A stretch of 34,708 nucleotides of DNA from positions 1 through 34,708 of the forward strand of contig JAMCVT010000097.1 of NCBI GenBank assembly GCA_023475565.1, read 5' to 3'. Shown here in pieces: positions 1 to 34,708 of the stretch. A program made the translations under genes and the position numbers. The notes below the pieces were generated by a model. It was not told where the DNA came from, did not search any database, and saw only the letters and a program-made list of their open reading frames with translations. The stretch's first letter is position 1. Every line of letters starts with the position of its first letter. The DNA comes from Actinomycetota bacterium. GTDB taxonomy: Bacteria; Bacillota; Desulfotomaculia; Desulfotomaculales; Desulfocucumaceae.

Positions 1-1
1 C

Positions 2-99
2 TGGCGGGAGTGTGTGAGAATCGAACTCACCAGGGACGGGGTTACCGCCCCACGACTGGTTTTGAAGACCAGGAGCACCACCAGGCGCCATCCACCCCC
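2..99 (-). tRNA. selC: tRNA-Sec (selenocysteine, anticodon UCA)
   Basis: Read on the minus strand, this 98-nt RNA ends in an encoded CCA and has a seven-base anticodon loop CTTCAAA closed by CTGGT/ACCAG, giving anticodon UCA, which reads UGA. The D arm is a 6-bp stem closed by a 4-nt TGGT loop, and the variable arm is long. Both are hallmarks of bacterial tRNA-Sec that separate it from tRNA-Ser. The T arm is GTGAG-TTCGATT-CTCAC. The acceptor pairs GGGGGTG with CACTCCC, and the eighth pair expected in tRNA-Sec appears to be a G-A mismatch. The host therefore probably decodes some UGA codons as selenocysteine; selA, selB and selD would lie outside the window. Confidence 0.93.
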
Positions 100-203
100 A
101 TAAGAAGGCGTATAGAATGCAAAATTTATTATAGCAGATAGAATATTGTTAGACAAGTGAGTATCCGATTTCGGGGTTGGCAGCGGGCAGGAATATAATT
201 ACT

Positions 204-231
204 TTGAAACCGGGAAAATTTGTTTTATAAT
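204..231 (+). promoter_or_regulatory. Sigma-A-like promoter for the hepT/heme gene run
   Basis: TTGAAA (204-209) and TATAAT (226-231) are separated by 16 bp, a close match to the vegetative consensus. It lies about 195 bp before the first gene of the run, leaving a long leader. The rest of the 325-bp gap between selC and the first gene is AT-rich, with only the hairpin at 324-367 standing out. Confidence 0.55.
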
Positions 232-323
232 AAAAAAGTGTGTAAACCATCACCTGCCATTGATTTATGGCAAGAAATATAATAATCTAATATAAGGCTT
301 AAAAAAGCTATATTATAAAAAAA

Positions 324-367
324 CCTCTTCTTACGAGCGGCAGGGCGAATAACGTATCGGGAAGAGG
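324..367 (+). other. Inverted repeat in the leader of the hepT/heme run
   Basis: CCTCTTC (324-330) pairs with GAAGAGG (361-367), and inside it TACG (332-335) pairs with CGTA (353-356). The structure falls in the putative transcript leader and is not followed by a T-run, so it is not an obvious terminator. It may be a regulatory hairpin or a protein site. No known riboswitch class is recognised. Confidence 0.35.
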
Positions 368-424
368 ATTTTCATGTGGCGGGGGATCAGGAAAATACCC
401 ACAATTATGTTAGCGGGTGATTAA

Positions 425-1387
425 TTGCTTGACATTTTTAGGGAAATAAAAGAAGAAATTAACCATGTTGAAAAAGGGCTGCGCATGGTTGTAGAGGACT
501 CCGACCCCCTGATTAAGGACACTTCCGTTCACCTGATCAGTGCCGGGGGGAAAAGACTCAGGCCGGCCTTTAGCTTTTTGGGCGGCAAGTTTTACAATTA
601 CGACTATAAAAAGATACTGCCCCTGGCCGTGTCCCTGGAGCTTATACACATGGCCTCGCTGGTGCATGACGATGTGGTGGACTCTTCCCTGACCAGGAGG
701 AACATACCTACGGTCAAGGCCATGTGGGGGAATAAGATATCAACCCACCTGGGGGATTATCTTTTCGGAAAGTCGCTAAAACTAATAGCCGGGTATGAAA
801 ATTTCTTTATTGCCAGGGTGCTGGCCGACACCAGTGTCAGGATGAGCGAGGGAGAAGTACACCAGCTTTTCTCAGCCAATCGGCCGGACCAGGGCATAAG
901 GGACTATTTTTACAGAATAAAGAGAAAAACCGCGCTGCTGATAGCGGCCAGCTGCCAGCTGGGGGCGGTGGCCTGCGGCGCTCCGGAATCAATCCACCTG
1001 CCCCTGCGGAGATACGGGCACAGCATAGGCATGGCCTTCCAGATTACTGACGATATACTGGACCTGGTGGCCGATGCGGATCAGCTTGGGAAGCCCATAG
1101 GGAGCGACCTGAGGCAGGGCATTGTAACACTGCCCCTTATTCACGCGCTGAGGCACAGCCCGCAAAGGGACAGGCTGAATGAAATTCTGGCGGCCGGGGA
1201 AAAAAGCCCGGGAGAAATTGAAGAGGCCTGCGGGATAATTGTTTCCGGCGGCGGAATTGAGTACTCCAACAGGATAGTCGAAAGATATATTGATAATGCC
1301 AAAAGGCAGCTGGACAGGCTGCCGGATGTACCGGCCAGGCAGACGCTTTCCACAGTTGCGGAGTTTATAAGTATAAGAAAATTCTAG
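425..1387 (+). CDS. hepT: Trans-polyprenyl diphosphate synthase (heptaprenyl-type, component II)
   Basis: Cytoplasmic isoprenyl chain-elongation enzyme that condenses isopentenyl diphosphate onto an allylic primer, probably making the side chain of menaquinone. The 320-residue protein has the family pattern in order: GKRLRP near residues 42-47, the first Asp-rich motif DDVVD at 82-86 and the second, DDILD, at 209-213, which bind the Mg-diphosphate. Length is typical. The start is a TTG at 425 with only a weak upstream purine tract (GGGTGA), so the exact start is uncertain. It leads the heme gene run with a 18-bp gap to the next gene, so quinone and heme supply may be co-expressed. The product chain length cannot be read from the sequence, and the gene symbol is by analogy. 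Confidence 0.85.
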   Translation: MLDIFREIKEEINHVEKGLRMVVEDSDPLIKDTSVHLISAGGKRLRPAFSFLGGKFYNYDYKKILPLAVSLELIHMASLVHDDVVDSSLTRRNIPTVKAMWGNKISTHLGDYLFGKSLKLIAGYENFFIARVLADTSVRMSEGEVHQLFSANRPDQGIRDYFYRIKRKTALLIAASCQLGAVACGAPESIHLPLRRYGHSIGMAFQITDDILDLVADADQLGKPIGSDLRQGIVTLPLIHALRHSPQRDRLNEILAAGEKSPGEIEEACGIIVSGGGIEYSNRIVERYIDNAKRQLDRLPDVPARQTLSTVAEFISIRKF

Positions 1388-1405
1388 ACGGAGTGAAAAA
1401 TTATT

Positions 1406-2068
1406 TTGTCAAAATGTTACCCTGTGTCGCTGAATATAGAAAACAGGCTGTGCCTGGTGGTGGGTGGGGGTAAAGTGGCCGAGAGAAAGGTTCTCACCCT
1501 GCTGGAGCACGGGGCCAGGGTGCGGCTGGTGGCCCCGGCAGTTACCGGAAAACTGGCCGATATCGCCCGTTCCGGGAAGGTTATCCTCATTGAGGACTGC
1601 TATAAAGCCCATTACCTGGAGGGTGTTTTTCTGGTTATCGGGGCCACCGATGATGATGCAGTCAACGCCAGTGTCTCTTCAGACTGCATGGAGAGAGGAA
1701 TACTGGTTAACGTGGTGGATGACCCTCCCAGGGGCAATTTTTACGTACCGGCGGTAGTCCGCCGGGGATCACTGCAGATAGCGGTGTCCACTGACGGGAA
1801 AAGCCCTATGCTGGCCAGAAAAATAAAAGAAAGGCTGGCCGGTGATTTCCCCCCGGGATATGGTGACATTGTTGACATTATAGGAAAACTGCGGGAAAAA
1901 ATTATACGGGAAACAGTAGAGCCGGGAGAGAGAGAAAAAAGGCTTTCCGGTATGCTCGATGCAGATACCATGGAGCTTTTGAGACAGGGAAAATTCGACC
2001 TGGCAAAGGAGCGCATTATAAATGCTTATACTGGCGGTGGGAGTGAACCACAGGACCGCTCCCGTTGA
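1406..2068 (+). CDS. Precorrin-2 dehydrogenase (siroheme synthase, CysG N-terminal/Met8-like)
   Basis: NAD-dependent oxidation of precorrin-2 to sirohydrochlorin; related enzymes such as Met8 also insert iron to give siroheme. The 220-residue protein begins with a Rossmann nucleotide loop, [11 protein letters not shown] at about residues 18-28. It carries the conserved [15 protein letters not shown] stretch at about 102-116, which holds the acidic residue implicated in catalysis in this family, and [11 protein letters not shown] at about 128-138. The SAM methyltransferase half of a full CysG is absent here; it is supplied by the CobA domain of the downstream fusion. The start is TTG 1406 behind GGAGTG. 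The 3' end overlaps hemA by 47 bp, suggesting translational coupling. It links the uroporphyrinogen III branch to the Ahb heme route in this cluster. Confidence 0.9.
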
Positions 2069-3350
2069 AATACGAGAAAAACTGTCTTTTTCCGAGGGAA
2101 CGCTGGAAAAATGGCTGAAAAAGCTTAATTCGTACCCCGCCATAGAGGGGTGCGTGATTATATCCACCTGCAACCGGACAGAAATATATGCCTCTACCAG
2201 AGAGCTGGATGAAGGCCTGGGGGCTGTGTGGAAATTTCTTTCCGCCAAGTCCGGGGTGGATATTTCGGAGATTAAAAACTGCACGTACGTGCATAATCTA
2301 TACGACGCCATAAGACACCTGTTCAGGGTGGCCTCGGGGCTGGACTCAATGGTGCTGGGAGAAACACAGATACTGGGGCAGGTTAAAAACGCCTACCAGG
2401 CCGCCTTTAATTACGGGTCAACCGGCAAGGTGCTGAACACACTATTCCAGCAGGCCATTACAGTTGGCAAGAGAGTGCGCTCGGAGACCGGTATTGACAG
2501 GAATCCGGTATCCATATGCTACACCGCGGTGGAATTGGCCAGACAGGTGTTCGGCGCACTGGAAGGGCGGTCAGTGCTTATTATAGGAGCGGGTAAGATG
2601 AGTGAGCTGACCGCCAGGCACCTGGTGGCCAACGGGGTTTCAGGCATAATAGTATCCAACCGGTCCTTCGACAAGGCCGAAGGCCTGGCCGCCAAATTCG
2701 GCGGCCGGGCGGTGCGCTTCAATCAGCTTTTCAGCTATATGGACCAGTCTGATATAGTGATCAGCTGCACAGCCGCCTCCCATTACGTGGTCAGGCGCAG
2801 GGACCTTGAGGTAATGATGGCCAAAAGGGGCGGCCGGAGGATAATGCTTATAGATATTGCCGTTCCCAGAGACATAGAGCCCACGTCGGGGGAGATTGAA
2901 GGAGTAACTCTTTACGATGTGGATGACCTGCAAAACGTGGTGGACCAGAACCTCGACGAAAGAAAAAGAGCCGCGGTGGCCGCCGAGGGTATAATAGAAG
3001 AAGAGCTGGACGGGTTCATGAAATGGCTGGGAACGCAGTTCGTGGTGCCCACCATAGCATCATTCAAAAAGCTTGGTGAAGAGATTAAGCAAAAGGAGCT
3101 TAAAAAGGCTCTGAACAGGCTGGGAGATATATCCGACCATGACCTGAAGGTAATCAGTTCCCTGGCCAATTCCATCGTCAATCAACTGCTCCACATACCG
3201 GTAACCAAGATAAAGGAATACGCCCTGTCACCGGAGGGGCACCTGTACACCGAGGTGCTCCAGAACCTGTTCGACCTGGATGTTCCGGAGCAGACAGCCA
3301 GGTCTGATAAAAAAATAAATAGCGATATTAAGCTGGTCAGGGGGCGCTGA
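2022..3350 (+). CDS. hemA: Glutamyl-tRNA reductase
   Basis: First committed step of C5-pathway tetrapyrrole synthesis: NADPH reduction of glutamyl-tRNA(Glu) to glutamate-1-semialdehyde, which HemL (10.4-11.7 kb) converts to 5-aminolevulinate. The 442-residue protein starts [14 protein letters not shown] and has the catalytic cysteine in STCNRTEIY (Cys50). It also has the [17 protein letters not shown] block, a Rossmann NADPH domain ([15 protein letters not shown]) and a C-terminal helical dimerisation domain. Length is normal for the family. It starts inside the preceding gene. A GC-rich hairpin (3382-3405) follows before hemC, a possible attenuation or processing point. Confidence 0.97.
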
Positions 3351-3381
3351 GTGAAGCGGGTACCGGCGGCAGAGAGACCGG

Positions 3382-3405
3382 GGCGGGGCTTCTTTTGGCC
3401 CCGCC
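3382..3405 (+). other. GC-rich hairpin between hemA and hemC
   Basis: GGCGGGGC (3382-3389) and GCCCCGCC (3398-3405) form a perfect 8-bp stem with an 8-nt loop, 32 bp after the hemA stop. The following bases are TGAATTTTAG, not a run of T, so it is a poor intrinsic terminator. It is more likely an RNA stability or processing element, or a partial terminator, within the operon. Confidence 0.5.
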
Positions 3406-3497
3406 TGAATTTTAGCCCTCTGACAGACTGGTTTTATATATAATAAGCTCTGTTTTTGATGAAAATAAACTGTATGCCGGTTTTCGGGAGGTTATGG

Positions 3498-4433
3498 ATG
3501 CGCGAGATAAGGATAGGCACCAGGGAAAGCAGGCTGGCCATGTGGCAGGCAGGCTGGGTGGCCGACAGAATAAAGGAAATAAGCCCCGGGTGTGCCGTGC
3601 GCCTGGTGGGCATAAAGACCAAGGGAGACAATATACTGGACGCCGCCCTTTCCAAAATAGGGGATAAGGGACTGTTCACCAGGGAACTGGAGCACGCCAT
3701 GATCAGGGGAGAAATTGATCTGGCCGTCCACAGCATGAAGGATTTGCCCACCCAGATTCCGGAGGGCCTGGTTATTGGGGCTGTGTGCCGCCGGGAGTAT
3801 CCGGGGGATGCGCTGGTCTCCGGAAAAGGAGCTAAGCTTAAGGATTTGCGGCCCGGCGCTGTTATCGGGACCAGCAGCCTGCGCAGGATAGCGCAGTTAA
3901 AAAGGCTAAGGCCTGATTTTGAGTTTATAAACGTCAGGGGCAATCTGAACACCAGGCTGCGCAAGCTGGAAGAACAGGATATGGATGCGCTGGTGCTGGC
4001 CTATGCCGGCCTGGTGAGGCTGGGCTTCAGAGACAGGATAAGTGAAAAGGTGCCCTTTGATGTTTTGCTCCCGGCTGTGGGCCAGGGGGCCATCGGGGTG
4101 GAGTCCCGGGAAGGGGACCGCTGCGCGCTGGACCTACTGAAAGAAATAGATCACGGCCCCACCAGGCTGGCGGTCTCCGCCGAGAGGGCCCTTATGAAAA
4201 GGCTTGAAGGCGGGTGCCAGATACCCGTTGGCGCCCTGGCCATAAAGGACGATGAGGAATTGCTGCTGGAGGCCATGGTGGCCAGCCTTGACGGAAGCGC
4301 CATGGTAAGGCTCTCCCGGACCGGCTCGGTGAAAGACCCGGAGAGCCTGGGAATAAGTCTTGCCGAGGCCATGATTGCGGAAGGGGCCGGGGAAATACTT
4401 AGAACGGTCAGACAGGAGTTTGATATTAAATGA
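3498..4433 (+). CDS. hemC: Hydroxymethylbilane synthase (porphobilinogen deaminase)
   Basis: Polymerises four porphobilinogen units into hydroxymethylbilane. The start is set at ATG 3498, 6 nt after a GGGAGG SD, giving MREIRIGTRESRLA, the usual family N-terminus, and 311 residues. The frame is open further upstream, but that region has no better SD. Visible motifs are HSMKDLPT (78-85), GTSSLRR (124-130), NVRGNLNTRLRKL (145-157), VGQGAIG (194-200) and the dipyrromethane cofactor cysteine in EGGCQIPVGA (Cys240). The stop overlaps the start of the cobA-hemD fusion as ATGA, indicating translational coupling with the next step of the pathway. Confidence 0.97.
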   Translation: MREIRIGTRESRLAMWQAGWVADRIKEISPGCAVRLVGIKTKGDNILDAALSKIGDKGLFTRELEHAMIRGEIDLAVHSMKDLPTQIPEGLVIGAVCRREYPGDALVSGKGAKLKDLRPGAVIGTSSLRRIAQLKRLRPDFEFINVRGNLNTRLRKLEEQDMDALVLAYAGLVRLGFRDRISEKVPFDVLLPAVGQGAIGVESREGDRCALDLLKEIDHGPTRLAVSAERALMKRLEGGCQIPVGALAIKDDEELLLEAMVASLDGSAMVRLSRTGSVKDPESLGISLAEAMIAEGAGEILRTVRQEFDIK

Positions 4434-5959
4434 AAAGTAAAGGGATGGTCTACCTGGTGGGCGCAGGCCCGGGGGACCCCGGTCTCATAACGGTAAAGGG
4501 CAGGGAATGCGTGCAGAAGGCCGAAGTGATTGTCTATGACCGGCTGGCCGGCGGCGGCATACTGGCCCATGCCAGAAAAGACGCAGAGCTTATTTATGTC
4601 GGCAAGGGCCCCGAAAGGCACACTCTGCGGCAGGAAGAAATAAATTCCCTATTAGTGGAAAAGGCCTCCTCGGGTAAAACAGTCACCCGGCTGAAAGGGG
4701 GAGACCCTTTTGTTTTCGGGAGGGGTGGAGAAGAGGCCGAGGCCCTGCACAGGGCGGGCCTAATATTTGAGATTGTGCCCGGCATAACCTCGGCGGTGGC
4801 CGTTCCGGCCTATGCCGGCATACCGGTGACCCACCGGGGAATTGCCTCAGGCTTTTCAGTCATTACAGGGAACGAGGACCCGGAAAAGGAGGGTTCCGAC
4901 ATAGACTGGCCGGGACTGGCCAGGGTGAAGGGGACCCTTGTGTTCCTTATGGGCATGAGCAACCTGCCGTCAATCGCAGCACAGCTTATAAAAAACGGCA
5001 AGCCGGGGGAAACGCCGGTGGCCGTTATAATGTGGGGAACCAGGACCAGCCAGAGAACACTGGTGGCCAACCTTGATAATGTGGCCCGCAGGGCTGAGGA
5101 AGAAGGTTTTATGAACCCTTCGGTAATTCTGGTGGGCGGGGTTGTGGCATTAAGGGAAACCCTTAACTGGTTTGAAAAAAAGCCTCTTTTCGGGTGCCGG
5201 GTACTGGTAACCAGGTCCAGGGAGCAGGCCAGCATGCTGAGTGGGGCCATAGAAGAGCTGGGCGGCGAGGCCGTTGAGTTTCCCACCATAAAGATAGAGG
5301 AGCCGGAGGATTACGGGCCTCTCGACAGGGCTATCGGGGCCGCTGATTACCGCTGGATAATATTCACCAGCGCCAACGGGGTAGTTTATTTCTTTAACAG
5401 AATGTTTAGACTGGGGAAGGATATAAGGGAATTAAAGGGAGTCAGTATATGCGCCATCGGCCCCAAAACCAGGGAAGCCCTGGAGGGGTTCGGCATCAGG
5501 GTGGAATATGTTCCCTCGGAATACCGTGCCGAGGAAATAGCAGCGGGACTTAAGGGTAAAATAGCCCCCGGAGAAAGAGTTCTACTGCCCAGGGCCGACA
5601 TAGCCAGGAAAGCGCTGGCCGAGATGCTTGTCAAGGAAGGGGCGCATGTGGACGAGGTGGTGGCCTACCGCACGGTTGCCGGCGGGGGCGGCAGGGAAAT
5701 GGTCAGGAGCAGTCTGGAAAAAAAGGAGATAGATTATATAACCTTCACCAGCTCATCCACTGTAAAAAATTTTGTCGGCCTGCTGGGAGAAAAGGATCCG
5801 GCCGGCCTTATCGATGGCGCCAGGGTGGCCTGTATCGGGCCGGTCACTGCCGAAACCGCAAGAAATACCGGTATCGGCGTGGACATTGAGGCCCGGAGCT
5901 ATACCATTGACGGCCTGGTGGAAGCCATACTGGAGGATCGCAGCCGGGGTATGGTATAA
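4430..5959 (+). CDS. cobA-hemD: Uroporphyrinogen-III C-methyltransferase / uroporphyrinogen-III synthase fusion
   Basis: Bifunctional 509-residue protein. Residues 1 to about 248 form a SUMT (CobA) domain that methylates uroporphyrinogen III to precorrin-2 with SAM, shown by YLVGAGPGDPGLIT (8-21), RLKGGDPFVFGRGGEE (87-102), VPGITSA (116-122) and MWGTRTSQRT (201-210). Residues from about 255 form a HemD domain that cyclises hydroxymethylbilane, shown by the repeat starts GCRVLVTRSREQA and FTSANGV and the later ITFTSSSTV. Fusing ring closure to methylation channels uroporphyrinogen III toward precorrin-2, which fits the downstream siroheme-dependent heme genes. It overlaps hemC by 4 bp. Such fusions are well known in clostridia. 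Confidence 0.96.
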   Translation: MKSKGMVYLVGAGPGDPGLITVKGRECVQKAEVIVYDRLAGGGILAHARKDAELIYVGKGPERHTLRQEEINSLLVEKASSGKTVTRLKGGDPFVFGRGGEEAEALHRAGLIFEIVPGITSAVAVPAYAGIPVTHRGIASGFSVITGNEDPEKEGSDIDWPGLARVKGTLVFLMGMSNLPSIAAQLIKNGKPGETPVAVIMWGTRTSQRTLVANLDNVARRAEEEGFMNPSVILVGGVVALRETLNWFEKKPLFGCRVLVTRSREQASMLSGAIEELGGEAVEFPTIKIEEPEDYGPLDRAIGAADYRWIIFTSANGVVYFFNRMFRLGKDIRELKGVSICAIGPKTREALEGFGIRVEYVPSEYRAEEIAAGLKGKIAPGERVLLPRADIARKALAEMLVKEGAHVDEVVAYRTVAGGGGREMVRSSLEKKEIDYITFTSSSTVKNFVGLLGEKDPAGLIDGARVACIGPVTAETARNTGIGVDIEARSYTIDGLVEAILEDRSRGMV

Positions 5960-5979
5960 TAATAGACAGGAGTTGGACT

Positions 5980-7155
5980 ATGATCAGCGTGAGCAGGCTT
6001 CTTTACGGAATGGAAAATTTCGGGGATTCACTGAGGTACAATCACGGTGTAAGCGGTCAGACAGCCGGCGCCGTCAGCGGCTTCGGGCCGGTGGTGGTCT
6101 GGAATGTAACCAGTGCCTGCAACCTTAAGTGCAGGCACTGCTATGCCAACTCGGGGGGGAGTGCCGCTGAGGGTGAGCTGTCTACAGGTGAGGCCCTTAA
6201 ATTTATAGACGACCTGGCCGATTACCGGGTGCCGGTGATACTTTTTTCCGGTGGCGAGCCGCTGGTGCGGGAAGATTTTTTTGATCTGGCCGGACATGCC
6301 GTAAAAAGGGGCATAAGGGTTACCATATCCACCAACGGGACACTGATCGACCGGAAGACCGCCCGAAGGATCAAGGACCTGGGGGTGGGGTACGTGGGTA
6401 TCAGCCTTGACGGGATAGGCGCCGGCAATGACCGCTTCCGGGGGAAGAAAGGCGCCTTCGAAGAAGCCCTGGAAGGCATAAGAAACTGCCGCCGGGCCGG
6501 GCAGAAGGTAGGTTTGAGATTCACTATAAACCGTCACAACTACAATGATATAGATGATATTTTCCGCCTCGTTGATGAAGAGGACATACCAAGGGTGTGT
6601 TTTTATCACCTGGTGTACTCCGGCAGGGGCAGTAAAATGGTGGAGGAGGACATCTCCAACCAGGAGTCCAGGGACGCCCTGGACCTTATTATGGACAGGA
6701 CCGGTGATTTCTTCAAAAAAGGCAGGGCGGTGGAAGTGCTCACGGTGGACAATCACTGTGATGCTGTGTATATTTACTTAAAGCTCCTAAGAGAGAGGTC
6801 GCCCCAGGCAGATGAGGTGTTAAGGCTTTTGGAGAGAAACGGGGGCAACCGGTCCGGAATTGCCATAGGAGAAGTTGACTGGCTGGGTGATGTGCACCCC
6901 GACCAGTTCACCCGCAACCATACCTTTGGCAATGTAAGGCAGAGGAAATTCGGCGATATTTGGAATGATACATCAAACCAGGTAATGGCAGGCCTTAAGA
7001 AGAGGGCCGGGCTTATTGGGGGAAGATGCTCGTCCTGCCGGTGGCTCAGTCTGTGCAACGGCAACTTCAGGGCCAGGGCCGAGGCAGTATACGGAGACTT
7101 CTGGGCCCAGGATCCGGCCTGCTATTTGACCGAGGAAGAGATTTCTAATTTCTAA
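5980..7155 (+). CDS. ahbC: Radical SAM enzyme, 12,18-didecarboxysiroheme deacetylase type (AhbC/NirJ1-like)
   Basis: Probably removes the two acetate side chains of 12,18-didecarboxysiroheme to give Fe-coproporphyrin III. The 391-residue protein has the radical SAM cluster motif CNLKCRHC (Cys47, 51, 54) after WNVTSA, then FSGGEPL (SAM binding), TISTNGTLI and GISLDG. A C-terminal [10 protein letters not shown] (Cys350, 353, 359) plus Cys381 look like ligands of an auxiliary Fe-S cluster. The N-terminal extension before the radical SAM core and the neighbourhood fit the NirJ1/AhbC branch better than AhbD. The start ATG 5980 lies behind AGGAG, 20 bp after cobA-hemD. In heliobacteria a similar gene order was once attributed to heme d1 synthesis; with no other nir genes here, the heme b role is the better inference. 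Confidence 0.85.
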
Positions 7156-7181
7156 TTCTGACGAAAAATACTGTCGGAATA

Positions 7182-7250
7182 CAGAATCCAGAAGCCAGAA
7201 GCCAGAATGGTTTATGCATTCCTTTTGTGCGGCCCGGATGTCTGGATTCT
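7182..7250. repeat. Heptad microrepeat within a 10-bp inverted repeat, ahbC-hemB spacer
   Basis: Four 7-bp units run from 7182 to 7209 (CAGAATC, CAGAAGC, CAGAAGC, CAGAATG). The first units overlap AGAATCCAGA (7183-7192), which is perfectly inverted as TCTGGATTCT at 7241-7250, leaving 48 bp between the arms. The spacer is otherwise non-coding. It is one of four spacers here with 7-bp periodicity. Confidence 0.6.
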
Positions 7251-7270
7251 TAAATCAGGGAGGACTGACA

Positions 7271-8251
7271 ATGAGATATCCTGACTACCGGCCGCGCAGG
7301 TTGAGACAGAATGAGGGTTTTAGGCGGATGGTGAGGGAGACCGTACTCTCGGTTGACGACCTGGTGTACCCTCTTTTCGCGGCTGCCGGAAAGGGAATAA
7401 AAAAGCCGGTGGAATCAATGCCGGGAGTATACAACCTGTCGGTGGACCTTGTTGTTGAAGAGGCGCAAAGGGCCAGGGAAATAGGCATACCGGCGGTGCT
7501 TCTTTTTGGGGTGCCGGATAAAAAGGACCCGGAGGGCACCGGGGCTTACGCTGAGGACGGTGTGGTGCAGCAGGCGGTCAGGGAGATTAAGAGGCTGGTT
7601 CCCGATCTGCTGGTTATTACCGATGTATGCCTTTGTGAGTACACCGACCACGGGCACTGCGGAATTATTGAGGACGGGCGGGTGCTGAACGACCCCACCC
7701 TGGAGCTGCTGGCCCAGACCGCTGTATCACACGTGAAGTCAGGGGCCGACATGGTGGCTCCCAGCGACATGATGGACGGCCGGGTGGCTGCCATAAGGAA
7801 GGCTCTGGACAGGGAGGGCTGCAGGGAAACTCCAGTAATGGCCTACTCGGTGAAATACGCCTCTGCCTATTACGGGCCTTTCCGGGAGGCTGCCGGGTCG
7901 GCCCCGTGCTTCGGGGACCGCAGGGCTTACCAGATGGACCCGCCCAATGCTGTGGAGGCGCTGAGGGAAGCAGCCCTGGACATTGATGAGGGGGCCGACA
8001 TTATTATGGTAAAGCCAGCTTTGGCCTACCTGGATATAGTAAAGATGATCAAAGAAAATTTTGACTACCCCCTGGCGGTTTACAATGTAAGCGGTGAGTA
8101 TGCCATGGTAAAGGCGGCCGCCAAAATGGGCTGGGTGGACGAAAGAAGGATTGTTACCGAGACCCTTACCGGAATGAAAAGAGCCGGGGCTGATATTATC
8201 ATAACCTACCATGCCCTTGACGTGGCCGGGTGGCTTAAGGAGGGGCTCTAA
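7271..8251 (+). CDS. hemB: 5-Aminolevulinate dehydratase (porphobilinogen synthase)
   Basis: Condenses two 5-aminolevulinate molecules to porphobilinogen. The start is ATG 7271 behind GGGAGGAC, giving [14 protein letters not shown] and 326 residues; the open frame extends upstream into repeat DNA without a good SD. The cysteine-rich metal site [14 protein letters not shown] (Cys120, 122, 130) points to a zinc-type enzyme. The Schiff-base lysines are in [14 protein letters not shown] (Lys195) and MVKPA (Lys248). Its placement between the two radical SAM genes mixes early and late heme steps in one transcription unit. The stop abuts the start of the next gene, with the SD for that gene inside the hemB end. 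Confidence 0.97.
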
Positions 8252-9250
8252 TTGATAGTTTCCTGGAATACCACCAACGCCTGCAATCTTAAATGCAGGC
8301 ACTGCTACAGGGATGCAGGGGCAAAGGCGGAGGAAGAACTGAGCACCGCAGAGGGGCTGGCACTGATTGACGGAATAGCCGGGGCCGGCTTTAAAATAAT
8401 GATCTTCAGCGGCGGTGAGCCGCTGCTGAGGCCGGACATACACACACTGGTAAGGCATGCGGCCCAAAGGGGCCTGAGGCCCGTATTCGGCACCAACGGG
8501 ACCCTGATAGACGTTAAAGAAGCAGCCAGGCTTAAGGAATCCGGGGCCATGGCCATGGGCATAAGCCTGGACAGCGTCAGTCCGGAAAAGCATGACGGCT
8601 TCAGGGGAGTGCCGGGGGCGTGGCAGAGGGCCGTTGAGGGCATGGAAGCCTGCCGTAAGGCCGGGCTGCCTTTTCAGTTGCACACCACGGTGGTGGACTG
8701 GAATGCCGATGAAATTGAAGATATAACAGACCTGGCCATAAAGGCCGGGGCCGCTGCGCATCACTTTTTTTTCCTGGTTCCCACCGGGCGGGGGGCCAAT
8801 ATCGAAGGTCAGTCACTAAGGGAAGACAGGTATGAAGAGATACTGGAAAGAATTATGCGCAAGCAGGGCCGGGTCGATATAGAGCTGAAGCCCACCTGCG
8901 CCCCGCAGTTCATGAGAATAGCCAGGCAGCTGGGAGTGCCTACCCGCTTCAGCAGGGGATGCCTGGCCGGCACCGCCTATTGCATAGTAAGCCCGGTGGG
9001 CAACGTGCAGCCCTGCGCCTACCTGGACATAAAGGCAGGAAATGTCAGGGAAAGGTCCTTTGGCGATATATGGCGTGACAATCCCGTATTCAACAGGCTT
9101 CGCACCATGGAGTACGGGGGCGGGTGCGGCCTCTGTCAGTATAAAAAGATTTGCGGGGGATGCCGGGCAAGGGCGCTGTACTATCACGGGGACTACATGG
9201 CCGAGGAGCCCTGGTGCCTTTTTCGTTCGTCAGTAGTAAGCCGTCAGTAG
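8252..9250 (+). CDS. ahbD: Radical SAM/SPASM enzyme, Fe-coproporphyrin III decarboxylase type (AhbD/NirJ2-like heme synthase)
   Basis: Probably performs the last step of the siroheme route, oxidative decarboxylation of two propionates of Fe-coproporphyrin III to the vinyl groups of heme b. The 332-residue protein starts at TTG 8252, 8 nt after AAGGAGG. It has CNLKCRHC at residues 11-18, FSGGEPL and ISLDSV. A C-terminal SPASM-type region holds CLAGTAYC and later Cys292, 295, 301, 304 and 322 (CGLC, KICGGC, WC), enough for additional Fe-S clusters. It is related to the gene at 5980 but has a shorter N-terminus and more C-terminal cysteines. The last residues (SSVVSRQ) are encoded by a 7-bp-period repeat, so the true C-terminus has drifted. 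Assigning AhbD rather than AhbC is an inference from architecture and context. Confidence 0.82.
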   Translation: MIVSWNTTNACNLKCRHCYRDAGAKAEEELSTAEGLALIDGIAGAGFKIMIFSGGEPLLRPDIHTLVRHAAQRGLRPVFGTNGTLIDVKEAARLKESGAMAMGISLDSVSPEKHDGFRGVPGAWQRAVEGMEACRKAGLPFQLHTTVVDWNADEIEDITDLAIKAGAAAHHFFFLVPTGRGANIEGQSLREDRYEEILERIMRKQGRVDIELKPTCAPQFMRIARQLGVPTRFSRGCLAGTAYCIVSPVGNVQPCAYLDIKAGNVRERSFGDIWRDNPVFNRLRTMEYGGGCGLCQYKKICGGCRARALYYHGDYMAEEPWCLFRSSVVSRQ

Positions 9251-9253
9251 TAG
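9229..9253. repeat. Heptad microrepeat at the ahbD 3' end
   Basis: GTCAGTA (9229-9235), GTAAGCC (9236-9242), GTCAGTA (9243-9249) and a partial GTAG follow in 7-bp register and include the ahbD stop codon. Further CCGTCAGCAGT-like sequence lies near 9280. The repeat has extended or replaced the end of the ahbD reading frame. Confidence 0.5.
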
Positions 9254-9337
9254 AAAAAAAATTTATGTAATTTCTGCCGTCAGCAGTGGTTTTATTTACT
9301 GCCTGCATTTTGACGGCCATTATATGGGGGAGAAATA

Positions 9338-9799
9338 ATGGAATTGGGCAACCTGGACCGGGAGCTACTGAATATAATTCAGTCCGACTTTCCGTTAACC
9401 GCTGAGCCCTATAAAAATCTGGCCGAATCACTGGGTACCAGCGAAGAGGAGGTTCTGGCCAGTCTGAAGAGGCTTATAGAGGCCGGGACCATAAGAAGGC
9501 TGGGAGGAATTTTTGACTCCCGGAGACTGGGCTACACCGGAACTCTGTGTGCCATGAACGTTCCGCAGGAAAAGGTGGCACTTGCCGCCTCTGTGGTCAA
9601 CAGCTTTCCGGGAGTTACCCATAATTACCTTCGGGATCATGATTACAACATGTGGTTTACCCTGCTGGTGCAGGATAAAGGAGAAATATCCAGGGTCACC
9701 AAAGAAATCAGTAACAGGACCGGTATTGATGAAATAATCAGTCTTCCGGCGGTTAAGCTCTTTAAAATAAGGGTAAATTTTGACTTGACGGAGGGTTAG
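9338..9799 (+). CDS. ahbA: Siroheme decarboxylase subunit, AsnC/Lrp-like (AhbA/NirD-type)
   Basis: One half of the siroheme decarboxylase that removes two acetate carboxyls from siroheme to give 12,18-didecarboxysiroheme. The 153-residue protein resembles an Lrp/AsnC regulator: an N-terminal winged-helix segment (LLNIIQSDFPLTAEPY, then RLIEAGTIRRLGGIFDSRRLGY) and a C-terminal RAM-like fold. It carries the motif THNYLRDHDYNMWFTL, typical of one Ahb/Nir subunit and not of amino-acid regulators. The start ATG 9338 follows GGGGGAGAA. It is separated by 6 bp from its partner. Choosing AhbA over AhbB follows the usual gene order and motif, so the two labels could be swapped. Confidence 0.85.
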   Translation: MELGNLDRELLNIIQSDFPLTAEPYKNLAESLGTSEEEVLASLKRLIEAGTIRRLGGIFDSRRLGYTGTLCAMNVPQEKVALAASVVNSFPGVTHNYLRDHDYNMWFTLLVQDKGEISRVTKEISNRTGIDEIISLPAVKLFKIRVNFDLTEG

Positions 9800-9805
9800 C
9801 ATGTC

Positions 9806-10276
9806 ATGATTACCGATTTGGAAAAGCAAATTGTCAGGGCTTTGCAGGAAGGACTGCCTCTGGTAAGCAGGCCTTACAGGGCCATCGCCGGGAAAATAGG
9901 AATTTCCGAGGAAAAGCTTATCGATACAATAAAAGATATGCGGTCAAGGGGCCTGATCAGGAGGTTCGGCGCAGCGGTGCGCCACCAGGACTTGGGCTTT
10001 ACCGCCAACGCCATGATAGCCTGGAAGGTGCCCGCCGGCGAGGTGGACAGGGCCGGGGGGCTTTTTTCTGAAAACCCTGCGGTCAGCCACTGCTATGAAA
10101 GAAGCACCGCCGGTTCCTGGCAGTATAACCTGTTTACCATGGTGCACGGCAAAAATCCCGGGGAGTGTCAGGCTATTGCCGGGGAAATGTCCAGGATCTC
10201 CGGCCTGTCCGAATACCTGGTGCTGTTCAGCACCGGGGAGCTTAAAAAGGAGAGTATGAGGTATTTTACTGAATAG
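9806..10276 (+). CDS. ahbB: Siroheme decarboxylase subunit, AsnC/Lrp-like (AhbB-type)
   Basis: Second subunit of the siroheme decarboxylase. The 156-residue protein again has an AsnC-like winged helix (IVRALQEGLPLVSRPY, then GLIRRFGAAVRHQDLGF). Its distinctive block, SHCYERSTAGSWQYNLFTMVHG, marks the partner subunit. It probably forms the mixed dimer with the preceding gene and binds siroheme rather than DNA. The start ATG 9806 lies 10 nt after GGAGGG; an ATG at 9801 is in another frame and stops at once (ATGTCATGA). The two genes are co-oriented and 6 bp apart, consistent with stoichiometric expression. There is no sign of frameshift or loss. Confidence 0.85.
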   Translation: MITDLEKQIVRALQEGLPLVSRPYRAIAGKIGISEEKLIDTIKDMRSRGLIRRFGAAVRHQDLGFTANAMIAWKVPAGEVDRAGGLFSENPAVSHCYERSTAGSWQYNLFTMVHGKNPGECQAIAGEMSRISGLSEYLVLFSTGELKKESMRYFTE

Positions 10277-10301
10277 CCTCACGGGATGGTTTTTACGGTC
10301 G

Positions 10302-10325
10302 GGAGACAGGAGACAGGAGACAGGA
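10302..10325. repeat. Heptad microrepeat, ahbB-hemL spacer
   Basis: GGAGACA is repeated three times in tandem from 10302, followed by GGAG. A short inverted pair, CTGAC (10336-10340) and GTCAG (10347-10351), lies just downstream. The spacer holds nothing else but the hemL ribosome binding region. Confidence 0.65.
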
Positions 10326-10382
10326 GTTTTCATGCCTGACTTCTGTGTCAGAATGGTGTAAAAGTAGGAAGGATGAAGGCGG

Positions 10383-11672
10383 TTGAAAAACAGTGTCTCG
10401 GTGAAGATGTTCGAAGAGGCCGGGAAATATATTCCGGGAGGAGTAAACAGCCCGGTGAGGGCCTTTAAGTCAGTGGGCTTAAACCCTGTTTTTATAAAAA
10501 GCGGGCAAGGGGCACTTATAAAAGATGTGGACGGCAATGAGTACATAGACTACGTGGGTTCCTGGGGCCCGCTTCTGCTGGGGCACCTCCACCCGGAGGT
10601 GGTGGAGGCCGTAAAGGAATGCCTGGAAGTTGGGACCAGCTTTGGCGCCCCTACCGAAAGGGAAACTATACTGGCGCAGATGATCGTGGAGGCCGTGCCC
10701 TCGGTGGAAATGGTCCGGCTGGTAAGCTCGGGGACCGAGGCCGCCATGAGCGCCGCCAGGCTGGCCAGGGCCTATACGGGGAGAAATAAAATAGTCAAAT
10801 TTGAGGGCTGCTACCACGGACACGCGGACATGTTCCTTATTAAGGCGGGATCAGGCGCGCTTACCCATGGAGTCCCCACCAGCCCGGGTGTGCCCGAAGT
10901 GACAGCGGGCAATACCATCAACGCCGGGTTTAATGACCTGGCAGGGCTTGAAAGAATTTTCAGCACTGCCGGGGAGGAGATAGCGGCGGTATTCGTGGAG
11001 CCGGTGCCCGGCAATATGGGGGTGGTTCCCCCGAAGCCGGGATTTTTGCAGGGACTCCGTGAATTAACCTCCCGGTACGGATCCCTGCTGATATTTGACG
11101 AGGTCATCACCGGTTTCAGGCTTTCCTACGGCGGCGCCCAGTCTTTATTCGGTGTGCGGCCGGATTTAACCTGTATGGGCAAAATAATAGGAGGCGGCCT
11201 CCCGGTGGGGGCATACGGGGGTAAAAAGGAAATAATGTCCCTCATATCCCCTGACGGACCGGTATACCAGGCCGGAACACTATCCGGAAATCCTCTGGCC
11301 GTCAGTGCAGGCATTGCCACACTGAAGGTGCTGGGAAGAAAAGATTTTTACGTTGAGCTGGAAAGAAAGTCGGCCAGGCTTGCCCGGGGGCTGGCCGGAG
11401 CCGCCGGGGAAGCGGGCCGGGAAATGTTTTTTACCAGGGTTGGCTCAATGATGTGCGGGTTCTTTACCGGAACAGAGGTGGTGGACTATGAAACCGCCTG
11501 CACAGCGAACACCGGAAAATACGCTTCATTTTTCAGAAGAATGCTGGAGCAGGGAATATATCTGGCGCCCTCGCAGTTCGAGGCAGCCTTTGTTGCCCAG
11601 GCCCATACCGATGAAATGATTGACAGGACTGTTGAAGCAGCGGTCAAGTCGTTCAAAGCACTGGAGGAATAA
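10383..11672 (+). CDS. hemL: Glutamate-1-semialdehyde 2,1-aminomutase
   Basis: PLP enzyme converting glutamate-1-semialdehyde to 5-aminolevulinate, working directly after HemA. The 429-residue protein has [16 protein letters not shown] (17-32), [15 protein letters not shown] (115-129), [12 protein letters not shown] (141-152) and [16 protein letters not shown] (238-253). The PLP lysine is in [17 protein letters not shown] (Lys267). The start is a TTG at 10383; the nearby ATG at 10373 is out of frame. The purine-rich GGAAGG and AAGG upstream could serve as SD. It ends the heme run and is followed by an intrinsic terminator. Confidence 0.97.
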
Positions 11673-11707
11673 GATAACCTCCCGGCGGTGATATTGTATA
11701 CTTAATA

Positions 11708-11733
11708 GAAAACCGCCTTGCTGCGGTTTTTTT
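11708..11733 (+). terminator. Rho-independent terminator after hemL
   Basis: AAACCGC (11710-11716) and GCGGTTT (11723-11729) form a stem with a 6-nt loop, followed by a run of seven or more T. It sits 36 bp past the hemL stop and closes the heme operon. Confidence 0.85.
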
Positions 11734-11786
11734 ATCTTTCAAGAAAGGAATGTTTTCCATTCTGAATTCCGAATTCCGCCGTCTAT

Positions 11787-11970
11787 GCATCGGGGACATT
11801 CCTCCGACCCCGACAACCAGGCTCCCAATAGAGGTGGTCCCCTTTATACCGATCGGGGACATTCCTGTCCTAAGAGGAATACGTATACTTCAGCAGGTGT
11901 GTCCCCTTTATACCGATCGGGGACATTCCTGTCCTAAGAGGAATACGTATACTTCAGCAGGTGTGTCCCC
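11787..11970. repeat. GGGGACA-type intergenic repeat cluster (left copy)
   Basis: This 364-bp gap between hemL and the ZIP gene carries GGGGACATTCC and GTGTGTCCCC motifs in alternating orientation. Several stretches recur inverted at 20944-21127. ATGCATCGGGGACATTCCT (near 11787-11803) and CTTCAGCAGGTGTGTCCCC (11888-11906) have exact reverse complements there. A short GAATTCC doublet (11764-11777) precedes it. No credible gene is present; the open frame across it is repeat-derived. Confidence 0.8.
11837..11964. repeat. Perfect 64-bp tandem duplication
   Basis: Bases 11837-11900 are repeated without a mismatch at 11901-11964, and a third unit begins (GTCCCCTTT) before the sequence diverges. 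Each unit contains GATCGGGGACATTCCTGTCC, GAATACGTATAC and CTTCAGCAGGTGTGTCCCC segments. Identity implies recent slippage or unequal exchange. The unit is too long and has no spacers, so this is not a CRISPR array. Confidence 0.95.
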
Positions 11971-12045
11971 TTTCCTTTTTAGTAATATAATCTACGCCGG
12001 TAAAGTAATTTATAAAGTTAAAGGTGCTAATGAGGGGTGACAGTT

Positions 12046-12798
12046 TTGGAAACTGCACAGAATTTTGCAATTCCTTTATTATCAGGGCTGGCTACAATGC
12101 TGGGCGGATTATCCGCTGCTGTCTCCGGAAGGCTGGGTGCAGGCGCTGTTCCGGTATTGTTGGGGTTGTCGTCCGGGATCGGCTTCGTAGTGGTTTTTTT
12201 TGATATACTGCCTGAGGCGGTGAGAATTGGAAGCTGGATTATGACAGCGGCAGGATTTACCGGCGGGATTGTCTTTGGCAGTATAACCGAAAAGGTTTTC
12301 CCGCAGGTGTTGGACGGCGGGCTCAGTTCCCGGCCGGGCTGGGAGAGGGGCCGGAGGAGAATTGATTTACTGAGGACCGGTTACCTTTTTGCCATTGGGG
12401 TGGCTGCCCACAACCTTCCCGAGGGAATGGCGGTGGGGGCGGGGCTGGAGGCCCGGGCGGAACTGGGAATTTTGCTGGCCACCGCCATAGGGCTGCATAA
12501 TATACCGGAAGGTATGGCACTTTCCGGCGTTTTTATGGCCGGCGGGAAAAAACCTTTTTTTTCTGTGGCCTTGGCAGCCGGGGCAGGCCTTATCCTTCCT
12601 GCCGGGGCACTTATAACACAAACATGGTTTTCCGCAGGCCCCCAAATGATAGCGTTTCTATTGGCCATGGGGGCGGGTGCGCTGCTATATATCATTATTA
12701 ATGAATTATTGCCCAGCTCACTAAGCATGCACTCGCGCCGGGCCAGGTTTGGAATAGCCGCCGGGGTGGCAGTCTCACTGGCTTTTTCCATAGCATAG
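12046..12798 (+). CDS. ZIP-family divalent metal transporter
   Basis: Polytopic inner-membrane importer of zinc, iron or another divalent metal. The protein of about 250 residues has roughly seven to eight hydrophobic segments. It shows the two signature metal-site motifs HNLPEG and HNIPEG about 29 residues apart, in helices IV and V, plus FFDILPEA in an early helix. The hydrophilic loop between helices III and IV (about residues 90-110) is rich in Arg and Gly rather than His. The start is chosen as TTG 12046, 8 nt from GAGGGG; GTG 12037 is an alternative that adds three residues. It stands alone between repeat DNA and the convergent ger operon. Substrate metal cannot be read from the sequence. 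Confidence 0.9.
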   Translation: METAQNFAIPLLSGLATMLGGLSAAVSGRLGAGAVPVLLGLSSGIGFVVVFFDILPEAVRIGSWIMTAAGFTGGIVFGSITEKVFPQVLDGGLSSRPGWERGRRRIDLLRTGYLFAIGVAAHNLPEGMAVGAGLEARAELGILLATAIGLHNIPEGMALSGVFMAGGKKPFFSVALAAGAGLILPAGALITQTWFSAGPQMIAFLLAMGAGALLYIIINELLPSSLSMHSRRARFGIAAGVAVSLAFSIA

Positions 12799-12802
12799 GT
12801 AA

Positions 12803-12832
12803 ATAAGGACGGCATTAAAATCCTGTCCTTAT
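12803..12832. terminator. Possible bidirectional terminator between ZIP gene and ger operon
   Basis: ATAAGGAC (12803-12810) and GTCCTTAT (12825-12832) form an 8-bp stem with a 14-nt loop between convergent genes. The stem includes the stop region of the short minus-strand gene. The T-runs are weak on both sides, so efficiency is uncertain. Confidence 0.4.
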
Positions 12833-12979
12833 AAAAATGGCATACACCGACATAGCAAACTCGAATGACGCCAGAAAAAAAACTCCCGCTCCGCCGCCCC
12901 GGTTACCGTCCCGCCAGGCCCACAGCCCGAAGGTGAAGCTGTAGTAAGTGATCACGGCAGGTATTATAATGAGCAGCAC
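12815..12979 (-). CDS. Small two-helix membrane protein, last gene of the ger operon (candidate germinant receptor D subunit)
   Basis: A 54-residue frame lies directly downstream of gerAC on the same strand. It has a first hydrophobic helix (LLIIIPAVITYYSFTFGLW), a charged Gly/Arg turn (WRDGNRGGG) and a second helix (AGVFFLASFEFAMSVYAIFI). A strong AAGGAGG precedes it. The GTG start used here is 15 nt from that SD; an in-frame CTG at 12985 would be better spaced, so the N-terminus may be two residues longer. Some Bacillus gerA-type operons encode a D subunit of about this size and two-helix topology, so this is a candidate, though sequence similarity to D subunits cannot be judged. Codon usage and GC content match the neighbouring ger genes. 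Confidence 0.65.
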   Translation of the reverse strand: MLLIIIPAVITYYSFTFGLWAWRDGNRGGGAGVFFLASFEFAMSVYAIFIRTGF

Positions 12980-13004
12980 TTTCAGAATTAATGACCTCCT
13001 TCAA

Positions 13005-14237
13005 TTAAACATTAGGGGCTGTTTTAAGCATCAGCCCGGTTCTTCTTATTCTTACATTAACTTTTATTTCAACCTCTGCCCCGGGATATTTCCCCAACCA
13101 GTCATAACCTCTCCACTGCTGAACGGTGAGAAAATTTTTCCTGGCGTATCTGCCGAAGCCGAATATATCAGACCGGAACTCCTCCTGGGAGCGGGCCACC
13201 ACCTGCCTGCAGCCCTCGCTTAGAGCCCTGGAAATCTCTTTCTCAATAACACCCATATGTACATTATTTTCATAGCTTGTACCGCTGGGCGTACCTACAA
13301 GCGCAGGCTCAACGAATAATTCAATATTAATGATGGGGCGCTCCCCTTCAGTGCTTACTTTTATAACTGGCTTCCTGGCCTGCAGTAAGCTAACTCCCAC
13401 AACTGAGTTTTCTTTTAAGTGGTGGGGCAGCACCAGGAAGCTGAAATGCATTTCACCTGTGAGCATGTTAAGATACCTTGTCTCATTGCCGGTAAGAGTA
13501 CCCACCATTTTATCCATCCTGAATACGGCAGTCCCTAAAAATTGGGATTCACCCTTGTTGGAGGGCATATCGCCGGCCAGGTAATCTCCCAGGGCGCCTG
13601 GCGTAGAGGCGCCTCTTTCAAGTCCCTTATTATTTATGTCCACCAGGGGCGCCACGGGCTGCCTGTCCCTCGATTTTGTCCCGGCGTAAAACTTGTGAAA
13701 TTGAACCACCGATGTCAGCGCATGAAGCCTGAAGGACCTGGAAATAAGCTCGTACTGCTTGGCCGGGGTGGCTTCCAGCTCGGGCCTGTTCTTCTCCATA
13801 AAGTCACTGGCCTTGCCCCGGGAGATGTACACAAAAGCTGTCCCCCTTGTTTCCCGGAACCGGTTTAGAGGGTTTAAATAAGGCGCCAGACCTTCCCTGG
13901 CCAGATCTTCGGAAATAATGAAGGCATTGGTGTGCAAAAGGGATATCTGGCGGCTTCGCTCAACATTCATAATATTAAATGCGGCGATGGGCAGAGGCGC
14001 TATGGTGCTGACGGTTATGAGGGGTTTTTCACGCCCTGCTCCGCCGCCACCCCCTCCGGGCGGGCCGGCAATAACCTTTGGATTGGCAATCTGGAAGGTG
14101 ACTGTTATATTTCCGTCAGGGCCCTTGTCAAGTCCCATGGCCAGCACGTAGGCCATTTCATCGGTCTCCCTGCTGCCCCAGCAGCCCTGAAGAGAGAGTA
14201 TTATAATAAGCACTGATAAAATCTTAACCGCTTTCAT
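13005..14237 (-). CDS. gerAC: Spore germination lipoprotein, Ger(x)C family
   Basis: C subunit of a nutrient germinant receptor, a lipoprotein on the outer face of the spore inner membrane. The start is set at ATG 14237, 8 nt from AAGGAG, giving MKAVKILSVLIIILSLQGCW. The signal peptide ends in lipobox LQGC with Cys19 as the lipidated residue. RETDEMAYVLAMGLDKG follows, the conserved family start. The protein of about 410 residues has the usual length, with a glycine-rich PPGGGGGGAGREK insert near residues 60-72. It overlaps gerAB by 14 bp, so translation is coupled. Expression would be expected in the forespore, but no clear sigma-G site was recognised. Confidence 0.93.
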   Translation of the reverse strand: MKAVKILSVLIIILSLQGCWGSRETDEMAYVLAMGLDKGPDGNITVTFQIANPKVIAGPPGGGGGGAGREKPLITVSTIAPLPIAAFNIMNVERSRQISLLHTNAFIISEDLAREGLAPYLNPLNRFRETRGTAFVYISRGKASDFMEKNRPELEATPAKQYELISRSFRLHALTSVVQFHKFYAGTKSRDRQPVAPLVDINNKGLERGASTPGALGDYLAGDMPSNKGESQFLGTAVFRMDKMVGTLTGNETRYLNMLTGEMHFSFLVLPHHLKENSVVGVSLLQARKPVIKVSTEGERPIINIELFVEPALVGTPSGTSYENNVHMGVIEKEISRALSEGCRQVVARSQEEFRSDIFGFGRYARKNFLTVQQWRGYDWLGKYPGAEVEIKVNVRIRRTGLMLKTAPNV

Positions 14238-15324
14238 CCGGGCCACTCCTTTTTCTTACACGGCTTACAATGAGAATAATAAGCGGCAGGGCTACGGCAG
14301 GCAGCCAGGACACCCCCCGGATAAGCACCGACTCCAGCCTTACTGCGGTAGGCATGTCATGGGGAAGGATACTGCAGGTATAGATTATGACAGCCAGCGG
14401 CCAGAGAAGGGGGCGGTGGTCCGGCAGGCGTAATGTCCCGGCCAGTGTCAGGGCGGCGGCGTAAAGGGTGAGGGCTACTTTTATCATGCCGATAAATCCC
14501 CATATTATGATAAAGACGGACTCCACCCTCTGAAAAAAACGCCCCAGGTATATAAGTGTGGCCAGCCTGTAAAAGGGAAGGGTATTCTCCTGGGCGGTGT
14601 TCCAGCCGAAGGTTATCACCATTACAAATAAGAGTACTGTCAGGAAGGCGAATCCCATCAGCAGTGCCCGGGAAGTTATTTTAAAAAACATTTCCGGGCC
14701 GTGAAAGGACTTTACTATAACAGCCGCCAGAAGTATCTCCGTGACCGCGCCGGCTAAATGGCCCCCCTTTATAAATACATTGACAGGCCCGTTACCAAGT
14801 ATGGGAAATACCTGCTGAAAATCCCACTTGGGAATAAGCCCCAAAAGCAGCAGGGCAATGCCAAAAAGCACGAAGGGATAGGTGACCCTGGCCGACCTGG
14901 CCAGGGCCTCAAGCCCAATGTAAGCTCCCAGTATGGCCATCGTAATATAGCCCGTCATAAGGACGCTGATAGGGGTGGAGGGCAGGGCTGAAATTATAAG
15001 CGCCTCACTGAATGTCCTGGTAAAAAGAGCGGCCTCTGCTATGAAGAAGGAGGCGAATATAATATTAACTGCCGTTCCGGCGATATTACCCAGTTTTTCA
15101 TTGGCCATGTCCACAATGTTCCGGCCCGGGTTGGGCTTAAGAATTAAATAAAAAAGGTAAACCTGCAGAATAGCAAGCGCCATGCCGGTAATGGAAGAAA
15201 GCCATGCCGCCGGGCCGCTGATCTCCACCAGCGCCCTGGGAAAGGTAAGAAAGATCCTGGCCATGCTGGACATGGTGAGAAGCACCACAGCCTCGGCCAG
15301 TCCTAATTTACTGCTGCTTTCCAT
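14224..15324 (-). CDS. gerAB: Spore germination permease-like protein, GerAB family
   Basis: B subunit of the germinant receptor, an APC-superfamily membrane protein that senses the small-molecule germinant. The 366-residue protein has about ten hydrophobic segments; the N-terminus LGLAEAVVLLTMSSMARIFL and the block PGRNIVDMANEKLG are typical. There is no signal peptide apart from the first helix. It overlaps gerAA by 17 bp and gerAC by 14 bp, so all three subunits are translationally linked. The germinant cannot be predicted. Codon and base usage match the surrounding host genes. Confidence 0.93.
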   Translation of the reverse strand: MESSSKLGLAEAVVLLTMSSMARIFLTFPRALVEISGPAAWLSSITGMALAILQVYLFYLILKPNPGRNIVDMANEKLGNIAGTAVNIIFASFFIAEAALFTRTFSEALIISALPSTPISVLMTGYITMAILGAYIGLEALARSARVTYPFVLFGIALLLLGLIPKWDFQQVFPILGNGPVNVFIKGGHLAGAVTEILLAAVIVKSFHGPEMFFKITSRALLMGFAFLTVLLFVMVITFGWNTAQENTLPFYRLATLIYLGRFFQRVESVFIIIWGFIGMIKVALTLYAAALTLAGTLRLPDHRPLLWPLAVIIYTCSILPHDMPTAVRLESVLIRGVSWLPAVALPLIILIVSRVRKRSGPDESG

Positions 15325-17071
15325 CTCCTCCCCCCTCTCCCTTATCCCTTACCCACCCCCGCGGATTTCCGGGAGCCCTGGTGTTATCCTGCGGGTTAAT
15401 ATAATCCGGTCTTCTTCTCTGCATAAAAATGGGCAGCCGGCTGACCACATCCCCCCCGGCATAGGTCCTGGGACCGGTGGGAGAAAGGTAGGGGACACCG
15501 AAGGATTTAAGGCTGGTAGTAAATATTATCTGAATAAAAAGCACTATGGTTATGCCGTAAAACCCCAGAATAGATCCCATTATTATGTAGAAAAACCGGT
15601 AGGTCCTGACTGCAAAGGCCAGGGAATAGCTGGGAATGGAAAAGGAGGCCAGCCCGGTCACCGCCACCAGTATAATCACCACCGGGCTGGCCAGGTTGGC
15701 CTGGACAGCCGCCTGCCCCAGTAACAGGGCTCCCACTATGCCTATGGTGGACCCTATTATGCCGGGTATGCGCAGCCCGGCCTCCCGGACCAGCTCAAAG
15801 GAAAACTCCATCAACAGTATTTCCACCACGGTGGGAAAGGGAACCCTTTCCCGGTTGCCGGCTATGGCCAGAAGCAGGTCGGTGGGTAGCATCTCCTGGT
15901 GGTAGAGGACGGCGGCCAGGTATAACCCTGGGAGAAGTAGGGCCAGATAAAATGAAATGGTCCGTATATACCTTAGAAAGGTCCCGTACTGCCAGCGCAG
16001 GTAGGTCTCCTCACCGGTGTGCAGCTGCGCGTACATGGTGGTGGGCACTACCAGCGCAAAGGGGCTTCCGCTTAATAATATGGCCACTTTTCCCTCGGCC
16101 AGAAAGGCGGCCACCCGGTCGGGCCTTTCAGTGTAATGGGTCTGGGGGTTGAGGTTGTAGGGGCTGTCCTCAATAAACTGCTCCAGCATGCCGGTGTCTG
16201 TTACATAGTCAACATTTATACTGGAAATCCTGCGCTTTACTTCCTTTACCAGCTCAGGATTGGCCAGGTCGCTCATATACATTACGGCCACATCTGAATA
16301 GTACCTCTTTCCAACACTGAGCATCTCTGTGTACAGTTTTTCGGAGCGGATAATCTTGCGCACCAGGGCGGTATTGGCCCGCAGGTTTTCAATAAAGGCC
16401 TCCTGGGGGCCGTAGATGGTTTGCTCGCTGTTGGGCCTTTCCACCGGGCGGTGTTCCCAGCCCTTTGTTTCTATTACCAGCGCCTGTGGTGACCCCTGTA
16501 TAAAAAGGGCTGTGTCCCCGTAGTTGACAAATTCTACTATCTTCTCAAAGGAATCCAGCATTCTGGCCTGGCTTCCCGGCAGAAGCCTGTGCAGTATTGA
16601 CGGGGCCGAGGCAATATGACGGGAAATCTCCCCGGCTTCCAGCATCAGGTTCTGCAGCAGGAAATTTAAGTCGGTCCTGCTTATCATGCCGTCAATGTAG
16701 ACCAGGAAGGACTTAACCGGGGGATCCGTGCCTATGGTAAAATCCCGTACTATAATATCCTTGTTGACAGGCAGTCCGTAAAGCTTTTCTATAGTTTCAC
16801 GGTTCCGGTCAAGAATTGTGCTTACTTTTCCGGTGTCAGCGTCACCGGTCTCCCTGGAGCCCTCACTTCTTGCTTTACGCAGGGGGCGGGCGCGCCTCCG
16901 GCCGGGCTCAGCTGATTTTTCTTTTCCATCCTTTCCCTGTGATTGAGACTCCTTGCCGGAGGCAGCGGCCTCTCTATTGTCAAAAGCATTCTCTTCGAGA
17001 ATAAAACCTTCCCGGAAGGGCGTTCCCTGGTAGGTCAGGATCTGCTTTACCTGTTTGAAAAGATTTTTCAA
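15308..17071 (-). CDS. gerAA: Spore germination protein, GerAA family
   Basis: A subunit of the germinant receptor. The start is set at TTG 17071, 7 nt after GGGAG, giving MKNLFKQVKQILTYQGTPF and about 587 residues; the frame continues 39 bp upstream to another TTG without an SD. After a charged, poorly conserved N-terminal tail of about 85 residues comes the soluble A-subunit domain (RDFTIG, VYIDGMISR, LPGSQ, FIQGSPQALVIETKGWEHRPVERPNSEQ in pieces, GPQEAFIENLRANTALVRK). After that come about five membrane helices with the conserved VPFPTVVEILLMEFSFELVREAGLRIP region. A receptor of this family usually oligomerises in the spore inner membrane. It is the first gene of the operon reading toward lower coordinates. 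Confidence 0.94.
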   Translation of the reverse strand: MKNLFKQVKQILTYQGTPFREGFILEENAFDNREAAASGKESQSQGKDGKEKSAEPGRRRARPLRKARSEGSRETGDADTGKVSTILDRNRETIEKLYGLPVNKDIIVRDFTIGTDPPVKSFLVYIDGMISRTDLNFLLQNLMLEAGEISRHIASAPSILHRLLPGSQARMLDSFEKIVEFVNYGDTALFIQGSPQALVIETKGWEHRPVERPNSEQTIYGPQEAFIENLRANTALVRKIIRSEKLYTEMLSVGKRYYSDVAVMYMSDLANPELVKEVKRRISSINVDYVTDTGMLEQFIEDSPYNLNPQTHYTERPDRVAAFLAEGKVAILLSGSPFALVVPTTMYAQLHTGEETYLRWQYGTFLRYIRTISFYLALLLPGLYLAAVLYHQEMLPTDLLLAIAGNRERVPFPTVVEILLMEFSFELVREAGLRIPGIIGSTIGIVGALLLGQAAVQANLASPVVIILVAVTGLASFSIPSYSLAFAVRTYRFFYIIMGSILGFYGITIVLFIQIIFTTSLKSFGVPYLSPTGPRTYAGGDVVSRLPIFMQRRRPDYINPQDNTRAPGNPRGWVRDKGEGGGDGKQQ

Positions 17072-17221
17072 AATATATCTCCCGGTGGTATTTTTTTTTA
17101 TTCTTGCCAAAGGAAATGTATTTATGTAGGCCGGAAGGTTAGTTTAAAGGCTAATAATTGGCAGGGTGGAAATAATAAACCGGTAAGAGGGAGGAGGTAT
17201 TCCAGTAATCTATTTCAAGAG

Positions 17222-17683
17222 GTGATAAGAATACTCTGGCTCATCGTTTTTATATACAGCTGGATAATATTTTTTCTTTTTGTGGATGTGTCGAGGCTCA
17301 ACAAAACAGTTTACGGAGGTATCCTGGCAACTGTCCTTGGCTCAGCCGTGGACTGGGCAGGACACCGGCTGCAGCTTTACCAGTTTCATGACAATGTCAT
17401 TGTTTGGGCGGGAAACTCAATTTTATACGTAGCAGGTCCACTTTTTACCATGGGAACTCTTTTTTTTCAGTATATCCGCCTGGACCGCAGGCTGCAGGCC
17501 GGCAATATTGCAGCCTTTACCGCGGCATATTTTGCAGTTGAGCTTCTGCTGGTAAGCGCCGGGGGAGCCTCGTACCTGCACTGGCACTACCTTGCCAGCC
17601 TGGCGGTGGATATTCTGGTGTTCACCTCTTTTAGCTACGTGGGGGAAATTATTGTATATGAAAGGAAAAAATATGGCAGGTAG
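17222..17683 (+). CDS. Small multi-span membrane protein (resembles CBO0543-type family)
   Basis: About 153 residues with four to five hydrophobic segments (IRILWLIVFIYSWIIFFLF, YGGILATVLGSAVDWAG, ILYVAGPLFTMGTLFF, AAFTAAYFAVELLLVSAGG, LASLAVDILVFTSFSY). Function unknown. The order of features, SAVDWAGHRLQLY, then AVELLLVSAGGASYLHWHY, then LAVDILVF, parallels the protein at 25395-25844 (ADYLGARFNLY, AVESAMNSLGAIEYINW, FLDMAGLLL), so the two look like paralogues. The family name is from memory of similar proteins in spore formers and is tentative. The start is uncertain: GTG 17222 is used because the total length then matches the paralogue, but the strong GGAGGAGG at about 17190 is too far away. 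It is divergent from the ger operon. Confidence 0.7.
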   Translation: MIRILWLIVFIYSWIIFFLFVDVSRLNKTVYGGILATVLGSAVDWAGHRLQLYQFHDNVIVWAGNSILYVAGPLFTMGTLFFQYIRLDRRLQAGNIAAFTAAYFAVELLLVSAGGASYLHWHYLASLAVDILVFTSFSYVGEIIVYERKKYGR

Positions 17684-17695
17684 GGGATTGACATA

Positions 17696-17803
17696 TTGCC
17701 AGTTATAAGTTATTTGGCTTTCGTTATTATGCTGACCATAGTCAGCTCCGCCTTCGGGCTGTGGCTTTACCGGGCGGGGCGCATGGAAAGGAAAAAGAGA
17801 TAA
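17696..17803 (+). CDS. 35-residue single-span membrane peptide
   Basis: A short frame begins at TTG 17696, 12 bp after the preceding membrane protein, with AGGGGA about 8 nt upstream. It encodes one hydrophobic helix (VISYLAFVIMLTIVSSAFGLW) followed by a basic tail (YRAGRMERKKR), an N-out/C-in arrangement by the positive-inside rule. The stop TAA ends at 17803, immediately next to the end of the convergent gene. Function unknown. It may be a partner of the upstream membrane protein. Confidence 0.5.
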   Translation: MPVISYLAFVIMLTIVSSAFGLWLYRAGRMERKKR

Positions 17804-18031
17804 CTATTTTTTTTCCTTTCCGCGCAGAATGGTCTTAAATATCATTGGCCTTGACTCCAGGGATAAAAGAAGCTTCCTGATACTGACTACATCTCTTTCA
17901 TCTTCATCCCGGAATGTTTTTAAGAGGTCCCGGGCCATGGGATTTACCATGCGCACCATCACATTATTGTAAAAAACCTGGCTTTCAATTTTGTATAGCA
18001 GCAAATCATAAAAAATTTCCCTGGACTCCAT
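17804..18031 (-). CDS. Small helical protein of unknown function (weakly ferritin-like)
   Basis: 75 residues, almost entirely predicted helical, no signal peptide. The pattern E-x2-FYNNVMVRMVNPMARDLLKTFRDEDERDVVSIRKLL resembles one helix pair of rubrerythrin or ferritin-like proteins (E...FY...A..L.....DE..H...I..LL). The histidine expected in the ExxH metal motif is missing, so metal binding is doubtful. Start ATG 18031 follows AGGAGTGATGAC. It is the second gene of a two-gene minus-strand unit, 4 bp after the gene at 18036-18248, and its stop abuts the convergent gene with no terminator between. Small helical proteins of this kind are common in spore formers and often concern the spore coat, but that is only a suggestion. 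Confidence 0.65.
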   Translation of the reverse strand: MESREIFYDLLLYKIESQVFYNNVMVRMVNPMARDLLKTFRDEDERDVVSIRKLLLSLESRPMIFKTILRGKEKK

Positions 18032-18035
18032 GTCA

Positions 18036-18248
18036 TCACTCCTGTCTTATGTAGAGGTTGCTTAGATCTCTATTTATAATGTTGATGCGGCTTTCACAGT
18101 TAATGGCCAGATCGGAGCACAGCCTTTTAATATTGCGGTCACTGGAATTGCGGTGGTAATCCTTGAGCTTCAAGGCCAAGTGTTTTTCCCTGGCCAGGAC
18201 CTCCCTCATGGCATAAGTCATAAGGTCCCTGTCGTTTATCGATGACAA
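18036..18248 (-). CDS. Small helical protein of unknown function
   Basis: About 70 residues from TTG 18248, 7 nt after GGGAGA, giving MSSINDRDLMTYAMREVLAR; the frame is open nine codons further up but without an SD. It is predicted to be two helices with EVLAREKHLALKLKDY and later CSDLAINCESRINIINRDL. The spacing of acidic and basic residues recalls ferritin-like or coat-F-like helical hairpins. Two cysteines (CSDLAINC) lie seven residues apart. It is co-transcribed with the gene at 17804-18031 and divergent from the flavoprotein at 18341. No function can be assigned. Confidence 0.65.
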   Translation of the reverse strand: MSSINDRDLMTYAMREVLAREKHLALKLKDYHRNSSDRNIKRLCSDLAINCESRINIINRDLSNLYIRQE

Positions 18249-18340
18249 TGTCGTTTCTCCCTGTGTTTTTTTCAATATTTTGCCTGCAGTTCACATCATC
18301 TATACCGTGAAACAAGAATAATTTACGGGAGGAAGCTTTG

Positions 18341-19420
18341 TTGAAAGTAGCCATCATTGGAGCAGGTCCTGCGGGTTTGTCCTGTGCCCTTGAGCTGGAG
18401 AGGCACGGAATATCGCCTGTGGTATTTGAGCAAAGGCACAGGCCGGGAGAGCTTTTTGATCACTGCGCAGCTGTTCTGGAGCTGTTTACAAGGCCCATCG
18501 ACCCCCTTAAAGATCTAAGAAAAAATTATTTTATTGATCTGCACCCCATATATACCATTAAGTTGTTGGATATGAAATCTCCTGCCGAGAAAGTAACCGT
18601 AAGGGGAAACCTGGGGTACTTTTTTTTGAGGGGGGGTGACCCCAATTCTGTGGAGTCGCAGCTGTACAGTAAATTGCAAGGCGGAGTGGTAACCAATAAA
18701 AAGGTTAATTACACCGATATATACCAGGAATATGACTATGTGGTGGTGGCTTCCGGAGGATTCGATATGTCCAGGACTGAGGGAATATGGTCTACAGTAT
18801 ACGCCACCAAATTAATAGGGGGCACCGTTATAGGAGAATTCAACCCTGCGAAACTGTTCATGTGGCTGGATACGCGGTACAGCAAAACAGCCTACGCCTA
18901 CCTGGTGCCCATGGAGAAAAAAAGGGCCTTCCTGGGACTGGTGGTCCCGGACAGCACGCTGGAGGAGGCCAGGGAAAGGTGGAAAAAATTCTGGGAAATG
19001 GAGCACCACCCCTACGAGCAGGTGAACGAGGTGATTGTTGAGCACAATGCCGGATTTGTTTATCCCCACCAGGTGGGCAACCTTTTATTTGCGGGTGTCG
19101 CGGGAGGGTTCCAGGAGCCGTTTCTTGGCTTCGGGATGCTCTCAGCTATTAAAAGCGGTGTCCTGGCGGGAAGGGCCATAGCTACCGGGAAGAGGTATGA
19201 GGACTTACTGGTGCAGCTTAAAGAGGATATGAAGCACTCGCTTATTTTGAGGGAAATGTTCAACAGTGTTGATAACAAGGCCCTCGACAATATCATGAAG
19301 GTGCTGGGGTTGCCTGGAGTAAAGCAGTTTATATACAACACAAATATAGATTTCATACGTATCGGGACGGCAGCAGTAGCCCAAGTAAAGAATGCCTTAA
19401 CAAAAATAAGAAACAGGTAA
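18341..19420 (+). CDS. FAD-dependent oxidoreductase, geranylgeranyl-reductase-like
   Basis: The 359-residue flavoprotein opens with a Rossmann dinucleotide loop, VAIIGAGPAGLSCALELERHG, ends its second strand at VVFEQ, and carries a conserved VVVASGG block. A second conserved region, GNLLFAGVAGGFQEPFLGFGMLSAIKSGVLAGRA in pieces, matches the GD-type FAD motif area of geranylgeranyl reductase relatives, although the usual Gly-Asp is replaced by Gly-Val. These enzymes reduce isoprenoid double bonds, such as quinone or lipid side chains. The substrate is unknown here. The start is TTG 18341, 8 nt after GGGAGG; an adjacent TTG at 18338 is an alternative. It appears monocistronic and is divergent from the small helical genes. 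Confidence 0.75.
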   Translation: MKVAIIGAGPAGLSCALELERHGISPVVFEQRHRPGELFDHCAAVLELFTRPIDPLKDLRKNYFIDLHPIYTIKLLDMKSPAEKVTVRGNLGYFFLRGGDPNSVESQLYSKLQGGVVTNKKVNYTDIYQEYDYVVVASGGFDMSRTEGIWSTVYATKLIGGTVIGEFNPAKLFMWLDTRYSKTAYAYLVPMEKKRAFLGLVVPDSTLEEARERWKKFWEMEHHPYEQVNEVIVEHNAGFVYPHQVGNLLFAGVAGGFQEPFLGFGMLSAIKSGVLAGRAIATGKRYEDLLVQLKEDMKHSLILREMFNSVDNKALDNIMKVLGLPGVKQFIYNTNIDFIRIGTAAVAQVKNALTKIRNR

Positions 19421-19429
19421 TTACAGCTG

Positions 19430-19491
19430 GCGCCCTAATTTAGCGCATTTAGAGAAATTATATTGACTATGCGCCAATTTAGATGTATACA
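19430..19491 (+). promoter_or_regulatory. Promoter with direct repeats before the cyclase gene
   Basis: TTGACT (19463-19468) and TATACA (19486-19491) are 17 bp apart. GCGCCCTAATTTAG (19430-19443) is echoed as GCGCCAATTTAG (19471-19482), inside the promoter spacer and about 41 bp on. Such placement is compatible with a repressor site, but no regulator is identified. Confidence 0.45.
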
Positions 19492-19529
19492 TATTATTGG
19501 TATCAAACCACCGCAGTTGGGGAAATAAA

Positions 19530-20132
19530 ATGATTTATGAAGTCACTCAGCCCCTCTACCCGGGGATGACTATTTATCCTGGAGATCCGGAAGTTAATTT
19601 TAAAAGGGTGCTGGGTATTGACAGTGACGGGGTGGAGTTGCACAGTGTTTCCCTGGGAACTCACACCGGAACACATATAGACGCCCCGCGGCATTTTTTT
19701 AAAGAAGGAAAAACAGTTGACCGTATTGATCCCTCAGTGCTGGTAGGGAGTGTGCGCTTGCACGGAATAGAAGGGATAGGGAGAATAGGCAGTGCTGATA
19801 TATCTTCGCTGAAACCGGGCAAGCGTGTAATTATAAAGACCGGGTTTAATATAAATAACGGTGAGATGACTGATTACCCCCATATTCTACCTGACGCCGC
19901 CCGTTTTTTGGCATCCTGCCGCGTATCCCTGCTGGGTATTGACACACCCTCGGTTGACCCTCCGGGAAGCGATGAGTGTCATAGGATACTGCTGAAGGCG
20001 GGGATTGTGATAGTGGAGAATTTGAAGCTGGACGGAGTGCCGCCGGGGAAATATGAATTGCTGTGCCTGCCTCTGCCGCTTGTCGGGCTGGATGGTTCTC
20101 CGGCCAGGGTGCTGTTGAGAAAAAGAGGCTGA
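19530..20132 (+). CDS. Cyclase-family (kynurenine formamidase-like) metal hydrolase
   Basis: 200-residue cytoplasmic protein with the family start YEVTQPLYPGMTIYPGDP and the metal signature GTHTGTHIDAPRHF (HTGTHID at residues 45-51), then a later LGIDTPSVDPP block and a C-terminal LPLVGLDGSPARVLL. The length is that of bacterial kynurenine formamidase and related cyclases. The start is ATG 19530 after GGGGAA; the frame is open 33 bp upstream without support. No tryptophan-degradation genes are nearby, so the natural substrate is unknown. It reads in the same direction as rex, but rex has its own promoter 75 bp further on. Confidence 0.85.
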   Translation: MIYEVTQPLYPGMTIYPGDPEVNFKRVLGIDSDGVELHSVSLGTHTGTHIDAPRHFFKEGKTVDRIDPSVLVGSVRLHGIEGIGRIGSADISSLKPGKRVIIKTGFNINNGEMTDYPHILPDAARFLASCRVSLLGIDTPSVDPPGSDECHRILLKAGIVIVENLKLDGVPPGKYELLCLPLPLVGLDGSPARVLLRKRG

Positions 20133-20206
20133 TATAATGTAGAAAATTCTAGCAGTAGTAAAGAGCAAATAAAAGATAAATAAACTAAAATTTTAAAGAA
20201 TTGAAT

Positions 20207-20236
20207 TTGACAGTTTGACCGGACAAATGGTATAAA
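20207..20236 (+). promoter_or_regulatory. Sigma-A-like promoter of rex
   Basis: TTGACA (20207-20212) and TATAAA (20231-20236) are separated by 18 bp. The expected start lies about seven to ten bases later, inside or at the edge of the candidate Rex operator at 20246-20263. The leader to the rex start is about 55 nt. Confidence 0.6.
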
Positions 20237-20245
20237 ATTTATATC

Positions 20246-20263
20246 ATGTGAAGTAAATAACAT
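20246..20263. promoter_or_regulatory. Candidate Rex operator (autoregulation)
   Basis: ATGTGAAGTAAATAACAT is an imperfect palindrome matching the Rex consensus (TTGTGAA or TTGTTAA, 4-nt spacer, TTAACAA) at the core TGTnAA and TAACA positions. Its location across the presumed transcription start is right for repression when the NADH/NAD ratio is high. The outer bases deviate from consensus. Confidence 0.4.
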
Positions 20264-20297
20264 TAACTGAAAGATAAATATAGCAAGGAGGCGGGGC

Positions 20298-20942
20298 TTG
20301 GTGAAAACACTGAGAGTCCCTGAAGCAACTGTAACCAGGTTGTCAATATACTCAAGATATCTGGAGAGGCTTGACCGTAATGGAGTCACTTCGGTATCAT
20401 CAGGCGAGATAGCTGATGGGGTGGGGGTTTCGCCTGCTCAGGTAAGAAAGGATCTCGCCTATTTTGGTGAGTTTGGAACCAGGGGCGTAGGCTATAATGT
20501 AAAGGATCTGATGAGGTATACTCTAAAAATACTTGGACTTGACAGGCATTGGAACCTTGTTATGGTGGGCGCCGGCAATCTCGGTTATGCCCTGTGTACG
20601 TACAAGGGCTTTAATATGAGGGGATTCAGCATTGTGGGAGTATTCGATAATGACCTTACCAAGATAGGCAAGAGAATAAACGACCTGGAAGTGCTGCCCA
20701 TGGAGTCCATGCCGGATATAATAAAAGATCATAATGTAAGGATAGGTATAATTGCCACTCCCACCAGGGCTGCCCAGGAAGTGGCGGATTACATGATAAA
20801 ATGCGGGATGCAGGCCATTCTGAATTTTGCCCCGCTGCCCCTGACCCTGCCTGATTACATTGAAGTGAGAAATGTTGATCTTTCTGTTAAACTGGAGATA
20901 CTCACCTTCAACCTGGGTTTCAAATCTGCACAGAATGTTTAG
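20298..20942 (+). CDS. rex: Redox-sensing transcriptional repressor Rex
   Basis: Dimeric repressor that leaves DNA when NADH rises relative to NAD, controlling fermentation and respiratory genes. The 214-residue protein has an N-terminal winged helix ([47 protein letters not shown] in pieces, residues about 10-66). A Rossmann NAD domain follows, with [12 protein letters not shown] near residue 88, GVFDND and a C-terminal swapped helix ([14 protein letters not shown]). Length is typical. TTG 20298 and GTG 20301 both lie at workable distances from AAGGAGG (20285-20291). A candidate operator sits in its own promoter. Confidence 0.97.
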
Positions 20943-20943
20943 A

Positions 20944-21127
20944 GGAATGGGGACACACCTGCTGAAGCAAACGTATTCCTTTGGGGACAGGAATGTCCCA
21001 GATTGGGAGAAAGGGGACACACCGATCAATGAAAGGGGACACACCTCTCTAATGCGACTGCTTTGGGGGTCGGAGGAATGTCCCCGATTGGAAATGCCTT
21101 TGGGGGTCAGAGGAATGTCCCCGATGC
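20944..21127. repeat. GGGGACA-type intergenic repeat cluster (right copy, inverted)
   Basis: This non-coding stretch after rex holds GGGGACACACC, GGGGACAGGAATGTCCC and GGAATGTCCCCGAT elements. GGGGACACACCTGCTGAAG (20949-20967) and AGGAATGTCCCCGATGCAT (about 21110-21128) are exact reverse complements of parts of the cluster at 11787-11970. ACGTATTCCT and GGACAGGAATGTCCC align in the same order, so the two clusters are inverted relatives about 9 kb apart. Confidence 0.8.
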
Positions 21128-21140
21128 ATATGGTTTAAAT

Positions 21141-21163
21141 CCGGCGTAAGGCCGGTTATTTTT
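21141..21163 (+). terminator. Rho-independent terminator downstream of rex
   Basis: CCGGC (21141-21145) and GCCGG (21151-21155) form a short GC stem with a 5-nt loop, followed by TTATTTTTT. It lies beyond the repeat cluster and just before the next gene. Confidence 0.6.
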
Positions 21164-21182
21164 TCCCGGGAAGGGGATTAAT

Positions 21183-21587
21183 TTGCCTCATTTTTTTATT
21201 TTGGATGTTAAAAGTGATCAAAGGGTTAAGTTTATTGATATAACCGCCTGGGTAAGGGAGTGTTCGGCCGGGTCCGGGGTAAGTGAAGGCACGGCCGTTA
21301 TTTTTGTCCCGCACACCACGGCGGGGATTACTATAAACGAGAATGCCGACCCCAGTGTGCCCCGGGATATTATTGCCGGACTGGCAGGGATGGTTCCTGA
21401 TTGGGGTGATTACCTGCATGCCGAGGGGAATTCGGATGCCCATTTAAAGGCATCCCTTTTGGGAAGTTCGGTAACCGTTATAATAAAGGATGGCCGGCCT
21501 CTCCTGGGAACCTGGCAGGGGATATTCTTCTGCGAGTTTGACGGCCCCAGGAACCGGAAGGTATGGCTTAATATAGCGGGAGTTTAA
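21183..21587 (+). CDS. YjbQ/UPF0047 family protein
   Basis: 134-residue cytoplasmic protein of the widespread YjbQ family, for which a weak secondary thiamine-phosphate synthase activity has been reported; the physiological role is unsettled. Visible marks are VPHTTAGITINENADP (about residues 43-58), DYLHAEGNSDAHLKASLLG (about 76-94) and LGTWQGIFFCEFDGPR (about 107-122). The start is TTG 21183 after GAAGGGGA. Its stop overlaps the stop of the convergent MoxR gene by 3 bp, so no terminator separates them. Confidence 0.88.
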   Translation: MPHFFILDVKSDQRVKFIDITAWVRECSAGSGVSEGTAVIFVPHTTAGITINENADPSVPRDIIAGLAGMVPDWGDYLHAEGNSDAHLKASLLGSSVTVIIKDGRPLLGTWQGIFFCEFDGPRNRKVWLNIAGV

Positions 21588-22534
21588 AAGTCAAACCTGG
21601 CCAGGGCATCTTCCTCACCGGGTAATGCTTCCCTTTTGGCAGCCCTGTTGGAATAGGCGTCAATATCCGGGATAAGCTCTTCAATCCTTGATTCCAGGGC
21701 CGAGACATCCTCCTCGTATTTTAACAGGGCATTTATGGTGCACTGCACCGTTTCGCGGTCCAGCTCAGATGCATTTAAAGCCAAAATAGATCTTGCCCAG
21801 TCGATGGTTTCGGAAATTCCCGGAAGCTTCCTCAGGGCCATTTTTCTAACCCTGTCCAGGAATTCCGCCACCTGACCGGACAGTACCGGGCTTATGCCGC
21901 GAAGGTGCATTCTGATAATGGCCTCTTCTCTTTCCCGGCCGGGAAAGGGGATGTGCAGGTGCAGGCAGCGCCTTTTTAGGGCATCGCTGAAATCCCTGGA
22001 GTTGTTGCTGGTTATTATAACCAGGGGAACATTCCGGGATTTGACCGTTCCCAGTTCGGGGATGGATATCTGAAATTCCGAAAGCGCTTCCAGCAGGAAG
22101 CTTTCCAGCTCTTCATCACTTTTATCCAGCTCATCTATAAGTAAGACCACCGGTTCCGGTGACATAAATGCCTTCAGTACCGGTCGGGCCAGAAGGAATT
22201 CTTCGGTGTAGATGTTTTTTTGGGCCTCAGCCCAGGATCTACCCTCCCGGGCAGTCTGAAGGCATAAAAGCTGTTTCTGGTAGTTCCATTCATAAAGGGC
22301 CTTGCTCTCATCAAGGCCGGGATAGCACTGGAGACGCACCAGTACTGCCTTTAAAGCCCCTGCCAGAGCCCTGGCCAGGTATGTTTTTCCGACACCGGCG
22401 GGCCCCTCCACCAGAAGGGGCTTGTTCATTTTTGCAGCCAGAAATACTGTCATGGCCAATTTCCTGTCCGCCAGGTAATCGTGCCTTAACAGCAGCCGGC
22501 TGACCTTTTCTGCGCTGTCCAGATAATTAAACAT
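21584..22534 (-). CDS. MoxR-type AAA+ ATPase
   Basis: ATP-driven chaperone of the MoxR class, whose members usually work with a VWA-domain partner to remodel or insert cofactors into a client enzyme. About 316 residues from ATG 22534; a TTG 15 bp upstream is an alternative. Walker A is GPAGVGKT (about residues 44-51), Walker B VVLLIDELDK (about 129-138), and the sensor region IITSNNSRDFSDALKRRC follows with candidate arginine fingers. The C-terminal helical lid is ordinary. It is divergent by 70 bp from an unknown gene plus a CoxE-like VWA gene, the expected partner. No obvious client enzyme such as CO dehydrogenase, methanol dehydrogenase or Rubisco lies in the window. Confidence 0.88.
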   Translation of the reverse strand: MFNYLDSAEKVSRLLLRHDYLADRKLAMTVFLAAKMNKPLLVEGPAGVGKTYLARALAGALKAVLVRLQCYPGLDESKALYEWNYQKQLLCLQTAREGRSWAEAQKNIYTEEFLLARPVLKAFMSPEPVVLLIDELDKSDEELESFLLEALSEFQISIPELGTVKSRNVPLVIITSNNSRDFSDALKRRCLHLHIPFPGREREEAIIRMHLRGISPVLSGQVAEFLDRVRKMALRKLPGISETIDWARSILALNASELDRETVQCTINALLKYEEDVSALESRIEELIPDIDAYSNRAAKREALPGEEDALARFDF

Positions 22535-22604
22535 TTTACCGACCACCAAAGTAATGATAACATATTTAAGTACAGTTTTTTAATATTTTTACCGGGGTGA
22601 CGGG

Positions 22605-23675
22605 ATGAAGATAGAAATACTGACCAGAGGCACTGATAAAAAACCTGAGGTAATGACTTATTTAAAGAGCCTGGCAGGGTTTGTCTCGGACGGTGAGAAA
22701 GCATCCGCCAGCGGCGTGGAGGCTGAAATAACCGGCAGCTTCATACTTTTAACGGTAAAGAAACCCTGGCTCGCCGATGAACTGATCAGGAAATTGTTTA
22801 AAGTAAGGCCGGTCCCTTTTTCTACAGCCTTTTATGAGATAACGGCCGACCACAGGATAATAGTTACCTGCCGGGCCAGGCCGGTAAAGGAAGTGCTGTC
22901 ACTGGTAGAAGTGCTGGAACACCTTGATCTGGAAGCCGGAGAGCTGGCGGGAAGGCTTGAGACAAGGTGGAGCTCAAGGGACGTGGGCATATACGCGCAG
23001 TACGAGATAGTTATCCAGGGCGGGGTGGCGGTGGCCCGGATAAAAGTGGGGACCCACTTCAGGGAAAGCGATCATCACTGCCGGGAGGCAATATCCATGG
23101 TCAGCCTGAGGGCCGGACTGTCGGCCTTTAGCGCCGAGGCCGGTGAATTGGCGCGGCCGCCCCGGGCCTCCGCCGTGCAGGTAAGAGCCGGTGCCGAAGT
23201 GGGTGGTGAAGAATTTGCTTCTTTCATAAATAACTGCCCGGGGATAATCAATTACCTCGAGGGGCTGAAAGAGTACCAGGTGGACCTGAAGGGCAGTGGG
23301 AACTCCCTAAAAGTGATTAATAAAAAGGAAAACAGCGCCGGTATCAAAATATGCCTGGAGGAGCCCTGGGTGCTGGACAGTGATCTATTGTCCGCCCTGG
23401 GCTCTCTGACCGGGATAAACGAGGTGGAGGCCGGCAGGGTGATTGAGGGCCTTGTGGTAAGCCCGGATGATTTGATTAAAAGACTTGGCTTTGCAAAAGA
23501 AAGACAGTTTACTGTTTTCAGCGCTAAAATTGATGAAATAGCGGCAAGGTATGATATCGGCAGTAAACGCATGGAAATAAAGGCTTTAATACCGTGGGAA
23601 GAAATAGGGGGATCCCGGGAGGTATTCTCCCGGATAGACAATTTTACCGGCAGGGTGATGTCATTTGGTATTTAA
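22605..23675 (+). CDS. Uncharacterised 356-residue protein between MoxR and VWA genes
   Basis: Not recognised. The protein has no signal peptide or membrane helix and looks like a soluble mixed alpha/beta fold. The first part (residues 1-85) alternates strands and helices (MKIEILTRG, FILLTVKKPWLADELIRKLF). A middle block (about 130-200) includes YAQYEIVIQGGVAVARIKVGTHF and HHCREAISMVSLRAGLSAF. The C-terminal third ends in a repeated-looking strand pattern (FTVFSAKIDEIAARYDIG, MEIKALIPW). The start ATG 22605 follows GGGG with short spacing. The stop overlaps the VWA gene by 11 bp, so the two are almost certainly translated together. It could be an adaptor or substrate of the MoxR/VWA pair. Confidence 0.75.
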   Translation: MKIEILTRGTDKKPEVMTYLKSLAGFVSDGEKASASGVEAEITGSFILLTVKKPWLADELIRKLFKVRPVPFSTAFYEITADHRIIVTCRARPVKEVLSLVEVLEHLDLEAGELAGRLETRWSSRDVGIYAQYEIVIQGGVAVARIKVGTHFRESDHHCREAISMVSLRAGLSAFSAEAGELARPPRASAVQVRAGAEVGGEEFASFINNCPGIINYLEGLKEYQVDLKGSGNSLKVINKKENSAGIKICLEEPWVLDSDLLSALGSLTGINEVEAGRVIEGLVVSPDDLIKRLGFAKERQFTVFSAKIDEIAARYDIGSKRMEIKALIPWEEIGGSREVFSRIDNFTGRVMSFGI

Positions 23676-25128
23676 TGTTATGGAATTTGTCAGCCTGCTT
23701 AAAAAAGCGGGCATAGTGGTTTCTTACAGCGAAATTATGGATTTCATGTCCGCCCTTACCCTTGCCGGGGTTGGCCGGGATGGCTTTTTATGGGCGATGG
23801 AGGCTGCCCTGGTAAAGGATGGCAACAGGGAGGCTGCCTGTAGAATACTTGATCTGTTCCTGCAGGATGCCCAAAAAAGTACTGCTTCCCCCAAAGCTGC
23901 CGCCACGGCTAAAGATGCCCCCAGGCTGGACCGGGAGAATTTTCAGGGAAAGCTTGACCATCTCAAGAACTTTATAAGGAATGAGAAAATGCGGCTGGCC
24001 GGTGACCCTGCGGGGAGGGAGGCGGCTTCCTGCGGCAGCGGCATAAAGGGAGCCGGTCTTTATGCGGAAAACAGCGTCGTAAAAATATCATCCGGTGAAA
24101 GCTTTGTTTCCATGCTGACCGGTGGAGACAGCGAAAAGATGAGGCTTGCCGCCAGGGAGGCCGCAGACAGGCTGGTCCGGGAAGAGTTTGACCAAAAGGA
24201 TTTTATAAAAAGGCTTAAGGTAGTTTCCGGGTGGGCTGAGGGAGAAGAGATACTGGGTAGGATGGCTGAAAGGGGAGCCGGCCCTGACAGGTGGGCGCTG
24301 GAGAGCCTTCTGCAAAAATTTACGGGCATGGCGGCCGGCGAATGGGACCGGGCTTCATGGGAAAAGGACCCGGAAATAATGCTGGGCAGGTATGACACAA
24401 GCGGTGTCTCCTTTAACAGGCTTGATTACGACGAGGCCATGGATATTAAAAGAAAGCTGGTAATGCTGGGAAGGAGTCTGGCCGCCAGAAGGGGCTACCG
24501 TTACAGGGCATCCCCAAAGGGGACGGTTGACTTAAGGAGAACCGCCGCACTGGCCGGAATATACGGGGGCATCCCGGTCAAACTTTTACTGAGGAACAGA
24601 ATTCCCACCAGCCCGGAAATTGTTATACTTTGCGATCTTTCAGGGTCGGTGTCATCCTTCAGCAGATTTATGATGCTGATGGTCAGCGCCATGCATGACC
24701 GGTTCAGGTCGGTAAGGTCCTTTGCCTTCGTGGACGGCGTGGAAGAGATAACCGGAATGATCAGGGGGTGGGACGCCCAGAAAAAAATTTCCCGGATATT
24801 AAGGGAGACCCGCATCTGGCAAACCGGTTTTTCTGATTACGGGGCGGTATGGAAGCTTTTTGGCGAGAATTTTGCCCGCGTGATAAACAGAAAAACCACC
24901 CTGCTTATACTGGGCGATGCCAGGAATAACTACAGGCCCGACGGACTGGACCATTTCATCGGCTTAGCGGGAAGGGCCAGGCGTGTAATATGGCTAAATC
25001 CCGCTCCGGTACAGGAGTGGGACAGGGAAGACAGCATTATTTCCAGGTACTCCCCGCACTGCCACATGGTCATCGAGTGCCGGAACCTGAAACAGCTGGA
25101 GAAGGCCGCCAGGTATGTCTTTATTTAA
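23665..25128 (+). CDS. VWA-domain protein, CoxE-like
   Basis: 487 residues. The N-terminal 280 are a CoxE-type region (LLKKAGIVVSYSEIMDFMSAL, an Ala-rich linker near 70-90, then GRSLAARRGYRYRASPKG). Residues from about 317 form a von Willebrand A domain with the metal-ion-dependent adhesion site DLSGS (Asp324, Ser326, Ser328), a threonine at about 387 (WQTGFSDYG) and an acidic GDAR at about 418. CoxE/CoxD-like pairs help mature metal centres in CO dehydrogenase, and other MoxR/VWA pairs act on other clients. The start is TTG 23665 inside the preceding gene; ATG 23680 is an alternative. It is the last gene before tRNA-Leu. No transmembrane segment is seen. Confidence 0.85.
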   Translation: MVFNVMEFVSLLKKAGIVVSYSEIMDFMSALTLAGVGRDGFLWAMEAALVKDGNREAACRILDLFLQDAQKSTASPKAAATAKDAPRLDRENFQGKLDHLKNFIRNEKMRLAGDPAGREAASCGSGIKGAGLYAENSVVKISSGESFVSMLTGGDSEKMRLAAREAADRLVREEFDQKDFIKRLKVVSGWAEGEEILGRMAERGAGPDRWALESLLQKFTGMAAGEWDRASWEKDPEIMLGRYDTSGVSFNRLDYDEAMDIKRKLVMLGRSLAARRGYRYRASPKGTVDLRRTAALAGIYGGIPVKLLLRNRIPTSPEIVILCDLSGSVSSFSRFMMLMVSAMHDRFRSVRSFAFVDGVEEITGMIRGWDAQKKISRILRETRIWQTGFSDYGAVWKLFGENFARVINRKTTLLILGDARNNYRPDGLDHFIGLAGRARRVIWLNPAPVQEWDREDSIISRYSPHCHMVIECRNLKQLEKAARYVFI

Positions 25129-25141
25129 CCGGAAATGTCTG

Positions 25142-25170
25142 TTGACATGAATATGGCCTTGTGCTATTAT
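25142..25170 (+). promoter_or_regulatory. Promoter of tRNA-Leu
   Basis: TTGACA (25142-25147) and TATTAT (25165-25170) with a 17-bp spacer, about 39 bp before the mature tRNA 5' end. An overlapping TATAAT at 25168-25173 would need a 20-bp spacer. Confidence 0.6.
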
Positions 25171-25208
25171 AATACTTGCGCATGGGCGCGGGTGTTATAA
25201 CAGAATAG

Positions 25209-25295
25209 GCGGCAGTGGCGGAATTGGCAGACGCGTAAGATTCAGGTTCTTATGCCCGTAAGGGTGTGGGGGTTCAAGTCCCTTCTGCCGCACCA
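25209..25295 (+). tRNA. tRNA-Leu (anticodon CAG)
   Basis: An 87-nt class II tRNA with acceptor GCGGCAG pairing CTGCCGC, encoded CCA, D arm GCGGAATTGGCAGACGC, anticodon arm TAAGA-TTCAGGT-TCTTA giving CAG, a long variable arm (TGCCCGTAAGGGTGT) and T arm GGGGG-TTCAAGT-CCCTT with one G-T pair. It reads CUG leucine codons, frequent in this genome's genes. A strong terminator follows at once. Confidence 0.95.
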
Positions 25296-25328
25296 AAAAG
25301 GCTGTAGTGAAAACTACAGCCTTTTTTT
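25295..25328 (+). terminator. Rho-independent terminator after tRNA-Leu
   Basis: AAGGCTGTAG (25298-25307) pairs perfectly with CTACAGCCTT (25314-25323) around a TGAAAA loop, followed by five further T. Confidence 0.92.
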
Positions 25329-25394
25329 GATCGCCCGGCATATTGAGTATTTTTACGGCAAAGACTAAGCCAAAGACAGCTAGGGGAGATCCGG

Positions 25395-25844
25395 ATGACA
25401 TTCGTAATACTGTCTATTATGGCAGCTGCCCTTTATGTGCCGGCTGCCGGAAAGAATTTTAAACACTTTTGGAAAACAGGACTTATCGGGGTAGCCATAA
25501 TGTTGATAGCAGACTATCTGGGCGCAAGATTTAACCTCTACATATACAGGGAGGGCGTTATTTTCCTGGGGATATACCCGCTGTTTCACATAGTCCAAAT
25601 TTACTTTTTTTCACTGTTTTTTCTGAACTGGCTGCCTGAGCGGTGGACTCAGAAAATAATGTATACCGTGTGCGCCTCTGTTTTATTCCTGGCCGTGGAG
25701 TCGGCCATGAACAGCCTGGGGGCAATAGAATATATAAACTGGAAATTATGGTACAGCTTTTTTTTGGATATGGCAGGTCTACTGCTGCTGGCCTTTTTTT
25801 CGGAACTAGCCATTAAAAGCGCAGGACAGCGGCCTGTCAAATAG
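25395..25844 (+). CDS. Small multi-span membrane protein, paralogue of the 17.2-kb gene
   Basis: 149 residues with about five hydrophobic segments. The start ATG 25395 follows GGGGAG at good spacing, which also supports the length chosen for the paralogue at 17222. The aligned pattern is IADYLGARFNLYIY, a Pro-containing hydrophobic stretch (GIYPLFHIVQIYFF), LAVESAMNSLGAIEYINW and FFLDMAGLLLLAF. Several aromatic and charged residues within helices are shared between the two copies, including the Asp of the ADYLG/VDWAG motif and the Glu of AVE. Function unknown; such proteins are frequent in spore-forming clostridia. Confidence 0.8.
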   Translation: MTFVILSIMAAALYVPAAGKNFKHFWKTGLIGVAIMLIADYLGARFNLYIYREGVIFLGIYPLFHIVQIYFFSLFFLNWLPERWTQKIMYTVCASVLFLAVESAMNSLGAIEYINWKLWYSFFLDMAGLLLLAFFSELAIKSAGQRPVK

Positions 25845-25847
25845 ATA

Positions 25848-26015
25848 TCAATTATAGGCGCTGCCGGCAAAGGCCGCCACCCGGTCCCTGACGGCAGGCC
25901 CCAGGGCCCCGAAGGCGCCTGCGCAGGCGAGGGCAACAAAGGCCATTATGAGAGCATATTCGGCTATACCCTGCCCGTCTTCATTCACGATTATGCTGTA
26001 TAAAGAGGATAACAT
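25848..26015 (-). CDS. Flp/type IVb-like pilin
   Basis: 55 residues: a short charged leader (MLSSLYSIIVNEDGQG) followed by IAEYALIMAFVALACAGAF, the hallmark Flp pilin pattern with Gly just before the hydrophobic helix, Glu-Tyr at positions 5-6 of the mature form and a single helix. TadV-type prepilin peptidase would cut after the Gly of GQG. The start ATG 26015 lies behind AGGAGGTGTG. No tad/cpa assembly genes, peptidase or secretin are in the window, so this copy is an orphan locally. It ends 3 bp from the convergent membrane protein gene. Confidence 0.8.
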   Translation of the reverse strand: MLSSLYSIIVNEDGQGIAEYALIMAFVALACAGAFGALGPAVRDRVAAFAGSAYN

Positions 26016-26118
26016 TTTTTCACACCTCCTTTTTTAAATCCTATCATTAATCAAAAGAACCCAAAACGGACTGGAGTCTCATAATAGGTAAGAATAAATG
26101 GGAAAAAGGTCATAAAAA

Positions 26119-26151
26119 ATAAAGAGCGGGCTGCACAGCCCGCTCTTTATT
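26119..26151 (-). terminator. Rho-independent terminator for the DUF3243 gene
   Basis: A 15-bp near-perfect stem (AATAAAGAGCGGGCTG against CAGCCCGCTCTTTATT) with a very short loop. On the minus strand it is followed by TTTTTTAT, downstream of the gene at 26177-26440. Confidence 0.88.
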
Positions 26152-26176
26152 GCCTCTGTTTAGTATTAAAGGTGGT

Positions 26177-26440
26177 TTATATCTTCGAGCATAGTTTCGT
26201 CATAAGATTGGCGATCACTTTCTTTTCCTGCTGATCGGATACACTCCAGAGCTCCTTTAATACACGCTGCTCGGCATTTGCCGGCTGAACGCTGTCGGCC
26301 AGTATTTCTCCGGCCTGGCCGGCCAGTAAAGAGATTTTTTCCCTGGAAACCCCCAGCTCCCCGGCAAATTCCATCGCCTCGGAAAGGAACCTTTTCCAGT
26401 TGTCCCAATCCTTGTTTACACTGCTGCCTGCAAGTTCCAT
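26177..26440 (-). CDS. DUF3243 family protein (YmfJ-like)
   Basis: 87-residue soluble helical protein. The layout WDNWKRFLSEAMEFAGELGVSREKI, then LAGQAGEILADSVQPANAEQRVLKELW, then EKKVIANLMTKL matches Bacillus YmfJ and the DUF3243 family, found almost only in spore-forming Firmicutes. No biochemical role is established. The start ATG 26440 follows AGGAGGGATATAAA. It has its own terminator. The upstream region to 26713 (273 bp) is AT-rich and contains no other recognisable gene. Confidence 0.85.
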   Translation of the reverse strand: MELAGSSVNKDWDNWKRFLSEAMEFAGELGVSREKISLLAGQAGEILADSVQPANAEQRVLKELWSVSDQQEKKVIANLMTKLCSKI

Positions 26441-26573
26441 TTTATATCCCTCCTGTTATATTGCTTAACATATTGTTTTCATAAACTGTAAAAATATACA
26501 AAAATATTGTTTCCCGGCAGTGCCAAAGTCAGGTGCGGAGCCCTGCCGATAACAATGAACAGTATTTACATAC

Positions 26574-26601
26574 ACAACTGCACTGACACAGGCATATGCT
26601 A
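26574..26601 (+). promoter_or_regulatory. Possible late-sporulation (sigma-E/sigma-K-like) promoter
   Basis: CATATGCTA (26593-26601) matches the CATAnnnTA -10 pattern of mother-cell sigma factors, with ACA 16 bp upstream at 26574-26576 fitting the sparse sigma-K -35. It lies 113 bp before the YabG-like gene; yabG is sigma-K controlled in Bacillus. Short patterns like this arise by chance, so it is tentative. Confidence 0.25.
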
Positions 26602-26713
26602 AATAAGAAGATTAAACGCCCGTCAATATAGGGAGTTATTATTTTTTTGTTAAGGAGGGACCCGCAAGGGCGGATCCCCCGGACAGCAGCTTGCTAACTT
26701 GGGGGGTATTTAA

Positions 26714-26935
26714 ATGAAAATTGGTGACATAGTCACCCGGAAAGTATATGGTGAGGATATGCAGTTCTGTATTTTGGGGTTTTACACAAACCAGGAGACG
26801 GGAGAAAGGGTTGCCATACTGGCACTGTTGGACCCCAGCCTGATAATGGAGGCGGCGGTGCAGGAACTGGCGCCGGTTTCTGCGAGACACCTCTTCGCGC
26901 TGACCACCACAGTGGCAAGCGCCCAGGTACATTAG
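26714..26935 (+). CDS. Free-standing YabG N-terminal-like domain
   Basis: 73 residues beginning MKIGDIVTRKVYGEDMQFCILGF, which follows the pattern of the first 60 residues of the sporulation protease YabG (GD-(I/M)-V-x-RKSY...). It continues VAILALLDPSLIMEAAVQELAPVS, like the second strand pair of that domain. YabG proper has about 290 residues; here the frame ends after the first domain and a terminator follows, so the peptidase part is missing. The start ATG 26714 follows GGGGGG. It may be an independent small SH3-like regulator or binding domain, or a relic. The hairpin-prone bases at 26655-26680 upstream may shape the leader. Confidence 0.7.
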   Translation: MKIGDIVTRKVYGEDMQFCILGFYTNQETGERVAILALLDPSLIMEAAVQELAPVSARHLFALTTTVASAQVH

Positions 26936-26947
26936 CAAGGGTTATCT

Positions 26948-26973
26948 AAAAACTGCCTGACAGGCAGTTTTTT
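26948..26973 (+). terminator. Rho-independent terminator after the YabG-like gene
   Basis: AAACTGCCTG and CAGGCAGTTT form an almost perfect palindrome around 26960 followed by TTTCTTTT, 13 bp after the stop. Confidence 0.88.
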
Positions 26974-27093
26974 CTTTTACCCCGAAGGAATAGGTATGCA
27001 AATATGGAATAATACTTATGATAATTAAAAGGAGTGCTCAATATACTATGCGCTTATAGCACTGCGGAGGTGATTTTAATAAATAACATAGAC

Positions 27094-28425
27094 ATGACCT
27101 CGCTGGGCGGGCGGGCCATTGAGTCAGGAAAGAGTAAGGGAGCGGACATGGTTGAGGTCTATCTGAGCAGCGGCAGGGAACTTCAGATAGAAGTCCGCGA
27201 TACAAAAGTGGAAACAATGAAGCTGGCTGAGGAAAGAGGCCTGGGCCTGAGGATTATGAAGGGCGGGCGGGCAGGCTTTGCCTTTACATCGGACCTGAAG
27301 TGGGAAAGTATTGAGGAGATAGTGGACCAGGCCATGGCCAATGCCTCCAGGGTGGCCGGGGACCGCTACAGGACCATGCCGGCGCCGGCTCCCCGCTACC
27401 CGGAAGTTGATCTTTACGACCGTAAAATTATTGACACCCCGGTAACGGAAAAAATTAAGATGGCCGTAAATATGGAAGATGTCTCAAAAAAACATGATCC
27501 CAGGGTAAAAATAATAGAGGGCGCCACCTATACCGATACCGAAACAGAAATAACCCTGATGAACAGCCTGGGGGTCAATTTATGCTTTAAAGGCGCCTAT
27601 TGCGGCATTTACATAGCACTGGTGGCTGTTGAGGGAGATGACCACCAGACTGGCTTCGCCATGAAATTCGGCATCAAATATGATGACCTTGACGCTGTGG
27701 AAACAGGCAGAGAGGCCGCCACAAGGGCGGTAAGAATGCTGGGAGCCAGGAAGGCGCCCTCCCAGTCCATACCGGTGGTTTTTGAACCTTATGTGGCTAC
27801 GGGCTTTCTCGGTCTTCTCGGACCGGCGCTTACCGCTGAGGCGGTGCAAAAGGGAAGGTCACTTTTTGCCGGGAAGGTGGGACAAAAGGTAGCCTCTGAA
27901 AGTGTGACCATAGTTGATGACGGATCCAGGCCCGGTGGTATCGCTTCCAGCCCCTTTGACGGCGAGGGGGTGCCCACCTCCAGAACGGCGCTGATAAGCG
28001 GCGGTATGCTGGAAGGTTTTTTGCACAATACCTATACTGCGGCGAAGGATGGGGTAAAGTCCACCGGAAACGGAGTCCGGGGCTCCTATAAAGCCACCCC
28101 GGAGGTTGGCACAACCAACTTCTTTATTGAAAATGGCAGCCGGCAGCCGTCTGAAATAATTGCCTCCCTGAAAAAGGGTTTTTACGTCACGGAAGTTATG
28201 GGAATGCATACGGCAAACCCCATATCCGGGGACTTCTCCCTGGGGGTGTCCGGGCTTATGATAGAGGGAGGGCGCCTGACTTATCCTGTCAGGGGTGTTG
28301 CCCTGGCCGGCAACATAATAGATTTGATGAAAAAGGTTGAGAGTGTCGGCAGTGATCTGACATTTTTCGGCGGAACCGGGTCGCCTACGCTGGCAGTGGG
28401 CGAAATGACCCTCAGCGGGCATTAG
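27094..28425 (+). CDS. TldD/PmbA family protein, TldE (PmbA)-like
   Basis: About 443 residues from ATG 27094; the frame is open back to GTG 27034. It shares ADMVEVYLSSGRELQIEVRDTKVE (in pieces), ERGLGLRI, the VVFEPYVATGFLG block and FSLGVSGLMIEGG with TldE/PmbA. It lacks the HExxxH zinc motif of TldD, so alone it is unlikely to be a peptidase; TldD/TldE pairs degrade or mature peptides such as microcin precursors and modified peptides. No tldD is in the window. A near-perfect SD GGAGGTGAT (27066-27074) has no ATG, GTG or TTG at ideal spacing in this frame. ATG 27094 is 19 nt on, and GTG 27070 lies inside the SD, so the start is unsettled. Confidence 0.85.
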   Translation: MTSLGGRAIESGKSKGADMVEVYLSSGRELQIEVRDTKVETMKLAEERGLGLRIMKGGRAGFAFTSDLKWESIEEIVDQAMANASRVAGDRYRTMPAPAPRYPEVDLYDRKIIDTPVTEKIKMAVNMEDVSKKHDPRVKIIEGATYTDTETEITLMNSLGVNLCFKGAYCGIYIALVAVEGDDHQTGFAMKFGIKYDDLDAVETGREAATRAVRMLGARKAPSQSIPVVFEPYVATGFLGLLGPALTAEAVQKGRSLFAGKVGQKVASESVTIVDDGSRPGGIASSPFDGEGVPTSRTALISGGMLEGFLHNTYTAAKDGVKSTGNGVRGSYKATPEVGTTNFFIENGSRQPSEIIASLKKGFYVTEVMGMHTANPISGDFSLGVSGLMIEGGRLTYPVRGVALAGNIIDLMKKVESVGSDLTFFGGTGSPTLAVGEMTLSGH

Positions 28426-28549
28426 ATAAAAGACCAATAGCCGTATTTTAAACCAACAATTCTTTACAATGAATTCGCAACAATGGTAAAATATCCCCAG
28501 TGTGTGCCAGTGGTTAGTTATCAGGCTATCAGGCCGGGAGATGTCAAAT

Positions 28550-28999
28550 ATGAAAATTCTTGTATTAAACGGGCCCAATCTTAACCTGCTGGGCAAAAGG
28601 CAGCCGGAGCTTTACGGCAGTGTCACTCTCCAGGAAATAAATGAAAGGCTGGCGGCCCATGCGGAAGAGCTGGGGGTAGTGCTGGAGTTTTTTCAATCAA
28701 ATCACGAAGGTGAATTAATTGAAAAAATACACGGCGCCGAGGGAAAGCATGCGGCAGTGGTTTTCAACCCCGGGGCATACACCCATTACAGCCTGGCGCT
28801 CAGAGATGCGGTGGCCTCGGTAACCGTTCCCGTGGTGGAAATACATCTGTCCAATATTTATGCCCGGGAAGAATTCAGGGCAAAATCTGTTATCGCCCCG
28901 GTGGCGGCGGGGCAGATATCCGGACTTGGGGCAGACAGCTACCTGCTGGGCCTTAGTGCCGCCACTGCCATAGCTAAAAGAAAAAAGCAGGATAGGTAA
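28550..28999 (+). CDS. aroQ: 3-Dehydroquinate dehydratase, type II
   Basis: Shikimate pathway dehydratase converting 3-dehydroquinate to 3-dehydroshikimate; type II forms a dodecamer. The start is ATG 28550, 9 nt after GGGAG, giving [22 protein letters not shown] 28541 and further upstream codons are less well placed. Catalytic residues fit the family: Tyr22 in [14 protein letters not shown] (73-81) and the general acid His99 in VVEIHLSN. 149 residues, standard length. It is followed closely by the peptidase and efp genes, an arrangement common in Firmicutes (aroQ-pepP-efp). Confidence 0.97.
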
Positions 29000-29016
29000 A
29001 AGCAGGGGGAGTGTAT

Positions 29017-30093
29017 TTGCAGGAGCGGGTAGATAAGCTCAGGGGGTTATTCCCGGGCGAGGGTATTGACTCATTTCTGGTTACAAGTCCTGAAAACAGA
29101 TTTTATCTGACCGGTTTTACCGGTTCAAGCGGGTCTGTGCTTATTTCAGAAAAGGAAATATTTCTTGTCACCGATTTCAGGTATGCTGAACAGGCCAAAA
29201 AACAGTGCCCCCACTGCAGCATTGTTATGGCCCGGGACGGGATTCCGGAAGCGCTGCAGGATCTGGCCGGAAAGATCAATATCAGAAAGCTTGGCTGCGA
29301 GGGAGAAATAATAACCTATCATCAGTATGCCTCCCTGGAAGTAAAGCTGGCAGACTGTGAAATAAAGCCTTTGTACGGATTTATGGACAATCTGCGGGCG
29401 GTGAAGGACCCGGGAGAAATAGAATGCATTGCCCGGGCGGTGGACCTTGCCGACAGGGCCTTCAGTCACATACTTCCCCTGATAAAAGAGGGGGTAACGG
29501 AAAATTACCTGTCCCTGGAGCTGGAATTTTTCATGAGGAAGAACGGGGCTGAGGGGGTTGCCTTCCCCCTTATAGTTGCCTCCGGCCAGAGGTCTTCATT
29601 ACCCCACGGCACAGCCACAGAAAAAATTATCTCCCATGGGGATCTGGTGACCATGGATTTTGGGGCCTCACTGGCCGGTTATAACTCAGATATGACCAGA
29701 ACAGTGGTGGTGGGAAAGGCAGATGAAAAGCAGAAAGAAATATATGGTATTGTCCTGGAGGCGCAGCTGGCCGGGATCAGGGCGGTAAAGCCCGGGGTGG
29801 CGGCGTCGGATGTGGACAGGGCGGCCAGGGATGTTATTGTGGGCTATGGCTATGGGGAGTGCTTCGGGCACAGCACCGGTCACGGGCTGGGGCTGCAGAT
29901 ACATGAAAACCCCAGACTTTCGGCAAAGGACAACACCGGGCTGAGGCCCGGTATGGTGGTCACGGTTGAGCCGGGTATATACCTGCCGGGCTGGGGAGGA
30001 GTAAGGATCGAGGATTCGGTGCTGGTGGACAGCCACGGAGCCCGTGTTCTCAGCGCTTCAGAGAAGGACAGGCTTATTGTTTGCGGGAGATAA
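29017..30093 (+). CDS. pepP: Xaa-Pro aminopeptidase (PepP/PepQ, M24 family)
   Basis: Cytosolic metallopeptidase that removes N-terminal residues before proline. About 358 residues from TTG 29017, 5 nt after AGGGGGAG; GTG 29011 is an alternative. The N-terminal creatinase-like domain (RFYLTGFTGSSG, TDFRYAEQA) is followed by the pita-bread fold. Metal ligands are visible in VTMDFGASLAGYNSDMTRT (two Asp), GHSTGHGLGLQIHE (His), VTVEPGIYLPGWGGVRIED (two Glu), and PHG near residue 197. Eleven bp separate it from aroQ, and 49 bp from efp. EF-P relieves ribosome stalling at polyproline, so the pairing of a proline-specific peptidase with efp makes physiological sense. Confidence 0.95.
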   Translation: MQERVDKLRGLFPGEGIDSFLVTSPENRFYLTGFTGSSGSVLISEKEIFLVTDFRYAEQAKKQCPHCSIVMARDGIPEALQDLAGKINIRKLGCEGEIITYHQYASLEVKLADCEIKPLYGFMDNLRAVKDPGEIECIARAVDLADRAFSHILPLIKEGVTENYLSLELEFFMRKNGAEGVAFPLIVASGQRSSLPHGTATEKIISHGDLVTMDFGASLAGYNSDMTRTVVVGKADEKQKEIYGIVLEAQLAGIRAVKPGVAASDVDRAARDVIVGYGYGECFGHSTGHGLGLQIHENPRLSAKDNTGLRPGMVVTVEPGIYLPGWGGVRIEDSVLVDSHGARVLSASEKDRLIVCGR

Positions 30094-30142
30094 AATATAT
30101 TTATACATATAAAAACGCCAGCATTGGAAAGGGGAGAAAAAA

Positions 30143-30700
30143 ATGATCTCAACCAATGATTTCAGGACCGGCCTGACTATTGAGATCGACGGTGACGTAT
30201 TCCAGGTGGTTGATTTTCAGCACGTAAAACCTGGTAAGGGCGCTGCCTTCGTAAGGACTAAAATTAGAAATGTGCGCACCGGATCGGTGGTGGAAAGAAC
30301 CTTCAACGCCGGAGAGAAACTCCCCCGGGCCAGGGTGGAAAAGAAAGAGTACCAGTACCTTTATAACGACGGGACAGTATACAATTTTATGGATATGGAA
30401 ACCTACGATCAGGTCGGACTTTCAGCTGAGGAACTGGGTGATGCCGTAAAATACCTCAAAGAAAACATGACTATAAATATTCTGACCTTCCAGGGCAAGT
30501 CAATAGGTGTTGACATGCCCAACTACGTTGAGCTTGAGGTGGCGGAAACTTCTCCCGGCATTAAGGGCGACACCGCCAGCGGCGGATCCAAGCCGGCCAC
30601 CCTGGAAACCGGATACGTTGTGCAGGTGCCCTTCTTTATTAATATTGGTGACGTTTTGCAGATAGACACCAGGACCGGACAGTACATTAAAAGAGCTTAA
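30143..30700 (+). CDS. efp: Translation elongation factor P
   Basis: tRNA-mimic factor that binds between the ribosomal P and E sites and promotes peptide bond formation at consecutive prolines. 185 residues with the three expected beta-barrel domains: KOW-like N-terminus ([24 protein letters not shown]), EF-P central block ([21 protein letters not shown] in pieces) and C-terminal domain ([28 protein letters not shown] in pieces). The tip residue is Lys32 in VKPGKGAAF. Start ATG 30143 follows AAAGGGGAGAAAAAA. No EpmA/B or other modification genes are seen; Firmicute lysine-type EF-P modification differs or is absent. Confidence 0.98.
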
Positions 30701-30758
30701 GGGTAATACCTGTCTCCCGACCATTAATTCCGGCCCCCTGGGGTCCTATAGGTTTAAA

Positions 30759-30820
30759 AACCCCCTTTTAGAGAAATAATAAGCAGTGAAATAACCAAGC
30801 CTTAATTATAAAAGGGGGTT
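30759..30820 (+). promoter_or_regulatory. Inverted repeat masking the ribosome binding site of the CD1247-like gene
   Basis: AACCCCCTTTTA (30759-30770) is the exact reverse complement of TAAAAGGGGGTT (30809-30820). The 38-nt loop is AT-rich. The right arm contains the only SD-like sequence (AAAGGGGG) of the gene starting 8 nt later, so in RNA a 12-bp helix would hide it. The stem is not followed by a T-run, which argues against a terminator. No known riboswitch class is recognised. Confidence 0.6.
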
Positions 30821-30827
30821 AAAGTCG

Positions 30828-31274
30828 TTGAGGGACCTTAAGTCGAGGGTGGCATATCTCCAGGGACTGTCGGCCGGGATGAACATCGAGTCAGATTCGA
30901 AAGAGGGCCGGATATTAAATGGCATCATTGAAGTGCTGGACGAGTTTGCTCAGTCGTTAAAGGAGATGGAAGCGGCCCAGGACCAGCTGGAGGACTACCT
31001 GGAATCTATAGACGAAGACCTTTTTCACCTTGAGGAAGGAATCTATAATGAAGCTGAGGATTCCGGCGAAGATGAGGATTATCTTGAGGTTGACTGCCCG
31101 AGGTGCGGAGAGGTTGTATGCTTCGATTCAGACATACTGGAAGATGACGACACAGTGGAGGTGACCTGCCCCAATTGTGATGAAGTGGTATTTATTAACG
31201 ATGACACCTACCAGGCGGCAGATGAGCCGGAGCACATAAGGGGGAGGCTTCCGCAGGAGGAAGATGACATTTAA
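30828..31274 (+). CDS. CD1247-like zinc-ribbon protein
   Basis: 148 residues with two parts. The N-terminal 65 form an amphipathic, coiled-coil-like helix pair (DLKSRVAYLQGLSAGMNI, LDEFAQSLKEMEAAQDQLEDYLESIDEDL in pieces), the pattern of the CD1247 N-terminal domain found in clostridia. After an acidic linker comes a zinc ribbon with CPRCGEVVC and CPNCDEVVF. The tail is acidic. It is often automatically mislabelled as a regulator; the function is unknown, and the zinc ribbon suggests nucleic-acid or protein binding. The start is TTG 30828 with SD AAAGGGGG inside a 12-bp inverted repeat. A terminator follows. Confidence 0.8.
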   Translation: MRDLKSRVAYLQGLSAGMNIESDSKEGRILNGIIEVLDEFAQSLKEMEAAQDQLEDYLESIDEDLFHLEEGIYNEAEDSGEDEDYLEVDCPRCGEVVCFDSDILEDDDTVEVTCPNCDEVVFINDDTYQAADEPEHIRGRLPQEEDDI

Positions 31275-31284
31275 TCTGACCACT

Positions 31285-31314
31285 AAAAACAGTACCTCAT
31301 CAGGGTACTGTTTT
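31285..31314 (+). terminator. Rho-independent terminator after the CD1247-like gene
   Basis: AAACAGTACC and GGTACTGTTT form a 10-bp perfect stem with a loop of about 8 nt, ending in TTTTAACTTT. Confidence 0.82.
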
Positions 31315-31325
31315 AACTTTACGTA

Positions 31326-31354
31326 TTGACTTATTTACTCTGCGGTTTTAAAAT
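31326..31354 (+). promoter_or_regulatory. Sigma-A-like promoter of the CoA-disulfide reductase gene
   Basis: TTGACT (31326-31331) and TAAAAT (31349-31354) with an ideal 17-bp spacer. Transcription would start near 31361, leaving a leader of about 95 nt that contains the hairpin at 31371-31430. Confidence 0.6.
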
Positions 31355-31370
31355 ATCCCCAGTGTTTTAA

Positions 31371-31430
31371 ACTATCCGGATTGTCAGCCTTTGCGCTCAG
31401 GCTAACTTTAGCGCAAGTCAGCCGGACAGT
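31371..31430 (+). promoter_or_regulatory. Structured leader hairpin upstream of the CoA-disulfide reductase gene
   Basis: ACTATCCGG (31371-31379) faces CCGGACAGT (31422-31430) with a 2-nt internal loop, and TTGCGC (31391-31396) faces GCGCAA (31411-31416) inside it. The nested symmetry lies between promoter and gene, with SD AGGGGGG after it. It could be an RNA element or the footprint of a dimeric regulator. Confidence 0.45.
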
Positions 31431-31457
31431 ATATATAAAAGCAGGGGGGAATAAAAA

Positions 31458-33143
31458 ATGAGCGAACCCAGAATAGTGATTATCGGTGGGGTGGCCGCAG
31501 GCCCCAAAACAGCAGCCAGAGCGCGCCGCCTCGCCCCCAACGCAGACATAACCATCATCGAAAAAGACAGGTACATATCCTATGCCGGCTGCGGGATGCC
31601 CTTTTATCTGGCCGGGTCGGTCAGAGGCTTTGAACACCTTTTCACCACCTCTTACGGGGTTGCCCGGGATGAGACCTACTTCATGAGGGAAAAGGGCGTC
31701 AAAGTATTGACCGGAAACGAGGCCGTGGAAATTGACCGGGCCGGAAAAGAAGTGGTTTCAAAAAATATCTCCACCGGTGAAGTGTCCAGAATTCCTTATG
31801 ACAGGCTGGTTATCGCCACCGGGTCCACACCCTTCACTCCCCCGCTGAAAGGGATTGATTTAAAAGGAGTCTTCCGGCTTAACAACCCCGCAGACGCAAA
31901 AATGATTAAAGAGCGGATTGATGATGTCAGCGAGGCCGTGGTAATTGGGGCGGGCCTTATCGGCATGGAGGCCGCCGATGCCCTGCGGGAGAAAAATATA
32001 TTTGTCACCGTGGTGGAGCTTAAAGACCAGATACTCCCCGGCCTGCTGGACAGGGACATGGCGGCTGTAATGGGCTTAAGGCTGGAAGAACAGGGGATTG
32101 AATTCCGCCTGGGCCAGAAGGTTATGAAAATAGAGGGTGATGGCGAGGGGAAGGTTTCCGCAGTTGTCACCGGTGAGGAAACTCTGGACGCCCAGATGGT
32201 TATTCTCGCCGTAGGGGTGAAGCCCAATATTGATATCGCCCAAAAGGCCGGCCTAAAAATAGGTCAGACAGGCGCCATAGAGGTAAACCAGCAACTGCAG
32301 ACCAGCGATCCGGACATATTCGCGGTGGGAGACTGTGTGGAAAACCTGCACCTTGTTTCAGGCCGGAAGGTATACATACCCATGGCCACGTACGCCAACC
32401 GCCATGGCCGGGTGGCCGGGGATAACGCAACCGGGAGAAAAAGCATTTTCAAGGGTGTGCTGGGCACCTCGGTGATGAAGGTGCTTAACTGGACCGCCGG
32501 AAAAACCGGACTTGGGGAGCAGCAGGCCCGGGAACTGGGCTTCAAGGTGGTTGCCGTGGTAAACTCAGCCCTGGACCGCACTCACTACCACCCTTCCCAC
32601 GGACTGGTAATAATGAAAATGATTGTGGATCAGGAGACCAGAAAGATACTGGGCGCCCAGGGCATTGGGCCGGGCGAGGTAAGCAAAAGGATTGATGTGG
32701 TCGCCACCGCCATTCACTTCGGCGCCACGGTGGACGACCTGGCAGATGTAGACCTGGGCTACGCGCCACCTTTCTCATCGCCCATAGACCTGGCCCACCA
32801 CACAGCCAATATAGTGCGCAATAAGATTGAGGGCCTGGCCCCATCTTTAACTGCAGAGGAAATGAAAGCCAAGCTGGACAGCGGGGAAGATTTTGTGATA
32901 GTTGATGTGAGGACTCCCCAGCAGTTTGCCCCCAAGCATATTGAGGATGACCGGGTTATGCAGGTGACCCTGGGAGACATAAGGGAACGCCTGGACGAAA
33001 TACCCAAAGACAAGGAGATAGTGCTTCTCTGCGCCATGGGGGTGCGCAGCTATGAGGCCTTGAGGATTCTGCACGGAGCCGGGTTTAAAGACCTGAAGTA
33101 TATGGAAGGCGGGCTGCAGGCCTGGCCGTATGACCTTGATTAA
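31458..33143 (+). CDS. CoA-disulfide reductase-like flavoprotein with C-terminal rhodanese domain
   Basis: 561-residue pyridine-nucleotide disulfide oxidoreductase of the CoADR-RHD class, which reduces CoA persulfides, polysulfide or CoA disulfide with NAD(P)H. The N-terminal FAD fold begins IVIIGGVAAGPKTAARARR. The single redox cysteine is Cys45 in SYAGCGMPFYLAG. The NAD fold has VVIGAGLIGMEAADAL, and the second FAD motif is DIFAVGDCVE. A dimerisation domain follows (HYHPSHGLVIMKMIVD in pieces). Residues from about 460 form a rhodanese with the sulfur-accepting Cys525 in CAMGVRSYEAL. Fusion makes sulfane sulfur transfer to the reductase likely. It is monocistronic, with its own promoter, structured leader and terminator. 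Confidence 0.93.
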   Translation: MSEPRIVIIGGVAAGPKTAARARRLAPNADITIIEKDRYISYAGCGMPFYLAGSVRGFEHLFTTSYGVARDETYFMREKGVKVLTGNEAVEIDRAGKEVVSKNISTGEVSRIPYDRLVIATGSTPFTPPLKGIDLKGVFRLNNPADAKMIKERIDDVSEAVVIGAGLIGMEAADALREKNIFVTVVELKDQILPGLLDRDMAAVMGLRLEEQGIEFRLGQKVMKIEGDGEGKVSAVVTGEETLDAQMVILAVGVKPNIDIAQKAGLKIGQTGAIEVNQQLQTSDPDIFAVGDCVENLHLVSGRKVYIPMATYANRHGRVAGDNATGRKSIFKGVLGTSVMKVLNWTAGKTGLGEQQARELGFKVVAVVNSALDRTHYHPSHGLVIMKMIVDQETRKILGAQGIGPGEVSKRIDVVATAIHFGATVDDLADVDLGYAPPFSSPIDLAHHTANIVRNKIEGLAPSLTAEEMKAKLDSGEDFVIVDVRTPQQFAPKHIEDDRVMQVTLGDIRERLDEIPKDKEIVLLCAMGVRSYEALRILHGAGFKDLKYMEGGLQAWPYDLD

Positions 33144-33158
33144 TTTGAATAAGGTACA

Positions 33159-33188
33159 TTAAAAAACAGCCGAATGGCTGTTTTTTTT
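33159..33188 (+). terminator. Rho-independent terminator after the CoA-disulfide reductase gene
   Basis: AAAACAGCC and GGCTGTTTT form a stem with a GAAT loop, followed by TTTT. It lies 15 bp past the stop. Confidence 0.92.
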
Positions 33189-33365
33189 CGCCGCTGCTCC
33201 ACTTGGCCAAACAAAATTTTGAAAGCTCACGATTTGCGGGAATCGAAATTTGACTACTAAAATTGTCGGAATATTTTACCAAAAAATTGACAGGAATATG
33301 GCAATAAATGTTGAAAAACAATTATTGTCATTGACTGGGATCAATTGGTCCGAAAGGAGAAAAAT

Positions 33366-33623
33366 ATGCCGGCTTCCCATAAGCTTAAACTATTGAAAAT
33401 TTGCCTATACATATTACTTATATTTTCATTAATTGGCTCCCCGGGAGTATTATTCGCAAATGTAGTAACAAACAATCTACCGGACAAGGCTTCACCTGCA
33501 CAAGACACTATTGAATTAACGCCCCCCGCCGGCATCTTGCCGGAGCCCAGGGAATCCGCTGCGGAATTAAATGCAGGACAAGGGGGACAGGTACCTTGTC
33601 CCTGTTTTTATCATTTGTTATAA
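33366..33623 (+). pseudogene. 5' part of a gene for a secreted protein, cut by the transposon-like element
   Basis: ATG 33366, 6 nt after AAAGGAG, opens a frame with a good signal peptide: a basic start (PASHKLKLLK), a hydrophobic core (ICLYILLIFSLIG) and a likely cleavage site at LFA-NVV. The mature part begins NVVTNNLPDKASPAQDTIEL and runs about 40 residues with many Pro and Glu. From about 33576 the codons come from the REP-like palindrome, giving a nonsensical GQVPCPCFYHLL tail before a stop. The natural C-terminus is therefore missing. A decayed fragment beyond the other end of the element (34519-34680) may be the rest. The function is unknown. The upstream AT-rich stretch contains TTGACT (33250) with TATTTT, a weak promoter candidate. 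Confidence 0.55.
33576..33602. repeat. Left REP-like palindrome of the RAYT element
   Basis: GGACAAGG (33576-33583) and CCTTGTCC (33594-33601) form a hairpin with a 10-nt loop. The overlapping GGGGACAGGTACCTTGTCCC (33583-33602) is the exact reverse complement of 34401-34420. The pair bounds an AT-rich block of about 800 bp carrying the transposase. Confidence 0.85.
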
Positions 33624-33642
33624 TTGTGTTGAGGTGATGGAT

Positions 33643-34401
33643 TTGCCAAGAGATGCAAGAAACAGCAGCAGTACCGGAATATATCACATAATGCTTCGAG
33701 GAATAAACAGACAAGATATTTTTGGGGATGAAGAGGATATCGAAAGATTACTGGAAACAATCAAGAAATACAAAGAAGTAAGTCAATATCAAATATATGC
33801 TTACTGTGTAATGAGCAATCACATTCATATGCTTATTAAGGAGACGGAAGATTCCATATCAAATATAATTAAGAGAATAAGCAGCAGCTATGTTTTCTGG
33901 TATAATAAGAGGTATGAACGATGCGGTCATTTGTTTCAAGAGAGATTCAAGAGTGAAGCGGTAGAAAATGATGAGTACTTTTTGACAGTGGTAAGGTATA
34001 TTCATCAAAATCCTATAAAAGCAGGAGTAGTAAAGGGAATTTCTGATTATAAGTGGAGCAGCTATAATGAGTATATGGATAGAGCAGTTATCGTAGATTC
34101 AGATTTCGTCTTAGATATGCTTTCACCCGATAGGAAAAGCGCAATTGAACTATTTCGGAGCTTTAACATTCAAAAGAACAATGATGCTTGTCTGGAAATT
34201 GATGAAAAAGTCAGGGTATCAGACAGTAAATTGAGGGAATGTCTCTTGAATCTGGGTATTGTGAACCCAAGAGAAATGAGGCAGCTAGATAAGAGCAAAA
34301 GAGATGATATTATTAAAAAACTGAAATCAATTAATGGAATTACAATAAGACAATTATCAAGAATGACCGGAATATCAAAGAGCGTGCTAGACAGAGTTTA
34401 G
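33643..34401 (+). CDS. REP-associated tyrosine transposase (RAYT, Y1_Tnp family)
   Basis: About 252-residue HUH-type single-strand transposase related to IS200/IS605 TnpA. The start is TTG 33643 (ATG 33637 alternative), giving MPRDARNSSSTGIYHIMLRGINRQDIF, the usual RAYT opening (shown here in one family motif). The HUH metal motif is SNHIHMLIK, and the catalytic tyrosine is probably in VVRYIHQNPIKAGVV. A C-terminal helix-turn-helix (ITIRQLSRMTGISKSVLDR) is an extra domain common in this clostridial group. The gene is clearly richer in A and T than its neighbours, suggesting transfer. It appears intact. RAYTs act on REP-type palindromes, and both flanks here carry one. The stop codon shares its last base with the right palindrome. 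Confidence 0.9.
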   Translation: MPRDARNSSSTGIYHIMLRGINRQDIFGDEEDIERLLETIKKYKEVSQYQIYAYCVMSNHIHMLIKETEDSISNIIKRISSSYVFWYNKRYERCGHLFQERFKSEAVENDEYFLTVVRYIHQNPIKAGVVKGISDYKWSSYNEYMDRAVIVDSDFVLDMLSPDRKSAIELFRSFNIQKNNDACLEIDEKVRVSDSKLRECLLNLGIVNPREMRQLDKSKRDDIIKKLKSINGITIRQLSRMTGISKSVLDRV

Positions 34402-34420
34402 GGACAAGGTACCTGTCCCC
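34401..34420. repeat. Right REP-like palindrome of the RAYT element
   Basis: GGGACAAGGTACCTGTCCCC is the exact inverted copy of 33583-33602 and is itself nearly palindromic (GGGACA...TGTCCC). It begins at the transposase stop codon. Confidence 0.9.
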
Positions 34421-34518
34421 ATATCCTGGAAACAGGCAAGGGGCGACAAGTACTGAAAGAAGTAACTGCACTGTTAGATGCATAACTGAAAGCCTGACCC
34501 CACATGTTCCCCAGTTAA

Positions 34519-34680
34519 CCGGCCTGGACGACGACTTCCCGCACCGGGTCGTATTACCGCATCAACTATAACCATTGGTCTTTACCTTGGAGGAAATACA
34601 TCATCGTGATCTCCTATGATAAAGAATGTATTGATCTGGTTATGGCCATCGGAAGTTACTTCTATGATAAATCGTACTGA
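34519..34680 (+). pseudogene. Probable decayed coding fragment at the right edge
   Basis: After the right palindrome, 34422-34571 is open in one frame (ending HRVVLPHQL), and the overlapping 34519-34680 is open in another. The second encodes a protein-like tail rich in aromatics (SYYRINYNHWSLPWRKY, IIVISYDKECIDLVMAIG, SYFYDKSY) with no good start. The two frames suggest a frameshifted remnant, possibly the 3' part of the secreted-protein gene at 33366. No family is recognised. Apart from the palindrome and this remnant, nothing is seen in 34402-34708. Confidence 0.35.
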
Positions 34681-34708
34681 CATATTGACGCTTATCTCAT
34701 AGAAACTA

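Follow-up and report, generated by a model that had tools for sequence, protein, structure and literature searches.

What does a perfect 12-bp inverted repeat do around the Shine-Dalgarno sequence (SD) of a small protein gene that lies close behind an unrelated one? In the window, by which we mean the whole 34,708 nt stretch of DNA analysed here, a gene for elongation factor P (efp, 30143–30700; TIGR00038, 269 bits) is followed on the same, plus strand by a gene for a 148 aa protein (30828–31274), and the 127 nt gap between the two holds a hairpin on that strand, with a left arm AACCCCCTTTTA (30759–30770) pairing at 12 of 12 positions with a right arm TAAAAGGGGGTT (30809–30820) that includes the SD AAGGGGGT (30812–30819). 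A first-pass annotation had reported this repeat, the 38 nt between its arms, the SD inside the stem and the TTG start (30828) of the downstream gene, all of which we confirm; it had set the SD 8 nt before the TTG, and the SD does precede this codon, with its G-run ending 9 nt and the arm 7 nt before it. The description of the gene as CD1247-like with a zinc ribbon is also sound, as its product scores 91.9 bits against NCBIfam NF045650 (cut-off 30), placing it in the CD1247_Nterm family, and carries two CxxC pairs in its C-terminal half, a zinc-ribbon-like Cys4 part. Searching the PDB with the CD1247 profile gave weak matches only, mostly to coiled coils and to one small zinc-finger chain. Two further features of the window were recorded alongside: a repeat fragment at 30709–30745 (CCTGTCTCCCG..TTCCGGCCCCCTGGGG), whose core occurs at five sites in the genome at ≤1 mismatch (its own site counted) and which the close relative G002 lacks, having AGGAAATATAT in its place, and a selenocysteine tRNA at the window edge (6–99, minus strand). 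An ORF at 33571–34401 resembles a Y1/REP-associated transposase, to which, we presume, the repeat fragment is possibly linked.

Within the window, the hairpin folded better than expected over short distances, both in a 76-nt stretch (z −3.1; 1 of 200 shuffles as good) and in a 101-nt stretch (z −2.5; 0 of 200), and a 150-nt stretch folded no better than its shuffles (z −0.25; 75 of 200 as good). When loops of 3–60 nt were allowed, the window had ten perfect 12-mer seed pairs, a longer repeat being entered more than once, whereas block-shuffled copies averaged 0.16; the hairpin was one of five inverted repeats listed between 28000 and 34708. A chance origin is therefore unlikely, and such repeats are not unique to this site in the window; with several perfect repeats present, the reality of the hairpin rests on comparative evidence and not on the single hairpin.

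Members of the CD1247_Nterm family were found in 98 of 113 genomes of the window's class, including 75 of the 80 with ≥90% completeness and ≤5% contamination. Carriers included Desulfofundulus, Desulforamulus, Desulfotruncus, Desulfoscipio and Pelotomaculum, and further ones were MAGs bearing the labels Thermincola, Syntrophomonadaceae and Heliobacteriaceae; names of class and family such as Desulfotomaculia, like the forespore consensus names used below, are those which we take to apply. The leader pool comprised 179 loci, 164 of them distinct, second genome copies (17 loci, plus L125) being left out; one of the 164 was masked with N and 163 were scored for promoter boxes, 157 of them reaching the threshold given below, 154 were kept by spacing (16–18) and distance, and a reduction by k-mer similarity gave 95 non-redundant leaders. 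The common form among the leaders listed was TGTTTAAAA-CCCCC-...-GAGnnATAMTA-(loop)-AAGGGGGT-start, and the hairpin element is conserved in most of the relatives examined. In several families (e.g. L010, L014 and L027) a second conserved box, AGGAAATAWAT, was seen directly 5′ of the −35 box GTTTAA.

Comparing related leaders for compensatory changes, as the annotation had proposed, showed that the two arms change together and that pairing is kept in most of the relatives examined. Column-wise covariation in a MAFFT alignment was uninformative, since the left arm shifts its position relative to the promoter, and permutation tests were used instead. Across the 95 leaders, the promoter spacer plus −10 region paired with its own SD region at a mean of −16.9 kcal/mol, a value that swapping of partners weakened to −14.4 and shuffling of the spacers to −10.2; none of 10000 global permutations of partners matched the real pairing, the same being true when the −10 region was left out (again 0/10000), whilst 31 of 10000 permutations within families were as good (75 family-labelled leaders, 17 families). 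Several lineages retained the pairing with other letters, for example CCUCCUUUUUA/UAAAAAGGAGG in L186 and L202 (CCUCC with GGAGG), GCUCCCGGUG/CACCGGGGGU in L089, GGCCUCCC/GGGAGGCC in L076 and AAAUCCCUCC/GGAGGGAUUU in L199. In a stricter comparison of 47 phylogenetically disjoint sister pairs the signal was only weakly positive: the own partner paired better in 25, the swapped partner in 17, and five were equal (sign test p 0.28, Wilcoxon p 0.038), with 22 better and 12 worse once the −10 region was removed (sign test p 0.12, Wilcoxon p 0.049). Not all leaders conformed. Real pairing was absent in L185, L187, L189 and L194 despite promoter-like boxes, L034 had a broken stem, and in the Thermincola-like L176, L178, L179 and L182 the own pairing was no better than that with swapped partners.

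These changes bear on whether the arms act in DNA or in RNA. As a DNA operator, they would be inverted half-sites at which a regulator binds, the first within the promoter spacer and the second at the SD, and RNA folding would be irrelevant; the position of the left arm within the spacer would suit such a role, as would the fact that the arms are inverted repeats in DNA as well. Set against this, the letters of the arms differ among lineages yet stay complementary, the distance between the arms ranges from 8 to 71 nt (median 44) in the 88 of 95 leaders in which a helix was found when sought by Watson-Crick pairs only, and the right arm covers the SD. Moreover, the mismatches within these helices comprised 18 G-U against 6 A-C (and 26 of other kinds), an excess expected for RNA. 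We regard an operator as an improbable explanation of the repeat.

The left arm lies within a predicted forespore-type promoter, between a −35 box, GTTTAA (30752–30757, plus strand), and a −10 box, AATAATA (30775–30781, plus strand), which sits in the hairpin loop at a spacing of 17 bp. Scored as the match to GTTTAA plus ATAMTA (maximum 12), 157 of the 163 leaders reached at least 10 and six fell lower; among those 157, the spacing was 17 bp in 138 and GTTTAA was present in 125. Shuffled leaders reached 10 in 509 of 3260 cases, with no preferred spacing and an even spread over 14–21, and reached 11 in only 48 of 3260, against 145 of 163 real leaders, though as the box pattern was derived from the first 30 leaders these are partly circular in the counts. 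In the window GTTTAA-N18-ATAMTA occurs once, at 30752–30781, against 0.01 expected. Among sigG promoters of this class the form GTATAA-17-GGYAATAATG predominates (spacer 17 in 28 of 30); they share the 17-bp spacing and a similar −10 with our site, the −35 being GTATAA in sigG and GTTTAA here. A matrix built from 28 sigG promoters, applied to the ~1900 positions of each of 95 loci, placed the CD1247 site first in 47 and among the top five in 65 (median rank 1), whilst three column-shuffled matrices ranked it first in 0 of 95, a comparison that is partly circular in that the ranked sites had been selected for such boxes. By eye, SASP leaders share the promoter layout, and GTATAA with a spacer of 17 is present in 14 of 26 spoIIR leaders. 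In B. subtilis, sigG is transcribed by sigma-F and sigma-G according to PMC5942855. The boxes therefore look like a forespore promoter of sigma-F/G type, the sigma factor itself being uncertain because the −35 is GTTTAA and not GTATAA. The pattern alone finds no regulon, since genome-wide matches to GTWTAA-N18-ATAMTA were about as frequent as in reversed controls (6 vs. 4 in the window's own genome, 9 vs. 11 in G055, 6 vs. 11 in G041 and 5 vs. 4 in G013).

With the left arm occupying the spacer and the −10 box in the loop, transcription is predicted from the −10 position to start at ~30787 (30786–30788, plus strand), and RNA from this promoter would lack the left arm; the promoter seems to be placed so as to bring this about. 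A peak of G at aligned position 35 (69% G in 138 leaders) maps to 30787, where the window has T. The first-pass annotation had treated a start inside the loop as evidence against translational control, on the grounds that the left arm would then be missing from the mRNA. It would indeed be missing from the predicted own-promoter RNA, but it would be present in RNA reading through from upstream.

The conserved promoter also weakens a classical form of cis-control, in which transcription would start 5′ of the left arm and a hairpin in the gene's own mRNA would open on a change of temperature or through the action of a ligand or protein. The stem does hide the SD, as such a mechanism needs, but the promoter lies inside the hairpin, the loop length is not constant and no Rfam model matches the hairpin at gathering level, so that we think this reading unlikely. 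Two of the triggers suggested earlier belong here. An RNA thermometer is unlikely with a perfect 12-bp stem, and a search for a thermometer or other catalogued cis-RNA gave two gathering-level Rfam matches in the window, both to tRNA. Autoregulation by the zinc-ribbon product, or by any other protein bound to the loop, is likewise unlikely because of the variation in loop length among relatives, and the strongly conserved part of the loop is the −10 box.

Where, then, would RNA carrying both arms come from? In the window efp is the likely source of read-through transcripts entering the CD1247_Nterm gene, its stop lying 51 nt from the −35 box and 58 nt from the left arm. Among the 95 non-redundant leaders, efp is upstream in 90, its stop preceding the −35 box by a median of 15 nt (range −6 to 255) and by ≤20 nt in 52 of the 90, and such short gaps leave little room for a terminator. 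We compared the predicted cost of opening the SD in the two kinds of RNA: over the 95 leaders the mean was 8.7 kcal/mol for read-through RNA, falling to 4.9 when its left arm was shuffled, and 4.1 for own-promoter RNA, and the SD was predicted to be more than 2 kcal/mol harder to open in read-through RNA in 65 of 95 leaders, the reverse holding in one. For the window (L009) the predicted costs were 14.9 kcal/mol in read-through and 6.9 in own-promoter RNA, with the SD unpaired at 0% and 14%, respectively. In these folding models the SD lies within the stem of the long transcript, and the window's own-promoter RNA still leaves it mostly paired, though opening it costs half as much.

The proximity of efp raises two other readings. 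The hairpin might mainly form the 3′ end of the efp mRNA, as a terminator or stabiliser, with its overlap of the SD secondary. It does stand behind efp in those 90 of 95 leaders, and 41 of the 95 have at least five T within 8 nt after the right-arm G-run. Yet the window has no T-run behind the right arm, as had been noted earlier, the loops are long, and the hairpin persists where efp was not found: L038, L076, L089 and L090 have no efp in the 482 to 1500 nt searched upstream but pair strongly (−20.4 to −26.6), and in L090 a 134-codon open frame other than efp, pointing the same way, runs up to the −35 box. We hold a primary role at the efp 3′ end to be improbable and, even if it were true, read-through RNA alone would still be silenced. 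Alternatively, translation might be coupled, a ribosome finishing efp covering the left arm and freeing the SD, so that the two genes are co-translated. The nine lowest distances from the efp stop to the −35 box, −6 to 2 nt, would be close enough for a ribosome to touch the left arm, but the corresponding distance from stop to arm, counting 8 nt between −35 box and arm, is ~23 nt in the median relative and the design is also present in the leaders where efp was not found. Coupling, which the annotation had offered as a third trigger, is unlikely in the window because of the 58 nt between the efp stop and the left arm, and as a general explanation we consider it very improbable.

Taken together, these results suggest that the hairpin is probably a translation lock that selects between transcripts, with a promoter of forespore (sigma-F/G) type at its core. 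The order of elements is −35 GTTTAA, spacer with left arm, −10 xATAMTA, variable loop and right arm containing the SD, and most of the leaders examined retain both the promoter spacing and the complementarity of the arms. Read-through RNA from efp would carry both arms and fold, leaving the CD1247_Nterm gene untranslated in vegetative cells, whilst during sporulation a forespore polymerase would start in the loop and make RNA without the left arm, in which the SD would be freer. With both arms in read-through RNA and the left arm missing from the gene's own RNA, the hairpin would filter two kinds of transcript. In some relatives, where a T-rich stretch follows the stem, the stem might also terminate read-through RNA. 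The earlier interpretation was thus partly right, in that SD sequestration is supported (by pairing kept and arms that covary across lineages, weakly so in sister pairs) and the proposed triggers are not, and the piece it missed is the internal promoter.

A link between the element and sporulation is suggestive only. The one natural test comes from G074 (85% complete), which has no SpoIIR match, no full-length sigma-G match (best 2.5e-37) and SpoIVA in two pieces only, below the cut-off; it keeps a CD1247-like gene with a TGGAGG SD, but its best box match has a spacing of 14, with no 17-bp promoter, and its SD region has no pairing partner upstream (−3.3 kcal/mol vs. −5.5 for shuffles). Two genomes run contrary and the link is not clean, because G092 (64% complete) retains the promoter with a weak stem although it gave no match to SpoIIR or SpoIVA and no full one to sigma-G, and G062 has SpoIVA but lacks both the 17-bp spacing and any pairing stronger than that of shuffles. 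In G004 (97% complete) neither SpoIVA nor a CD1247-like gene was found, and the leader of G059, which has no SpoIVA, is masked with N. Members of family f3 (G009, G025, G035, G043 and G051) have a weak SASP match ~2.2 to 2.4 kb from the CD1247-like gene, perhaps marking a sporulation neighbourhood.

A similar pattern emerged in spoIIR. Of 30 fetched loci, 26 were examined, the rest being cut by contig ends, and in 14 (L208, L210, L211, L213, L214, L216–L221, L223, L225 and L227) the promoter spacer plus −10 region paired with the SD region (z −2.4 to −5.7 vs. shuffled spacers). These comprised nine of nine loci in family f11 and five of five in f3, with none among the other 12. Only 1 of 10000 permutations with within-family swapped partners was as good as the real pairing in the 13 positive loci used (L221, near-identical to L220, was left out). 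An open frame of more than 100 codons in the same direction has its end −6 to 14 nt from the −35 box in five of five f3 loci, and 57 to 141 nt upstream in six of the eight f11 loci examined. From the sequences, then, spoIIR in two related families appears to have a design similar to that of the CD1247 leaders. The sigG leaders of the class do not show it, only one of 30 reaching z −2 (L317, −2.1), and no such pairing was seen in the 18 of 30 SASP loci inspected by eye. Besides the CD1247 sites, two GTWTAA-N18-ATAMTA matches had pairing near an SD. L284 (G041; GTTTAA-N18-ATACTA, 9-bp pairing to the SD, z −3.9) is perhaps the same design on another gene, named by look as oxidoreductase-like, and L268 (C80, window's own genome; z −4.6) precedes a gene which from its look we take to be methylase/pyrophosphohydrolase-like. 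We put forward tentatively, as something that may well not hold, that placing a forespore promoter within a hairpin that locks the SD is a general means of insulation in the class and related Clostridia, evolved at several forespore genes (CD1247-like, spoIIR in two families, perhaps others), which would block the making of forespore proteins in the wrong cell from housekeeping read-through, the promoter spacer and SD co-evolving as one dual-purpose DNA/RNA unit.

If the lock operates as proposed, an uncharacterised zinc-ribbon family gains a place in early forespore development, and a developmental gene behind a constitutive one is silenced by simple means, one sequence being both the promoter spacer at the DNA level and, once transcribed, the anti-SD. 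That a similar layout recurs in spoIIR suggests a possible signature for forespore genes in sporulators that are difficult to manipulate. Searching the literature by gene name and by read-through SD sequestration found no report of a CD1247 leader element; the principle, however, has precedents in a phage and in B. subtilis. As described in PMC2988022, phage T4 I-TevI RNA from an upstream promoter hides the SD, whilst RNA from an adjacent late promoter is unable to fold in this way, and SD hairpins with a late promoter inside or adjoining are also given there for T4 segB and Aeh1 mobE. The likeness to I-TevI is that a stem hides the SD in upstream transcripts and that RNA from the near promoter is too short to form it; the context is phage timing there and sporulation here, we claim no relation in sequence, and removal of the hairpin was tested in T4, whereas the lock here is predicted. 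For B. subtilis sigG (spoIIIG), PMC5942855, which cites Masuda 1988 and Sun 1991, has a large hairpin proposed to block translation of read-through RNA from spoIIG, and this hairpin cannot form in RNA from the sigG promoter. On that account both cases have a forespore gene behind another operon and a hairpin specific to read-through RNA. The B. subtilis case differs in concerning another gene, in the Bacilli, and the sigG leaders of the window's class lack spacer-SD pairing, whereas the element described here is widely conserved and has its left arm inside the −35/−10 spacer. With T4 I-TevI and B. subtilis sigG as earlier instances of the principle, the CD1247 leader element would be a new, widely conserved example of it.
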